This document shows, piece by piece, positions 1 through 64,000 of a DNA stretch of 64,000 nt (its first letter is position 1; each line of letters opens with the position of its first letter). This DNA is from Thelonectria olida (taxonomy: Eukaryota > Ascomycota > Sordariomycetes > Hypocreales > Nectriaceae). The notes under the pieces were generated by a model that was not told the DNA's origin, made no database searches, and saw only the letters and a list, made by a program, of their open reading frames with translations. The DNA lies in NCBI GenBank assembly GCA_020736575.1, contig JAGPYM010000022.1, positions 62,001 to 126,000 of the forward strand. Reading direction: 5' to 3'. The translations under genes were made by a program, and so were the position numbers.

Positions 1-1565
1 AGGTATTAACAGCTTCACTACCTCTATGTGTCCATTCTTTACAGCCAGATCTATTGGTCTGTTGAAATTAGAGTCGTATGCTTCACCATCTGCTCCGCAT
101 TCAAGAAATCGTGCGACGGCCTCAGCATCGCCATTCTCTGCAGCCGAATGTATTGACGAATACTGATTGCCGCGAAGATGAACCTTAGTATTTGGAGAGA
201 ACTGGCTTTGGGTGCGATCTGTCATCTGCCCTTGGAAAACCGCGGTTGGTTGGTGAGTTGTTGGCCGCGCCGTGGACCCCTGCTCTGAGCCTTGAGAATC
301 GATACGTATGGGTTCCGGTGAACCATACTTGGCGGTTGCAGCTTGGTCTTTTATGAGGGAGCGGGAGGAAGGCTGAATTGTTGACCACGATGCAGAGCCC
401 GCGGTATCCTCTTGCAAGCCGTTTGACATTGTGTCCGAGGAGTTGACATTCAAAGCAGAAGCCTCTACCGTTGATGCCTCGGGCACGGGGGTTGAAGCGA
501 TCCAGGAGCATGCCAAAGCGTCGACGGCAGTTGGGCGATGACGCGGCGAGCCACTCATAGTCAAGGCAATGAATTCCTTGCATTCGACGCTCAGCGAGTT
601 GTCGTTGGGAAAGGGATCACCTATCATGACGTAGCGGTACAGGTCCATGGATGAGTCGAACGGCAGTCGACCGGTAGCAATACGAAAGGCGATAGCCCCA
701 ACCGCCCAGATATCGACTGCAAGAGAATACGTTTTGCTCGCGATGAGATCCAGATCGGACATCACAAATATATTCTGAAGCTCCGGTGCGAGATACGGCC
801 CAGTTCCGACTGTCGTGCGTAGAGCTGTGGACTCGTTTTGCTTGCTGCAGCCGAAGTCAGAAAGCTTCACCCACCAGTTTGGGCCTTTGTGTTGCACGAG
901 AATGTTCTGAGATAAATCTTGTCAGATAATTCACCGTCAGGTATGATGCCAAGAACTCACCTTGGGCTTCAAGTCGCGATGTGCAAAGTTGCTCTTATGC
1001 ATGAATGCAACTCCCTGTAGGACCTGCTGCGTAATTGTCTTTGCCTGGGCCTCTGGGAGAGGATGGTGGAGATACGACTGTAGATCTCCCAAAGGGAGAT
1101 ACTCCATTGTGATGAACAGAGAGCCGAGGGTTCTATACCAGCCAAAGGAGGGGACAAAACAGTCCCGATACTTTAGTGGTTCGACATATGTTAATCGCTG
1201 GGTATAGAACGTGGTTCAAGGCATTCTTCTATCCATACCTGTGCGTGCGAGAATTTAACGATGGCTGAAATCTCCCGGGACAAGAATTTAGCTTCAAGCG
1301 AAGACTTGTCGAAAGCTGTCTCTATTTCCTTTACAGCCCGAACCTTACCAGCGCTGGGACCGGAAGTGCATTCTTGAAGCCAGACATCGCCAAAGGAGCC
1401 CCGGCCCAGCCTGGCTTTAGGCTCCCATCTCTCCTTCTGAGGCCGCCGCCACCATCCCTTTGCGGGGTCAGAAATGTAGATAACGTGGACGGTGCACCTG
1501 TTGTCGTCGATGCTGCTTTCAAGCTCCCAATCGCGTACCAGATCGGGCAGGGTGTCGTCGTCCAT
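1..1565 (-). CDS. Ser/Thr protein kinase with C-terminal ankyrin repeats (3' end outside window)
   Basis: Three exons can be read on the minus strand: 1565-1239, 1170-961 and 906 to beyond position 1, with introns of 68 and 54 bp (donors GTATGG and GTGAGT). The frame stays open across both junctions. The product has a glycine-rich loop LGRGSFGDVW, the lysine in VRAVKEI, the catalytic loop HRDLKPKN split by intron 2, and a DFG in LSDFGCSK, so all core catalytic residues are present. After the kinase domain comes a Ser/Thr/Gln-rich linker, then ankyrin-type repeats (SIHSAAENGDAEAVARFLE and a second DLAVKNGHIEVVKLLI unit) running off the window. Kinase-ankyrin proteins of this layout are common in fungal expanded families; the substrate is unknown. 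The start is the first ATG of the long frame and lies only 88 bp from the next gene on the other strand. Confidence 0.88.
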
Positions 1566-1653
1566 TGGGAGTGATTTCTTCTCTCGTTCTTGCCACTTCA
1601 GGTCACAGCCACCAGCCTCAACCTTCGTTTACTTTCACTACAATACCGCAACC
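1566..1653. promoter_or_regulatory. 88-bp head-to-head promoter region
   Basis: This gap separates the start codons of the minus-strand kinase and the plus-strand hydrophobin-like gene. It is pyrimidine-rich on the plus strand and short enough that each gene's 5' UTR must overlap the other's promoter. No TATA box stands out. Confidence 0.4.
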
Positions 1654-2250
1654 ATGCACGCTTCAGCCATCTTGTACGGCCTTTTCTTCCTTCGGGGAGC
1701 TATGGCTTCTCCAATGGCCCAGCCAGACCTTGAGGTCGAGGCTCGCTCCATTGAGCGTAGAGAGCCAACTCCCTTCGATATGCCGATGCCTCTTCTCCCG
1801 AGAGTCGCCAAGGCCGGCAAGGACAATGGTAAGAACAAGGGTGAACTTAGCAGAGATTCAGGTGCCTGAAGTGATCGAAGACTTACACAAATTGTAGGAT
1901 CTCCCAGCTGTCCCGGTGGCAATCAAGTCCAACAGACGAACCAGTGCCAGTCGGGTACACCCTTTTGCTGCTCTAGCGACGGCAAAGGAGGTAAGTGACC
2001 GCCGGTAGTCAAAACGAGGACGGGGGCTTACATGTTTCCTCAGGTCAAGTCTGTTCACACTCGACCACCACGTGCAAGTCGACCGTGATTTGCTGCAACA
2101 ACAACAATGGGGTAAGTTGAATCGCCTCTCACCCTCACCACGTTTTATGAATATCCAGGTCCTAACAACAACGACTAGTTCCAAATCTGCATGGGTGATA
2201 TGAACTTCAATATGCCAATCACCATCAATATCAACGTCGATAAAGATTGA
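1654..2250 (+). CDS. Hydrophobin-like small secreted cysteine-rich protein
   Basis: Four exons, 1654-1828, 1898-1990, 2044-2111 and 2179-2250, join in frame to about 135 aa with GT-AG introns of 53-69 bp. The N-terminus (MHASAILYGLFFLRGAMASP) is a signal peptide, followed by an acidic and basic pro-like stretch with RRE. The mature part has a hydrophobin-like order of eight cysteines, C-x6-CC-x9-C-x6-C-x5-CC-x8-C, preceded by one extra Cys (SCPGG). Hydrophobins coat aerial hyphae and spores through self-assembled amphipathic films. The Cys4-Cys5 and CC-Cys4 loops are much shorter than in class I, and the spacing does not fit class II either, so this is either a compact divergent hydrophobin or another 8-Cys secreted family. 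The tail MGDMNFNMPITININVDKD is unusual. Confidence 0.72.
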
Positions 2251-2917
2251 AGGGTGTTAAGTCACACGTCGAGCATCCATTGAGATGTCATGACCTAAGC
2301 AACATCTCAGAGATGTTGGATGGGAATGGACTGGTCTAGGATGCAGAGCAATGGAAACCGGTTTGGGTATTACGTAGGACACTCGTTTTTGAGATAGCTT
2401 GGGGAGACTGGGGAAATGGAACACACTCATTTATAGTTAGTATGGAGACGGTGGAATACAAACAAACTCTTTTCCCCAGTGAGCTTAGTCCACTACAAAT
2501 ATCGCTAAGTTATCTTTCTATGTGTGATATGCAGGTGTGGCATATGCTTATTCGATAATAACTCAAGGCTAGTCACCCCTCTCCAGAAGCGAGACACCAT
2601 CTGCCGCAATGTCTGCTTCCCCAGGTTAACAACGGAGGCCTCGATTCGGGGTTTCGGACTTTACCAGCCCGATGCCGTGTGGGTAAGACGGGCATATAAG
2701 AAGGGAGGTCAGGGTAGGGAAGGGGTTCGTCTTTACTCGATCAAACGGGGTTCTATGCCCGAGTCCCTGACGCTTTGCCACATAGATGTCAAGCGGCATT
2801 GGAAAGCTTCTAACATCCAAACTCTTCTCTACTTATTCAGCCCGTCATCTTGTCACTCAGAACTTCTTGAGCCAACAGCCCTCCCACAGCTCCACTACAA
2901 AGCGACTTCTAGCCACA
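2251..2917. other. Intergenic region, no gene recognised
   Basis: Short overlapping open frames only. A CT-rich stretch around 2820-2910 precedes the monooxygenase start and probably carries its promoter and 5' UTR. Confidence 0.5.
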
Positions 2918-4323
2918 ATGAGTTCTAATAATGCCTTTAAAGTCATCATCGTCGGCGGTGGCCCAGTCGGTCTGACAGCCGCACACTCCCTCTCGCAGGC
3001 CAAACTGGACTTTGTCGTCCTCGAGCGCCGCGCCAAGATTGTTGAAGATGCGGGTTCCAATCTCGTCCTGCTTCCCATCGGATTGCGAGTGCTGGGCCAG
3101 TTAGGCATGCTCCCCACCATTGAGAGCGTCAGCTCGCCAATGAGCCGCTTTAGGCGCATCGATCACGACGGACGCGATCTTGGTGACACCCTGTGGTTCA
3201 CTCATTTCAAGGAAAAGCCAGTATACACGCTCACACCATCTTGATGTCCATACTAACGGCGACATCCAGTCACGGTGCCTACCCACGAGTGATAAGCCGA
3301 CATGATCTGATGCAGACCCTGCATGACGGCCTCCCGGCGGAGGCGCAAGCTAAGCTGCTTCCCGGGAAGAAGGTCACCGATGTCTCTTCCGGTCCCGAGG
3401 GCGTCACTGCGACCTGTGCCGACGGTACCTCGTATACCGGAACCGTCCTCGTCGGTGCCGACGGTGCCCACAGCCGGGTGAGGGACTTGATGCGGACAGC
3501 GGCCTTGCAAGCCCCAACCACCACCGAGGACAAAATCAACGAAGCGGAGCCGTTTCTGACCACATACCGGGCCATGTGGGTCCGCTTTCCGACGGTTCCT
3601 CCGATCAAGGCCGGCGATGCCAGCGAGACGCACGGCAAGAATTGTACTCTCCAGCTCTTTGCCGGCGAGGATACGTCCGTCATCGGCGTGTACGAGCGCA
3701 TGGAGAAGCCGACCCGAGAGGGAGTGCGGTATAATCAAGAGGACGAGGACAAGTTCATCGAGCGCTGGGGTCACCTGCCCATTATCGAGGGCGGGCTGAC
3801 CATCAAGGACGCCTACGTCAACCGGACCCAGGCCGGCATGGTGAATCTCGAGGAGGGCGTCGTAAAGAATTGGAGCTGGGGCCGAATCGTCCTCGTCGGC
3901 GACGCGGCGCACAAGTTCACGCCCAGCACCGGCGCGGGCTGCAACAACGGCATCGTCGACGTCGTGGCGCTCGCCAACGAGCTGTATCACGCCTTCAAAG
4001 CCATACGCGCCTCGGACCTGGATGCATTCCCGACCAGGGAACAAGTGCTGGCTGCCTTTGACGGCTACCAACTCGCGCGCTTTGATACGGTCAAGGCAGG
4101 CCTCGCCGGTGCAAGCCAGGCTACTGGGGCCGCGACGTGGGCGGATGCGACTCACAAGTTTGTAGACCGCCACATCCTCTCGAAGCAGTCGCTTCAGAAG
4201 TTCTTTTCCAATCGCAACGCACCGGCGCTGGCTCGCACACCTGTGTTTGAGTATGTTACGGGTGAGGAGCAAATGGTTGGGAAGTTTCCCTGGGCGCATC
4301 CCATCAAGCCGCCGTCCTCTTAG
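2918..4323 (+). CDS. FAD-dependent monooxygenase (class A, PaxM/salicylate hydroxylase-like)
   Basis: The ATG at 2918 (CCACAATGAG context) opens a typical class A flavoprotein hydroxylase. It has a Rossmann dinucleotide motif VIIVGGGPVGLTAAHSL with the acidic strand end VVLERR, the DG motif VGADGAHSRVRDLM, and the FAD-ribityl GD motif GRIVLVGDAAHKFTPSTGAG. Exon 2 starts at 3270. Exon 1 ending at the apparent GT donor (3221) would put exon 2 out of frame. Ending at 3216 with a GC donor gives an in-frame HFKE-N-HGAYPR junction and a 450-aa product, the usual family length. An in-frame ATG at 2786 would add 44 residues ahead of the nucleotide-binding strand and is less likely. Such enzymes hydroxylate or epoxidise aromatic or terpenoid substrates, often in secondary metabolism; no partner biosynthetic genes are adjacent. 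Confidence 0.88.
3217..3269 (+). other. Putative GC-AG intron (53 bp)
   Basis: Donor AA^GCCAGT, branch-like TACTAAC at 3251-3257 and acceptor TCCAG. It is the only nearby junction that is in frame and keeps the conserved protein continuous. The GT donor four bases downstream (GTATAC at 3221) gives a frameshift and an early stop. Confidence 0.7.
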
Positions 4324-4451
4324 TTGGATGGATCAGAACTCAGCCTGGTCTATATTTAGTTGCGTATGGGCATGGTAGTAGGTAAGGTTAATGTGTATAT
4401 TAGCAATCCGAAGGTCGCATTAGAATATTCATAATGTTTTGCTTCCACAGA

Positions 4452-4982
4452 CTATTCGGCATTTTCGGACGCTGTTTTGCTGGCAATACCCGAATCGGAT
4501 TGCTTTACCCAGAAGTCGATATCAACTCGCAATGAATTATTCCGCTCGCAGACGGGCGCCCAGTTTGGACAGTTCGAAGAGATCACGACCCGGTCTTTAT
4601 CATGGGGGAGACCGATAGACTTGGCATTCGTGGCGCTATAATTGTATTCATGCGCATCGACGGACCGCATCATGTCTAGAGAGAGCAACTTGTCGTAATG
4701 GGCTGAAGCCATCCAAGTGCTGGAATTGAGCATTGGACTACAGTCAATTGTAAAATACGAATCTCGACATTGAAAGTTTCCTGTGTCGTGCGTGAGCTGG
4801 AGCTGCTGCCGCTTTAACCTGAGTCGTGCCTGAGTAGTGCCTGAGTAACTGAGTAGCAACTGAGTAGCAACTGAGTAGCGCCTGAGCAGGGTGAGCAGTC
4901 GCCTCCACCTCCTCAGACAGAGATGGGGACGCAAAGAACCCATATAGACACCGAGGAGGGGGAAAATCATTTTATTTCTCAA
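4452..4982 (-). CDS. Uncertain 176-codon ORF, not recognised
   Basis: An open frame starting MRNKMIFPLLGVYMG. Its N-terminal half is translated from a small tandem repeat, which makes openness there weak evidence. The C-terminal half has ordinary composition and no recognised domain. It lies downstream of the monooxygenase on the opposite strand and next to an ankyrin relic. It may be non-coding. Confidence 0.2.
   Translation of the reverse strand: MRNKMIFPLLGVYMGSLRPHLCLRRWRRLLTLLRRYSVATQLLLSYSGTTQARLRLKRQQLQLTHDTGNFQCRDSYFTIDCSPMLNSSTWMASAHYDKLLSLDMMRSVDAHEYNYSATNAKSIGLPHDKDRVVISSNCPNWAPVCERNNSLRVDIDFWVKQSDSGIASKTASENAE
4818..4886. repeat. Short imperfect tandem repeat (GAGTAGCAACT-like unit)
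   Basis: Several imperfect 10-11 bp units of the type CTGAGTAGCAA follow one another and fade into CTGAGCAGG. It is a local slippage-type array. Confidence 0.75.
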
Positions 4983-5160
4983 TGAAGATCTCTTCTTTAG
5001 ACTTGAGACCCTTCTTATCCTTCACGTCAATATCGGCGCCGTTCTTGAGCAGCAGCTGGACGACGGCCTCGCGCTCGTTCGCGGCGGCAAACCATAGCGG
5101 CGTCCGGCCCTCTGCTTGTTGGGGCTGGTCAAATGATGCCACACTCACAACATCCCACAC
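4972..5160 (-). pseudogene. Ankyrin-repeat fragment
   Basis: The frame contains one good ankyrin unit, GRTPLWFAAANEREAVVQLL followed by LKNGADIDVKDKKG, then runs out after a lysine-rich tail. No further repeats or partner domain can be read on either side, so this is a remnant of a larger ankyrin gene. Confidence 0.6.
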
Positions 5161-6469
5161 AATTATGAGGCGGTCATGGCAATGTCATGGTGGCGGCCAT
5201 GTATCTCGTTCGAAACACAGTAAGAGTAACCAGGAGAGAGGAATCATCAAGAAAAGGCGAGTAGAGCATTTGCCGAGTGCTGGGCGCCGAAGGGACCGAG
5301 TGCAAGGAAATGATCGCCCACGGGTGAGATATCAAACTTTCAGTTCCAAAGTAGCGGATATTGGGATAATATGTGCAAAATCGCCGTGGTGGATGGGTGC
5401 AGTTGGAGATCGCTGCCGCCACTCATGATGCCGGTGAATATGTATCGATATTGACGTTCGGTATGGAAACAAAGCGAAATGAGATTAGGAGTCACCTGGA
5501 GCCAGCAAAATGTGAATGTACCATCGCCACCTAATTCCACAGATCATGTTGTATCATTCGCGTCATATAGACGTTAACCAGGCATTAAACTTTGGAGGTT
5601 CCCGTCACAGATGTGCGGGAGCGGGAAATTAGTAAACTATGAGCACCACTGTGGCATTGCCTAGGTATCAAGTAGTGGATGACGAACTGGACTGCGGGGG
5701 AAGCTGGCGCGCCTGGGAAGGCGTAGTGGCTGATGTCATGGGAGTGTAAGTGACGACGACATCAAGCGACCAGAAAGAGGGTGCGGAGCTTCAATTGGAC
5801 GGGAACTTTTTAACTTGCCCCTTTATTCTCTTACCTAGATAGAACTTCCTCTATCCTACGAATCTGAATTACTGGTGTCGTGTTGTCGACATATTGATAC
5901 TGCGTTACAGCTGCCGAGAACCAAAGACAAGATCAAGATAATGTCCGCATCAGCCAGGGCAATCATGGCGCTTCATTCTGTAAGGTAAGAGATCAAACGG
6001 CTCCAGCACAGGCACAACGTGGTCAGCTGGTCAGGGGCATCTTGGAATGGGCTTTCCCCTTTGGCTGGGGAGGTATGTGAGATGGCTCATGCTGGGTGAA
6101 ACCATTTCTCCTCTTGCTCCCGAATGCAACCCGTCTTGGGCGTCATTCATGCATTCCCTGGTCAGACGCTTGTTTTCGGCCTCCTTGCTGAATGCTGGGC
6201 CTCTTGGCAGTCGGCTAATCCGGCAGTTCCTTCCTGTTGTCCAAAACCCACTCATCGAACCAGGCAGTATAGCACATCACAAGATGCATTTGACTACCAG
6301 ACCATCTCGGAATTCACGCCCAGGCTTATTGCTGTGTTGGGTATGCCCTGCAATGCCCCTCACTGCGACAGTGCGCCATTGGTTCCGCATAACGTTGCGA
6401 CAGCCACGGATTTCACAAGTCTTCACAGCTTTGGTCACTCTCAATCCGCGACATTCAAGTCGATCACGC
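5161..6469. other. Gene-poor stretch
   Basis: No convincing coding region, RNA gene or element end was recognised. The long plus-strand frame at 6047-6547 has no recognisable protein features except its last 25 codons, which belong to the Zn2Cys6 relic below. Confidence 0.5.
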
Positions 6470-6783
6470 ATGGACCAGCCTCAGCGAAAGAGGCGACGCC
6501 TCAATTATAAAAAAGCCGATTTTGTCGACGAAGCAAGAAAAAGGTAGGACGCTCCAATTGTTCAGCTTTTGCTACCCGCCCCCACCCCTGCGCGTTCCCC
6601 TCTTCTCTCCTTCCCCCAAACGCTAACGTATCAACCAAGTGCGAACCGCTTGGCCGGTTATGGCCCAAGAAATGTAACAGATGCGTCGAGCTGGGACTTG
6701 AATGTTCGGAAAACCAGCGGGCTTCAGGAGCCCATCCCTCCCTTTTACCACCGACTCGGCCAGAAGAGCTATTTCGGGACTTG
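6470..6783 (+). pseudogene. Broken Zn(II)2Cys6 transcription factor, DNA-binding end only
   Basis: From the ATG at 6470 the sequence reads a basic leader (RKRRRLNYKKADFVDEARKR) typical of the region just before a fungal Zn2Cys6 cluster. After an intron-like gap (donor at 6544, acceptor before 6640) comes CEPLGRLWPKKCNRCVELGL followed by a Cys. Only four of the six zinc-binding cysteines remain, the CxxC at the start having become CEPL. The two exons are not in the same frame, and the frame stops about 30 codons later. No regulatory domain follows. I read it as a decayed regulator. Confidence 0.55.
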
Positions 6784-6877
6784 AAACAGATCTAATGCCT
6801 ACAAATACCTAAGACCATCTGTAGTTCCAAGTAGAATGTATACTAGGACTCGTCAATTATCGTCGAGGCGTGAGAAG

Positions 6878-7151
6878 GACGTGACACAGTCGAACGAAGC
6901 CGATTCGTTATTATAGCAGGTGCCGTTAGAAGTTCTCACCAAAGGTGTAGATAGAGTCGGCTGGGAAAGGAGGGCGGAAGACCCGAGCGAAACAGGTTTC
7001 AAACTTGTTCAGCGAGTCTGAAACGCCGTTCCTCTCTTCCATCTCTTCCAGGTCTTCAGTAACCCAACTAAGAGTTATACGAGTATCAAACGGTAGTGCG
7101 ATATGGACAATTGAGGCAGGCCTTTGTTAACCTTAGTAACTAAGTTGCGGT
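6878..7151 (+). repeat. Dispersed repeat R1, left copy
   Basis: About 270 bp, from the GTGACACAGTCGAACGAAGC motif to TAACTAAGTTGCGG, recur in the same orientation at 63345-63612 with only a few substitutions and small indels. No ORF. Confidence 0.9.
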
Positions 7152-7194
7152 TCCGTTCCGTAGTCCCGTAGTGTTGGAGATAATGTATCATGGG

Positions 7195-7620
7195 TCTCCT
7201 CTAATCCTTGGTCCTCACTGAAGAAGTGAGGAAAGCATTAGCTTAGTTTCCTCCCAATTAGTCAGAGTTACCGCACCATTGCATCAGAATAAAAAGAACA
7301 ACAGCAAAATGAAAAAGACACGTTTGACTGTGCTCTGAATTCTGGATCGCTCAGTCCGTGCGCCCTGGGGATGGGGTGGGTCGACGAGGGCAACTTTGAT
7401 CGGACTGTTGCAGCACCAAAGTGGCCACGGCCAATGAGGAAAGTGCCATGTGGGGGGGAGAGTACGCTGGCGAAACCTTTCAGGGTCGTTCAGTAGCGGC
7501 CGAAATTAAGTTCCGCTTTTAGTCATAAAAATTTCCAAACTAGGGCCAATTTTTGACAGTTGTGGCTGATTATCGGTGTGGATTTTAGTTTACGGTATAC
7601 CCATGCAATGGTGTGTGTGT
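7195..7620 (+). repeat. Dispersed repeat R2, left copy (inverted relative to the right copy)
   Basis: The sequence recurs as its reverse complement at about 62785-63310. The match runs from the GGTATACCGTAAACTAAAAT-type edge to the GGTCCTCACTGAAGAAGTGA-type edge. The right copy lacks about 45 bp present here at 7500-7545. No ORF of its own. Confidence 0.88.
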
Positions 7621-8191
7621 GAGAACCCCCTGCCCACTAGCCATCCCCCCTTTTCGTGCACCCTGCTCCTATTGCTATTGGGAGCTGGCCACCTTAGCTC
7701 CTGCAGGCCGCAAGTGCTTTTGACCTCTCTGCTCACCAAGCTCGGCTCGCCAAACCCGAACCGACTGCTGAGACTGTCGAACCTGTCAACCAAGCTCGAA
7801 AACAATCTCCCTATCCGCGTCACAGCGGCCAACGAAGCCAAAACCTGGCGCCCAATCCGTTCGATCGATTGTTAGGGGGAAACGAACACAACGGGGATAA
7901 TGAAGGGATTACAACATCATAGTCCATAACAATGTTGCGCAAACACCAGTCGCTGACTGTGGTGACGCTCATTCCCAGCTTCATTCCACGTCAACTCGCC
8001 ATCAATATGCGGGATCTTGGGGATTGGCCGGAGAATACTTGGGGAATTCGGCAATTTCTGTAGGAAGATATGTCTGGCCTCGCGATGAAGAGTTAGGATG
8101 CCGCTTTACGTGTTCTGTTGAACATTTTGACTTGCGAGTGACCGCTCACTGGTTTTGGCCGCTTCCCTTATCACGTACGTTACTAATTTAG

Positions 8192-8224
<33 letters not shown>

Positions 8225-8391
8225 GGTAACGTTAGCCTTGATTCTGCCAAGTGTTGGGGTGAGTTGCTCGAGCAAAAATCTTCATTCCTCACCGACCATT
8301 CTGTTTTCATGCCGTTCCGAGCTCTTTATTGTACCAATCGCACCGAAAAGAACCACTGAAACCCTAAACAAACGGTCCGATTGACTTCAAT
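7621..8391. other. Gene-free stretch with a T29 tract
   Basis: No gene recognised. A run of 29 T lies at 8196-8224. Confidence 0.6.
8196..8224. repeat. Poly-T tract (29 nt)
   Basis: An uninterrupted T run. It could be the tail of a minus-strand retroposed insertion, but no target-site duplication was found. Confidence 0.9.
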
Positions 8392-8961
8392 ATGCCATTG
8401 AATCCCACGGACGGCCAATTGGATTTGGAATTGTCGGAAGGCAGCGTACGACACCACTCTGGAGCCAGTCCCTCCGGAGTCAGTTCGTTTTGCCAGGGCG
8501 ACGTGAGTGAGATTAATCCTCACATCCCTTTCTCAGAGCTGAGGTGTGCTCGATGTAGTACAACGCTGTGTCAAATATAGCTTGCCCTATAGTACTTGGT
8601 AGACAACTCCCTTTACTTCTTTACCCAATCCTGACAGCGCTGAGAAAGGGATGGGAAAAGATAGAGAGACCAGGGAATCAGCTGATGGGGACTCGGTAGG
8701 AAATACCTGGGCCAACCGCATTAATCACAATATTCTCGATTCAGGAACATGTAAGAACTAGCCAAAGCTACTGCTCTTATCTGAGATCGACCTCCTGCTG
8801 ACCTTTATGAGCAGGCTGGCAAGAAGAAACGCACAGTCTTCCTTTGGTCTTGCTGCCAGTGCCCCATCACCCGCATCCGCATTGCCGTGGAGTGCTGCCC
8901 TGGTTGCGGTACTCCTCGTTGTGCCAGTTGTCGTGTTGACCGACGAACTGTTCGAGACTGA
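8392..8961 (+). CDS. Small Cys-rich (zinc-ribbon-like) fungal protein
   Basis: The best-supported part is the last exon, 8815-8961, which encodes a cluster of four Cys pairs: CCQC, CCPGC and CASC plus neighbours (FLWSCCQCPITRIRIAVECC then PGCGTPRCASC). This resembles short fungal proteins carrying a W-CCxC...C-x2-CGH-x2-C-x2-C zinc-binding motif. A complete in-phase model is possible with exons 8392-8502 (MPLNPTDGQLDLELSEG start), about 8699-8749 and 8815-8961, using donors GTGAGT and GTAAGA and acceptors ending GGTAG and GCAG. The middle exon is short and uncertain. Function unknown. Confidence 0.45.
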
Positions 8962-10712
8962 TGTTGGAGCGGTGGGTGATTGGTGTCACGGGGGGAAGTG
9001 ATAAAAAGACAAAAGCGAGATGGAATGAAGGCGATGGGTCCTTAAGAAAATGGCTATAAATATATGACTTGCTTCCTGACTTTTGAGCTGGACTGGAAAG
9101 ACATGTTATAGTTCCTAGAAAGCTTATTGGGACAACAGTCATTGTGGAAATATATACCGTTTTCGTTGAGAGCGTCATTGTATTGAGTAGTCTTGGGTTT
9201 GACGTGAACTTATTTACGTACTAAGTTATACAAAAAAGATAGTTATGGATGAAAATAATCCAAGTTTTCTTTTTTTCACAACACGTAAATGATAGAATGC
9301 CAACCAACAGTACTCTGTACAATGCCAGCATAGATGAAAATAATAAAAAACTGAATGAAGATAATAAGAAAATGGATAGCTACTGGCATCCATGGCATGA
9401 TGACTGTAGGGGAGATGACCGGATTACTAGAGAAGTAAAATATAGGAGAGAACTGAATGATTTCTTAAGAATAACTGGGCCAATGGCCTTCTTTAAATAC
9501 TAGAAGGGTTAGGAGTCTGCACGTGGAGGGCCCTTTATAGTCATAGCTCGGATAGATCCCTCAAGGACAGACACGTCAGAACGTGATGCTAGAACAGTCC
9601 TCTTGGCTCTCAACCTAGTCTCTGCGGGGTGTGGCATATTACGGCCGGGCTTAGAATCTAAGATGACTGGATGCCTATCAAAACGTATCAGATGGGCAAT
9701 TTCATCCCTATACTGGGTGGCCTCGGTCAGCCTCACTTTTGGGGACCCGGACCTCACTTTTTGCGAGCCGAACACTGCTCACCATGCTCGAAGCCCAATC
9801 TCGCAGCAACACTCTTTAACTCATCGTGTAACCTTTTTTCATAACAAATTTCTTGATCGTAGGTTGTTTTCATCCCTTCACCGAGCTGCGCCTCGAGAGT
9901 ATCTTCAAAGATTCTCAACTATATCACCTCATAGGCTCTTTGATTGATGCCCAAGGCTGCGCCTCCCTACCTTGATCATGAGAACACTGGGTCCTGCTTT
10001 TTTCATCGAAGGAGGGAAAGAGGATTGTGACTCATTGGTCGCCTTTCTCTCTAAATCCAAACGTCTGTTGACACGTTTTGTTCCTCGGACTACGGCACTA
10101 CGCCGGAGAGAAATCCATAAGCTACCGGGCCTCATTTTTACTTGCACGATTTGCCTAAGCATTGCTCTCATAGGTAAGGCAACCAACATAAGCCCCCATC
10201 CCACCACAATTGGGTCTCGGCGCCCATTTCGCCAGTGTCATGTGCGTGGTCCATGAATTGGTTGGATTCATTTCCTGCAGCTTCGTCGCAATTTGCAGTC
10301 TTCGCGCAGTAGAACGCATTAATGATTCCCTCGCCTCTTCTATTCATATACCTCACGTAGTCTTCATACCCTGATTTTCTGACTGCGTGGGTGAAACATT
10401 AGTTAGCTTAACATCACCCATGTTCATACCGATGTCGCCTTTTTCTCCCCTCTCTTTTCTTCAACTCAACGCGAAGAACAAAGCCGACCACCTGTCATAC
10501 TATTCCGCCTGACTATTCGCCCCCCACGTATGGCGTAGTCGACATCCCATTTGTTTGGTGTCGAATCTAGGAGAGCTCGTTCCTTTGGTTCCGCCTTGCA
10601 GATCCTAGCTAAACGCTAAGGCTTACATCCCGACGAGAGGTGATGCAACGAGAGATCACATTCACAATATTCGCAATAACACCTACGTCCTCATCGATTG
10701 AGCCGCAACAAA
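8962..10712. other. Mostly non-coding stretch with weak ORFs
   Basis: An AT-rich, Asn/Lys-rich frame at 9249-9503 (85 codons) and a basic frame at 9509-9775 on the minus strand are open but match nothing I recognise. CT-rich sequence at 10435-10530 probably belongs to the promoter of the next gene. Confidence 0.4.
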
Positions 10713-12957
10713 ATGCCTAGCAAGCGAAGGGGAAAACCCAAAAAAACAACTCAACAGCAAAGACGCACCAATCGGCGGAACAACAATACAGAGCATCACG
10801 CTAACCATGACAATGCGACTAGTCCAAAGACCTCGACTAGTGCCAATCCTGGAAGCTCTCGATGGGATGACAGACCAGGATATGTGTTCCCCAATTTTGC
10901 GAAGTCGGAAAATGCTCGATTACTGGATGGTTGGGACGATGACCCGGACGATAAAGAGGGTGTGGTTGAATGGTTCATGAACGTCGAAGGGGGGTCGCCC
11001 AAAGGTCAAACAGACCTAGTTCTATCCTTTTGTCCGAACGAGACCATGCAGGAGCTTGAATGGGGCTCCTCCCCCATGCATTTAGAAAAGTCTTGCCTCC
11101 TTGATGATCGCTCAAACAATGGCACCTGCTCGACTGCTAGGGATTTTCTTGGACCATTGACGGCGCGCCAACTACAGTCAGAACTTCGAAAAGAGGTAAG
11201 TGACTGAGTTTATCTAATTAATCCACAAGCTAATGAGAATAATAAGAGATTTGTGATGCAAACCAATCCCAATCAAGCCCCCAACGATGACGAGAGTACG
11301 GACACGGACCTCACAATGAGCCAACCCAGACATCAGATCAGCGCCGATCGCCGTTTAATGTGATACATCATATTCCTATGTCAAGCCTGATGCTGATAGT
11401 TCTTAGTTTTATGACCAATCTGGATCGCTTTGGAATGATGGCTCTCATCACGACCGCATCGGACAACGAGGCTAGAGTACTCCGCGGAGCATTCTCTCGT
11501 CACATATCCCCTCAAAGTGATCTTATTGCCCACCGTATTACTGTGAGTGCTTTCACATTGTCATGCAACTAATCCGCCGCTTCTCAGGTCTGACTCCTAA
11601 CTAGTCAATTGGCTTCCGCTCCATTGAGCTTTCTTTCGACATCCATTTCTATTCTTGGGTCACAAGCAGTGAAATGCCAACGGATGGACGGTCGAAAAGC
11701 GATAAGAAGCCCCTGAGACAGGTGTCAGATCTATCTTTTCTCACCCGAGGTGAAACTCTGGCTTATCATTCGAATGAGCGCGACTACTTGTGCGAAGCTA
11801 AAGTGTCCCTTTCGATCTCGGTCATAGATGATGACAGGTGGGTGGCTTACGGTTTCTTTGACAACTACTTTGATGAAAGCCCAGGTCGAGACAGTGTTGA
11901 GGAATACGACTCCTTCATGAATTCAGATGGTGACCCTTGTATTTTTCGACCTGATCCCTTTACCAAAGGGCTTCGGGATGCCGACAAGCCGATTCTGGAC
12001 CCGCGGATGTACTTCTGGGTCGTATTCGAAATCAGGATGCAGAAAGCCAAGGAAGAATGGCAGTATGTCGTGTCCCAACTGAAAACAAGGGTCAAAACAC
12101 ATGTACGATGATCCCGCTTTCCAGACCAATGAATTCCTTCTTTCCATTTGTCCGATGCACCTCATCACCAATTATCGGAAGCATGGCAAGTACTGAACAT
12201 GGTTTAGATCGACACCTCCCCGTCGAGTCCGATTCCAGAGCAGTCCTGTTCTTGGGTTGACCAAACGAACATCCTACTACGCAACCTATTGGACTCTCTA
12301 ACCACCACAATCAGGATTTGGAGGTGTTTCCAGCCAGACAGTTCGTTTTTGACTGAGAAAGCCAGTAGAGAGCATGAGCAGATTGAGGAAGCATTTAGGG
12401 TGCTGGAAATATGTGTACATGAGCTTGAGTGTATACAAAAGCGCTGCAAAGACTTTGCTGATACGGTAGGCTTGCTACCAGAAATCCTTAACATGATGTT
12501 AGTTAAGACGTGCTATAGATTACTCGCTATATGAACGTAGAAGCGAATCGGGACACGAAGATTGCAGCCCGCGCAGCGATTGACATGATCAATGTAAGCG
12601 AGCTCTCACATATCCCGAAGTCGTTGACTTTGTGTTATCAGTCTGCTTACGTTTATCATTTCCCACACCCAGTATGTCGTTCCCATGACTCTCTCGGCTG
12701 CGGTGTTGTCTATGCAAGAAAGTGCAATACCAGCATTCTTGGGACCTACCAAGTTGTCATTCATCATCCTATCGCTCATTCTGATGGCTTTGGTGCCTCT
12801 TTCCTTCGCGGCTAGGAAGCGATCGGAAAACATCGGACTTTTTCTCATGGCGTTGTACGAAAGACTGCCGTTGCGTCGTTTGCATCGTCTGAAAGAGAAC
12901 ATGAAGAGGCTGAGGACTCGCGAAGAGGATGAAGAGCAGGGTGGTCAAGATAATTGA
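10713..12957 (+). CDS. Fungal CorA-like membrane protein (conserved, function unknown)
   Basis: Seven exons close in frame: 10713-11195, 11247-11359, 11407-11542, 11605-12102, 12208-12465, 12519-12593 and 12673-12957, giving 615 aa. The N-terminus is basic and Asn/Gln-rich. Landmarks of a large fungal family follow in order: RRLIFMTNLDRFGMMALI, ELSFDIHFYSWV, DLSFLTRG, a YGFFDNYFDE segment, DPRMYFWVVFEIR, a Lys/Glu helix, then a helical region ending near SREHEQIEEAFRVLEICVHE. At the C-terminus are two hydrophobic helices (VVPMTLSAAVLSMQESAIP and LSFIILSLILMALVPLSF) and a Lys/Glu-rich cytosolic tail. Related proteins are often annotated as CorA-like because of the two C-terminal helices; magnesium transport is not shown and the GMN motif is not visible. 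Confidence 0.75.
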
Positions 12958-12969
12958 AACCGAGAGCTT

Positions 12970-13068
12970 AGTGTTGTTTGCTGCAGTGAGGAAGGGCCGC
13001 GCCAACGTGGTAGAGCTCTTACTCGCGGCTGGAGGAATGATACCTAAGATTCAAGACTGCTTCAGCTA
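12970..13068 (+). pseudogene. Ankyrin-repeat remnant just downstream
   Basis: About 30 codons read LLFAAVRKGRANVVELLLAA before a stop, one partial ankyrin unit in a different context from the gene ending at 12957. It may be debris of a fused ankyrin-membrane protein. Confidence 0.45.
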
Positions 13069-13247
13069 AACTTTAAGGAGGTTAAGATAAGAGCAGGGAG
13101 GTACGTGGCGTCAAGTTGTGATATCTGGTTTTCTCTTTGAAACTGTAAGACTTCGTTCAATTGCTTGTCGGGATTGCCACATTTGCGATCGGCAAGAAAA
13201 CGGCATACTAATTGACCATCCACTTCGGCCGATCCTCTAGCCGGCTC

Positions 13248-13811
13248 TTACCACTTAAAAATTTTCCCAGCCACGGCAAGAACTCGAACAACTGGAAGCG
13301 GATGAACTAATATTTCCCTGGGTTCATCGAAGCGGAAGATAAGTCCAGAAGTTGCCTTGTATGGTAATTCAACGGTCAAGCGAGCAAAGCTGGAGTAAAC
13401 AGGCACACCACTTCCAAAAGCTTGGCATTTTGTTGATGGTCCAATGGACAAGCACTCACGGCGTCTCGAAACCTGCTCACTCTCTTCACGGCTGTACCTC
13501 AGAGTTGGTCCAGTTGCAGACCAGGCTAGATCCGGGCAAGCCCCGTAAAATCATAGTTACTCAAGCCTAACCTCCCTCGTTTCTGGAAAAACTGTGATTA
13601 GTCCTGGAATAGACCTTAATTCATTCTTGGCACCCGTCATTGTCGCCAACTTAATATCCTGTAAAGGCTCTGTCCAGTCGCCACCCAGTTTGAAAATAGA
13701 AAAGCTATCGAGCGTTAAAGTCCATCTATTATTCTTGTTAGCATAAATCGACAATAACAGCGCCCATGCAACAGGTAGAAAGAGCACAGCTATGGATGCC
13801 CATCGTGGCAT
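13248..13811 (-). pseudogene. Decayed single-pass membrane protein
   Basis: The first part, from an ATG at 13811, reads MPRWASIAVLFLPVAWALLL with a tail ending LRSIPGLITVFPETREV, a recognisable fungal family of short proteins with an N-terminal membrane helix. The second part, in another frame (13451-13248), contains ELPYKATSGLIFRFDEPREI and a second hydrophobic stretch that fit the family's C-terminus. No GT-AG intron joins them in frame, and stops lie in between, so the gene appears broken by an indel. The cellular role of the family is unknown to me. Confidence 0.45.
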
Positions 13812-13859
13812 GATTCCGTAATCTAGTTTAATAGTGGATTTGAAGATCACCCCTTGGCT

Positions 13860-14104
13860 TGCGCCGTATTGGAAGAATTGCGGATCCTAAACACCTAGGG
13901 CAGAAACTCAAGCACACCAAAATCCATTTCCGTTTCTAGAGCTGAGCTCCTGCCGCTCTAAGCTGAGTGGGTGCTCAGGTCGGGCTGAGGTGCCTAAGCA
14001 AGCCCATTTTTAGGATCGCGTACCCCTGTAAGGGTCCCCGCAGGGGACCAGATCTGGGACCATATCCCTGTTTTGAGCCCCGGTTGGCTATTGATCGTAG
14101 TTTA
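13860..14104. other. Non-coding, with a perfect small hairpin
   Basis: A GGTCCCC-GCA-GGGGACC hairpin at about 14033-14049 is the only structure seen. Confidence 0.5.
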
Positions 14105-14385
14105 GGTAGTTCACCCATGGTAGCGGATATATGATGGGAACAGTCTGCCGGGTTCGTCTGGTTGGGTTGTTAAACTCTTCTTATATCTACTGAGTTGCTC
14201 GATTTGGAGTAGATAAGCTAATTACGGAAGTCGGTCTAGCTGTGGTCGATTATATGGCCACGAAATTCCTCTCCTTCTCTATTCCATGTTCGACCATTGC
14301 CTCTGGAGTTAACATGAACCTCCCTAGTCTGGGAAGTGGCCGGGCTATTATTACTGCGACCGGTCAAACAAGGTGCCTTTGGTGA
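14105..14385 (+). repeat. Dispersed repeat R3, left copy
   Basis: About 235 bp from GTTCACCCATGGTAGCGGAT to GGTCTGGGAAGTGG-like sequence match 60650-60880 in the same orientation with scattered substitutions. A further match (GGTGCCTTTGGTGAGGC) follows an insertion of about 30 bp here. No coding capacity. Confidence 0.88.
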
Positions 14386-14393
14386 GGCCTTCC

Positions 14394-14426
14394 ATCGAGG
14401 CTACATCGAGGCTACATCGAGGCTAA
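14394..14426. repeat. Three tandem copies of an 11-bp unit
   Basis: ATCGAGGCTAC is repeated in tandem, the third copy diverging at its end. Confidence 0.8.
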
Positions 14427-14791
14427 AAGCGGCAATAGATCGATGGAGTTTTCCCCTTCCCGCAACGAGACAACAGCGATCATCCGACCAGGTTCTCTGG
14501 CTCTTCCTATCCCCGTCTCCATGTTGTGATTAATTCGTGCGCCATGTGTTTGCAAAAAGCTTCCGTCAATCAAGACCACACTTATAATGATAGTAATAGC
14601 CATTGCGGCTTTTATAGTAACTTAATCTAAACGTCACCGTGCTAAAGATCTTGATAATGAGCAGTAGATATATATCCCACAAATGACGATAATCCTTACA
14701 CGTAATAGCCTAGTAAGATCCATTCCAAGTCAAATGAGATGCCCGAGGCCGTAGTTTTGAATTCCTGTGAAATTTCATGTAGTATGTTTGT

Positions 14792-15330
14792 TTGTTTGTT
14801 TGTATATTTTTCGTCCGAAGGGCCGTGAGGCCCGTAGAAGTCCTACGCCTCAGCAGTCCAACTTCCCGTCTTACGCCCCCCCAGCCCTCTCCAACCCAGC
14901 ACTCGCCTTCCAGCGCTGGCCCCGTTCCGAGGGGTCTAGGTTCGCTCTCGGGCCCGCCGCAAGGACCTACCATGGCCCCCCCTGCTCCCTATCGATCGTA
15001 TCCTCCTTACCAACCCCTGTCAACCATGGGTGGATCCGTTTTGTCGAATATTCACCAGCCTGGAGGTCAGATGTCGATGATTCCTGGCATGGGTGTTCCT
15101 CAGTACGGGCAGGAGAAAGTGAAGAAAAGAAAACGTACCTTGCGGTTGGAAGACGTAGCCGACTCCGACTCTACTCCCCGTTCCTCCAAGGCTCGTGAAC
15201 GTGAATCACATCGAGTTTGAGCGCAAGCAGCGAGAAAAGGAACGCCGCCGCAAAGAGCGCAAGCAGAAAGAGGCTGAGCAGATCCAACGCATGGCCCGCG
15301 CCGAAGAGGTTGAGGATACAGGAGACATGT
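14792..15330 (+). pseudogene. Fragment of a Pro/Ser-rich regulatory-type protein
   Basis: One frame reads a Pro/Ser-rich region, then YRSYPPYQPLSTMGGSVLSN, IHQPGGQMSMIPGMGVPQYG and a KKRKRTL patch. A second frame (15217-15330) continues as a Lys/Arg/Glu-rich helix (REKERRRKERKQKEAEQ). The Tyr/Pro/Met/Gly-rich part resembles the low-complexity region preceding zinc fingers in some fungal C2H2 factors, but no zinc finger is present. It looks like a piece of a captured or decayed gene. Confidence 0.35.
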
Positions 15331-15399
15331 GAGACTCTAAGGTCGAAATGGTCTTCTGACCGTGAGAACACTGGCACCGATCGAAAGCTCCCGACGGGA

Positions 15400-15931
15400 G
15401 ATATCTAAACGGACCAGTTTTTGTTTGCATTACTCCCAATCTACGGAAAATCAGCATGTGTTGAAGTTCCATCGTGGGAGTTTTTGCAAGACGGGCCTAC
15501 CCTACACCACGAGGATTCGCTTTTCAACCTCTCCCACGCTGGACATAACCCTGATGGGAATTGGGAAATGGTCTCATTCAATAAATTACTGTTATTTTAG
15601 AAAGCAGTCGTTTATGGGTTGCGGGGAAGCATGAATGCTGCAGTTGCACGATACCTATTCTGACGTTTAAGTATCGGCGGTTTAGGTGTATAAACTAACA
15701 CATCTTAGCACATCCACATAGCCTGGGCATTCGACACCAAATCAATGATCGCGTCAGGTATGAATGAATGAATGAAATTTATTACGCCCGGGAGGACTAA
15801 CCTCATAGGGCCAGGTGGGCTAGGCTATTTACAGTTCTAAGTTTATCGTTCACAACCTCTTTGCTCCCCTTTGCACATGCATCTTCGAGGGCTGATCTTC
15901 CAATGCCGTTTCTTTGATTCACATTATAACT
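15400..15931. other. Gene-free stretch
   Basis: Nothing recognised apart from a short ATGA tetranucleotide run at about 15760-15775. Confidence 0.5.
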
Positions 15932-16750
15932 CTATTCTTTTATCCAAGCACTCGCCACATCTCTTAACTGGAGCTCCACTGCGTAATAGAGCGGGCCAGG
16001 TGAGGTAGATTCAGTCCCAAGTTTCTGAAGCTCAGCATCCTGTTCATCGAACCATGTCCTCCAAGCATTCCAGGCGTGGTTGCTTCTATCAAGGAATCGG
16101 ATGGCAAGCGTCAATATTTCCCCATCGGAGCGCAAGCTGGACTTGATATGGTGATGCCAAGACGCTGCTGCGTAGTCGCGGAATGTCGTGCCGAGACAGG
16201 GCGGGTGATCTGGGGTCTCTTGCCAGACTCGGCGAAAATTGATGTAGTGAAGACAGGCCTTGACGAGCAAGGTGTTTTGGTATTCACCCCGCAAGCGCTT
16301 GTTCTCCCAGATCTAGCCAGGCGTGGGGAGATTACACAGCAGGTACTGTTTGACCGATAAGTGCGTCAGGTGCACCGTTCGTAGGTCAGCGGAGATGTCC
16401 GAGCGCTGGCTCCTGATCTCCACAAGAGGCCCACAAAAGACCGACTATTTCGCTGTCGATGTAGTCGTCATCCACAGCGTGGGGAGATCTTCGATCGGCA
16501 GGTCTTCAGATTCGTCGATAAGGACAGCTTCGGTGACCTCGCAGACTGTCAGGGGCCGTAGTGCGAATGCTGCCCAGCGCAATAGGGCGTAGATACGTTG
16601 CCTCTCCCACTCTCGAGACTGGGTGATTCTCTGCCAGCTTCGGCCGTATAATTGGTCCGGCCCAGCCGGCGTTTCCTTGATGTGTGCTGGAGCTGTTTCT
16701 TGTTCATCCCTCTCCTCAAAGATTTCTCCTGCATCTTCAGCTCCTAACAC
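15932..16750 (-). pseudogene. NACHT-type NLR fragment, frameshifted
   Basis: On the minus strand the first frame (16750-16490) has the region after the NACHT ATPase in fungal NLRs: SWQRITQSREWERQRIYALL followed by RWAAFALRPLTVCEVTEAV. The sequence then shifts frame to DDDYIDSEIVGLLWGLVEIR and LTHLSVKQYLLCNLPTPG, and shifts again to ACLHYINFRRVWQETPDH and FRDYAAASWHHHIKSS before stopping. These are consecutive landmarks of the winged-helix/HETHS-like region of NACHT-ankyrin proteins, so at least two frameshifts occurred. The ATPase and the repeat domain are missing. Confidence 0.75.
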
Positions 16751-16854
16751 CGTGAAATCTTTCTCCTAAGCACCCCAAAGCGAGGATCTGTTCGTTGCAT
16801 GCTTAGCCTTACCCCGTTACTGCAGAAATGCTGCCGTATCGAGGGGGAGGCTTC

Positions 16855-18703
16855 TCATGCAGTGGGTGCTTCCACTTTCTTCCCCGTGACCGATTTCCAG
16901 GGAATGAATGCAGCAGGAATCAGTGATAGGACGGCCGTTGCAACTGAGACGTACCAGGTATTGGTCAGAGCTTTACTATAGGCAACCAGGACCTGATGCA
17001 AAAGCTGCGCTGGTACATTGTCTCGCAACTCGGTCGCCCCAACTGACAACACAATTTCAGCATCGACACCCACACCCCGCAGTTCCGTGGCCAGCTGGTT
17101 GGTAAACACGTTCTGAGCGACCTGTACGAACACGCTACCTCCGAGCGTCTGGGAGAACATCAAAGTCGCAGTGCCGACCGGTATGTCGTGTTCAGCTAAA
17201 GCGGTTTGTACCGCGACGAGAGGTAGCTGCATGCCGAGGCCAGCACCAATGCCGTACAACGCCTGGTAGCCTATCCATGCAGGTGAGTCGGTGCTCAAGT
17301 GGAATGTGGTCAGCAACCCGGCACCAATGCTCATCAGGACAGAGGATGCGAGTATCAAAGGCGTGTAGTAGCCAAGGGCGCTGACCACCCCTCCGGCCAA
17401 GACCGACATGACGACCAATCCAAGGATCATGGGCAAATTCATGACACCTGACCTGACGGCGCTGGCTCCCTTGACGGCCTGGAACCAAATTGGGATCTGG
17501 AAGAGCGTCAGTTGATAAACTTGTAACAGAGGAGCAAGGTTGGGTGACTTACGTAGTAAATGAGGAGAAAGAAGGAGGCACCGAAGCAAACGGCGAATGC
17601 GGCACAGCTCCAAACTGTTCTGTCGGACAAGATCCTTGGAGGAACGGTAGCCTTGTCCTGTTTCCAGCGCTGGATCACCACGAAGAGCGAGATGAGGACC
17701 CCAAAAACCACAAAAAGCCCAATGACGCGGCCATCTGACCAAGGGTATCTCGAACCACCCCATTGCAATGCAAGAAGAAGGGAGATTATTGCAGGCAAGA
17801 AACAAACTGAGCCCTCGAGGTCGAAGTGGGAGACTTGCTTCCTCCAGGACACCTTGTTCTTCGGCGAGTCTGAACCACTTTGGGGAGGGTTGAAGAGCAA
17901 GGCAACGAAGAGGACGGTGACCACGCCCAGAGGGAGGTTGATATAAAAGCACCATCGCCAAGTAAGCTTATCAGTGAAAGCACCGCCCATAAGCGGACCA
18001 GCAACGCTTGAAACGCCGTACATCCCAGCAAGTATACCGACGTAGGTAGGTCGCTGTCGCATGGGGACACTGAGAACGATGATAAGGATGGCCCCAGAGA
18101 ATATCCCAGCCGAGCCAATGCCGGCAATCGCACGACCGATGATTAGCGCCGTGGATGTTGGGGCAGCACCACAGACCAAAGAACCGAGCTCGAAGAAGCC
18201 GATGGCAGCGAGGAAGACCCATTTGACAGAATAATAGGAGTAGAGCTTCCCGAAAAACAACTGGAAACTGCAAGTGGTAAGGAGATAGGCTGAACCATAC
18301 CTATTGCGAGCGAAAAGAAATACAAGTCAGTCTGTTACTGCACTCCCAGGTAATAGCAAAGAATGGATCAGCTCAACCTACCAGCCCAGATCGTCCAAGG
18401 CGCGGAACTCGTCCGTAATCCGAGGGATCGCAGTAGCGATAATCGTGTTGTCCTGGCTAGATATCAGTGCCGCTGACTTTGGGAAGCGTGACTACCACAG
18501 AAGCATACGAGAGCCATGCAAAAGACTGCCAAGCATAGGCCAGTCATGACCAAGGCCAGTTTCCATCCACTCAAGTTCTTGGCCGCTTGAAAGGGTTCAA
18601 GGTTGACAGAGTCGGAGCTATCCCCAGGATCCTCCTGTTTTGGTCGTTTTTCTTCAGGCGCGATCGTCGGAGGTGCCATTTCGGTGTCGTGGTAGTCAGG
18701 CAT
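16855..18703 (-). CDS. MFS transporter, DHA2 family (14-TM drug/toxin efflux type)
   Basis: Four exons, 18703-18509, 18452-18382, 18300-17553 and 17496-16855, join in phase to 551 aa. After a charged cytosolic N-terminus the product shows the DHA2 pattern: [16 protein letters not shown] in TM1, [20 protein letters not shown] in TM2, [15 protein letters not shown] in TM4, motif C-like [20 protein letters not shown] in TM5, and repeated hydrophobic helices to the end. Length and helices fit an intact proton-coupled exporter of the plasma membrane or vacuole. Such pumps export mycotoxins, fungicides or other small molecules. The nearest gene upstream, on the same strand, is an intact Zn2Cys6 regulator, which may control it. 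Substrate unknown. Confidence 0.93.
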
Positions 18704-19245
18704 TGGAACTCGGGGACTCGGTGGTCGAGGACTTGAGTCGGTGGTTAGGTTGAGCTGAAGGCTATCGCAGAAGGCAGTGCTTGATGAGGGTTGCTGGAGT
18801 ACGACAAACCAAGGAAAGACGAGCTGATGGTCTTATGGTTTGTTTTAGAGTGAGAGTTTGTGGTCTTTTATGTGTAAGAGCTCGTGGCGATCCGAGTCCA
18901 GGGGTAGGAGAATGTTACCCATGTCCGGTTCTCGACCTGGGTGGAGCCAACTTTTACGAGCTTCATCTGTGCGAACGAACCAATCACAGCCCACATAATT
19001 CCACCTTTCGGTGGGCCACAAATTTATCACGTCAAGGACTTCGGCCTCAACGCAGAAGGATGACATTTACCACCTCTTTTGCTGCGCCTGAAGGTCATGA
19101 ACAAGTACCCATTGTGAATAACTATATCGTCATTGTTCTGAAAAGAAACGAGGCTGAAAAAAGGGGCCACAGGCTGTCAAGCCTGGGCTGTTTGACACTC
19201 GGTCTACATAGGCGTGTCAAGGTTGATCGCCCGTTGAGCCTTGAC
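18704..19245. promoter_or_regulatory. Intergenic region between regulator and transporter
   Basis: About 540 bp without a convincing gene, upstream of the MFS start. It contains several CCGA/TCGG words that could serve Zn2Cys6 factors, but no clear paired CGG palindrome was established by eye. Confidence 0.3.
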
Positions 19246-21055
19246 TCAAAAGGGATCTGATTGATCATCTGGCGTGTCTCCAAAAGGTTGGATTGATACT
19301 TGAGGTTCCCGCCTTTCCGACGGAATTATTGGGGCAGGCCCCGTTCTGAACAAGTTCACGACTGGAAGTCGCGCCAATGTCGGAGTGGGCGATGAAGAAT
19401 CGCCATCATGTCGGCCCAGGGATGCATCGAGACGCAGATGCTCCGTTCGTAGATACCATGTCGAGTCGGGCCAGTTTGATCTCGAATATAATTTGAGAGA
19501 GTAGACGCCATCAGCTCTGGATGAAAGAGGTTCGCAGGCAAAGTGATGAATGCGTGCTTGTTCGGGCGGTAAATCGTAGTGGTCGGGCTTCTCGGTCAAC
19601 TGTTGATTGAAATGGGCTTCTTCTATGGCCATGATTCGTGAAAAGACAGCGTGGTACAGCTTGGCATCATATAAGCATTCCCGCCTTGAACTGGAGAGAA
19701 GCAAGGCCAAGCCCTTCCGACGGAGATGTGGCCATCTGCATTTCCAAGCCACCAAATGGAGCGGAGAGATGACCCCCATCTCGAAATGGAAGCGCGGCGA
19801 TCCTTGCAAGTCTTCGTGACGTACAATCAGCGACTCCACAAGCCGGATGATTTCCTCAAACGCCCTAGTATGAGAATCCCATGCCGTCTCGTCAGCTACT
19901 GGACCGACTGAAAGGCCAACTGCCGTGCTATGCCACATCACACGAACAAGGTTGGCCGCGCTTCTGTCTTGATCACCCCAAAAGGGTTCCCGCCGTTGAA
20001 CCAGGTTATCAAACCTCATTTTCCAACAATCGAGCGTGGTTCTGAGGCGTGCCGCCTTACCAGCCTGAGAGCTTGAAGAGCCATCCTGGCTGACCCTTAC
20101 GGCTGCAGTGATAATGTCAATGAGTCCAACTCTGGCCTGTGACAATTCTTGAAATGGTTGGTCAAAGACGGGACAGCCGTTGATATCTACCGGGTTCAGA
20201 TAAAGCTCGGCGGGAAAGCCGAACTCTGCAACACAAAGGCTAAGGGTGCACAAGACGGGTGCGAGGTGCGTTTCGACAAAGGCAAGCTTGAAGCTCTGGT
20301 AATGCTGACCCCAGGAACCGACAGGCTCACCAGACTTGTCTCGCAGCATTTTTAGCAGACCGATTCCGCTCGTGACGTGAGTGGCGGCTGACTTGGGGTC
20401 GCCCCAGAGACATTCGAAACAGGTGAATACGATGCTAGCAACGACTACCAAGGGCATCGAGGTTGGGTCAGATGCTGTCCTCAGTATGGTGCTGATAGCC
20501 CGATTGTAAGATTGCATCGCGAACTTCAAACTGTCTTTCTGTTTTGTAATGAGCGATGCAGGCGTGCTGTGTTCCTCGTGCAGTGTGGCCAATGCAACGC
20601 TGGCATGCCGGATCGAGGATTCTGTCAAGCTGAACTGCAAGACGGTATTCCAGAACGGGCGACCGAAGAATCCCGATAGCTGTGGAACAGTTTCATGGTA
20701 GAAGAATTCTTGTGCTCTGGCCTCTCTCGAAGCTAGCCGACTGAGTCTGACGGGTCGTCCTGGGCCAGCAACAGGTGTTGAGGCTGATACATATCCATCA
20801 CATTTTCTCCCGGTACTCGTGCACCTGAGGATTCAGTTTCAGCTCAGGTAATCGAAAGGAGTGTCTAGGCTAGTGGCTTACCGATCGCACGCGGGCCGTA
20901 ACTCGTCGCATTTGACCCTCCTGACTCTGAACTTCTCCTTAGCAACTGCAAGAACGTGAATCTTCCAGAAATGGTTCTACTTACTTGCACGTAATGCATC
21001 CTGTTCGGACCTTTGGCTTGCTTGTACGCGCGGACTTTGCAGAATGTTCCATCAT
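19246..21055 (-). CDS. Zn(II)2Cys6 transcription factor
   Basis: Three exons, 21055-20985, 20926-20882 and 20824-19246, give 564 aa. The binuclear zinc cluster is split by both introns and reads KVRTGCITCK | VRRVKCDELRPACDR | CTSTGRKCDGY, that is C-x2-C-x6-C-x6-C-x2-C-x6-C with all six ligands. A linker with basic residues and the segment QEFFYHETVPQLSGFFGRPF follow, then the helical fungal-TF C-terminal region (for example SSIRHASVALATLHEE and VVVASIVFTCFECLWGD). This is the standard layout of fungal pathway regulators. The start is the ATG that puts the KVRTGC motif in frame (a second ATG follows directly). It lies upstream of the DHA2 exporter and is the natural candidate to regulate it. 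Confidence 0.92.
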
Positions 21056-21100
21056 AGCGTGTGGATAAGTGCGTGAGGCCGCAGACTATAGGCACCCATA

Positions 21101-21160
21101 TGCCTTGAGGAACGAAGTGCCTTGAGGAACGTTAAGTTCCGAAGGATCTTCCTTCCGCGC
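21101..21160 (+). repeat. Shared transposon terminus T1, copy 1
   Basis: TGCCTTGAGGAACG with an internal duplication, then GTTCCGAAGGATCTTCCTTC and CGCGCC. The same block occurs at 26510, 31731, 35242 and (reverse) 47004-47080. It lies about 440 bp before the Helitron Rep frame. Confidence 0.85.
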
Positions 21161-21687
21161 CTTCTTCCCCCTCGACGCACGGATCGCGTAGCGAACTGAG
21201 ATTTTCCACGCGAGGATTCACGGCCACATCTTGCTCGCCACAGTTGTTTAGTTTTTTGACCACTCACTCAAGTGACTTTGGCCGCGTCTCTTCCTGTCTC
21301 ATCTGATCCCACTCATCTCATCTCATCCCATCTCATCATCCTTTTCCATTCTCTTCCAGCCATGTCGACAAAGCGACACGCACATACACGACGCCAAAAT
21401 GTATGTACCCCAAATCTTCGGGACCAGCCCGGCATTACCGACGTGAATTCTGCTTCTCCCTCTTCGGACATGCCTGGCAGGACGAGGAAGCTGCCATTTC
21501 GATGCGATGATGGGGTCTGAAACAGGGTCGCCATGGTTCCGCGCCATTGGCGACGTCGCCTGTCTCAACATTGTCTCCAGGCCTTCGACCGGGCCTTTTT
21601 GATCCCAAGCATGGCCGCGTTGTTTTCGTCTTTGAGTCTCTCCTTCCCATCTTCCCTCCGCATATTTTCTCGATAAAAACTTCTACG

Positions 21688-24600
21688 ATGCCCCGCCAGG
21701 AGAAGGTTAGGGTTCTGATTGATGAAATCCGCCGCACGCTGGAGGATCTCGATGGCCGACGCATTCAGAACCGAGCGCGAGGAGGGTCGGGACCGCCGCG
21801 TCAGAATACTCGCCGGGCTCGTCAAGAGCCAGTCAGAGTCTCCCCCGACGAGGTCCGACGTACGCTGGAAGACCTAGAACGCCGGAACGCCCGAGGGCGT
21901 CCACCTCGACGACAGAAGGTCACGGTCACGGAAGATGAGCTCGCGCGTACGATGGCAGCCATCACGCGGCAACACGCCGAGGAACGCTCACAGGCAAGGG
22001 CCGCAAGGCTACGAAGGCAGGAGCAGGCGGATGAGCCCGGCCGTCAAGGACCCGGGGACGCGCCGCGGACCCCGCCACCGGCCACCCCCGGAGAGATCGT
22101 CCCGGCCCCACACACTCCGCCGCCTACACGGCCTATCCCGCACACCCCGCTCCCTCGAAAACGCCTCGGGGAGCCACAACTAGAAGGACTTCTGACTCCG
22201 CCGCCCACGAGGCCGGTCCGCCCCCAGAAAAGGCCGAGGCCGTCGCAGGACACTGCCCCTGCCCAACGAAGATCCCTCGAGACCATTCTGCAATACCATG
22301 AGTCTCGTTTTCGCGACAAAGAGAAGGAATCAGTAGCAAGATCCTGGTGCAAAGAGGTACCACTTGCCCTCCAGGTGGAGACTGCAAAGTCCTTCCACCA
22401 GGCATTCGCAGATGAAAGGACGTTGCCGATTTTGCACTGCAACTTTTGCTACAGGAAGCAGCCTCCTTCCGAGCTTACGACGATCCGATGGAAGAGGCAC
22501 TTGGCAGCCTCCTTGCTGCGGGCCATGACGGCGCTCCAGGAGTGCGGGGAACGTTTTCCGGTTGGCGACGACGCTGAAGCTATGGTTTGCCACGAATGCT
22601 ATGCCGCTTTGAAGAAAGGGAAACTGCCGAAGACCTGTGCGGTCAACAACATGTACATCGGATGCGAGCATCGGTATCCCGAGGAGCTTGACGACCTCTC
22701 TCCTGTTGAAGAGAGGCTAATTGCTCTGCAGGCTTCCTTCGGCTACATCACAAAGTTCACTGTAGACAACAAGACCCCGTCGGGCCTCAGTTACCGGAAG
22801 CATGTGAAGGGCCATATCGTGGTCTTTCCGAACAAGGTGGAGGATCTTGTTGCCACGGTCCTTCCTCATCCTCTTTTGGAGACTATCGAGAACATCCACG
22901 TCTCTTGGAGCGGCTCCAGCAATCCTGGCGCCGCAGACGTTGGGCATCTTCTTCAAGTGCGCAAGTCCCGTGTCCGAGCTGCCCTGTCGTGGCTCCAGGA
23001 AAACAATCCGCTTTACGAGCACGTCACGATCGACCATGGCGAGATTGATGGCTGGCAGTACGCAGACGGCTCCGATGTCCCTATCCCTATCATGGACAGC
23101 ATGCAGCGGGAGGAGCCGTCCGTTGCCGAGAAGACGCAAACAGACCACATCGTCCCAGATACCGATCTCGGCCTCGAAGAGAACCGGCTTACGAGCATTG
23201 AAGAGCTCCTTGAGTCGGCGCAAGCCCACTGCAGCCACGACTCCTGCCTTCCCGAGGGCACTCCGTCGGGCGAACCGGACCTCCCCTTGCCCGGGGAACC
23301 CCATACTTCCATTCCTGATCCGGAGGATGCCGGCGGCGATGGTGAAGTCATCCATGAGACGACGTCCTCCGGCATGTTTCCCCTCGACGGTCCGGCCGCT
23401 TTCGAGGAGGCCGATAAGCTTTCATTCCTAGCCGACGCTATCCGGACGAGTCGGACTCGGGCTGCCGATGAGGGTGAGCCGTGCGCGATACATGTCCAAG
23501 CAACGGGAGAGCAACCGTTCATCCTGGTGGAACGAGGTGCGGACTTTGCGGACAGCCTGCACGAGGACTTCTTCCCGCGCACCTTCCCGAAGCTTTTCCC
23601 CTGGGGGAGAGGTGGCCCAAAGGCGCTGCACGAGTCGGACCGCGATCAACAAGATGCTTCGGAGGCTGCCAAGCGCCATCCAAACCACTCGCTCAGCTAT
23701 TGGGCCAGATACGTGCTGCAGCGGCATGGGGGTCGATTTGCCACCCATCCCGTCTTTTGTTTTCTGGTATTCAATATCCTCCTCCGTTCTTCTAATCGCC
23801 GCATCAGCATGGTGCGCACGACAAAGGGCTCTTTCGAGAGGGTTGAACGGGTTTACGGAACCCTGACGGATGACCGGCTGAAGAGAGCGGAGGACGAGAT
23901 GCGAGAAACAAGAATGACGACGGACGCTGACGTAGCGTTCCTGCTCCGTGAGTTGTCCATCTTTGGCCATGCACAGCCGCTCTCCAACGAAACGCGACTG
24001 CTTATGCGCAGGAAGATCCAGGCACTTAACATCTGGACCGGCACGCCCGCGATTTGGATTACCATCAACCCCAACGACATCAACAACCCAGTCAAGATGA
24101 AGCTCTCCATCCATAGGCTCCACGAGTACCGCACTGCAAAGGAGCTCTTAGCGGATCTCCGGTGAAGATACGACAGAATCGCCCTCAGCACCATGGATCC
24201 GGTCAGCTCTGCCATCTTCTTCCACAGAGAAATCTCTCTGTTCTTCGAAAAATACGTCAGAACAGACCAAGAATCGGTCTTTGGGAAGGTCAGCCACTAT
24301 TATGCAACGGTGGAGACGAATGATCGCGGCAGCCTGCATTTGCACGGACTCCTGTGGTTGCACGGCAACATGGAGCTGCCGTCGCTCATCGACGACATCG
24401 CCGACCCCCGAGAAGAAGAGTATCGTGCCCGAGTAGTGCGCTACGTGGACTCGGTCTTCCACGAGTGCCTGGATGAGGACGCTGGAAAGGCTCTCCGCCA
24501 GGAGCGGAAGCCGATCCACCCCGTCGAGGAGATGATGAATGACACTGAGGCCCTGTCTGCGGCCTTTGACGCCGAGTCCAACTTCATCGCATATTGCTGC

Positions 24601-25311
24601 CAGGTTCATTCCCACACCTACACCTGCATCAAGTATTCTCTGAAGGGTCTCGCAAATCAGGGCGCGGACAAGTACAGGCGAACAGCTTGCCGGTTCAAAG
24701 CGCCTTGGAAGATCGTCGATACGACGGGATTGACCGAGGACGATCTGCTCATCATCCGTCGCAACCACCCACTCGTCAACCGGTATAACAAAGCGATAGC
24801 GGTCGGCCTCCGGCACAATCACGATGTATCGATGATCTTGACGAGGACCAAGGGGCTGGCCATGGTGTTTTACATCACCAACTATGCCACGAAGTTGGAC
24901 ACGCCAATGCGGAGACGAATTGCCCACGCGGCCGAAGTCTTGCGACAGCTTCGCGAAGATGCCGTTTCGAGGCGCGACGCATCAGCATCCGCCGACCAAG
25001 GCGCCCAGCGACCTGCTGTGCTGAACCAGAGTCGCCAGTTTCTGATGAGGGTGGCTAATCGGATATTTTCTGAGAGACAGCTCTCTGCCGTGGAGGTATG
25101 TTACCACATGCTCGGCTATCAGACGGACTTTACCAACGTCCCGCACTGGTCCTTCCTAAACCTGACCGCACTGTATTGGGCGGTATTCCGGAGATGGATA
25201 CACCTCCGTCGCCAGGCCGGCGCAGAAGCGGAGGAGGAGGAGCCGCCAGAAACGGTACAACTCAGGGAGGGTGGCCGGACCCTGTTGTGCTTGGATACTT
25301 ACGCCTTGTGA
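21688..25311 (+). pseudogene. Helitron Rep protein (DUF6570 + Helitron-like N domain) with one in-frame stop
   Basis: The frame is open from 21547; the ATG at 21688 (MPRQEKVRVLIDEIRRTLED) is the likelier start. It runs to a TGA at 24163-24165 and continues in the same frame to 25311. In order it has an Arg/Pro-rich N-terminus with TPPP repeats, a zinc-binding C-x2-C region (HCNFCYRKQPP ... VCHECYAALKKG), a DUF6570-like block (NNMYIGCEHRYPEELDDLSP) and the Helitron-like N domain (SYWARYVLQRHGGRFATHPV). After the stop come DPVSSAIFFHREISLFFEKY and the HUH nickase motif SLHLHGLLWLHG. Rep nicks and joins DNA ends during rolling-circle transposition. A single base change from a sense codon explains the stop, so inactivation is recent. 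The C-terminal PIF1 helicase is absent. Confidence 0.85.
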
Positions 25312-26068
25312 CCGAGCTCTTGGCAGTTATAGCATTGTTCCAGTCCGGTTATCCGCTCGAATACACTGGTACATGCCGATTCACCTGCTACTAGAAAGTA
25401 ACGTTCCTGCAGGAGCCTCCTGGCGTCACTGTTTTTAGTAAGGTATACTACCATCGATCCGTATGCCTTGGGGTTGATCTTTCGACTCAACCAGGCCACT
25501 TTGGCAATCTGGACTTCATTCTCCTGGCTTAACGTTTCCATTGCTCCAGGACGGGCCTTAAAGTTGCAAGGACTGAGTCACCGCCGAGCGTAAGCATCTT
25601 GACGCTCATACATCCTGATTATTTCCCCAAGTATCCCACGGTTGCCGTCACGCCAGCCCACCCATACCGTCAGCGCTTAACCTAATAGTCTTGGAAGGGG
25701 GTCCACTCTTAGCGTGAACATGCATGCATCTTTCCTCGTCCTAACACTGTCCGGCATAGTCATATCGACCTAGTCTCCAGTCGAATATGATATATTGTGC
25801 GGAAAATATGCCTCGGTTGCTTTCTGATATGCATCGGGTTCCTCCAGGCACGTATGTTGACGCCAGATCACTGACGTTGGACTATACGACAATCCTTCTG
25901 CGATAGGTGCCCCGACAGAAGAGTCTTGAGCCTTGCGCCCTCCTCCTGCAGCCGACGTCTTTCAATAGCAAGAGCGGCGTTCGCTAACCTGAGTCCTGCA
26001 ATCGATGCTGCTGTCACGCTGTCTTGGTCGGACTGAGGCGTACCATGAAGATTTTGGTCGCGAGACAT
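25299..26068 (-). pseudogene. Tad-like LINE ORF1 (gag-like) fragments
   Basis: Frame 26068-25868 encodes an Arg/Leu-rich coiled-coil-like start, and frame 25541-25299 encodes INPKAYGSMVVYLTKNSDAR, RLLQERYFLVAGESACTSVF and the zinc-knuckle start CYNCQELGHKA. This is the nucleic-acid-binding protein of fungal Tad/I-type LINEs. The frames are separated by stops, and the remaining knuckles and reverse transcriptase are absent. It abuts and is antisense to the end of the Helitron ORF. Confidence 0.7.
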
Positions 26069-26189
26069 TGAATATGTGATGTTGTCTTTGAGGTGGAAAT
26101 TCGACCATATGCGCTCTCTTCCGAGATTAGCGAAGCCAGTGTTATTTCTTAGTACACTTTTGCCAGGGAATTCTCGCGGGAGAAAACCC

Positions 26190-26400
26190 TTATGGAATTA
26201 GGAAAGAAGATAATATTGTGAATCTGGCCGGAGATTTTACAGGGCAAGTTGACGCTATTATGATGCTGGAATAACTCGTAAAGGTGCCAGAGGATGATAA
26301 AACGTATAATTTTGCCGGAGAATCAGTGGGGCACTTTGACGAATTACGATGGAATGACGTCATAAAGTTATCCACATGACGGTAAAACGCGCAATTTTCC
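26190..26400. repeat. Degenerate internal direct repeat
   Basis: Two diverged units of about 80-90 bp share the order TTTxxCCGGAGAxTxxxxxGGGCAxxTTGACG...ATGATGGAATxACxxC. There is no coding capacity; it may be part of an old non-autonomous element. Confidence 0.45.
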
Positions 26401-26509
26401 GCATCCTCGGAACACCCAAGACCTATACCCAGAGTGATGTGCTCAACGTCCTCGAGTAGTTTCGGCTTGACCTCAATTTGAGAAGGCACTGCATTCTGAT
26501 GCGGGATTA

Positions 26510-26552
26510 TGCCTCGAGGAACTCAACGTTCTTTCTTCCGCGCCCTCCTTCG
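26510..26552 (+). repeat. Shared transposon terminus T1, copy 2
   Basis: TGCCTCGAGGAACTCAACG then TTCTTTCTTCCGCGCCCTCC, the same block as at 21101 and 31731. It is followed by a C-rich leader and an unrecognised plus-strand frame (26621-26950). Confidence 0.8.
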
Positions 26553-26620
26553 TAAGAGTCAACCTCAAGTTCCCACGACCAGCTTCCCTTAGCGCCCATC
26601 CCTAGAAACGAAAACTCTCG

Positions 26621-26950
26621 ATGATAGTCGATAAATCGGTGTCTGCTTTGACGCAGCTCGCAACGGCAGCGCCAGGATATCACGCTGCCGAAGCGGCACT
26701 CCCGGTCGGAACTGGCGTATTGCGAACAGGCCGGCTATTGGTCGTCATCCTGCTGCCGTTAGAAGAGTTCCCGACTCAGAACCAAGGATGTTTCCGACGA
26801 ACTCTGATCTTGTGCCTTCAGCCTCCTAAAGGGATATTAGTAAACGCTATTAATCGGAAGTTCGGGCTTCCAGTGATCTCTATCGGCCCTTGGCTTAGGG
26901 AAGCCATCCTCTTGTACTTCGTAGGCAAGGTTATCTTTATGGCCAAGTAA
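26621..26950 (+). CDS. Unrecognised 109-codon ORF downstream of T1
   Basis: The frame (start MIVDKSVSALTQLATAAPG) is open and ends in a hydrophobic, weakly charged region. No domain is recognised. Its position after the T1 block and C-rich leader suggests it may be what remains of an element's coding region; it may equally be a chance frame. Confidence 0.25.
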   Translation: MIVDKSVSALTQLATAAPGYHAAEAALPVGTGVLRTGRLLVVILLPLEEFPTQNQGCFRRTLILCLQPPKGILVNAINRKFGLPVISIGPWLREAILLYFVGKVIFMAK

Positions 26951-27459
26951 TTAGCTGCCTACTTTTGTAGAGGGTGCGGCCAGACGATTGTAGTCAACAG
27001 ATTGATAGTTAGGAATCTTTTGATGGAATGATAAATGAGATGGAGGCGGTCATTTGCGATCGTAAAGATAAGCACACTGGATTTCTAAAAGCTAGCAGGC
27101 ATCCAACTTTCCAGAGGCAATAACAGAGAGCACCCGGAGCTCGTAGGGTGGAAAGGCCCGTTGGCTCAATATCAGCCATAACTCGCTCCGACGATGCCAA
27201 ACCAAGCATTAGGAATGATGACTGCTATATACTCGACACTGGAGGAGCCTTCACGGCATGAAGCGACTACCAGTGCTCATTCTAAGAACGCAAGAGACTG
27301 CTGCGATGCCCACAAACAACCTCATAATAATTACACCATGCAACAGAAGCGAAACCCGAAACCCTCCTAGCACCTGTTCACATTGAAGATGCGATGGCGT
27401 CCTGCTATTTTTATTCTTGACATTCCCCGGTGGGAAGACACTTGTAGACGCTCCGGCTC

Positions 27460-28531
27460 TCATACAGAGAGATATATAAAGTTTTCATAGGGAATATAAA
27501 GATGCCAGTCAATTATTTCAAGAAACATTGCTTCATTTGAGTTGATCTCTTTCAAGCTTAACCCCGATATCCTAGCCCATACCCTTGATGAATAACTCTT
27601 TTCTTGAGTATACTTCCAACCCAACATAAGTGCGGAAAGAAACATGCGTCGTGGACATTGTATGGGCCCTGTCTTCTCCGGTGTTTGTGATTGAGCGGCG
27701 ACAGCACTGAGTTTGGTGGAATTATGGAGTAGTTTGAGGTAATAACAAGCTGCTAAAAGGGTAGAATACGTCTCACGGGATACTCGTAATATCCTCTCCA
27801 TGTATGCCCTGAGGGGCACCACCGGGGGAGTGCCTAAAAGAGTCGGAGCAGGGCAAGGCCAAAGAATTGTAAGCAGGCGATTAGTAGAGTCTGAGGTAGC
27901 ATGTTATTATTAGAAGCCTTTGGTTGGCATAGAGAAGGATATGAAATACCTATTAGGTCGCTAACAAAGTTGTCCTTCCTTCCTGCAAGCTGTCTGGTCA
28001 TAGTCGTAACTAGGGGTCTGTGCAGATGATAATGTGAGGGTTCTCTTGAGGTCGTTGGCGCACAATCTCATGCTTATCAACAGGTCTGGAAAATCATCGA
28101 TGACCATGTCAGTGGATGCACACCGTTCAGACCTGGAGACCTGTCAAACAGCCGCCTTATTCCCGGAATAGCGCTCACATTCTGGTACGCTAGGCAGTAA
28201 CCTTGACGAACTTTAGGGCATTCAAACTTTGCATTGCCGTTTAGGTCGTGGTCTTACAATCTTGGGAATCCACATTTCCCTTCGCGATTCGTTGAGAGCT
28301 TGGTTCCGGAAGATATCGGGTGGTGAGGGAAGGCAGCTGATTCTTGGACAAAAAAAGGGATCGATCAGCACCAAAAATCCGATTGAAGGGTTCTTGATCT
28401 GACTGTCGTTGCTTCGCATGACGCCACTCGTAGGTAAGTGGTGTGGACACGACCTTGATGTCTCCGAGGTTAAGGGGGCGTGGGGATGGAGGCCTTGTCA
28501 GAAGCTCAGCACGGATGGATTGTTTCTCCAA
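27460..28531 (-). pseudogene. Cyclin (PHO85-cyclin/PCL type) gene, probably truncated
   Basis: The exon 27890-27460 encodes most of a cyclin box: PLRAYMERILRVSRETYSTL, LAACYYLKLLHN, CPRRMFLSALMLGWKYTQEK, YSSRVWARISGLSLKEINSN and EAMFLEIIDWHLYIPYENF. This is the N-terminal cyclin fold of Pcl-type cyclins that activate Pho85/CDK5-like kinases. An upstream frame from an ATG at 28531 (MEKQSIRAELLTRPPSPRPL) fits the Pro-rich leader of such proteins, and a middle exon at about 28110-27970 may belong. The box stops at YLSV just where its last helix should continue; splicing at the GTATGA there leads to short unrecognised frames. I read it as a damaged paralogue, though a short intact cyclin is not excluded. 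Confidence 0.55.
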
Positions 28532-29668
28532 TCACAACCAAAACCTCGATGATGGTGTAAACATTTTGCCAAGCCGTGATGTGCGCGTTGCTCCCAAGTG
28601 TTGCTATTCGACTTGCAAACTAGTCGAGTTGCGCTGCATTCAATGTGTCATCGCATAGCGTTTATTTAAAAACCACGTATTTTCTCAAGGATATACTGTA
28701 CCACATGACCCCTAATTGACCAGCTTTATATAGTGTTAACCACCACTGAGCACAAAGCAATTATCTAGTCTTGGCACTTAGTCTGTATTTATCGACCTTT
28801 CTCAATACGTGCGTACGATATGTCTTGGACTGTTGCTTCTTGGGGTGTGCGCAGATTGTGTGTTTCAGCTTTAACCGTTTATAAGGTAGATATTGAAATA
28901 AGCTGGCTACATGATAATGTGTAAATATAAAATCCAACTTAAATAAGCTCGTCGCCATCCCATAATCATCTGCTTAATCGACTCTTTATCAGCTGATTAC
29001 TAATTGTTCATTCATCGCGCTCCTTGTCTCACCCCATGTAGATACCGCATTCTACTTCAGGGATCTAACCGGAAAAATTGCAGCTCGGGACCGAAGTCCT
29101 GTTTGGTATTTGTATCGTAGCGGCGAAATCGGGTAGAGCTTTCAATTGACTCTTTGTATACTGGTACATGGAATGGCAATAGGCTCGTAGGTTGCTGGTC
29201 GTTGTGTGGGGTGGGGAAGTCATGGTCGAGATGATGGTATCGATAACGTTGCCTGATTGAGGGGTACCCGAGGCTTATATTAACAAATGAGCAATGACGT
29301 ATCCTACAATCGTCTTAACAGTCTTGCACATGCACAGAAAGCCCTGACTCTGCATCCCCGGGCAGTGAGTCATGGCGGGCTGGGCGCCCAACCGTCAGTC
29401 GAAAGGCAGTAGTGGGTGGCAGGAAACCTGATTTCAGCCCAACTAGGTAGATCATTTCTTTAAGTGACAACATTCCAATGCTTGGCTCAACTGAATGATG
29501 CGCTTCCACGGCCAAAGCTATCACACCCATGCCCACTTTCTCTTTAGCAGATAATTTCCTCTCGTCATCGTAGTTTAGAGTTCCATTTTCTACAATCCTG
29601 CTATTTCTAAACTTGCTACATTCAACCCGACGCAGTTCTTGTTAATGCAATCGCATTACCCCTGTGAT
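28532..29668. other. Gene-free stretch
   Basis: AT-rich intergenic DNA. No gene, RNA or repeat recognised; the 3' half presumably holds the promoter of the next gene. Confidence 0.5.
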
Positions 29669-30514
29669 ATGGATAACCCCTCCTGGGCATGGCCTGCCTG
29701 GAAGTTCGACATGAAGAGAGAAGACTTGTTCACCAAGCTTCATGGCCAGTATAACACCTATCCGTCCCCTATTCAAGACCCCAATGCCTTCCATCACGAC
29801 ATCTTCGAAATCTCCCACAAGGCAGACTCCGCTGCCGAATTTCATCATTTGGCCCGCGATCGCAAGCAAAAACGCCTCCGCGAATTGAATGACGCGCTTG
29901 ACTCTGCCAGTTTCGAGATCATCGCAAACCCACGTCTTATCAGTACGCCTCAGTGGCAACATGCTGTCCAACTCTTCCGTACAAATTCCTTGGACTCCCT
30001 TGTTCGGTACTTCGCTTCTTACCTCCCTACCGACTTGTCCGATACTCCAGTGAGAGACCAGCCAGTTGAGCGGAATAGAACCACGAATACTGTCGCCCCG
30101 GCGGTGGCATTTTCCTTTTCAGAGCCTAGTCTTAAGCGCTTTCCACCTCGAGAATCTAGGTCGCCTATCGGTCGTGGCGAAGAGATGACGCAACCCGGCA
30201 ACGACATGTCGATGATGCCCGGTTCCGGTGCTTTAGAAACGGAGGAATGTGGTAATGAAGCTATATCTAACAAGAGAATACACCCCGAGAAGAGTTTGCC
30301 AGCCAAACGGCTCACCAAACGGGTCGGGTTTGGAAGCAGCCACTCGCAAACCGGTCGTTACGTTCATTGTCAAGGGATAGTCCAACCCATGGCCTTGACG
30401 TCTTCGGCCACGGCCACACTTGCTTCGGGACCGTGGCGAACCACGATTACTTCCGCCAACTCGATTCGGTCGACCAACGGAGCTCGCACGGGAGACAAAC
30501 GAAAACGTGCTTGA
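29669..30514 (+). CDS. Conserved fungal hypothetical protein (281 aa)
   Basis: A single-exon frame. The second ATG (29669, MDNPSWAWPAWKFDMKREDL) starts where the conserved part begins; an in-frame ATG lies at 29645. The N-terminal 130 residues have the hallmarks of a family I associate with filamentous ascomycetes: LFTKLHGQYNTYPSPIQDPN, a DIFEISHKADSAAEFHHL helix, and the segment WQHAVQLFRTNSLDSLVRYF followed by ASYLP. The C-terminal half is Ser/Thr/Arg-rich and looks disordered, ending in GDKRKRA, a possible nuclear signal. No catalytic motif, signal peptide or membrane helix. Function unknown. Confidence 0.7.
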   Translation: MDNPSWAWPAWKFDMKREDLFTKLHGQYNTYPSPIQDPNAFHHDIFEISHKADSAAEFHHLARDRKQKRLRELNDALDSASFEIIANPRLISTPQWQHAVQLFRTNSLDSLVRYFASYLPTDLSDTPVRDQPVERNRTTNTVAPAVAFSFSEPSLKRFPPRESRSPIGRGEEMTQPGNDMSMMPGSGALETEECGNEAISNKRIHPEKSLPAKRLTKRVGFGSSHSQTGRYVHCQGIVQPMALTSSATATLASGPWRTTITSANSIRSTNGARTGDKRKRA

Positions 30515-31008
30515 GAGTTATCAGCTCACACGAAAGCTAATCGTGCGTTCGCTAAGTTAGGGATCACAAGGAGGGACAAGATTGAATAGGCATCGTAGTC
30601 TCTTTTCACCCATAGTATCAGTGGGATGTCCCCTCGAATTAAGCATAATCTTCGGGCAAATCGGCTCGCTGTCTGTAAGGGGAGGCTCAGATTCGATATG
30701 ACGAATCTCGTGTGAGATTTGTGGTTATTGCGGGTGGTGATAGTAGAGGCGCTACTCGAGGGCACGTAGGTAATAGCAGAAACCAGATTTAGAACTCCCC
30801 AGATTGACACATCCCGTAAACTACGCGACGCCGCGCCCGTAATGCCTACTATGCTAGTGTCAACCTCTCTATTTTCCGTCACGCGCCTTCGGGTAATTGC
30901 GGGGTCTTACGAAAGATGACGACATTCAGCACCTGGCGTGCTTAAAATGGTCTGCCTCATCATCTCATTTCCTGTTTCCATATCTTTCTTACACACGATA
31001 TTGCGGCT
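30515..31008. other. Intergenic
   Basis: No gene seen. The last 100 bp are pyrimidine-rich and precede the endosulfine start. Confidence 0.5.
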
Positions 31009-31456
31009 ATGGATCCCGCCAAACATCCGGACCCCCCTACTGAGAGGGATAAGAACCTCTTACGCAAGTACGGAACGACGATAACTAGAGGAAACCTACT
31101 CCATCACCAGTTAGAGGTTGGAAATGATCTAGAGTACTGCTAGCCGGCCAGAACCAAGCTAATTCGCATAATACCAGAGAAGAACGTATTTCGATTCAGG
31201 TGACTTTGCCCTGTCGCAAGCTAGGAGGCCCTCGAACATCGGGGCCGTGGATACTGGCAACGAACATCCCATCCGGAAAAATATATCACACCCCTCAGCT
31301 CCCGCACCAAGCTCTAGCAATGTTGATGATGACGCTGGCCAAGATTTTCGAGATGAGACAAAGACCAAGTCAAGACCAGCTAGCCACCACCAAGAGGAGG
31401 TGGCTACTCAGACTCGGGTTGGACCTGGAGACTCGAAGCAAGACAGTAACGTATAG
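31009..31456 (+). CDS. Endosulfine (ENSA/ARPP-19, Igo1-like)
   Basis: Exon 1 (31009-31116) and exon 2 (31178-31456) join in phase across a 61-bp intron to 128 aa. The conserved endosulfine core is clear: KNLLRKYGTTITRGNLLHHQ then LE-RRTYFDSGDFALSQARR, matching the family pattern of KLPxxxxLLxxxLxxRxYFDSGDY. Endosulfines are phosphorylated on the serine of FDSGDY by Greatwall/Rim15 kinases and then inhibit PP2A-B55, controlling entry into mitosis or quiescence. Here the tyrosine is phenylalanine while the serine is kept. A Ser/Lys/Glu-rich disordered tail follows, as usual. The weak donor (GAG^GTTGGA) makes the first junction slightly uncertain. Since the core endosulfine is normally conserved and single, this may be a divergent second copy. 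Confidence 0.78.
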
Positions 31457-31572
31457 ATGGCGTCTATAATGTACGGTAACTAGCTAGTTCTTATATGGCC
31501 AGCGAGCGATGGGAATCTCAACAATATTAGCCATTATTTAGCCATTATAAGACGAGTGTACTTGTTCAGCTT

Positions 31573-31634
31573 GCTTGTCAGGCCCGTTCTGAAAGGCATT
31601 GGCGGACCAGTAGGGGACCGGTCTCCTGTGTCTT
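31573..31634 (+). repeat. MITE terminal repeat remnant
   Basis: The block TCAGGCCCGTTCTGAAAGGC, then ATTGGCGGACCAGTAGGGGA and CCGGTCTCCTGTGTC matches the left terminal inverted repeat of the MITE at 39034 with a few differences. No partner repeat is found nearby. Confidence 0.75.
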
Positions 31635-31730
31635 AAATAAACCAAGTTACCAACAAGCCCTCTTATAGCGGCGCTGACTTTCCAGTAACTGTAGGAGGTC
31701 TATTGCTGGTAACCATTAGCTTGGGGCTTA

Positions 31731-32096
31731 TGCCTTGAGGAACTTGTTCCGAAAGGTTCTTTCTTCCGCGCCCACCTTCGTAAACTCGGGCCACCAAGCG
31801 GTCCGTGCGAGCTGTCTTCACCACATCCCCTTCACCACGATCGACGCGCCACTATTTCTGCGCCACACTGCGCCACAGCCATCATCAGCCCATTAGCATG
31901 TCTGGCTACCAACCTCAGCCAGCAGGGCTCTGCAGATTGGTTAATTGGAGCGTCACGTGCCTACACGTTTAATCATTGAAAAAATTTTTGCCATTCTACG
32001 GATTATCCCGGGTGAATTTAAATCTACATACACCCATCACCCCCTACTCCAGTTCGTCGTTTCCCTGAAAAAAATTGTATCTTTCCTCCGGTTGGA
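31731..32096 (+). repeat. T1 terminus copy 3 plus MITE-homologous leader
   Basis: TGCCTTGAGGAACTTGTTCC then GAAAGGTTCTTTCTTCCGCG is a T1 copy. The sequence that follows (CGTAAACTCGGGCCACCAAG ... CACACTGCGCCACAG, and later TTAAATCTACATACACCCAT) matches the inside of the 39034-39407 MITE in reverse orientation. Homology fades next to the stop codon of the FAR1 ORF, so the MITE is probably an internally deleted derivative of this larger element. Confidence 0.75.
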
Positions 32097-32097
32097 A

Positions 32098-33110
32098 TTA
32101 ATATCCCAATCTGTGATGTATTGACCCGTTCTCGTTTTGCATTGTCTGCTCTCCTCCTTCAGGGTGTGCGACAGGTCCATCGCTTAGTCTATGGTTATGG
32201 ACATGTTGACTTGCGTTTTCCTTGTACCTTATTTCCCATCGGTCGGTGCCTATCTTAATCTCCACGGCATTAAACGAAAAAGGACAACCTGTCTTCCCTG
32301 CGCGGTTACATTGCCAAACAAGCCTCTTGTTCGCAACTGGGTCTCCTGTAACTCTCGAGACTTTTTCAAAGGATCGACCAATACGAATACCATAGCCTTG
32401 CGACTTGGCAAATTCAAGGAGCTCTCGTCTCATTTCTTTAAAAGAAGAGTAAGTGATGCCTTCTAGAGGCAGCTTCATTAGCTGTTCTTCACATTCGACT
32501 GATAGAGCAGATGCATCTCGTTTCTCTGACTCGAACTCTGCGAAGTTTCTATTTCTGTATTAGTCTTGTGCTCAGTTCTGCTCCGTAAAGTCTTTTACGG
32601 TGCTGAATCGAATGCTAACCTGCTACAAGTATTGCTCCCGTCTCGTGATCCGCGACCCCTTTTGGGCATGCCTTGCACTGTCGAATGCGATGGTCCGTTT
32701 TGACGTGATGTAATAGGGAGCATTTCCCTAGCTGAGCTTTACAAAAGGGCAGCGGTGAAAATCCTAATGGTGCGCCTTGTCGTCTGAAAGCACGTCTCCG
32801 CATAAGCCACAGGTTTGTCCTAGGTGACAGTCGCGCAGATGTTTGTTTAACTCCGTCTCAAGCCATTTTCCACAAATCTTGCAAAACGTCTGGCTATGGC
32901 CAGACATATGGGAATCTAGCGAACGGGGCCGCATTACCATCGAACATGTTGAGCACCATATAAAGCCGGCAAATAATTTCGGAGTCGCATAGGGGTCGGG
33001 TTTTTCGGGAAAGAATGTTCGTGGCCAGTCCTCAAATGCTTGTACTTCCTGTTCTAATCTGCCCTCTGTTAATGCATTTAACAGATACGTCTTGGCGGCA
33101 GTAACTTAGA
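32098..33110 (-). pseudogene. C2H2 zinc finger + FAR1-domain transposon gene, degenerate
   Basis: The best part (32478-32098, extending upstream in frame to about 32580) is a FAR1 DNA-binding domain: YSSFKEMRRELLEFAKSQGY, WQCNRAGKTGCPFSFNAV, WEIRYKENASQHVHNHRLSD and GPVAH. FAR1 is derived from Mutator-like (MULE) transposases. Upstream (33100-32620) is a string of C2H2-type fingers, CKICGKWLETELNKHLRDCH and CGLCGDVLSDDKAHH, then an in-frame stop and a one-base frameshift leading to FCKAQLGKCSLLHHVKTDH. The FAR1 frame ends soon after GPVAHPEGG, and no MULE DDE domain follows. It is a broken mobile-element gene flanked by T1/MITE sequence on its 3' side. Confidence 0.65.
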
Positions 33111-33117
33111 CCGTTCA

Positions 33118-33526
33118 TTGGATTCTGCAGATCCTGCGGATGGGTCGATAGGGTTAGACCGTCTAAAAGATACAGTCCGACGATCAGAATGGCAGAGTAG
33201 AAGCGCCTTTCTCCAGGAGGATATAAGCTTCAATTTGTTGAGCATTATAGGATCAGTACCTAAAGCATCAAACGGACTGAACTCCATTGTAAGCATCGCT
33301 GAACATTTCAGCGAAATCATTTGACACTCTCCTCGAGTCAGTCAGCTGACCAACAAATCACAATTGTCCTTGGCACACCACCTTGCAGTGTCCATCCTTG
33401 TCCTGAGTAATAACTCAAACCACGACCACATCTGATTGATTCCAACAAACTCTCAAGTTCATAACTTTTGAGACAGGTATTGCGTAACAGAGTACTAAAT
33501 ACAATGTAGTCCAAAAATAGTGAGCC
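33118..33526. other. No assigned gene
   Basis: Open frames exist on both strands at 33078-33324. The minus-strand one may be the 5' exon of the C2H2-FAR1 gene, but the junction cannot be settled. The remainder is 3' sequence of the next gene. Confidence 0.35.
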
Positions 33527-33853
33527 TTATTGGGGAGCGCATGCGTTGTATGCTGCTCTGCAGCATGTAGCTGCATCACTTCTATGGCATTTAGTTACCG
33601 AAGCTTGAGCGCAACATTGTCGGCATGGACTGTTAAGGGGACAGCCATTGACGCATGAGATGTACTGATCGAAGCAGCAATCATAATAAGTATAGAAACA
33701 GTCATTTTGACAGTTTGAGACCTGTGTATTACACAGAACATTACAAGTGCCCACTGGATATACAGTACCACAAGTAATAGGCTGACCACCTCCTTGGGGT
33801 GCAGCAAGGGCTGCAGTCCCGATGGTCACGATGAACCATTTGAGATGCAACAT
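33527..33853 (-). CDS. Small secreted cysteine-rich protein (effector-like)
   Basis: From the ATG at 33853 the product is 108 aa, starting with a clear signal peptide (MLHLKWFIVTIGTAALAAPQ). The mature part of about 85 residues holds 16 cysteines, including three CC pairs (DCCFDQ, QCCAQ, TCCRAA) and several Cx3C steps such as TCNVLCN and NCQNDC. Such density indicates a disulfide-stabilised extracellular protein. The even number of cysteines fits complete pairing. No known family is recognised; it is neither hydrophobin nor CFEM by spacing. Upstream ATGs in the same frame are ignored because they would bury the signal peptide. A 19-bp minisatellite begins about 250 bp upstream. Confidence 0.8.
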   Translation of the reverse strand: MLHLKWFIVTIGTAALAAPQGGGQPITCGTVYPVGTCNVLCNTQVSNCQNDCFYTYYDCCFDQYISCVNGCPLNSPCRQCCAQASVTKCHRSDAATCCRAAYNACAPQ

Positions 33854-33919
33854 AGTTTGGGTGTGAGAGAGAAGTCGGTGGCTGTGAGAGGCATTCGATA
33901 GGAAGAGGAGCAGCAGTGT

Positions 33920-34125
33920 TATATGGCTGCCTGATGTGGGACTCGATAAATGTTGGGCGCAGCAGGCAGATGGCCTTTCAGTCGTGATTTGCAAGTCAGC
34001 TCGTCTTTGCACGCCAGCTCGAGAGGAGCAGCGGTTTTATATGGCTGCCTGATGTGGGACTCGATAAATGTTGCGCGCAGCAGGCAGATGGCCTTTCGAT
34101 CGTGATTTTGCAAGTCAGCTCGTCA
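33920..34125. repeat. Tandem duplication of about 117 bp upstream of the secreted protein gene
   Basis: The block TATATGGCTGCCTGATGTGG ... GCAGATGGCCTTTC ... GCAAGTCAGCTCGTC occurs at about 33920-34005 and again at about 34037-34125, separated by GCACGCCAGCTCGAGAGGAG-type sequence. The second copy leads into the 19-bp array. Confidence 0.88.
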
Positions 34126-34350
34126 TTGGCAAGTCAGCTCGTCATTGGCAAGTCAGCTCGTCATTGGCAAGTCAGCTCGTCATTGGCAAGTCAGCTCGTC
34201 ATTGGCAAGTCAGCTCGTCATTGGCACGCCAGCTCGTCATTGGCAAGTCAGCTCCTCATTGGCACGCCAGCTCGTCATTGGCAAGCCAGCTCCTCATTTG
34301 CACGCCAGCTCGTCATTGGCACGCCAGCTCGTCATGGCACGCCAGCTCGT
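34109..34350. repeat. 19-bp minisatellite (about 13 units)
   Basis: The unit is GCAAGTCAGCTCGTCATTG (19 bp). Two main variants alternate in the right half, AAGTCAGCTCG and ACGCCAGCTCG, with a few CTC-for-CTCG changes. Because 19 is one more than a multiple of three, the array is open in all three plus frames; those frames are an artefact of the repeat. Confidence 0.95.
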
Positions 34351-34679
34351 GTTTGACTTGACTTGACTTGAATTCCTACTTGGTTTCGGCCGCACTTTTC
34401 TGCGGCTATGCCCGGTGAGCGGGGATTGACTGACCGCCCCACTTCGCCATGTTGACGTACATGACCAGCTGTCCCCAATTTCCCGCTTTTCTATTTAACC
34501 TCTATCTACGATAGCCTGCCAGCTCTCTAGAAATTGATTCTCTACTAATCCGTCTGCGATATACGGCTCCCTCGAGGCCATTGCCTCTCTTTTGGGTCCT
34601 TGTACCTACAGTCTCCCCCTAGTGCTCAGCTTCGTCTGATTAGGTCTCGATCCTGAATTGCTTAAGGATTTAAGTTAGT

Positions 34680-35070
34680 TCTATGAACTCTGGTTGCCTT
34701 TGTGGCTGCTTTGCGCTCGTGCAGTATTGCCCGGAGATCGGTCCGTCCTGGAAGGTCACCTAGTTCCTATTGTCGAAGTTGCAGGTGTTTATGGCATCGT
34801 AGTAGGACGTGCAATACCGTTTATTAACCCTCCTTATAGGGGTATTTGTTATCTGTGGTATCTAGTACCTTCTGGTCGAAAAGAAAGGCTTTAAGGCCTA
34901 TCTTTTTTGTTTGCATCTGGGTGAGCAGTGCGCTCTGCCATTTCCTTTTATCCTTGTGTAGCTGAAGAGCCTTCTTTATCTTTATTAGCTTGGGCGTGTA
35001 ATGGAAGGAAGCTCTGCCTTGCGTCTCCGCCACCCATTTTGCTTCCCATATCTTATTCGTCTCATAAGCC
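34680..35070 (-). pseudogene. 3' end of a Tad-like LINE ORF2
   Basis: The minus frame contains SALLTQMQTKKIGLKAFLFD followed by QKVLDTTDNKYPYKEG, the region at the end of fungal Tad-type LINE ORF2 that normally reads LLxQMRTGKIGLRxFL and leads to a C-rich motif. Another frame (to 34680) continues as ELGDLPGRTDLRAILHERKA and ends with a stop. The C-rich motif has been replaced and the frame is shifted, so this is an inactive 3' stub with no reverse transcriptase. Confidence 0.65.
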
Positions 35071-35157
35071 TAGGTTTTGAGTATAGATCTTAGGCGGTAT
35101 AGTTGCTGTGGTGCCGGAAGGTGGGAATGGGGGAGTGGAATTGAAGAGGGATTGACG

Positions 35158-35217
35158 AGAGGGATTGAGGAAGGTGGGATTGAGGAAGGTGGGATTGAGG
35201 AAGGTGGGATTGAGGAA
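35158..35217. repeat. 15-bp tandem repeat (4 units)
   Basis: ATTGAGGAAGGTGGG is repeated about four times, coding for GIEEG or FLNPT repeats depending on strand; the frames there are repeat artefacts. Confidence 0.93.
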
Positions 35218-35241
35218 GTCGCTTATAAAGTCGGTCTCCTG

Positions 35242-35302
35242 TGCCTTGAGGAACTTGTGCCTGAGGAACGTAGAGACGAAGGTTCTTCCTTCCGCGCCTT
35301 CT
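35242..35302 (+). repeat. Shared transposon terminus T1, copy 4
   Basis: GTGCCTTGAGGAACTTGTGC, CTGAGGAACG and AAGGTTCTTCCTTCCGCGCC. A C-rich, leader-like sequence follows, as after copies 1 and 3, but no coding region is recognised. Confidence 0.82.
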
Positions 35303-35419
35303 GACCCATCAGCGCCCGGTTCGCTCGACGATCTGAGCCTTCTAAGCCACTTTTGATGTGCCACCCTTTCTGAGCCACCTTTGTGAAACGAACCACATCT
35401 GAGGAGCCACGAGTCGACA

Positions 35420-36102
35420 TCCCAGCCCTTGAGCGTCGTGTCGTCGTGTCGGACGACTTCAGTTCATCTGCCGCCGACCTTCTTTCACATCGTTTTCGTT
35501 TTTTCTATTGACCGGGCTGAAGAGTTCCCTACACTCTCCCGCTTCATCATGAATTCATCATGAAAAGAAGCTAGCCTTCATACACCGCACACGTACCCGG
35601 CTGACGTATGTAGTCAGACATTATCATGACAGAATTTGGAGCACTCAGCCATTCCGACCCAAGATTGTCCCTTCTTTAGAGATCGTGCGACCGCAAGATC
35701 CCCAAAGCTCTGCCTTAGTTATACTTGTATTTGACTTCTTATTCTATTTCTAAGACCCGGTAATCCGCCCATCGCAGACACCACTATCATGCACACAACC
35801 AGTACCAATTTCAGGGTGGTTGTTGGTTTTAGCTCGTTTACACCCATGCCACCACATACCGGCAAGTAGTTTGGCATATGCTACTAATAGCTGCGAAGTG
35901 TTGCGTCCGTGTGACGAGTCGGGCACATATACTAGAGGTGAGTCTAGGGTGAGTGGGCCGCGTATTATGCTCGAATGAATCAGGGCGTAGATGTTGAGCA
36001 ATGTAGGTCACTGCTCTGATAATGTGCAAGAGGTAGTCTTATGTAACCAAGTCTGTTGATAGCTAGGGAGCTGCTCATTGTAAATGTGCACTTTCCAGGT
36101 GA
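35420..36102. other. Gene-free stretch
   Basis: No gene recognised. The last part is the 3' flank of the HD-domain gene. Confidence 0.5.
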
Positions 36103-36912
36103 CTATTTATCATCTCCTGAAATTTCCTTGTCAAGAACTTCAAGAGCATCTAACGCAAACTTGGAAAAGTTTACAAAACGCGCCTTCTCTACCTTCTCAG
36201 CAAATTCATCTTTGCCAGACCCTTCGCCATCAATGCCAAACCGAACTCCAAACTCGCCCACAAAATTATCGTACGTAGTATTTGGCTTGGTCCTGCATAT
36301 TCCACACATTACCTGCTTCAGGCCTTCATATGTAAATCCATTGCGCGGAAATAGTTTTGTCACCGCGCGATACTCTTCTCTCGAAATCAGGTTTGGTCCG
36401 AGGCCAAGGTCAAGATTAGGACCCAAGAAATCGGCTGTGACGCCCAAGTTCGTAAGAGCTACTTCAGCTGCGGCGTGCTGTGCAATGGACGGTGTCGTGT
36501 GGAATGCAATTGCATCCCAAGCTCGTTGGATTCTTGCTGGGTCCCATGCTTCCGAAGTCTCATTGTCATGATACTCCGATCCGGTATGATCCTTTAGGAA
36601 TCCTTTGGCGATGTTTGCACCATCGACTTCAAAGCGTTTGTCTTGGGCTAGGAGCTCCTTAGCCGCGGCCCATCCCATGTCGTGGAGCATACAGCTGATG
36701 AAGACAAGACTCAGGTCTGCATTCGCAAATTGTGGGAGTTTTCGGGCTATGATCAAAGCCCAATAGGCCGAGCGAGCTACATGATTGTAGATCATTGCGT
36801 CGCAGTGCTTCTTGACAAAAGAGGAGGTATTGGCAGCTAGAGCGGCGGATGGTACGATAAGACCCAACTCCGGTATGTCTGGAAGTATCAAGTCTCCGCG
36901 TTGACTGTCCAT
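36103..36912 (-). CDS. HD-domain hydrolase, cyanamide hydratase-like (Ddi2/3 family), cytosolic
   Basis: A single exon of 269 aa from the ATG at 36912 (MDSQRGDLILPDIPELGLIV). The HD metal-binding pattern is complete: the first His in YNHVARSAYW, the HD pair in ISCMLHDMGW, the RFEVDGANIAKGFL segment typical of the cyanamide hydratase-like subfamily, and AWDAIAFHTTPSIAQHAAAE with a further His. Members hydrate cyanamide or act on related small nitrogen compounds, and the yeast homologues DDI2/DDI3 respond to DNA-alkylating stress. No signal peptide is visible at this start. A paralogue with a signal peptide lies 1.2 kb away in divergent orientation. Confidence 0.85.
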   Translation of the reverse strand: MDSQRGDLILPDIPELGLIVPSAALAANTSSFVKKHCDAMIYNHVARSAYWALIIARKLPQFANADLSLVFISCMLHDMGWAAAKELLAQDKRFEVDGANIAKGFLKDHTGSEYHDNETSEAWDPARIQRAWDAIAFHTTPSIAQHAAAEVALTNLGVTADFLGPNLDLGLGPNLISREEYRAVTKLFPRNGFTYEGLKQVMCGICRTKPNTTYDNFVGEFGVRFGIDGEGSGKDEFAEKVEKARFVNFSKFALDALEVLDKEISGDDK

Positions 36913-38139
36913 AGTGGGCGATAGTGATGAAAAAGGATTTAAGATGGAAGCCGCAAGATGGAAGGTTAAAGAGCTGAGTGGTTGGATATCAGTCACTCTG
37001 TCAGATGAGATGGCATGCTACCGTTATATATAGAACGCTGAAGATGCTCATTACTGGGTCCAGGTATTTCTCAACCGGGCTGTCATTAGCTTCTCCACAT
37101 TTCTGTACTGACCATATTTTTTTCATTTCTCTCGTTTACATAATTGTCCGAGGCTTACAAGCCATTCTATTCTCTCCTCCCCAGTGGGATGCGAGGAACC
37201 CAGTGGGATGCGAGGAATGACTTGGGGTGTATCCGTCGACGCCCGGGCATTTCAATTGACTTGCCGGGTAAACGGCTATCAGGCTCATCCTCGGATTATT
37301 GGTTAGTGGCGAATGAGGATGGTCAATAGCACATCGCTGCCAAATATATCTGAGAGGTGTCGGATCTTGTATGGATGCGGGGTGACAAGTGCCCCCGCTG
37401 CGGGGCCACGAAGAGGAAGGCTTGTCTTTTGCTTTTAGGGGACAGGATCCACTAACTTTGTCGAGAAAAGTATGTTTTGCCGTCGAGCCGATCAGGGCAT
37501 TATAATGGTAAGATTTCTAGGATTCCGTTCTTCCGTTTGTTGACCCAAAGTTATTATATAGGGGAACAAACCGCCCAAATAATATGCCGATTGACCGTCC
37601 CTGTTCGGATCCGACGAGAAGTATCACTTTAATTCCACTTGCGGTAGCTGGGTAATACAAAGACAATGAGTAGTTAAGTGATATCGCTACGAATGTGACA
37701 AATGGAATTATGAAAGGAAAGGGACGGAAATTCTAGTCCAACAGGTTATGCAAGTGTGGAATAACTCTTCCTTTTCTCCGCATCAAGTTATACCTTCTGA
37801 TGCCTTTTTTCCATCTCATGTTGGTAAGCAACTTGGACCAAGTGTCTTTATATCCGACCACCTTCGGAATTTAAGTCCATGTGGAAGAATTTTGTCCCGT
37901 TGATCTGTAGTTGATGATTACTGAACAAGATGAAAATAATCATTTTCGGTTGAACGGCTGAGAAAGCGGGATGCTTACCCATGAAATGAGTGTCACCCCG
38001 GTGCTTTACAAATCGACAATTATGAGATATAAGTTAGATTTCTGTCCTGGTCAGTACTCGGGAGTCTGCCCAAAACAATCCAGCATCGTACTTCCCCTTC
38101 TTTGAAGACATTGTCCAACTCCCAAAATTTCTTTTCACA
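36913..38139. promoter_or_regulatory. 1.2-kb intergenic region between divergent HD paralogues
   Basis: It holds both promoters. A 19-bp unit (CCCAGTGGGATGCGAGGAA) is repeated twice at about 37180-37218. No gene recognised. Confidence 0.5.
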
Positions 38140-39002
38140 ATGATGTACCCTAAGATAGCAAAACTTCTCTTGCTTCTGCTGGCTCTGTCGTTTGGGCCAG
38201 CTCAGGCTTCAACCACCGCAAAAAACGGCCTTTCCTACCGTCATACTGTGCCTCGACGAACGATTGCTGGTGCCAAAGTTGTCGATACTCCAATCGTGCG
38301 CGACGCCCATGACTACGCCCTCAAGCACAGCAGTGACTTTACCTACAAGCATATCATGCGGAGTTGGCTGTTTGGTGCCATTGTCATCGAACACAACGAG
38401 ACCCTTCGCAACACCGTCGACTTGGAGGTGCATGCTGTGGCTGCTCTTCTTCATGACTTGGGCTGGGACCAAACTCCCGGCTCGCCATTTGTGAGCCATG
38501 ATAAGAGATTCGAGGTGGATGGTGCAATTGCCGCCAGGGAATTCATCCAGAATAACAAACATGGTAAAAAGTGGGATGAGCGAAGAGTACAGCTTGTTTG
38601 GGACGCCATTGCTCTTCATACCCAACCCAGTATCTCCAACTACAAAGAACTCGAGGTTGTAACTACAGGCAACGGAATTTTGTCCGATTTCCAGGGCCCC
38701 GTTCTCGGCATCACCAAGGAAGAGTATTCTGCCGTGCTCTCAGAGTTTCCCAGCAACGGCATGAGGGATGGTCTGAACAATACTATCATTTGGTTTTGTC
38801 AGTCGAAGCCAGCTACGACATACGGTGGGTTAACATCACATGAAACCAGGGAATATTTACTGATGAAGTTGCAGACACGTGGATGCAGCCTTGGGGAGAC
38901 AGCTATGTCTCAAGCTACCACTCTGAGGGAAACAGGTTTTTTGATGTCGCGTTCTTGAATTTTCCTTTGTCAATTCCAATGCCTCTTCATTTGTTGCCAT
39001 AG
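38140..39002 (+). CDS. Secreted HD-domain hydrolase (cyanamide hydratase-like paralogue)
   Basis: Two exons, 38140-38824 and 38875-39002, join in phase to 270 aa, ending TWMQPWGDSYVSSYHSEGN and FFDVAFLNFP. The N-terminus (MMYPKIAKLLLLLLALSFGP AQA-type) is a strong signal peptide. The HD core is intact: TYKHIMRSWLFG, VAALLHDLGWDQ, DKRFEVDGAIAAREFI, WDAIALHTQPSIS. Reading through the intron instead gives an unrelated short tail, so splicing is preferred. A secreted member is unusual for this largely cytosolic family; it may act on an extracellular or vacuolar substrate. About 30 bp after the stop codon the 39034 MITE begins. Confidence 0.87.
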
Positions 39003-39033
39003 TTCAGACAAGCAGGGAGAGCCGCTGTGCAAA

Positions 39034-39407
39034 GCTTCTCAGGCCTGTTCCGAAAGGCATTGGCGGGCCCCGTAGGGGACCGGTCTCTTGTGTCTAGAAT
39101 ATGAATGAAATATCATTCCCATGACACAATTTTTTCCAGGAAACGGTTAAGTGGAGGAGGGAGTGATGGATGCATGTAGATTTAATTTCAGGTATAGGCA
39201 CGTGACGCGGGCATGCTGGTGGGCAGCCAATTGCTGTGGCGCAGTGTGGCGCAGAAACAGTGGCGCGGCGATCGTGGTGAAGAGGATGTGGTGAAGACAG
39301 CTCGCACGGACCGTTTGGTGGCCCGAGTTTACGAAGGAGGGCGCGGAAGACAGGAGACCGGTCCCCTACGGGGCCCGCCAATGCCTTGAGGAACAGGCCT
39401 GAGAAGC
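39034..39407. mobile_element. 374-bp MITE with about 58-bp terminal inverted repeats
   Basis: The left end, GCTTCTCAGGCCTGTTCCGA then AAGGCATTGGCGGGCCCCGT and AGGGGACCGGTCTC, is the reverse complement of the right end with about four mismatches. The interior (reverse strand) matches 31775-32090 beside the FAR1 gene. No ORF and no clear target-site duplication. It lies directly after the secreted HD gene and may supply its polyadenylation region. Confidence 0.88.
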
Positions 39408-39769
39408 AAGGCGCTTGCCTTGTGAAAGTGAAAGAAAGAGCCTGACACAAGCACTTGTCTTGTGAAAAACGAACGATTCTGACAAGCACTGTCTTCCAGG
39501 TAGGTGGCGACGAAACCCTGGGTAGGTATCGCCTAATGGGCGTGAGTGCCGCGCACTGAGCTTTATAGGCGGTTGGGAGACTCTTGGCAGGTGACTATGG
39601 GCGCTGGTGGCGTCTGCGTGTGACCAGTTTTTTGCCTTTTGGGGTTTGGGACGCTGCGAACAGGCACTGGCTTACAGCTCAAACCCCGCGTTCGATGGTA
39701 TTGCAGTTTAATACCATCCACTTTATTCAATCTGAATCTTCCTCAGGAAGTAGCATTAAACGGTTCTCC

Positions 39770-40432
39770 ATGACTATCGATTACTCGAAATGGGATAACA
39801 TAGACATGGATTCAGAGCCAGAAGTTTCGCCTCCGTCAGTCCCTGCACCCCAAGCTCCAGCTCCAACAGCCCCACAGTTAGGTGCGCCAGCTACGGCAGC
39901 ACCAAGCGGTACGCCAGGGTCCATCCAAGCCGTCATCGTCCAGTGCGATGTTGAGAGAATCAGATTCGCGCCTTGGTCCGCGACAATGATCAAGGCAGAT
40001 CATCCCGTCTTCTCCAATTACACACCCCCGGTCCCAAGACTCATCGAGGTTCCGCCGGTCTTCCACCGCGTCGGCACTCAGTCTGCAAACCGGGCCGACC
40101 TCGACAACCAGATGATCACGTATCTCAACATCGACCATGAATCCGGGTTTGCGACCTCGGAGTGGCGTTCCTACGTCGGCACTGTGGTAGTCGCGCGGAA
40201 GGACAAGAAGCCGTTGCTGCCCCAACATCTTGAGGGCGTGTGGATATATTGTGACTACATTCTGGACCTCTTTGGGGAGGGAGAAGGCGCACCGACACAT
40301 TTGTACAATAGACAAGCATTCGAAGAGTGGTGGAAGGAATATTGTGACGAACAGAAGGAGTTTCGACCGGGCAACGGAGGCGACAACGATCCGGATGATT
40401 GGCGAGCGGTGAGGTCGCCTTATGAGATGTAG
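39770..40432 (+). CDS. Unidentified 220-aa protein next to a Helitron helicase
   Basis: From the ATG at 39770 (MTIDYSKWDNIDMDSEPEVS) the protein has a Pro/Ala-rich linker, then a globular part: MIKADHPVFSNYTPPVPRLI, MITYLNIDHESGFATSEWRS, VVARKDKKPLLPQHLEGVWI and LYNRQAFEEWWKEYCDEQKE, ending DPDDWRAVRSPYEM. The YSKWD start resembles the N-terminus of fungal MYND-related and Cdc37-type proteins, but no MYND finger is present. It is convergent with, and 45 bp from, the helicase ORF, so it may be an accessory or captured gene carried by the Helitron. Function unknown. Confidence 0.65.
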   Translation: MTIDYSKWDNIDMDSEPEVSPPSVPAPQAPAPTAPQLGAPATAAPSGTPGSIQAVIVQCDVERIRFAPWSATMIKADHPVFSNYTPPVPRLIEVPPVFHRVGTQSANRADLDNQMITYLNIDHESGFATSEWRSYVGTVVVARKDKKPLLPQHLEGVWIYCDYILDLFGEGEGAPTHLYNRQAFEEWWKEYCDEQKEFRPGNGGDNDPDDWRAVRSPYEM

Positions 40433-40477
40433 GGCCTTCTGGGTTCAGAACAAGTTGCCTTTGTATCTAGCGCTCTC

Positions 40478-42117
40478 CTACAAGAGGATTTGCAGACTTT
40501 CAAATAATTGTCTTGTTTCTGCTGCCAGATTCGTCAACCTCTGCATGGCATCAATTATGCTTTGGTCTGGCTGATTCCCGATGAAATCCTGCGGTCGTAC
40601 GGGACTGAGAAGCTTGATGCCTTGTAAAGTCCTGCACCGGGAGAGCTGCACATAGAGACTTGTAAAGTCGCATTTCGAAGGTTGGCCATTGGTCATACGA
40701 TTTCCACGCAACTCCAGGAGCACCTCCACAAACGTCTTGCCCTGGGCTTTATAGTCAGTCAGGACAAAGGCTGGGACAACTGGCAACCCTCGCCGAGCGC
40801 ATTTTCCGGATAGGAACCTGTAGTGGGAGTTGGCTGGATCGAGGGTATGTGTGATAGGCCGGATGAGCACGGTACCCGTTGGGAGGGCTGGGATGGCTAG
40901 ATCCTTTGTCTCTGGCGACTCTAATAATAACCCTAGTGGCGGACCAAAGTGGATGGTAACGTCATCCGCAAGATGGTAGCCCGGGGATTTCGGATCGGGA
41001 ATGACGTCCGCAGCGGTAAATTCCGCCCCATTGACAACTTTCAAGCCGGTGTACGTGTTTTTGTTGACGACTACAGGCATCCCCTGGGCGTAGAAGAAGA
41101 CCCCAGGGACCTTGCAGTTGGAGTTGTCGCCTTGTTCAATGGCCTGGGCCACCTCTTGCTGGGATAAGGCTCGACTGCGCCAGGTGTGGCTCGAGATAAA
41201 GACCGAGATGTGTCTCTCGTGAAAGCGGGCCCAGCCTACCACGGCTTCCATGTTGAGGCTCATCGGTTGCGATTAAGCGGTGTTATGGCGCGCAAGCCAC
41301 CCTTGAAGGTGATTTGGGAGCGGTCCACGAGCTTGGTGTTGAGCAGGTCAAGGTCCTCTAATGTCTGAGTTCCAGCGCGTACCCTGTCCAAAAGAGCACC
41401 TAGCCGAGGATCGTCTCGCGCGCAGACTTGTTCTTCGAGAAGAATGACAGTCTTGAACATCAGCCATAGACTGTGGCCACGGTGGTGAGCAATGGTCGCC
41501 TGTCCCAGGGAGGCCATGTAAGCCAAATCTACCATCCGGTCCACCAGGAGACTTGTCTCAAGCACGGGGGCGAACTGATAGAAATCCCCCATCAAGAGAA
41601 CAACAGGAATACCTCCAAATGGCTTGTCAGGACAGTCACGGAGGGCCTGGAGGCGGCAGTTGGCATTGAATAGAGTGGTTCCCCCGAGCATGCTCACTTC
41701 GTCGATCACGAGAGCCAACTTCTGCTTCCACATCCATTTTTTCGCTTCCGAGAACATTGGAGGCTGCTGTTTGTTGTGAGAACGACGGATATCCAGTCCG
41801 CAGGCCGAGTGGAGTGTCGTCCCACCGATCTGAGCGGCCGCACTGCCTGATGTGCCGGTAATCTGGATATGATGTGGCTGGCCTCTAGTGGTGAATACGT
41901 CCCGCAAGGCATCGACAATCCTAGACTTTCCAGTACCGCCTGGACCTCCGACGTACTGAAGATGTTGACCAGCGGAGTCAGGATTGGCAATATACTTGCC
42001 CAAGAACCGGCACACAAGTTGAAGTGCCATGCTCTGCAGATCGTTGAGCGTATAGCTGGAGGCGGCAAGAAGTCCTAGCTCCGCGAATCCTCTGGTGGGG
42101 CCTACCTCAACAAACAT
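40478..42117 (-). pseudogene. Helitron PIF1-like helicase with one frameshift
   Basis: Frame 42117-41260 carries a Walker A GGPGGTGKSRIVDAL, Walker B ALVIDEVSMLGG and later SF1B motifs (PVVLLMGDFYQFAPV). It ends at a TGA immediately after ITPLNRNR. The overlapping frame 41263-40478 continues as SLNMEAVVGWARFHERHISV, GLKVVNGAEFTAADVIPDPK, ALPTGTVLIRPI and the C-terminal LYVQLSRCRTLQGIKLL. The family pattern runs straight through the junction, so a single-base deletion near 41262 broke the gene. The N-terminal Rep half is missing upstream. Helitron helicases unwind donor DNA during transposition. Confidence 0.85.
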
Positions 42118-43440
42118 TCGAGGACTTTGTACGTCCGAGTCTTCCAGCCGTCTCGGAATGGGGATGTCCGTGTCACACTGCCGAGCACTGCATTTGCTAC
42201 CTTCGTGCAGCAGCTAGGGCTTGTTGATGTGAAAGAACGGCTGCAGAAGACTGAGCAGCTTGAAGACCTGACTGAAGCAATTGATCGGCTGACCTTGAAC
42301 CTCGAATTTGACGCCCAAAACACCAAGGAACCTGGTCGTGATACTAGCAGTTAAAGCCGTGATGGCTTCAACTGGGGGGGTATGTCAGATGAAGGAGGCA
42401 GGTACAGCCGAGATGACTAAGGAACTTTAGATGGGAAGGGAGACAATTACCCCGCATCTACAGCCTCAACACAGACATGAAGAACAGATGCAACACATCA
42501 CAATTGATCAATTGAATAGCCTCACTTTGAGGCCCTTATTATCATATTTGACGTGTGAATTCTATCACTTTTGAACCTACCTTTCGGTCCGGCCCTTCTA
42601 ATCTTCCGGATCCGACAAGATGATTGGAGATATCTAAATGTTGTAGTATTAGATAAAAATGGACGCCACGCCTAAGGGGCGGCTTGCCCAGATGGAAAAT
42701 AAACTAGCAGGCGTGAAGGAGCTCCCGGTTGGTGCCTATTTCCCTGAGGCGATGATTGCTTGCTGCCACTCTTCCTTTTCTGACTGGGTCATCCTACATG
42801 TAACGATCTGGTCGATGCCCAACGGTAGACTAGACTGTTTTGGGTTTATGTTGGCGGATAGATCAGGGCGTTAACGGCTCTGAGCAATAAACAAAGGTGT
42901 TACGTCTGGTAATGTGCTCAAAGGGTATTGAGTGCAGATGGTGACGGGCCGAGACTCCCGTTAGATGAGGATCTAACGATGATTATAAAAGAACGATATT
43001 GTTGATCTCACTCGCTAGACCACCAGAATCCTAGGTTCCTCGGGACAGGATGGACAGTGCCAAATTAAGCCCATCTGAGGATATTCAAACGTCGTCATCA
43101 GCACCGCGGACGCGAACAGTTTCATGGTACTATATAGTATTGGGCAAAGTTAATCGCCGCAAAACGAGATCATTATGCGGAATGGTATAGCTTTTCTACG
43201 GGGGGTCTCGGCCTCGTCACACGCCACTTACCCTCGGGACTGGGCCGAGACCCCTGAAGAAAAGCCCTATCGACTGATTAGTGCGGGCTAGACCTATGAA
43301 TATCAAGCCGATTCGTTTCACCGCCTTTCGGCTGGTCCGGGCATCATTATTGTGATGAAACTCGTCGTTGGCATCGCCATGATGCTCAAGATAATTGCTT
43401 CATTAGTCCTGTTTGGCTGGCTCTTCCCTGCTGGAATCAT
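42118..43440. other. Gene-poor stretch
   Basis: A plus-strand frame at 42127-42354 (TEQLEDLTEAIDRLTLNLEF-like helical sequence) may be coding debris. Otherwise only an inverted repeat at 43191-43265 was seen. Confidence 0.4.
43191..43265. repeat. Inverted repeat / potential hairpin
   Basis: GGGGTCTCGGCC at about 43203-43213 pairs with GGCCGAGACCCC at about 43243-43254, and the outer GCTTTTCT/AGAAAAGC arms also pair imperfectly. The loop is about 30 nt. No tRNA or known RNA pattern fits. Confidence 0.7.
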
Positions 43441-43463
43441 CTCATCTTAAGTTTAGATTTAGT

Positions 43464-43560
43464 TGTCGAAAGTTGGTTTCCGAAGGTTGGTTTCCGAAGG
43501 TTGGTTTCCGAAGGTTGGTTTCCGAAGGTTGGTTTCCGAAGGTTGGTTGCCGAAGGTTGG
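43464..43560. repeat. 14-bp tandem repeat (about 6-7 units)
   Basis: The unit is GGTTGGTTTCCGAA, the last units diverging to GGTTGGTTGCCGAA. Open frames across it (43413-43595 plus, 43437-43811 minus) are mostly repeat products. Confidence 0.95.
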
Positions 43561-43940
43561 ATGTTAAAAATACCTCTCTGTGGTCCATTCTGTAACGGTT
43601 GTGCTAGACCGCTGTACCATAGGGCAAAAGATTGGTCAATAATCGCATTGGTTGCAATTACTGTAGCACGAAACAGCTCTTTTAAGCCCTGCACAGTGGA
43701 CCAGGCCGTGACAGTAATATTATTGATTAAATTTCGTTTTAGCGAGGGAATCCTCCAGCTCCTTAACAAGTCCTTATCCCCATACACTAGAATGGTTCTC
43801 CAATTATGCAAGATATAGACTACCTATAATTTTATTGCGGCTCTCTATAACTGGATATTTCTTGCTGGGTTCATTGCCTTCCCTGGAACGTTTACAGCCT
43901 CGAACATATAGATATACTTTCTAACTCACAAATCGGACGG

Positions 43941-44222
43941 GTGAGTAAGGGGATGATGAATGACCTATGTGACCTGACCAAGGACAGAGCGATCAAAGCA
44001 GCAATGAAAGATCAAGTCGGGGGATTGCGCGATGCAATCAACAAATTGTCAACAATGGAGCTGTCCGCGCCAAACGAGGGGTGGGGCAGCTCGTTTTCCA
44101 ATTATGGCTCCGGCACCCAATTCAACGCTCCTGGGGGTACTCAGAACATCAATTCAGGCAGTGGCAACCAATTCTCTGGGGCTGTGTTTAGTGGGTCTGT
44201 ACATTTTGGCAAGGCGTTTTGA
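43941..44222 (+). pseudogene. SesA-type NLR N-terminal domain fragment with sigma amyloid motif
   Basis: The frame encodes an amphipathic helix (LTKDRAIKAAMKDQVGGLRD followed by AINKLSTMEL) like the end of the fungal SesA/NACHT-N domain. Directly after comes a Gly/Asn/Ser-rich motif with the layout NYGSGTQFNAPGGTQNINSG then SGNQFSGAVFSGSVHFG. That matches the sigma-type prion-like motif carried between SesA domains and NLR receptors, which spreads amyloid folding from receptor to executor. The frame ends there, as in stand-alone sigma proteins, but the first half of the SesA domain cannot be read upstream, so it is likely truncated. Confidence 0.65.
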
Positions 44223-45832
44223 TAAGAACTTGCTTTTTGTTGGAAAACCCCAGAAAATCAGCATCAGCCGACTTACCCATGGCGGGCCCACTTACCTCTC
44301 ACTTTTATCTGGCGACGGTCTCATACTGTAGTGTGCCCGTTGAGGTTTCTCACCAAAACCCAAAATACGCTAATGATGACAGGGGGGTGTGACCGTTGAA
44401 CTTTTTGGGTTCAAATGAGAAAAGATTAACACCAAAGGATGCCCGTAAGCTTGTATTTAATTATATTGGGGTTTCAGAACGAAATAGTCAAACGGTGAGG
44501 CGTAGAAGCTGGGTTTGTTATTGTGGTCGCGGGGGCATGAGTGGTGGAGAGCAAGATAAAAGTGGAACCCCATAGAAAAAGCAACCAACATTCAGAAGGT
44601 GCTTTAATATAGGTTATAGCCCGCCGAGGGAGAGGGACGCAGGCAGGCAGCCAGACAGGCCACCGTCGACCCAGTAAAGACGATAGAGTATCATGACAGC
44701 AATGATTATTACTATGGATCCGTGTACACTGTTTTCCCTCCCAGCCACACCTGTAGTGGTGCTGCGATGTTGAATGTCTCGACCATCTGCTCGAGAATCT
44801 TCCCAATTGTCACAGGAAGCCAAAATCAGGCATGGCCTACGGAACTGGAGCAGCAGCCAATGCTGGATTGTAAAAAAGGACTGTCATGCTAGGCCCATCC
44901 ACTACCTCGAAGCTGGGATATGCACCCACCAAAAACATTTCTCGACAAGTTTGATCATTAAAATGTTGTGCAAGAACAGGGAAACACTTTAGAATCTTGA
45001 AAGTTTGCTTTGGCCAGATGTATTCCTAATTATAAAGTGAATCTCATAATATCCTCCTCCAGACTAAGCGGGCAAGGTCAGCATCATCACAGGCGACGTC
45101 TGATGAGACTACCTTTACTGGTATTAGGGAATACAATCAGACGCGTGCTTGGAGTTGAAGGTTTTCGGCTCGTTCATTATACAAGCTTCGAAGACGAATT
45201 GAATTCTATTCTAAAAATATTTTCTGACAATCGACTCTACAGGCAAAGCTTTTCAGGCTCTTACGAACAATACCTACTTGCCTATGTTAAATGAGCAGTA
45301 TAGAGAGGACATCCGTGCCTATGGGAATGAAGGGCGGGCTTACTGTAGCCATTGTCCTTCAATATAACTGGCCAGTCAGCAGCCACTAGTTTTCGCAACA
45401 GGCTTGATTGAACCCGCCACAGCACTGCCGCAGCTAAGCGGACGAAGTGCCGAACATGCACAAATACTGATGGTGTGGAATGACTCTCAAGGTCAAGCCA
45501 CAGATTGTTCTCGTCATCTTCAGGTTCGAGCCACTTGCTAGATCGTGCGCTTCGGATCAAAAACCACCCGCGCCACTTTGGAATTATTGCCTCGCGACGG
45601 ACGACCTCAAGCCACAGCAAAGCACCCTCTACACACACACAGCCTATTCACAGACTATCAACACGTACCCGCCAAATTTAGATGTATATAAAGGGTTTCG
45701 ATATCCCAAGGTATGTCTTTTCTCTCATCAGCATCAATCACAATCATCATCACAACAGTCTACTATCATCCACCAATCCCACACAGATAATCCCTACCTA
45801 CCTTACTCTCCAACACAAATCTCCTCGCCAAA
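44223..45832. other. Gene-poor stretch
   Basis: Unrecognised frames at 45010-45294 (plus) and 45282-45638 (minus) are not supported by any motif. 45640-45832, CA/CT-rich, is the probable promoter and 5' UTR of the secreted protein gene. Confidence 0.4.
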
Positions 45833-46444
45833 ATGCACTTCACTTCGACAACCCTCGCCATCCTTCTCGCCGCCTCCACCGCCCTGGCAAGCCCCCTTAA
45901 CTCTCACCGTCGCCGCGACGATACCGACCAAGGCTCAGGCGCCGACATCTTCCCAGAATTTGACCGCTACAATGACTGGGCAATCTGCCAGGGCAAAATC
46001 ACCAAGGAACGCTTCCCAAACCTCCAAGCTCCAAGTGATGATGGCGGCTGTGTCCGCTACTATCGGGGCATCGACATGACCGGCGTCGTCACAGAGCGAC
46101 ATTTCTTCTTCAAGGATGGCTTCAAGTCTGCCTGCGACTGCGCCGCCGTATGTCTTGAGAACCCGACCACTTGTACGAACTGGGTGTGGAAGCACACTTT
46201 CATGCCCGAGGATGGCGGCAAGAGGTCGTGCACTATCTACAGCAGCCCCAATCTGCCGACCGATGTAACCCTTGCATATAATACGACATTGAGCAAAGGC
46301 TTTGCACTATTGCAGCCTGGGAATAACCCTCAGGCTGGAGCCCCGGCCCCGTTGACTTTCATGGATGCGGCAAATACTATCCCGGATCAGTTTGGGGTAT
46401 CTGGTTTTGTGGTCCAGGATCAGAATCAAAGACAGTTCTGTTAG
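45833..46444 (+). CDS. Secreted apple/PAN-like protein
   Basis: A single exon of 203 aa. The ATG at 45833 (GCCAAAATGC context) begins a clear signal peptide, MHFTSTTLAILLAASTALAS, followed by a possible Kex2 site (HRRRDD). The mature part has ten cysteines, with a central cluster SACDCAAVCLENPTTCTNWV and KRSCTIYSSPNLP that resembles the fungal PAN/apple-like fold (two disulfides around an alpha helix packed on a sheet). The C-terminus reads QFGVSGFVVQDQNQRQFC. There are no catalytic residues. Such proteins may bind carbohydrates or proteins at the cell surface. Looks intact. Confidence 0.85.
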   Translation: MHFTSTTLAILLAASTALASPLNSHRRRDDTDQGSGADIFPEFDRYNDWAICQGKITKERFPNLQAPSDDGGCVRYYRGIDMTGVVTERHFFFKDGFKSACDCAAVCLENPTTCTNWVWKHTFMPEDGGKRSCTIYSSPNLPTDVTLAYNTTLSKGFALLQPGNNPQAGAPAPLTFMDAANTIPDQFGVSGFVVQDQNQRQFC

Positions 46445-47003
46445 GAGGTGGTGGTATAATGTACCGTATTCAACCGGGGAGTTGTAAGGGTGCTGAAGCT
46501 GCTAGCAACATGGCTCAGTCTTGAGACGCTTCATGGCTGGGTTGTTGGGCAGTATTGATACGTTTATTTCCCTTCTCCTCCCCTTTCTATCATTTCCTGC
46601 TCTTTATTTTACATTATCTGCTTTTATATTATCAGATAGCTCTGCGTTTTTCCTTACTAGATAGCCATAGAATAGATCAACGTCGCTCCTTCACTCCTTC
46701 TCATACCTAGGGAGTCTGAACTAAATGTTCCTCCTCTTTTACTCTTCCTTCCTCCTTATGTTCCGTTCTAAAAACGGCGCTTATCGACGGCGTACCATCG
46801 AGAATCCCGATAATTCCAGAGATAAGGCCGATGATCTCAGCACCAGACATGTCTGATTAGTTTGAAGTTGCGGTCGTTGGCACAGTTGACCCTGCAATAA
46901 GTCTCAGTTAGTCCGGTTTCTCTACTTAGCGGAAGTCGTCTACTCACCTAGTAAGCAAGCGAAGACAAGAAGTCCGTATGGACCGAGCTTAGCAAGGTGG
47001 ACG
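46445..47003. other. Intergenic
   Basis: 3' flank of the secreted protein gene. TTATATTATCAGATAG-type AT-rich sequence, no gene seen. Confidence 0.5.
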
Positions 47004-47080
47004 CGGAAGAGGGCGCGGAAGAAAGAACCTTTCGTTCCTCAAGGCAAAGAACCTTTCAGAACTTCGTTCCTTAAGGCATA
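47004..47080 (-). repeat. Shared transposon terminus T1, copy 5 (reverse orientation)
   Basis: The reverse complement reads ATGCCTTAAGGAACGAAGTT, CTGAAAGGTTCTTTGCCTTG and AGGAACGAAAGGTTCTTTCT then TCCGCGCCC. It is an internally duplicated form of the block seen at 21101 and 31731. The GC-rich frames at 47095-47518 next to it are unrecognised. Confidence 0.82.
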
Positions 47081-47522
47081 CTAGGCAAGGCGAGCTACAT
47101 GAGAAGACCGTGGTCGGGCGAGACTCTCACGACGACAACCCGTCCGGATGGGCACCCCATGGCCACCGTCGACGCCGTCACGGCCGACCGTCTTGGTCGG
47201 TACGCCGGCGGCAGCCACAATACCCTGTGCGATTCCCAGGTGGCCCACACCGAATCTTCGCTAAGTCCGACGTCGCGACGTTTGACGTGTTGCGAGGCAG
47301 TACCTGGCGTGGACACGGCCACCGGCGCGGGCGTCGCTGATAGTTCTGTTGGCGTGGTGTGGCATGGTAGCGACGTGCTATCGGGCTCTAGTGTGCCGCT
47401 GCCGTTCCTTATATTCCTCAATCGTTGTGCGGCCATAAAGAAGAGATTTGCAGAAATAGCAAATGATATTAGTGATCTCTTTTATGGCAACTTCGCCACG
47501 GTCCAAGTTTGCTGCTAGAATT

Positions 47523-50500
47523 CTACGCACCGAAGTGAACAAACTGCGCCCACGCCAGCGGCATCTTCAACTCTGTCTTCCGCACTTCCATCACAGCATC
47601 CCGGAGTGCCAAAGCCACCTCTCGGCCGTCCCAACAAGTCGTCTTTCCCCTGAGCAGCGACCGATAAAATCGACCTGCAACTTCCACACAAACCCGGTCG
47701 ATCGATGGCCAAAGACACCCAATTACATGCGGAAAGCCAGCTATCTGAAACCCGCTCACTATATGAATCACCTCGTCCGACAGCCGTGCCGCCCCATTCT
47801 CCGCCGTTGAGCAAGCTGACAGGTATGCTATCTGTGCGTTGCTAAGGCTCAACTCCGATACGGTGTGCACAGTTAACCTGTCCTGCTCACCCTGACTTTG
47901 CAAGATCAGTCCGCTCTTAGAAGGATCCAAATGGTCTGTAAATCCATGGCAGGCAAAGTGCGCAATATAGCAGTTTCGCAGGCTCTCAACAACATCCTCC
48001 ACGCTTGGCAACTCCTGATATTGTATGGGAAGATGGCCATTGACCACGCCCATCAGCTGGTTCTTCTCTTCTTCAACACCTGGAAGGTCAGGGCATAAAG
48101 AGTTACCTGGCGTAGTCGGCATGGTAGCAATCAGAACCGATCCTTTGACACTTTCTGCAGCCCTAGCTCGATGCTGTGCATGCGCAAGTGCCTTGATGGA
48201 TGGAGTATAGGACGAAACAACTCTACTGAACGCATTCTCCGTTGAATCAGCAGAATGTATTCCCGCGGCATGAAAAGGCATCGAGCTGGCAAGGCCCGTC
48301 CCGATCCACCATATCCTCGGCAGGCTGTTGGCCGTGTCGTGGCTGTGGCAAACTTCATCAAGAATCTGCTTGACGCACGTCTTCCACAGCCAGGACAGAT
48401 AGTCGAGGTATTCTCTGTTCTTCTGTGCGCGTTCTGATCTGCGGCCTGTCCATTTCTTGTCTAGCCAAGTCCTTGCATCCTCGGCAGCCATCATCGGCAG
48501 ATTGAGTGTCTTGATGGTTGTTGGAGAAACTATAATCGCGTCACTTCGAAGTGTTGTAATGTTGACGACGATGATGCTCCCCCCGGCGGCGCACTCTTGC
48601 ATCTCTGCCGTTTCCTGGCCTAGCATGAATCGCTCGTGGCCAGCAGTCCCTCTGATCTCGTGAATGCATGCGTCGAGCTCAGCCAGGGCTTCAAGACGGC
48701 GAATTCGCAACTGTGCCTGTATTATGCCTTGCTCCACTTGACGGAGCGGGGTGTTGACTTCGTCTCGGAGCTGTTGGTATCGGCGAGCGATATCGGGATG
48801 CTGCTGCTCCAAAAGGGACAAATCACTCCGGGAGTCCATCAGCTGGCCAATAATTACAGCACGGCCCTTCTCGAGGTACCGAAGGGCTTCAGCCGTCTGG
48901 TTCGATTGAAGAAGGAAAGCGCACAAGTCAGCGGCGACGCCACTGAAAGTCGAGACGACGAACTGCTGATCACTGCGGTCGAGCAATTTCGTATTTACGC
49001 TCGGGAGTAGGTCGATAATATTTTTCCCAAGGTCTATAGCGATATCGGTCTTGTGTTGAGGAGCGAGGAGTTTCAGGCATCGGGCACCGGCTTGGACACG
49101 ATGGAAGGGAATGGCAGATTGACAATGCCAAGCATCTTGTAAAGTCAACGAAGCTTCTTCCAGATCCGCCATCTCACCTGTCCGCTCATGCCGGCTCTCA
49201 AGAAGAACTCCGAGGTTGGTCAACCAGCGTGCCTGGTCGGGATGGTCGTCTGGTGTCGAGTTAACAGCTTGTCTTACTAGGCTGATAGCTTCTTCCAGAT
49301 CGGCCATCTCGCCTGTCCGCTCATACCGGTGACCAAGCTTGGTTCCTAGGTTGCCCAACCAGCCTGCCCGATCGGGATGGTCGTCCGGTATCGAGTCAAC
49401 AGCTTGTCTCGCTATACTGATGGCTTCTTCCAGATCGGTCATCTCGCCCGTCCGCTCATACAGGCTCCCAAGAAGAACTCCGAGGTTGTTTAACCAGCGT
49501 GCCTGGTCGGGATGGTCGTCTGGTGCCGAGTTAACAGCTTGTCTTACTAGGCTGATAGCTTCTTCCAGATCTGCTATCTCGCCTGTCCGCTCATACCGGT
49601 GACCAAGCCTGGTGCCTAGGTTGTTCAACGCGCCTGCCCGGCGGGGATGGTCGTCCGGTATCGAGTCAACAGCTTGTCTCGCTATACTGATGGCTTCTTC
49701 CAGATCCGCCATCTCGCCTGTCCGCTCATACCGGCTCCCAAGAAAAACTCCAAGGTTGTTCAACCAGACTGCCCGGTCGGGATGGTCGTCTGGTGTCGAG
49801 TTAACAGCTTGTCTTACTAGGCTGATAGCTTCTTCCAGATCTGCCATCTCACCTGTCCGCTCATACCGCCGACCAAGCTTGTTTCCTAGGTTGCTCAAGC
49901 AGGCTGCCCGGTGGGGATGGTCGTCTGGTGTCGAGTCAACAGCTTGTCTCGCTATATCGATGGCTGCTTCCAGATCTGCCATCTCGCCTGTCCGCTCATA
50001 CCGGCTCTCAAGAAGAACTCCGAGGTTGTCCAACCAGCGTGCCCGGTCGGGATGGTCGTCTGGCGTCGAGTCAACAGCTTGTCTTGCTATACCGATGGCT
50101 TCTTCCAGATCCACCATCTCGCCTCTCCGCTCATACCGGCTCTCAAGCTTGGCTCCTAGGTTGGTCAACCAGCCTGTCCGGCCGGGATGGTCGTCTGGTG
50201 TCAAGTTAACGACTTGTCTCGCTATACTGATGGCTTCTTCTAGATTGGCCACCTTGCCTGTCCGCTTATACCGGCGACCAAGCTGGTTTCCTAGACTGCT
50301 CAAGCAGGCTGCCCGGTCGGGATGGTCGTCCGGCGTCGAGTCAACAGCTTGTCTTGCTATACCGATGGCTTCTTCCAGCTCTGCCATCTCGCCTGTACGT
50401 TCATACTGTCTCTCAAGAGAAATTCCGAGGTTGTTCAACCAGCCTGCTTTGTCGGGATGGTCGTCTGGTGTTGAGTTAACAGCTTGTCTTGTTAGGCTGA

Positions 50501-50903
50501 TAGCTTCTTCTAGATCGGCCATCTCGCCTGTCCGCTTATACCGGAGGGTAAGCTTAGTTCCTAGGTTATTCAACCAGCTTGCCCGGTCGGGATGGTCGTC
50601 CGGTGTCAAGTCAACAGCTTGTCTCGATATACCGATGGCTTCTTCCAGATCGGTCATCTCGCCTGTCTGCTCATACCGGCTCTCAAGAAAAACTCCGAGG
50701 TTGTTCAGGCAACCGGTTAGGTGAGGGGAGGTATCTGGAATTATCATCAAATCCAGTTGAGCGGCCTCAACAGCTAAATGAATGTCTGACACATCCCCAG
50801 TCTCTTGGAATTTCTCGTATGCCTCTATCGCAAGGCCTGATAAAACGCTAGGCATATCTTCCACGTCGATACCTAGTTGCTGGAAAGTTTGCTGTAGATC
50901 CAT
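47523..50903 (-). CDS. TPR-CHAT caspase-like protease
   Basis: A single open frame of 1126 codons. Residues 1-58 are a short helical leader (MDLQQTFQQLGIDVEDMPSV). Residues about 59-600 are 12 TPR-type units of exactly 45 aa (consensus HPDRAGWLNNLGTKLGHRYE with RTGEMADLEEAI). A helical linker follows, then from about 830 the CHAT domain (Caspase HetF Associated with TPRs). The catalytic dyad of the family is present: His near 986 in AHFACHGFTDH and Cys near 1031 in IAYLSACSTAENG, encoded by GCA (plus strand) at 47811-47813. The end, WAQFVHFG, is typical. CHAT proteins are cysteine peptidases of the caspase/separase clan; TPRs usually serve as sensor or scaffold. No NACHT or NB-ARC ATPase is present. 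The divergent neighbour 300 bp upstream is a gasdermin-like candidate, its likely substrate. Confidence 0.93.
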   Translation of the reverse strand: MDLQQTFQQLGIDVEDMPSVLSGLAIEAYEKFQETGDVSDIHLAVEAAQLDLMIIPDTSPHLTGCLNNLGVFLESRYEQTGEMTDLEEAIGISRQAVDLTPDDHPDRASWLNNLGTKLTLRYKRTGEMADLEEAISLTRQAVNSTPDDHPDKAGWLNNLGISLERQYERTGEMAELEEAIGIARQAVDSTPDDHPDRAACLSSLGNQLGRRYKRTGKVANLEEAISIARQVVNLTPDDHPGRTGWLTNLGAKLESRYERRGEMVDLEEAIGIARQAVDSTPDDHPDRARWLDNLGVLLESRYERTGEMADLEAAIDIARQAVDSTPDDHPHRAACLSNLGNKLGRRYERTGEMADLEEAISLVRQAVNSTPDDHPDRAVWLNNLGVFLGSRYERTGEMADLEEAISIARQAVDSIPDDHPRRAGALNNLGTRLGHRYERTGEIADLEEAISLVRQAVNSAPDDHPDQARWLNNLGVLLGSLYERTGEMTDLEEAISIARQAVDSIPDDHPDRAGWLGNLGTKLGHRYERTGEMADLEEAISLVRQAVNSTPDDHPDQARWLTNLGVLLESRHERTGEMADLEEASLTLQDAWHCQSAIPFHRVQAGARCLKLLAPQHKTDIAIDLGKNIIDLLPSVNTKLLDRSDQQFVVSTFSGVAADLCAFLLQSNQTAEALRYLEKGRAVIIGQLMDSRSDLSLLEQQHPDIARRYQQLRDEVNTPLRQVEQGIIQAQLRIRRLEALAELDACIHEIRGTAGHERFMLGQETAEMQECAAGGSIIVVNITTLRSDAIIVSPTTIKTLNLPMMAAEDARTWLDKKWTGRRSERAQKNREYLDYLSWLWKTCVKQILDEVCHSHDTANSLPRIWWIGTGLASSMPFHAAGIHSADSTENAFSRVVSSYTPSIKALAHAQHRARAAESVKGSVLIATMPTTPGNSLCPDLPGVEEEKNQLMGVVNGHLPIQYQELPSVEDVVESLRNCYIAHFACHGFTDHLDPSKSGLILQSQGEQDRLTVHTVSELSLSNAQIAYLSACSTAENGAARLSDEVIHIVSGFQIAGFPHVIGCLWPSIDRVCVEVAGRFYRSLLRGKTTCWDGREVALALRDAVMEVRKTELKMPLAWAQFVHFGA
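49140..50727 (-). repeat. 135-bp tandem repeat encoding the TPR array
   Basis: About 12 units of 135 bp, for example recurring GATGGTCGTCTGGTGTCGAG at regular 135-bp steps. Units 8-11 alternate between two subtypes (ISIARQAVDS and ISLVRQAVNS), giving a 270-bp higher-order repeat. Confidence 0.95.
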
Positions 50904-51203
50904 TTTTGGCGGAGAGTGTTCAAAGGGACCTAGATTGATGGAGACTCTGGACTCTGATCCTGTTGGGTTTTATCAGAAGCAAAGGATCAGAGGCGCATGG
51001 GTCGCTGAGGTGTCTCACTCAGCCCAAAGGCCACGTCACGATGTGTGATGTTTGTGCTAGCGGTTAGTCGGTTCAGCCCCAAGCCACCACCCCTCCGAAC
51101 TAACACAAGGAAGACATCGGCGGCCTCCTGCGGTGAGAGCCAGTCATAAATATCATGCTACGCAGACCTGACGAGAATCTTCCAGCTTTGTGCCGCAAGC
51201 AAC
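50904..51203. promoter_or_regulatory. 300-bp divergent promoter of the CHAT / gasdermin-like pair
   Basis: The region separates the two start codons and must contain both promoters, so the two genes are probably co-regulated. No specific operator was identified by eye. Confidence 0.55.
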
Positions 51204-52037
51204 ATGACACGAAGCATCATCCTCACACCCTTTTTCCTGCCACAGGACTCCGTCAAACTTGGCCGCTTCGTCACCAGAATCGACCATCCCCACCAGAACC
51301 ACCATGATCCTCCGTCTGCAGGTCAACCCCGCGTGCTAGTTTCGCTCGTCGACTCCTACACTGTTGAACATGAAACAACCAGTCATTCCGCCTTCAATGC
51401 GTCTTTAACATCTCTGCTGTCGGCCAGCTTCTCTAAGCGCGCTAAGATGAAGATTCGTGTGGCCACGGATCGTGTCAAGACCTACACCCTCGATAATTCC
51501 GACAGTTGGTTTGACGAAGCGATAGGCCTAGCCGCCACCCGAGGCTGGATCGAGCGAGCAATAGATCGAGGGGAAGACATATACATGATCGTCGGCTATC
51601 GCACGGTCATGAATGCCAGTATTAGCCAGGCGTCGATCATGGGAAACAGCGCTGGCGGCCAGACTACGGTTCCAGCTACCCTGTCCCTTACTGCAGCTGG
51701 AGTCATTGCGCCGATCGGGGGTCTGCTTGACCCTAGTGTTGGGATCCATCAACAGGGCTTGGATGGAGCGACATCGCAATTCGTGGCACCGGGTGAACAG
51801 GTATGCGCGTTAGAATATCGCAAACTTTGCCACCGATGGCTCTCCAGCAAGCACGTAGACAACTCTCGATTGTCGGGCGTGCGTCAGTGGCCATCGATGG
51901 AGAGATCGAGGGATGAGGAGGACGGCGAAGACGATGTAATCGAGGTCGAATTGACAGAAGTGAACGGCTTGGATGGAGACTGGGATAAGGAGGTCGTGGG
52001 AAACCAGGCCTTATTCATGCGTTCATTCGAGAAATGA
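51204..52037 (+). CDS. Gasdermin-like candidate pore-forming protein
   Basis: A single exon of 277 aa. There is no signal peptide and no transmembrane helix. Early segment: VKLGRFVTRIDHPHQNHHDP. A long strand at residues 124-140, EDIYMIVGYRTVMNASI, is followed by a Gly/Ser-rich loop (about 145-180) and a second strand with a turn at 193-205, FVAPGEQVCALEY. This layout (strand, long loop, strand with a Pro-Gly turn) is that of the second beta-hairpin of gasdermin N-domains. The last 40 residues are highly acidic (RSRDEEDGEDD), a possible releasable C-terminal region. Size equals that of known fungal gasdermins such as HET-Q1, which have only a short C-terminal inhibitory part and are cleaved by a protease encoded next door. 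The divergent CHAT protease fits that role. No close motif signature exists, so the fold must be confirmed. Confidence 0.5.
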   Translation: MTRSIILTPFFLPQDSVKLGRFVTRIDHPHQNHHDPPSAGQPRVLVSLVDSYTVEHETTSHSAFNASLTSLLSASFSKRAKMKIRVATDRVKTYTLDNSDSWFDEAIGLAATRGWIERAIDRGEDIYMIVGYRTVMNASISQASIMGNSAGGQTTVPATLSLTAAGVIAPIGGLLDPSVGIHQQGLDGATSQFVAPGEQVCALEYRKLCHRWLSSKHVDNSRLSGVRQWPSMERSRDEEDGEDDVIEVELTEVNGLDGDWDKEVVGNQALFMRSFEK

Positions 52038-52586
52038 TGCCCGATGCAGACGCCTAGGCTCTGTTGATTGTATAGAGATTTGACTCCACGTCGTGCCCAT
52101 AGCTCGTTACTGCAATTCGAATTCCCGCACGCGCGCAGTGCCTCTGTGATGCAAGTCCCGCGACCTCATCTCAACTGTAGAGGGGTTCTCTCATCAAATG
52201 GCGACGGCAGCCTCGGTGACCATACCAGCTCCGTCGAATTTGTGCGTAGATAGAATGTAGCAAAATGATATCGGAGACTGCCATGCGTATCCGGCCGTGC
52301 TCCTGGTGTATTAAACGCGGCCGTGTTCTAGACCGGCAGTCATGTTGGTTCGCTAGCGCACCTGAGCTATGGTTCGCCCCACGCAGTCCCATGATCCCTC
52401 CTCAGCCGCAGTGCTTTCAAGAGAGGCAAGCAACGTGTTACTTCCATAAGTCATGCCCGCTTTCAAGGGCCACTGCTAATGGGCAAGCGTGCGGTCCACG
52501 GCCACCGCCGACCCTTCTAGTGTTATTACAAACGGTGCGATAATGACGTGGAAGGCTGAACGGCAGCAGGTGGCTTGCTAGGGTTA
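52038..52586. other. Intergenic
   Basis: No gene recognised downstream of the gasdermin-like ORF. Confidence 0.5.
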
Positions 52587-52877
52587 CTAATGAAGTTTTA
52601 TTGAAAGTCGCCATGGCGCCAATAGTCGGTCAATGCGTATGTCCAATGGGACCAGGTTGCGCACGTTGTGACACCTTTTCAATGAGCTGTGTAAGATGGC
52701 TGGGTCTCCAGCTAACAAGGGGATTTTCCGACGCAACACGATGTAAACATCTGCTTCATAACGACGGCTCATCAGATCACATCTTTTCATTAAACGATGG
52801 GTTGCTCGGACAAAATTTTCGTTTCCGCGATCTCGCTTTTTTGGCGAAGGTGATGGAGAAGGAGAGACGTTATTCAT
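52587..52877 (-). CDS. Small MADS-like/basic protein, uncertain
   Basis: From the ATG at 52877 (MNNVSPSPSPSPKKRDRGNE) the frame reads ENFVRATHRLMKRCDLMSRR and YEADVYIVLRRK. The run of a basic helix followed by Y-x-ADVY-x-V resembles the MADS-like small fungal proteins (RKxxLxKRxxELxxxxxADVYxV). The second half is not recognised, and an intron after ADVYIVLRR is possible. It may be a relic. Confidence 0.4.
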   Translation of the reverse strand: MNNVSPSPSPSPKKRDRGNENFVRATHRLMKRCDLMSRRYEADVYIVLRRKIPLLAGDPAILHSSLKRCHNVRNLVPLDIRIDRLLAPWRLSIKLH

Positions 52878-52954
52878 CGTCAATGGCACGATAAGACGAT
52901 TCTGGATGTGGCAGCATATAAAGTTCAAATGGTTTAACGTCGCCCACAGGTCAA

Positions 52955-54095
52955 ATGGCCACCCCCTCAAATGGCCAGTGGACGAATTGGGTTAGCGCGC
53001 CTTCCAAGTTAGGCAAGTTACGCGAGAATTTGATTGGATACATCTGGGTACGAATGGGCGCGAATGCAGACTTCTGCATGGAAAGTCAACAATTGGCAGG
53101 CGCATGCAGAAGTAGCCCTAGGGCAATTTCAATTCCTCCGTTGTGGCGCTCAAGATCATTAAACAAGTGGATTCACAGCCGCCAACAGTCTAGAACAAAA
53201 CCGCCACGCCACCACTCAGCCGTTCCGGCCAAATTTATCAGGTCACTTCCAAAGTGTTGCAAAGGAGCAGAGGTTTCATTGGTCAGAGCAGCCCCACGCT
53301 CAATGGTCGAAGAGAGAAAGGAGCGCATCCTCTATCTCGGATACCAAATTGCGGCTCAACAGAAGTAGTTGATGGTTGACGAAGCCACACGCCGGTTTTC
53401 TGTGGTGAAAAGATATGACGTGAACGTCGAGGGTGTCCCTCTCGATGCCGCAGGACCGTAACATTCACCCCGAAGAACCAGTGCCTTACTTGGCCATCTC
53501 AGCGTTGTACCCAAATTGCCTCTCCCCTCCTTCCCAGTCCAATAACTGGGCTTGCGACATCATACTCCAATCGTTGGCATCTAGGGTAGATGCGCCGTGC
53601 TAATTGTTCTAGACATTCCTGGAGCACACCATGTCCCCGCAGCAAGTCTGGAGCGTAGATCATAGGGCTTATCCCTAGAATGGGAGGGGGAAAACACCTT
53701 TACCGTCGGGTATGTGGTAATGGCTGCTAGTCCATTATCAACTTGGAGCGGACACATGAGCCAAAACCACCATGTTTCCTACATTTCCTATCGAGAAAAT
53801 GAATACCAGGAAATAAGATAATAGAAGATTGGCCTCTCAGAGGGTAGCTAGGCAAATGTGTCGGGCAGTCGTCACATGAACCTGTTTGGACCTGAAAAAG
53901 CGGCCATATGTTGCTGTGCAGAGTTGGGGCGATAGCTCTATTGATTTAAGAACGCGTGGTGCGACATCTCTCTTACGTTCTAGCCTATGTGAACGAGCCC
54001 TGATATCAAAAAAGTATGTATGTATTAAACGCCAGAACTCATCTTTCGGTTATTGAGCTCTGATATGTATGAGCTCTCGATTGACCTATTTAATA
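52955..54095. other. No recognised gene
   Basis: A 137-codon plus-strand frame at 52955-53368 has no recognised feature. 53400-54095 shows nothing. Confidence 0.4.
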
Positions 54096-54620
54096 TCATT
54101 TTCTCCGGTCCAAGAAGTAGGGTACTTGCATCCTGATTATGGTTCTTACAGTTTCGGGGCAAAATCTCTCATATAGCTTTATGCCTTTCATCGTCCTACA
54201 TCTGGAGAGCTGTACATAGAGACTTGTGAAGTCGCACCTTGAAGGCTGGCCATTGATTATGCGGTTTCCCCGCAGCTCCAAGAGTACTTGCGGAAAGGTC
54301 TTGCTTTGGGCTTTATAGTCTGTGATGACAAATGCTGTAACAGCTAGCAAACCCCTGCGAGTGCATTTCGCTGATAAGGACTTGAAGTGGCGGTCGATGG
54401 GACTCAAGGAGAATGAGATTGGACGAATAAGTATCATGCCTGTTGGGAGGCCCGGGATGGCTACGCCCTTTGTCTCGTTCGACTGTAGTAGGATGCCAAG
54501 CGGCGGTCCGAAATGGATAGTGACGTCGTCGGCAAGATGGTACCTTGGGTATTTCGGATCGGGGACAATATCTGCAGCACTGAATTCTGCGCCGTTCACA
54601 ACCTTCAAGCCGGTGTATTA
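54096..54620 (-). pseudogene. Second Helitron PIF1 helicase, C-terminal fragment
   Basis: The frame aligns with the C-terminal part of the helicase at 40478: GLKVVNGAEFSAADIVPDPK, YHLADDVTIHFGPPLGILLQ, LPTGMILIRPI, VITDYKAQSKTFPQVLLELR and LYVQLSRCRTMKGIKLYERF. It starts abruptly at the GLKVVNG motif and has no ATPase motifs, so it is a truncated second family member, clearly diverged from the first. Confidence 0.85.
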
Positions 54621-55169
54621 CAGAAAGGTAGTGGTAAGTGATCAAAGAATCAGACCACTTCCTTTCTTGAACCCAAGAATGGCGCTTCAATGGAACGGTC
54701 CTGGCCAATGACTGGCAAATCGGGAGAGGCACCCTTGCAGATCGTTATAAGACGCCGGGCCGAGAATTTCCCGCTTGACGAATAAAACACAACCAAGGCA
54801 TCACGGACAATTGGGCTAGAACCAGTTTAGGTTAATTACAAGCGATCCAGGTGTCATGTGGGATCATGTGGCTTTAGCCTTTCCAGGAACGATACTCGAT
54901 AATTGTCGAGTTGTCACACTATTTGCCCAACAACGACGATCAGTGGGATCGATGTCGACTGAATATAAAGACCTAGATTAAGTGTCTGAGCAGACGTCTT
55001 TCGATGCCAAAGAGTGAATGCCCCGTCAATGACCCATTATCATCAGATTACCTTCCCTTAGGCCTGACCTTGGAACTCTAGAGTCTGCTGACTCGCCCGT
55101 TCGTTGCGCTTCGTTGGGATGGTAACATACTACCGGTGGCACTGATTTTCAGAACACCCAGGAGACAAT
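54621..55169. other. Intergenic
   Basis: Nothing recognised; the last part is the promoter of the bHLH gene. Confidence 0.5.
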
Positions 55170-55787
55170 ATGGTTTTCCGCAAAGCTGTCTCTGGAGATG
55201 ACTCCTTGCCACGCCCGGGTTTCGATCTTCACAGCTCCACTTCGAGCCCTGCACCATCGGAGTTAAGCGAAGACTCTTGCTGCCAAGACTTCGGGAACTC
55301 ATCCACCTCCTGTTCGCCCGGCGGGATAACTAACCCTACATTGTACCACTTAATCCCTTTCAAATGCAAGTCGGGCAAAGATGAAGACCATCTTGAACCT
55401 CTTTCAGTCCGTCGATCTGGTTCCCACGAATCCAAAACAACAACTCGACGTGCAATTGACAGAGATTATCCCACTAAATTGAGCAATGAATTTTCTGCAC
55501 TACGAGACAGCATCCCAAGCCTGCAAGGTAGAACGACAAAGGGACAAGAGGAGAATCATCCCGAACATCTGCAAGAACCGACCGTTAGAGAATCTGCGGA
55601 CAGGGTAAGGGAGTTTTCAGCTTATCCAACATGATGGTTAATGAGAATACAGGCAACAATATTGCGTGAAGCAATGCTGTACATTTCACGCTTAGAAGAG
55701 AGGAATGAAACACTTCAAACAGAGCATATGACACTTGAGCTGAGAGTCGCTGCGTATGAGAGCTTGTTCAGACTTTGTTCGAGTTAG
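55170..55787 (+). CDS. bHLH (SREBP-like) protein with degenerate basic region
   Basis: Exons 55170-55604 and 55653-55787 join in phase (48-bp intron) to 189 aa. Helix 1 is preceded by RRAIDRDYPTKLSNEFSALR, where fungal SREBP-type bHLH proteins read HxAIERRYRxxLNxxxxxLR. Helix 2 and the zipper are EHLQEPTVRESADR | ATILREAMLYISRLEERNE then a heptad-like leader ETLQTEHMTLELRVAAYESL. The HLH and zipper parts are therefore well formed, but three of the four DNA-contact residues of the basic region have changed (His to Arg, Glu to Asp, Arg to Asp/Pro). It could act as a non-DNA-binding HLH partner or be losing function. The Ser-rich N-terminus is short. Confidence 0.72.
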
Positions 55788-56226
55788 CGTGGATTGAACG
55801 GGCGTGGAGAGCCAGGAATTGGAGAGGCTTTGCTAGTTCGGTCGCGCTGGTCCAAACAAAAGCCTGGAAGGTGCATTTTGCGTGGGATGGCTGAACTGGA
55901 TAGTTGGTGTCAATGCCATTGTGACCATGGAAGTATTAGAATGGAAGAATTGTCGTGAGGGACAGTCTCGTGTAGGTTTTCAGACATTGCTTGCCCCTAT
56001 CATCTTGGTGTCTCCTCTCCTGCTGCCGTGTTTGGTCCCGATGGCCAAAAAGGACCTTGGCCATATCAGATCCTGAGCCAGACACCAGGGTGAAACCCTC
56101 ACATTCTGTAGACTGGTACGCCATAGCATGCGAGTGGATCTTCGTGATAAAGGGACCCGAAATCGGACTCGTGGTTAAGGAGTGTTGAAATGAGCATATT
56201 ATATTAATTGAAGAAGAAGAAAACTA

Positions 56227-58086
56227 ACGTACATGATAAGCGAGTCGGAAATACAAGCGAGTCGGAAAAAAATCCCCCAACCACCTTCATTTTCCTTTAA
56301 TCAATTATTTCTCAACCACCAAGTATGCCACAGTTAAGCAAAGAGAAAAATATTATCCTCGCCCTTCAGGCTCTTCGAAACGACCCAAAATTACGCATCT
56401 ATCCCGCTGCAAGGATATATAAAGTCCCGCCTAGCACCCTCTATGATCGATATTATGGCAAACCTTCTCGAGGCGATATTATCCCGAATTCACGCAAACT
56501 ATCCGATCTAGAGGAACAGATCATTATTGAATATATTATCGACCTAGACTCTCGAGGGTTTCCCCCTCGGCTTCGTGGTGTGGAAGAAATGGCCAACCGA
56601 CTGCTCGCCGACCGCGACGCGTCACCCGTCGGCAAGCGCTGGGCTTCCAACTTCGTCAGGCGACAACCAGACCTAAAGACGCGTTTTAATCGTAGATACG
56701 ATTATCAGAGGGCTAAATGCGAAGATCCGGCCATTATTCGCCATTGGTTCAGGCTCGTGGAGAACACAATCGCGAAATACGGTATCAACCTAGCTGACAT
56801 CTACAACTTTGACGAGACTGGCTTTATGATGGGCATCATTGCAAGCGGAATGGTTGTCACGGGCGCAGAAAGACGTGGAAAGGCGAAATCAGTGCAGCCT
56901 GGAAACCGGGAATGGGTTACGGCCATTCAGGCGATCAATGCCGAAGGCTGGGTGATCGCGCCGTTCATCGTGGTTGCGGGCCAATATCACCTCGCTAATT
57001 GGTACCAAGAAAGCAACCTCCCGGACGATTGGGCTATTGCGACGACTCATAATGGCTGGACCGACAATGATACAGGTCTTGAGTGGCTCAAACACTTCGA
57101 TCAACACACCAAGGCCCGATCAACCGGTCGCTATCGTCTTCTGATCCTCGATGGGCATGACAGCCACCACTCGGTCGACTTTGAGAAATATTGCGAAGGC
57201 AACCACATCATCACGCTGTGTATGCCGGCTCATTCGTCTCATCTACTCCAGCCTCTTGACGTCGGGTGCTTTGGTCCGCTCAAAAAGGCATATGGTCGAG
57301 AAATCGAGCATCTGATCAGGTGCTCGATAACCCATGTTTCCAAGACCGACTTCTTCCCGGCCTTTTGTGCCGCCCACGAAGCCGCGATGACAAGGAGTAA
57401 TATTGAGGGAGGTTTTCGAGGGGCGGGACTTGTTCCCTTGAACCCAGAAAATGTCATATCGAAGCTTGACGTGCAGCTACGGACTCCAACACCGATTAGA
57501 GAGGAGGTCGGCCTCCCCGACCCTTGGGTTTCTAAGACACCAAAGACAGTGCTTGAGGCTAGCTCACAGTCTGAATACCTCGAAAGACGAATCAAAAGGC
57601 ATCAGAGTAGCTCACCTGCGTCTATTCTTGAGGCCCTGAAGTCATTGACTAAGGGAACAAAGGCAATAATGCATAAGATGAGCTTATTAGAGTCTGAGGT
57701 CCAGGACCTTCGACAGTCAAATGAGACCCTTAGCAAGCGGCGCAGAGCGAAAAGAACCCGGCTGCGAAATGGAGGGAAGATGACTGTAGGTGAGGGGAAG
57801 GATGAGATTAATCAGAAAGACGTTGATGCGCAGGTGAGGGCGGAATTATCGAGAAGTGGTGATCGGGGAAGGTCGGGGGCGGCGAGGGAAAGGCGGTGTG
57901 GAATATGTAGTAAGGCTGGTCATAACTCAAGAACATGTCAGATTGTTGTTGAAATATCTGGAGAAGAGAATAGCGATTAGTTTCAATTGATTTAAGGCTT
58001 TATTTTGATTTTATCTAGAATTCTATCTGGAGGGTGAGGATTTTTTTCCGACTCGCTTGTATTTCCGACTCGCTTATCATGTACGT
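56227..58086 (+). mobile_element. Complete Fot1/pogo DNA transposon (1860 bp)
   Basis: Terminal inverted repeats of about 50 bp: ACGTACATGATAAGCGAGTC at the left end is mirrored by GACTCGCTTATCATGTACGT at the right end, with the near-perfect match continuing inward. The element is flanked by TA on both sides (56225-56226 and 58087-58088), the target duplication expected of the Tc1/mariner/pogo superfamily. The termini hold two copies of AAGCGAGTCGGA, likely transposase-binding sites. It encloses one intact transposase. Confidence 0.96.
56325..57980 (+). CDS. Fot1/pogo-family transposase (DDE_1), intact
   Basis: 551 aa, single exon. The N-terminus has the paired helix-turn-helix/CENP-B-type DNA-binding region (ALRNDPKLRIYPAARIYKVP, LADRDASPVGKRWASNFVRR). 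The DDE_1 core shows YNFDETGFMMG for the first Asp, RLLILDGHDSHHSVDFEKYC for the second and HLLQPLDVGCFGPLKKAY for the third. A C-terminal zinc knuckle, CGICSKAGHNSRTC (C-x2-C-x4-H-x4-C), is an extra found in several Fot1-like enzymes. No stop or frameshift is seen, and the TIRs are complete, so the element may be functional or only recently silenced. Confidence 0.95.
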   Translation: MPQLSKEKNIILALQALRNDPKLRIYPAARIYKVPPSTLYDRYYGKPSRGDIIPNSRKLSDLEEQIIIEYIIDLDSRGFPPRLRGVEEMANRLLADRDASPVGKRWASNFVRRQPDLKTRFNRRYDYQRAKCEDPAIIRHWFRLVENTIAKYGINLADIYNFDETGFMMGIIASGMVVTGAERRGKAKSVQPGNREWVTAIQAINAEGWVIAPFIVVAGQYHLANWYQESNLPDDWAIATTHNGWTDNDTGLEWLKHFDQHTKARSTGRYRLLILDGHDSHHSVDFEKYCEGNHIITLCMPAHSSHLLQPLDVGCFGPLKKAYGREIEHLIRCSITHVSKTDFFPAFCAAHEAAMTRSNIEGGFRGAGLVPLNPENVISKLDVQLRTPTPIREEVGLPDPWVSKTPKTVLEASSQSEYLERRIKRHQSSSPASILEALKSLTKGTKAIMHKMSLLESEVQDLRQSNETLSKRRRAKRTRLRNGGKMTVGEGKDEINQKDVDAQVRAELSRSGDRGRSGAARERRCGICSKAGHNSRTCQIVVEISGEENSD

Positions 58087-58088
58087 TA

Positions 58089-59048
58089 GCGCTAACCAGC
58101 GGAAGCCATTGATAAGAAGACATCCACATCCCAGCCACCAATGGATCGGAATAGCCATTGATCCGTCAAACAACGGATCTCAACAAGGAGGGCTATCTGG
58201 GGGAAATCATACAGGGAAAGGCCGGCACAGTTTCGGCCAAACAATGCCGGTGGCCAAACACGTGTCCTTGACAAGCGGTGACCCCTGTGGTGTGATTATT
58301 GAATCCTTAAAATAGTACTCTCGTCCCTCTTTTGGGTCTAAAGTGGAGTCGGAGGCGGCCACTATCGTATCGCTGCCAGTTGTCGAATATTTAAACGCCC
58401 TTCAGGTCGACAAGCAACCTTGGGCGCTCAGTCTTGTATTGGTTCACATTAACATCAAAACCGCCCAAAAAAATCTTGAATCGCGATATCCTGAATCAAA
58501 AATAAATATTCAGTTTCCAAAAGATTAAGAAGCTCTATATTCGACCGGAATTGAAATCTGCCCTCTGGAGTAAATTGCATCGTAACGCTCTTCTAGTAAG
58601 GCAATCCAAGTATGACCGACACTTCATACTCTCCGCCACGAGTGCAATAACTCATTCTCTAGTGCGATGATGGTGTGCAAACCCGACATGCCCATCGTTG
58701 GTCGTAAAGGGAGAGTGGAGGGTTGGCGGAGGAGTGGAGTTGGAGGATAACTGATTGGGCGATGAGCTAGGCTGCCCCTCGACCATGCCCGGATAGTGCC
58801 ATCAGCGATTTCCGAATTTGGCTGCATGATTGGTACGAGCCAATCACACATCTGGACCATTTCTTGGACGTTTTGGCGCTGGATATTTGATCCACCGCAT
58901 TGGGATGCACGTTCCAACTGAAGCCTAACTTTGCTCACTCAAACATCATCTAGGCATCGACCTTGCCCCTACGGTGATTGCAATTATTCCTCAGTCCAAC
59001 TATTGGAAACTTTGGACTCTGTGCCTCTGTTGTCCTCCGTCACCCAAC
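58089..59048. other. Gene-free stretch right of the transposon
   Basis: Only weak frames (58343-58528; 58624-58938). No recognisable feature. Confidence 0.5.
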
Positions 59049-59738
59049 ATGCCCGATTCCAACAACTACACGGTTGGCTGGGTCAGTGCGCTGACTACCG
59101 AGGATGTCACCGCACAAGCCTCTCTCGATGAAAAGCATGTGCGTCCCGACCACGTGTCCGCGAACGACAGCAATATTTACACTTTGGGAAGAGTTGGGAA
59201 GCACAACGTCGTCATCGGAGTTTTGCCTGACGGGGAATATGGTATTGTCGCCGCGGCAGGTGTTGCAAGAAACATAATGCATAGCTTTCCTAACATCAGG
59301 ATTGGGGTAATGGTTGGCATCGGTGGAGGGGCCCTCAGCTAAAACCATGATATCCGTCTAGGCGATATCGTGGCCAGCGCTCCTCGCGAAGGGCATGGCG
59401 GTGTTTTCCAGTATGATTTTGGGAAAACAATACAGGACCAAGAATTTCGACCCACCGGTTTCCTGAACCAGCCTCCCGAGCTTCTGCGGGCGACTGTAGC
59501 TGACATTAGGGCTGAGCACGAAATTGAAGGCCATCAGCCAGCAGGTTTGATGAACCATTTCCCCTGTCTGGTCATTCGGGGCATATATGACTATTCGGAT
59601 TCACACAAGAATAAGGAATGGCAAGGATATGCGGCCATGGCAGCGGCTGCATACGCGAAAGACCTCCTTTCACGAATAAGGTTGAGAATGAGAAGAGGAT
59701 TAGCGAGCTTCTTTCAAGTAGTCTTTCAGATTAAGTAA
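59049..59738 (+). pseudogene. PNP/UDP-type nucleosidase domain of NLR type, with stop and internal deletion
   Basis: The frame reads [60 protein letters not shown] and [13 protein letters not shown], the start of the phosphorylase-superfamily domain used at the N-terminus of many fungal NLRs. A TAA at 59340-59342 interrupts it, and the same frame resumes as [30 protein letters not shown], then [20 protein letters not shown] and [17 protein letters not shown]. About 80-100 residues that normally sit between the last two blocks are missing, so there is also an internal deletion. The domain hydrolyses nucleosides or nucleotides in immune signalling. This copy should be inactive. Confidence 0.85.
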
Positions 59739-59926
59739 ATTGGCAATACAGTTCCTAATCCATTCTGAATCCTCAATATGGGCATGTAGCGACGACGCCA
59801 TAGAAAGAGCATGCCGCCTGCGACGATCATTGTCCAGGAAACGGCAAACGCCATCCAAAAGATGCCGAGGGCGTTGAGGTTCGGTTGGGGTTTGGCATTG
59901 GCCTCTGTTGAGCCTGACTCCACCAT
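59739..59926 (-). pseudogene. 5' fragment of a fungal integral membrane protein
   Basis: From the ATG at 59926 the frame reads a short polar leader and NLNALGIFWMAFAVSWTMIV then AGGMLFLWRRRYMPILRI. This is the first transmembrane segment of a family of multi-pass fungal membrane proteins (the NALGxxWxxxAxxW...GMxFLWRxRxxPxLR pattern). It stops soon after, where further helices should follow, and overlaps the end of the nucleosidase relic on the other strand. Confidence 0.55.
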
Positions 59927-60229
59927 ATTTGCGAGCGAAGAAATGTGGGAAGTGGGAATCAAAGAGCTAACGAGGTTTCTCTGAAAGGGAAGAGGTAAGC
60001 AATGAACTTGGTCAGATTATGTGGTCTGGAAGCAGAGATGGAGATGAGGGCTTTCATATATCTGGTTACCACGGGGTCCAAGAGGTCTGAGAAACTTGAA
60101 CACCACCGACTTGCAGTGAAAAATCACTGGCTACTTGGCAATAAAAACTACTAACCCAGTCAGGGTGCTGATCCCCCGCGGCCTCATCACCCTAGGCTCT
60201 TACGGTACTAATTATCCTGCCTTTTTTCC

Positions 60230-60254
60230 AAAAAAAAAAAAAAAAAAAAAAAAA
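60230..60254. repeat. Poly-A tract (25 nt)
   Basis: An uninterrupted A run after a T-rich start. The flanking sequence TACGGTACTAATTAT...CTGCC is similar to that in front of the T29 tract at 8196. Confidence 0.9.
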
Positions 60255-60649
60255 CGTCCCCCTGGCTTGTCATCCCACGAGGCCTGGATGTCGGCCACAC
60301 CATCATCTTTGTCGGGCGGCTCCAGCTCTCCTGGTGCATGGGCCTCGTAAATGGCGAGTAAAAACGCCACCATCATGGATGATAAGGTTCCGGGATCGCC
60401 CTGACAGAGGAGAGACTTTTCCCACATGCTACCGGGGCATGGTCTCTAGTTATTGCGGAGAGAATCTCTTCGTCTTTGCCCCAATCGTGAGCCGTTCAAC
60501 CTCGGGATACAGTACAGCAACTCAGCAAGCACCCGTGCTCTCACAGGGAGGGTCACAGGGGACAAAGGAAAAATGGTCGTGGGTCGATGCGGAAAGCAGC
60601 TCCCTGCGGAGATGCTGCTACTCGTCCGAGATGTACAAATAGTTCACCC

Positions 60650-60900
60650 AAGGTAGCGGATATATGATGGGACCAGTTTGCCGGATTCGTCTAGTTGGGT
60701 TGTTAAACTCTTCTTGTATTTACTTAGTTGCTCGATTTGGAGTAGATAAGCCAATTTAGGGAAGTCGGTCTTGCTGTGGTCGATTATATGGCCACGAAAT
60801 TCCTCTCCTTCTCTATTGCGTGTTCGACCATTGTCTCTGGAGTTAACATAAACTTCTCTGGTCTGGGAAGTGGTGCTCTTGGTGAGGCTGCATAAGGGCA
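60650..60900 (+). repeat. Dispersed repeat R3, right copy
   Basis: Matches 14105-14385 in the same orientation (CTCGATTTGGAGTAGATAAG, GTGGTCGATTATATGGCCAC and surrounding sequence). Confidence 0.88.
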
Positions 60901-62784
60901 TGTAACCAACGCGGAAGAAAAACCACCCGCACACTTGGGCAAAGCATTTGAATTTCTTGCAAGCACGTAGAATTTTAATTGACAGTAAAATGGCCCTTCA
61001 TTCGGGCTGAAAGTTGCTGAGTGTACGACCTTCTTGATTCCGGCCTCTGATCAATTTCGCCCAGGGGTGGTTGCTGGGCTGCTGACGCTCTCGACAAGTG
61101 GCTAAAAGGTGTCAGTCCTTTGGTCACTCTTCTACCGGATCATTTAGCTCAGACATACCACAGACGTCACCTTCCCTTACGTACGGTTAATAACAATAAT
61201 CAGGGGTGGATGTAAGAGTCTCACCAGTATTGCTTGCTCACGATAGTGGGCGGGCACCGTCGTTCAGTCTCGATATACTTGGGGCACCACGACTCCACCA
61301 GGTGGTAGTGGTGCCGGCAGCTGAGCTCTTTCTGGATTGCTGTTAGCTTGCAAGGGCAGTGCTGATTATTACACCTACGTAGATGTAGTTGCACATGATG
61401 GCTGAACTTCAAGAAGAAACAAGGAATTAAATGCAGGTCCAGAAAGGCATGAAACGTAGCGAAGCTTTCTAGTTCTAACGGCGACAACCGTCAAGTAATC
61501 AAACGTGCCGTGCTGAGCTGGGGGAGATTGCGACAAGGTATTCATCCAGCGAGCGAGTCGTTTTATTATTGTGGCGTTTGGCACTCCCCCAGGAGATATT
61601 AGTAACTTGTGGGAGCGCCCTCTCAAGGCATGTGCAGAGGTCATTCGGCTAAGTGGCGGCATTGAATATAAAGAAGGGCGTTCTTGCTAGCCTAAAAGTG
61701 AGCAATTTGTGACATGTCGTCTGATATCTACTAGACCTGCCTTGGGCCTCGTCGCTATTAGTGGTTGTAACTCGTCAATAGTATCTGCTCATGTGCCCAT
61801 CTAGACCTCAATAATTCATCTAGCTGAACGATGTACCGATAAAGGCTACCCTGCTTATGGTCAAGAGCCTCGATAGTTTATGTATGTCTCAGTTTTAGAA
61901 GTTATCCAGGTGAGTAGTGTGGAGGTGGGATTGATAGGGCTGTTTTGTCCGAGCCTGATCGCGGCACTCATCAACATGAATGCGTTCAACTTGACCGGGT
62001 GTGCCATAACAACGAAGCTGCAGTGTAGCTCAACATCAATATCAAACCAATGATACGATTGTCCGCGAGATGGCTCAATCAAGCGCCCGATTCTCGATCC
62101 ACTTGTGTAACCTCGACTTTGCGGTCCTCTAGGGCTGACAGGGGGAAGATTAGCTTGCGGTACACGCCGGCGGGCCGTCCAGGGATGGTTGCTGGGAATC
62201 CAATGAAGGTACTTTATCCAATTACCGAATCACATGCCAGCGAGCCGATGCCAACCCTGCCGCTTTCGAGTTTGGACGGTGACAAAGCTCCAACCAAGGC
62301 CGCTCCTTCGGCCTAGCCGACCCACTCCCCGCTAAGGCCAGGCTTTGATTACGTCGGTCACCTTCATTGATAAGACACAGATCACCTTGCAAGGAGTCCA
62401 TCCACCACGTAGCGCCAATTGCGTAACCAAAAATTGCGTGAGCTTCATCTTGTACTTAGGTGTCGATCCATAGCGCTCGTCATCGGAATGTTCCGACCAC
62501 TCCTAGATGTCACTGCGGCGTAGCAAGGCCAGAATGTGCCGCTTTTTTGTCCCGAGCGGGTGGGCTCTAATTCTGCTGCCTGGCTCAGTAATAATCCCGT
62601 TCATTGTTCCAAATACTGTATCGTTAGTGCCTGTCTTACTATATGATATTTTTTTAGAGTTAAGATAAGAGTTGATGCTTACAGCCCTTTCACACATCAA
62701 GACGACGAGCTTTCGCTCCAGAGACGGACAAAAGTTGCCATTAGGGTAATCGCCAGTAGCAATCAACCATGAACACAGGTGGTT
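60901..62784. other. Unresolved stretch
   Basis: Several open frames on the minus strand (61861-62082; 62503-62766, the latter with YPNGNFCPSLERKLVVLMCE and LLRRSDI) could be exons of a decayed gene. None forms a recognisable product, and no full gene model closes. Confidence 0.35.
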
Positions 62785-63310
62785 CAGCCACCATTACATG
62801 GGTACACCGTAAACTAAAATCCACACCGATAATCGGCCACAACTGTCAAAAATTGGCCCTAGTACTGAACGACCCTGAAAGAGGGTTTTGTTGGTGGCCA
62901 CTTTGGTGCTGCAACAGTCCGATCAAAGTTGACCTCGTCGACCCACCCCATCCCCAGGGCGCACGGACTGAGCGATCCAGAATTGGCTGGTGTCGCACTG
63001 AGCGTGGTTAAAGTAGATATGATGAGCAGCAGCAGTTGTGTTGATTGATTGTTGTCTAAAGTGGGGGGTACTCCAGCCCACAGATTTTACTTGAAGCACG
63101 CAGCTGGATTACTAAGTACAGTTGTTTCCTGAGGCTCGTTGAGATTATGCCTGGCGTGCGACAGCTGGAGATCAGAGCGCAGTGTCAAACGTGTCTTTTT
63201 TCATTTTGCTGTTGTTCTTTTTATTCTGATGTAATGGTGCGGTAACCCTGACTAATTGGGAGGAAACTAAGCTAATGCTTTCCTCACTTCTTCAGCGAGG
63301 ACCAAGGATT
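62785..63310 (-). repeat. Dispersed repeat R2, right copy (inverted)
   Basis: Reverse complement of 7195-7620, lacking about 45 bp of the left copy and carrying its own small indels. Confidence 0.88.
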
Positions 63311-63344
63311 ACCAGCATCTCTGAGTCGAACCATGGTGGGAGGA

Positions 63345-63612
63345 CGTGACACAGTCGAACGAAGCCGATTCGTTATTATAGCAGGTGCCGTAAGCTCTCA
63401 CCAAAGGTGTAGATAGAGTCGGGTGGGAAAGGAGGGCGGAAGATCTGGGCGAAACAGGTTTCAAACTTGTTCAGCGAGTCTGAAACGCCGTTCCTCTCGT
63501 CCATCTCTTCCAGGTGTTCAATAACCCAACTAAGAGTTATACGAGTATCAAACGGTAGTGCGATATGGACAATTGAGGCAGGCCTTTGTTAACCTTAGTA
63601 ACTAAGTTGCGG
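63345..63612 (+). repeat. Dispersed repeat R1, right copy
   Basis: Same orientation as 6878-7151, with the order of R1 and R2 reversed relative to the left locus. Confidence 0.9.
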
Positions 63613-64000
63613 GGTAATCTAGGCGCCGTCGTCTCAGCATTTGGCTAGCTCAACTAACACGTTTTAGAATTAAAATAACATAGCGGAGACTGCATCGTGG
63701 ATTAGGGTGGATTGGTAAGTGCCTCTATTCGTGATGGTGAAGCTATTCTCGATGCCCATGGGACATTGGGCCCGGGGGGAGCCAATTCCGCTGTCATTAC
63801 CGCCAGCCTGCCAGCTCTTGGTGTTGTGGACCACTCTGTTTGGTACTCCGTACTGATGGAGGAATGAGGCCAAAAGCAAGTTGGGCTTAGATCACAACAC
63901 CGCGTCCGCGATTAAGGAAGTGTGGCGCAGTTCCGCCCGACAATACGTCTAGATATTTAAAGACTGTGACTGGTGCAGAAGTGAAATGCGGGGCACATCT
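63613..64000. other. Window end, no gene recognised
   Basis: A minus-strand frame at 63670-63879 has no recognisable feature. Confidence 0.4.

Follow-up and report, generated by a model that had tools for sequence, protein, structure and literature searches.

The two divergent genes described here likely form a fungal gasdermin/TPR-CHAT two-gene cell-death module, in which a TPR-bearing, caspase-like protein is paired with a diverged fungal gasdermin (fGSDM). A system of this type is already in print, and the Thelonectria locus is a new example. The window, meaning the whole stretch of DNA analysed, comprised 64,000 nt of Thelonectria olida (GCA_020736575.1, contig JAGPYM010000022.1, forward-strand positions 62,001-126,000); the features are collected in Table 1. 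The start codons of the two genes are 300 bp apart, and the corresponding spacing is 305 bp in the copy at C82:583 kb and 300 bp at a truncated copy.

Table 1. Features of the gasdermin/TPR-CHAT locus, in window positions.
Feature	Position	Strand	Basis or remark
TPR-CHAT gene	47523..50903	-	single open frame, 1126 codons
CHAT protease domain, residues 834-1125	47529..48404	-	PF12770 match
TPR array of similar 45-aa (135-bp) units	49152..50802	-	11 registers spaced 135 bp
Shared divergent upstream region, 300 bp	50904..51203	.	between both genes
fGSDM gene, 277 codons (probable)	51204..52037	+	profile match, purifying selection, model and fold search
Gasdermin N-domain-like core, residues 1-219	51204..51860	+	hhalign, residues 4-219
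Predicted long strands	51579-51638, 51771-51827	+	flank presumed membrane hairpin; secondary structure of low-confidence model
Acidic C-terminal tail, residues 220-277	51861..52034	+	presumed autoinhibitory and removed by CHAT; role inferred from HET-Q1

The initial annotation had described an intact TPR-CHAT gene with the family His and Cys next to an intact, divergent 277-codon gene, and both frames proved to be as described. In the Pfam search, PF13374 (TPR_10) matched 11 stretches of the 1126-residue protein (E 3.9e-70), and PF12770 covered a full-length CHAT domain (E 3.2e-40). His986 (47946-47948, minus strand) lies in the motif HFACHG, and Cys1031 (47811-47813, minus strand) in SACST. 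We take these two residues to be the catalytic pair of the CHAT family; with the PF12770 match, they place the protein among the CHAT peptidases. Both motifs are retained in the two C82 copies and in the C98 copy, and other whole or partial TPR-CHAT relatives are present in the same genome. Over the last 560 codons, dN/dS was 0.21-0.23 in five pairwise comparisons and 0.36 between the window gene and its near-identical truncated copy; purifying selection acts on the TPR-CHAT gene. Pfam gave no NACHT or NB-ARC match in this protein at E up to 10, and an NLR was rejected for the locus on that ground. The minimal sensor-protease lacking NACHT, put forward in the initial annotation, is not a novelty, since TPR-, ANK- and WD40-fused proteases beside fGSDMs have already been described (PMC12881547).

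The 277-codon gene exists in three full-length copies (window, C82:583 kb and C98), which are ~5-6% apart, and in a truncated copy at C82:450 kb. Pairwise dN/dS among the full-length copies was 0.11, 0.18 and 0.27, with changes mainly at silent sites, so the frame is more than a chance ORF, and that candidate was rejected. The value of 0.94 between the window and truncated copies is uninformative, with 4 changes in 148 codons. All three full-length copies adjoin a TPR-CHAT gene. The C-terminal tail is acidic, as first noted, with 16 D/E vs 7 K/R, and differs by 0-2 amino acids between any two of these copies. In a 19-residue Kyte-Doolittle scan the mean peaked at 1.55 (residues 156-174), and the top five windows have their first residue between 155 and 163. 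Because these maxima are modest and internal, the protein has no clear TM helix and its N-terminus is not strongly hydrophobic, which agrees with the TM helix and signal peptide having been called absent; a secreted product was rejected on the same profile.

The 277-residue protein is probably a fungal gasdermin, too diverged for single-sequence detection. It had no match in Pfam, PADLOC or PDB sequences, PDB gasdermins included, and only a chance-level match in NCBIfam, and PF04598 had zero matches in the whole genome. Since Pfam named as gasdermin none of five other fGSDMs from the same genome (0/5), the library miss is not counted against gasdermin identity. A profile built from these five proteins, with the 277-residue family excluded, matched the HET-Q1 pore 9uv9 (1.4e-15), RCD-1 8jyz (4.1e-13) and the bacterial gasdermins 8sl0 and 7n51 (1.4e-7 and 1.6e-7); two of the five match HET-Q1 or RCD-1 as single sequences. 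Among 2008 ORFs, the profile recovered the 277-residue family at E 1.5e-4 (C82), 5.4e-4 (window) and 8.9e-4 (C98), and the best unrelated ORF scored 0.18. A fragment-extended fGSDM profile matched the family more weakly (E 1.6e-3 to 6.2e-3). With hhalign, the family aligned to the fGSDM profile over residues 4-219 (probability 84, E 7.6e-6); when match columns were set by the first sequence, the score was 50.9 (E 7.3e-7), compared with maxima of 24.8 in 200 column shuffles (0/200 as good) and 21.6 in 74 decoy ORFs. When the family was the sole query, other fGSDMs did not reach significance (the C80 protein came at E 0.16-0.3), and the window protein was absent from searches with four other fGSDMs at an E limit of 1. 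Its sequence homology to fGSDMs was thus found via the five same-genome proteins, whose profile matches solved gasdermins, and the gasdermin-like identity proposed in the initial annotation is upheld by this profile link.

A 12-row model of the 277-residue protein, whose alignment contained fGSDM rows, reached pLDDT 49 and pTM 0.51; a four-row model of near-identical rows was set aside as meaningless (pLDDT 27, pTM 0.17). In a Foldseek search with the low-confidence 12-row model, the top PDB match was RCD-1 (E 2.1e-5), and gasdermins made up the 24 best of the 50 PDB rows listed, a result to be read with the fGSDM rows of the alignment in mind. The TM-scores of the listed gasdermin rows were only 0.15-0.52, and HET-Q1 was not among the 50 rows. 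No confident unrelated fold emerged from this low-confidence model.

As reported by Clave et al. 2022 (via PMC12881547), a P. anserina gasdermin is activated by a TPR-CHAT protease encoded in the same cluster. That cluster, like the Thelonectria pair, joins a gasdermin gene and one encoding a CHAT protease with TPRs; compared by description only, the Thelonectria pair differs in being divergent at 300 bp, in having paralogs, and in a gasdermin so diverged that it escapes single-sequence search. HET-Q1 has 278 aa, of which 40 C-terminal residues are removed (PMC10989679), and the 277-residue protein shares this layout of similar length and short C-terminal piece, in addition to the profile link. 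The likeness to HET-Q1 drawn in the initial annotation needs one correction: the protease is not encoded next door, as HET-Q2 is the idiomorph of HET-Q1 at a single locus and not an adjacent gene (PMC12881547). HET-Q2, an S8 serine protease and het-Q1 idiomorph, also differs from the Thelonectria partner, a neighbouring CHAT protein. The hetB gene of Aspergillus fumigatus encodes a 1,327-residue CHAT-domain protein acting in heterokaryon incompatibility (PMC11138114); unlike the Thelonectria TPR-CHAT gene, it is the idiomorph of a short protein and, in that account, is described without a gasdermin partner. Bacterial gasdermin-protease clusters follow the same two-part logic, and bacterial gasdermin structures match the fGSDM profile. 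Bacterial gasdermins differ by palmitoylation and size.

By analogy with these systems, we infer a sequence of ligand sensing, cleavage, pore formation and death at the Thelonectria locus. The 277-residue protein would be a soluble, autoinhibited gasdermin, with residues 1 to ~219 as the pore-forming domain and the acidic final 40-58 residues restraining this core. The 1126-residue protein would combine receptor and effector in one chain, in that the TPR array may bind a ligand, be it non-self, a product of a parasite or a protein from a fusion partner, whereupon the CHAT caspase-like domain would cleave the gasdermin ahead of the tail. The freed core would oligomerise in the plasma membrane, leading to compartment death. 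The conserved acidic tail, close in length to the segment that HET-Q1 loses, and the position of the full-length copies beside TPR-CHAT genes point to proteolytic control.

Alternatively, the gasdermin might be triggered without cleavage when two diverged variants meet in one cell, and the CHAT protein might have another substrate or merely modulate. The precedent is RCD-1 of Neurospora crassa, for which cleavage-free activation by two antagonistic allelic variants has been described (PMC12881547). RCD-1 resembles the 277-residue protein, as the best Foldseek match of the low-confidence model and through the profile link, and the coexistence of three somewhat diverged gasdermin copies in one genome would supply such variants. 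Nevertheless, these full-length variants coexist in a genome that is evidently alive, an argument that depends on their expression, and both the tail of HET-Q1-like length and the adjoining TPR-CHAT genes speak for cleavage. We therefore regard cleavage-free triggering as rather unlikely; in the proposed Thelonectria module, cleavage would take the place of the two allelic variants that RCD-1 needs.

The pairing of gasdermin and protease genes extends across this genome. A CHAT or S8 match was present within 10 kb of 11 of the 12 fGSDM loci found, whereas ~3% would be expected for a random point, given 80 CHAT or S8 match places. Not counted among the 12 are three small remnants (C118, C81:548 kb and C102) and the truncated copy at C82:450 kb, and four of those included (C94, both C57 loci and C77) had interrupted or partial frames only; a match at C1:1443995 (E 0.0195) was dropped as a low-complexity acidic ORF. 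With its protease within 10 kb, the window pair is an fGSDM-protease two-gene cluster (Q2L type) with the TPRs fused to the protease. Within this genome, the synteny expected from the initial annotation was thus observed. Phage, plasmid and viral-contig searches returned no relative.

It could be argued that gasdermin and CHAT genes are neighbours merely via segment duplication and that the CHAT protein acts on something else. The three gasdermin/TPR-CHAT pairs are paralogs, hence not independent cases, and the truncated C82 copy lies in a duplication (96-97% identity, at least 6.6 kb) in which another gene is included as well. Only 6 of 38 CHAT match places had a detected fGSDM within 10 kb, one of the six being truncated, and at six other CHAT loci neither the 277-residue nor the fGSDM profile detected an fGSDM in the 5 kb upstream, whereas two loci with both CHAT and S8 matches did have one. 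Moreover, dS is 0.076 between the C82 and C98 gasdermins, a close pair, but 0.247 between their CHAT partners, which are as distant as others. The two C98 genes stand in tandem, 1.6 kb apart, and a divergent CHAT start, now decayed, is found on the opposite side. This mismatch and layout indicate that the pairs are not all simple joint duplicates, and the C98 gasdermin has apparently acquired a different CHAT neighbour. Against mere co-duplication stand the proteases near 11 of 12 fGSDM loci, the distinct C80 fGSDM that also ends ~0.1 kb from a TPR-CHAT gene, and published surveys in which ~80% of fGSDMs cluster with protease genes, 19% with CHAT (PMC10197012); we consider it very improbable. 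That the 277-residue protein is another beta-rich fungal protein, as the empty library searches and the meaningless model without fGSDM rows might suggest, we hold to be the least credible option, given the equally unnamed five fGSDMs and a profile-profile score well above shuffles and decoys.

The locus adds a diverged gasdermin subfamily missed by the family libraries searched, along with paralogous gasdermin/TPR-CHAT pairs that combine variable sensor repeats with a conserved executioner. Tentatively, the pair might be a stand-alone receptor system for allorecognition or defence that lacks NACHT, and a candidate heterokaryon-incompatibility locus, in which the TPR units set specificity, the executioner is near-constant, and the copies are differently tuned receptors with interchangeable gasdermins; we consider this less likely than not. 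If the TPRs do set specificity, a between-strain comparison of the arrays would make the activator of fungal CHAT sensors directly testable. The window array has 12 units, and two other paralogs have 16 and 13. When codon variability was scored over 39 units from three paralogs, unit codons 6, 7, 9, 10, 44 and 45 were the six most variable, and pN exceeded pS at three of them (7, 44 and 45) and did not at the other three (6, 9 and 10; three paralogs, one genome). Mean identity between units was 73% in the window array and 74% and 79% in the other two, under the >85% between-repeat identity over at least 100 aa that defines "high internal conservation" of the fungal-NLR type (Dyrka et al. 2014; PMC4986451), and single unit pairs reached up to 91-98% identity.

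The 277-aa protein gave no relevant match in direct searches of Pfam, PADLOC and PDB sequences, and its one match in NCBIfam was at chance level. Therefore, ORFs beside other protease genes of the assembly (52.5 Mb, 165 contigs, here labelled C; the window is C81:62001-126000) were inspected. The starting points were C80 and C115, two loci with CHAT and S8 matches close together, from each of which one ORF was taken. The C80 protein matched the HET-Q1 structure 9uv9 (E 2.8e-14), and the C115 protein matched the RCD-1 structure 8jyz (E 2.2e-9). Searching the genome with the C80, C115, C9 and C24 proteins revealed further fungal gasdermin (fGSDM) loci. The Pfam Gasdermin model PF04598 had no match in this genome despite its 12 fGSDM loci, which indicates a library gap for fungal gasdermins. 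A profile of the five fGSDMs with uninterrupted frames (C80, C115, C9, C24, C155) matched HET-Q1 (1.4e-15), RCD-1 (4.1e-13) and bacterial gasdermins (1.4e-7, 1.6e-7).

A profile of the same five fGSDMs, with the 277-aa family left out, was searched against 2008 ORFs and matched the 277-aa copies on C82 (E 1.5e-4), in the window (5.4e-4) and on C98 (8.9e-4). The next ORF, with other fGSDM exons and shortened 277-aa pieces set aside, had E 0.18. The family matches weakened (1.6e-3, 6.2e-3, 3.5e-3) when fragmentary exons were added to the profile. In hhalign, the 277-aa family aligned with the fGSDM profile over residues 4-219 (probability 84%, E 7.6e-6), or with 91.8%, E 7.3e-7 and a score of 50.9 when match columns were set by the first sequence. 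By comparison, none of 200 column shuffles scored above 24.8 (mean 13.6, sd 2.4), 74 ORFs used as decoys reached at most 21.6, and reversing the family gave 12.3. The alignment pairs an N-terminal proline, an LG motif and the residues up to IYMIVGY, a stretch that reads YMVTG or YMVVG in other fGSDMs; VCALEYRK is matched by, e.g., FIFAFRLRK. In the reverse direction, the 277-aa family alone did not recover the fGSDMs (C80 protein, E 0.16 to 0.3). The profile and hhalign results support the gasdermin identity proposed in the initial annotation.

A model from four near-identical rows was useless (pLDDT 27). The 12-row model, whose alignment included fGSDMs, reached pLDDT 49 and pTM 0.51; 62 of its residues had a pLDDT of 70-90, and its long strands span residues 126-145 and 190-208. 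Among the best 50 of 230 Foldseek matches to the PDB, the first 24 were all gasdermins (RCD-1, bacterial, GSDME), followed by other pore-forming proteins; the six with E ≤ 0.001 were all RCD-1, HET-Q1 was absent, and TM-scores were low (top 0.38 by query, 0.52 by target). Gasdermins led the listed matches, but the model is of low confidence. Because of the low TM-scores, the unlisted HET-Q1 and the gasdermins in the input alignment, the model agrees with a gasdermin identity rather than proving it.

Both ORFs matched their initial description on re-reading. In the large protein (1126 aa), the domain search found TPR_10 repeats and matched CHAT over its full length, with no NACHT or NB-ARC match, in keeping with the NACHT-less TPR-CHAT protein originally described. 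It contains His986 and Cys1031, and both motifs also occur in the three other copies examined. The 277-aa protein has the acidic C-terminal tail and no clear TM helix.

Besides the window gene, the 277-aa family in this genome comprises two full-length copies, one cut copy and three small remnants. A TPR-CHAT gene adjoins all three full-length copies, so the expected protease neighbour was found within this assembly. A CHAT or S8 match lay within 10 kb at 11 of the 12 fGSDM loci counted, while a random point would fall that close to one of the 80 match places (38 CHAT and 42 S8, some belonging to one gene) in ~ 3% of cases. Of the 38 CHAT places, only 6 lay within 10 kb of an fGSDM that was detected. 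Published figures put the share of fGSDM genes clustered with protease genes at about 80% (S8 ~ 63%, CHAT 19%; PMC10197012).

Features of the gasdermin and TPR-CHAT loci (C, contigs; L, excerpted stretches)
Feature	Location	Remarks
277-aa gene	window 51204-52037 (+)	
TPR-CHAT gene	window 47523-50903 (-)	divergent, 300 bp between start codons
277-aa full-length copy	C82:583364-584194	95% identical to window
TPR-CHAT, 1380 aa	C82:584500	305 bp from gasdermin, divergent
277-aa full-length copy	C98:225263-226093	94% identical to window
CHAT, open frame of 1224 codons	C98	1.6 kb from gasdermin, tandem
277-aa copy cut at ~ residue 148	C82:450204-450653	faces CHAT gene at 300 bp; CHAT frame interrupted
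fGSDM loci near CHAT	C81, C82, C98	
fGSDM loci near CHAT and S8	C80, C115	
fGSDM loci near S8	C9, C94, C24, C155, C57:636 kb, C77	
fGSDM locus without CHAT/S8 match within 10 kb	C57:274 kb	sole exception
TPR-CHAT, fGSDM and ankyrin-S8 subtilase frames	L050 (C80:268900-274900) and C80:268257-269246	three-gene cluster
fGSDM and S8 protease	L051:97-3414 (C115)	adjoining
Caspase-domain and TPR-CHAT genes	L046:1102-3426 (C165)	adjoining
HET-domain and TPR-CHAT genes	L049:2143-4137 (C78)	adjoining
93-aa NACHT_sigma ORF	window 43941-44219 (+)	3.3 kb from CHAT gene
Helitron N-domain ORFs with DUF6570, PIF1-helicase ORF, DDE_1/Tc5-like transposase ORF	window 21511-25308, 41263-42213, 56301-57977	domain search
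19-bp tandem repeat array	window 34050-34372	12 registers

On C80, the fGSDM gene is convergent with TPR-CHAT, ~ 0.1 kb apart, and both protease types neighbour one gasdermin. On C115, the ORF upstream of S8 carries DUF7580 (E 1.7e-46), and a TPR-CHAT gene lies ~ 6-8 kb beyond the pair. The caspase domain on C165 is PF00656 (E 1.3e-9), and the HET domain on C78 is PF06985 (E 3.1e-23).

Both genes evolve as constrained proteins, since dN/dS was low among full-length 277-aa copies (0.11, 0.18, 0.27) and over the last 560 CHAT codons (0.21-0.23 in five of six comparisons; 0.36 between the window and the near-identical truncated locus). The dS values of the two genes are alike between the window and C82 (0.21 and 0.23), which fits a joint duplication, and less alike between the window and C98 (0.16 and 0.23). 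Between C82 and C98, dS is far lower for the gasdermin (0.076) than for CHAT (0.247). Hence, the C98 gasdermin, flanked in L039 (C98:219500-229400) by a decayed divergent CHAT start and, on the other side, by the tandem open CHAT frame, probably arrived with the divergent CHAT gene of which that decayed start is left and has since gained another CHAT neighbour, or was converted. The searched part of the window (45001-51647), compared with excerpt L040, is repeated over at least 6.6 kb at 96-97% identity, in reverse orientation, at C82 446.5-456.4 kb. This repeated segment ends within the gasdermin gene at residue 148, and its TPR array is shorter than that of the window.

The repeated TPR unit spans 45 aa (135 bp); among 11 registers of 300 nt spaced 135 bp, the other ten are 67-92% identical to the reference. 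We recognised 12 units in the window, 16 on C82 and 13 on C98, with mean between-unit identities of 73%, 74% and 79%, all below the 85% line for high internal conservation of Dyrka et al. (PMC4986451). Over 39 units (two degenerate last units excluded), the most variable codons were 6, 7, 9, 10, 44 and 45, with entropies of 1.88-2.69 bits against 1.59 for the next codon; they may lie on the TPR surface. The neighbouring Leu4, Gly5 and Leu8 are invariant. pN exceeded pS at codons 7 (0.66 vs 0.38), 44 (0.40 vs 0.00) and 45 (0.48 vs 0.17); this was not so for codons 6, 9 and 10 or overall (0.15 vs 0.35). In its few variable codons, and in unit numbers that differ among three paralogs of one genome, the present array resembles the TPR, ANK and WD repeats found in fungal NLRs, which are reported to be polymorphic in number and to have diversified positions (PMC4986451).

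By analogy with HET-Q1 and the P. anserina TPR-CHAT cluster (PMC12881547), to which the locus is likened by description, the module would most likely work as follows: the TPR-CHAT protein would sense a ligand, CHAT would cleave the gasdermin N-terminal to the acidic tail, and pores would be made by the freed core. HET-Q1, of 278 aa, is reported to lose 40 residues when HET-Q2 cuts at F238 (PMC10989679). The main alternative is RCD-1-like activation of the 277-aa gasdermin, without cleavage. On our reading of the literature, which also includes PMC11138114 and PMC11760362, TPR-CHAT/fGSDM pairing has already been described, and this locus is a further example.

Fungal_trans_2, NACHT_sigma and HET domains were also found among the ORFs, which points to a filamentous fungus as the source. 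The surroundings of the module are transposon-rich, as the Helitron, PIF1-helicase and DDE_1/Tc5-like ORFs around it indicate. The 93-aa ORF, with a C-terminal NACHT_sigma amyloid signalling motif (PF17106, E 3e-19) and no evident N-terminal domain, is probably a remnant of another fungal cell-death effector.
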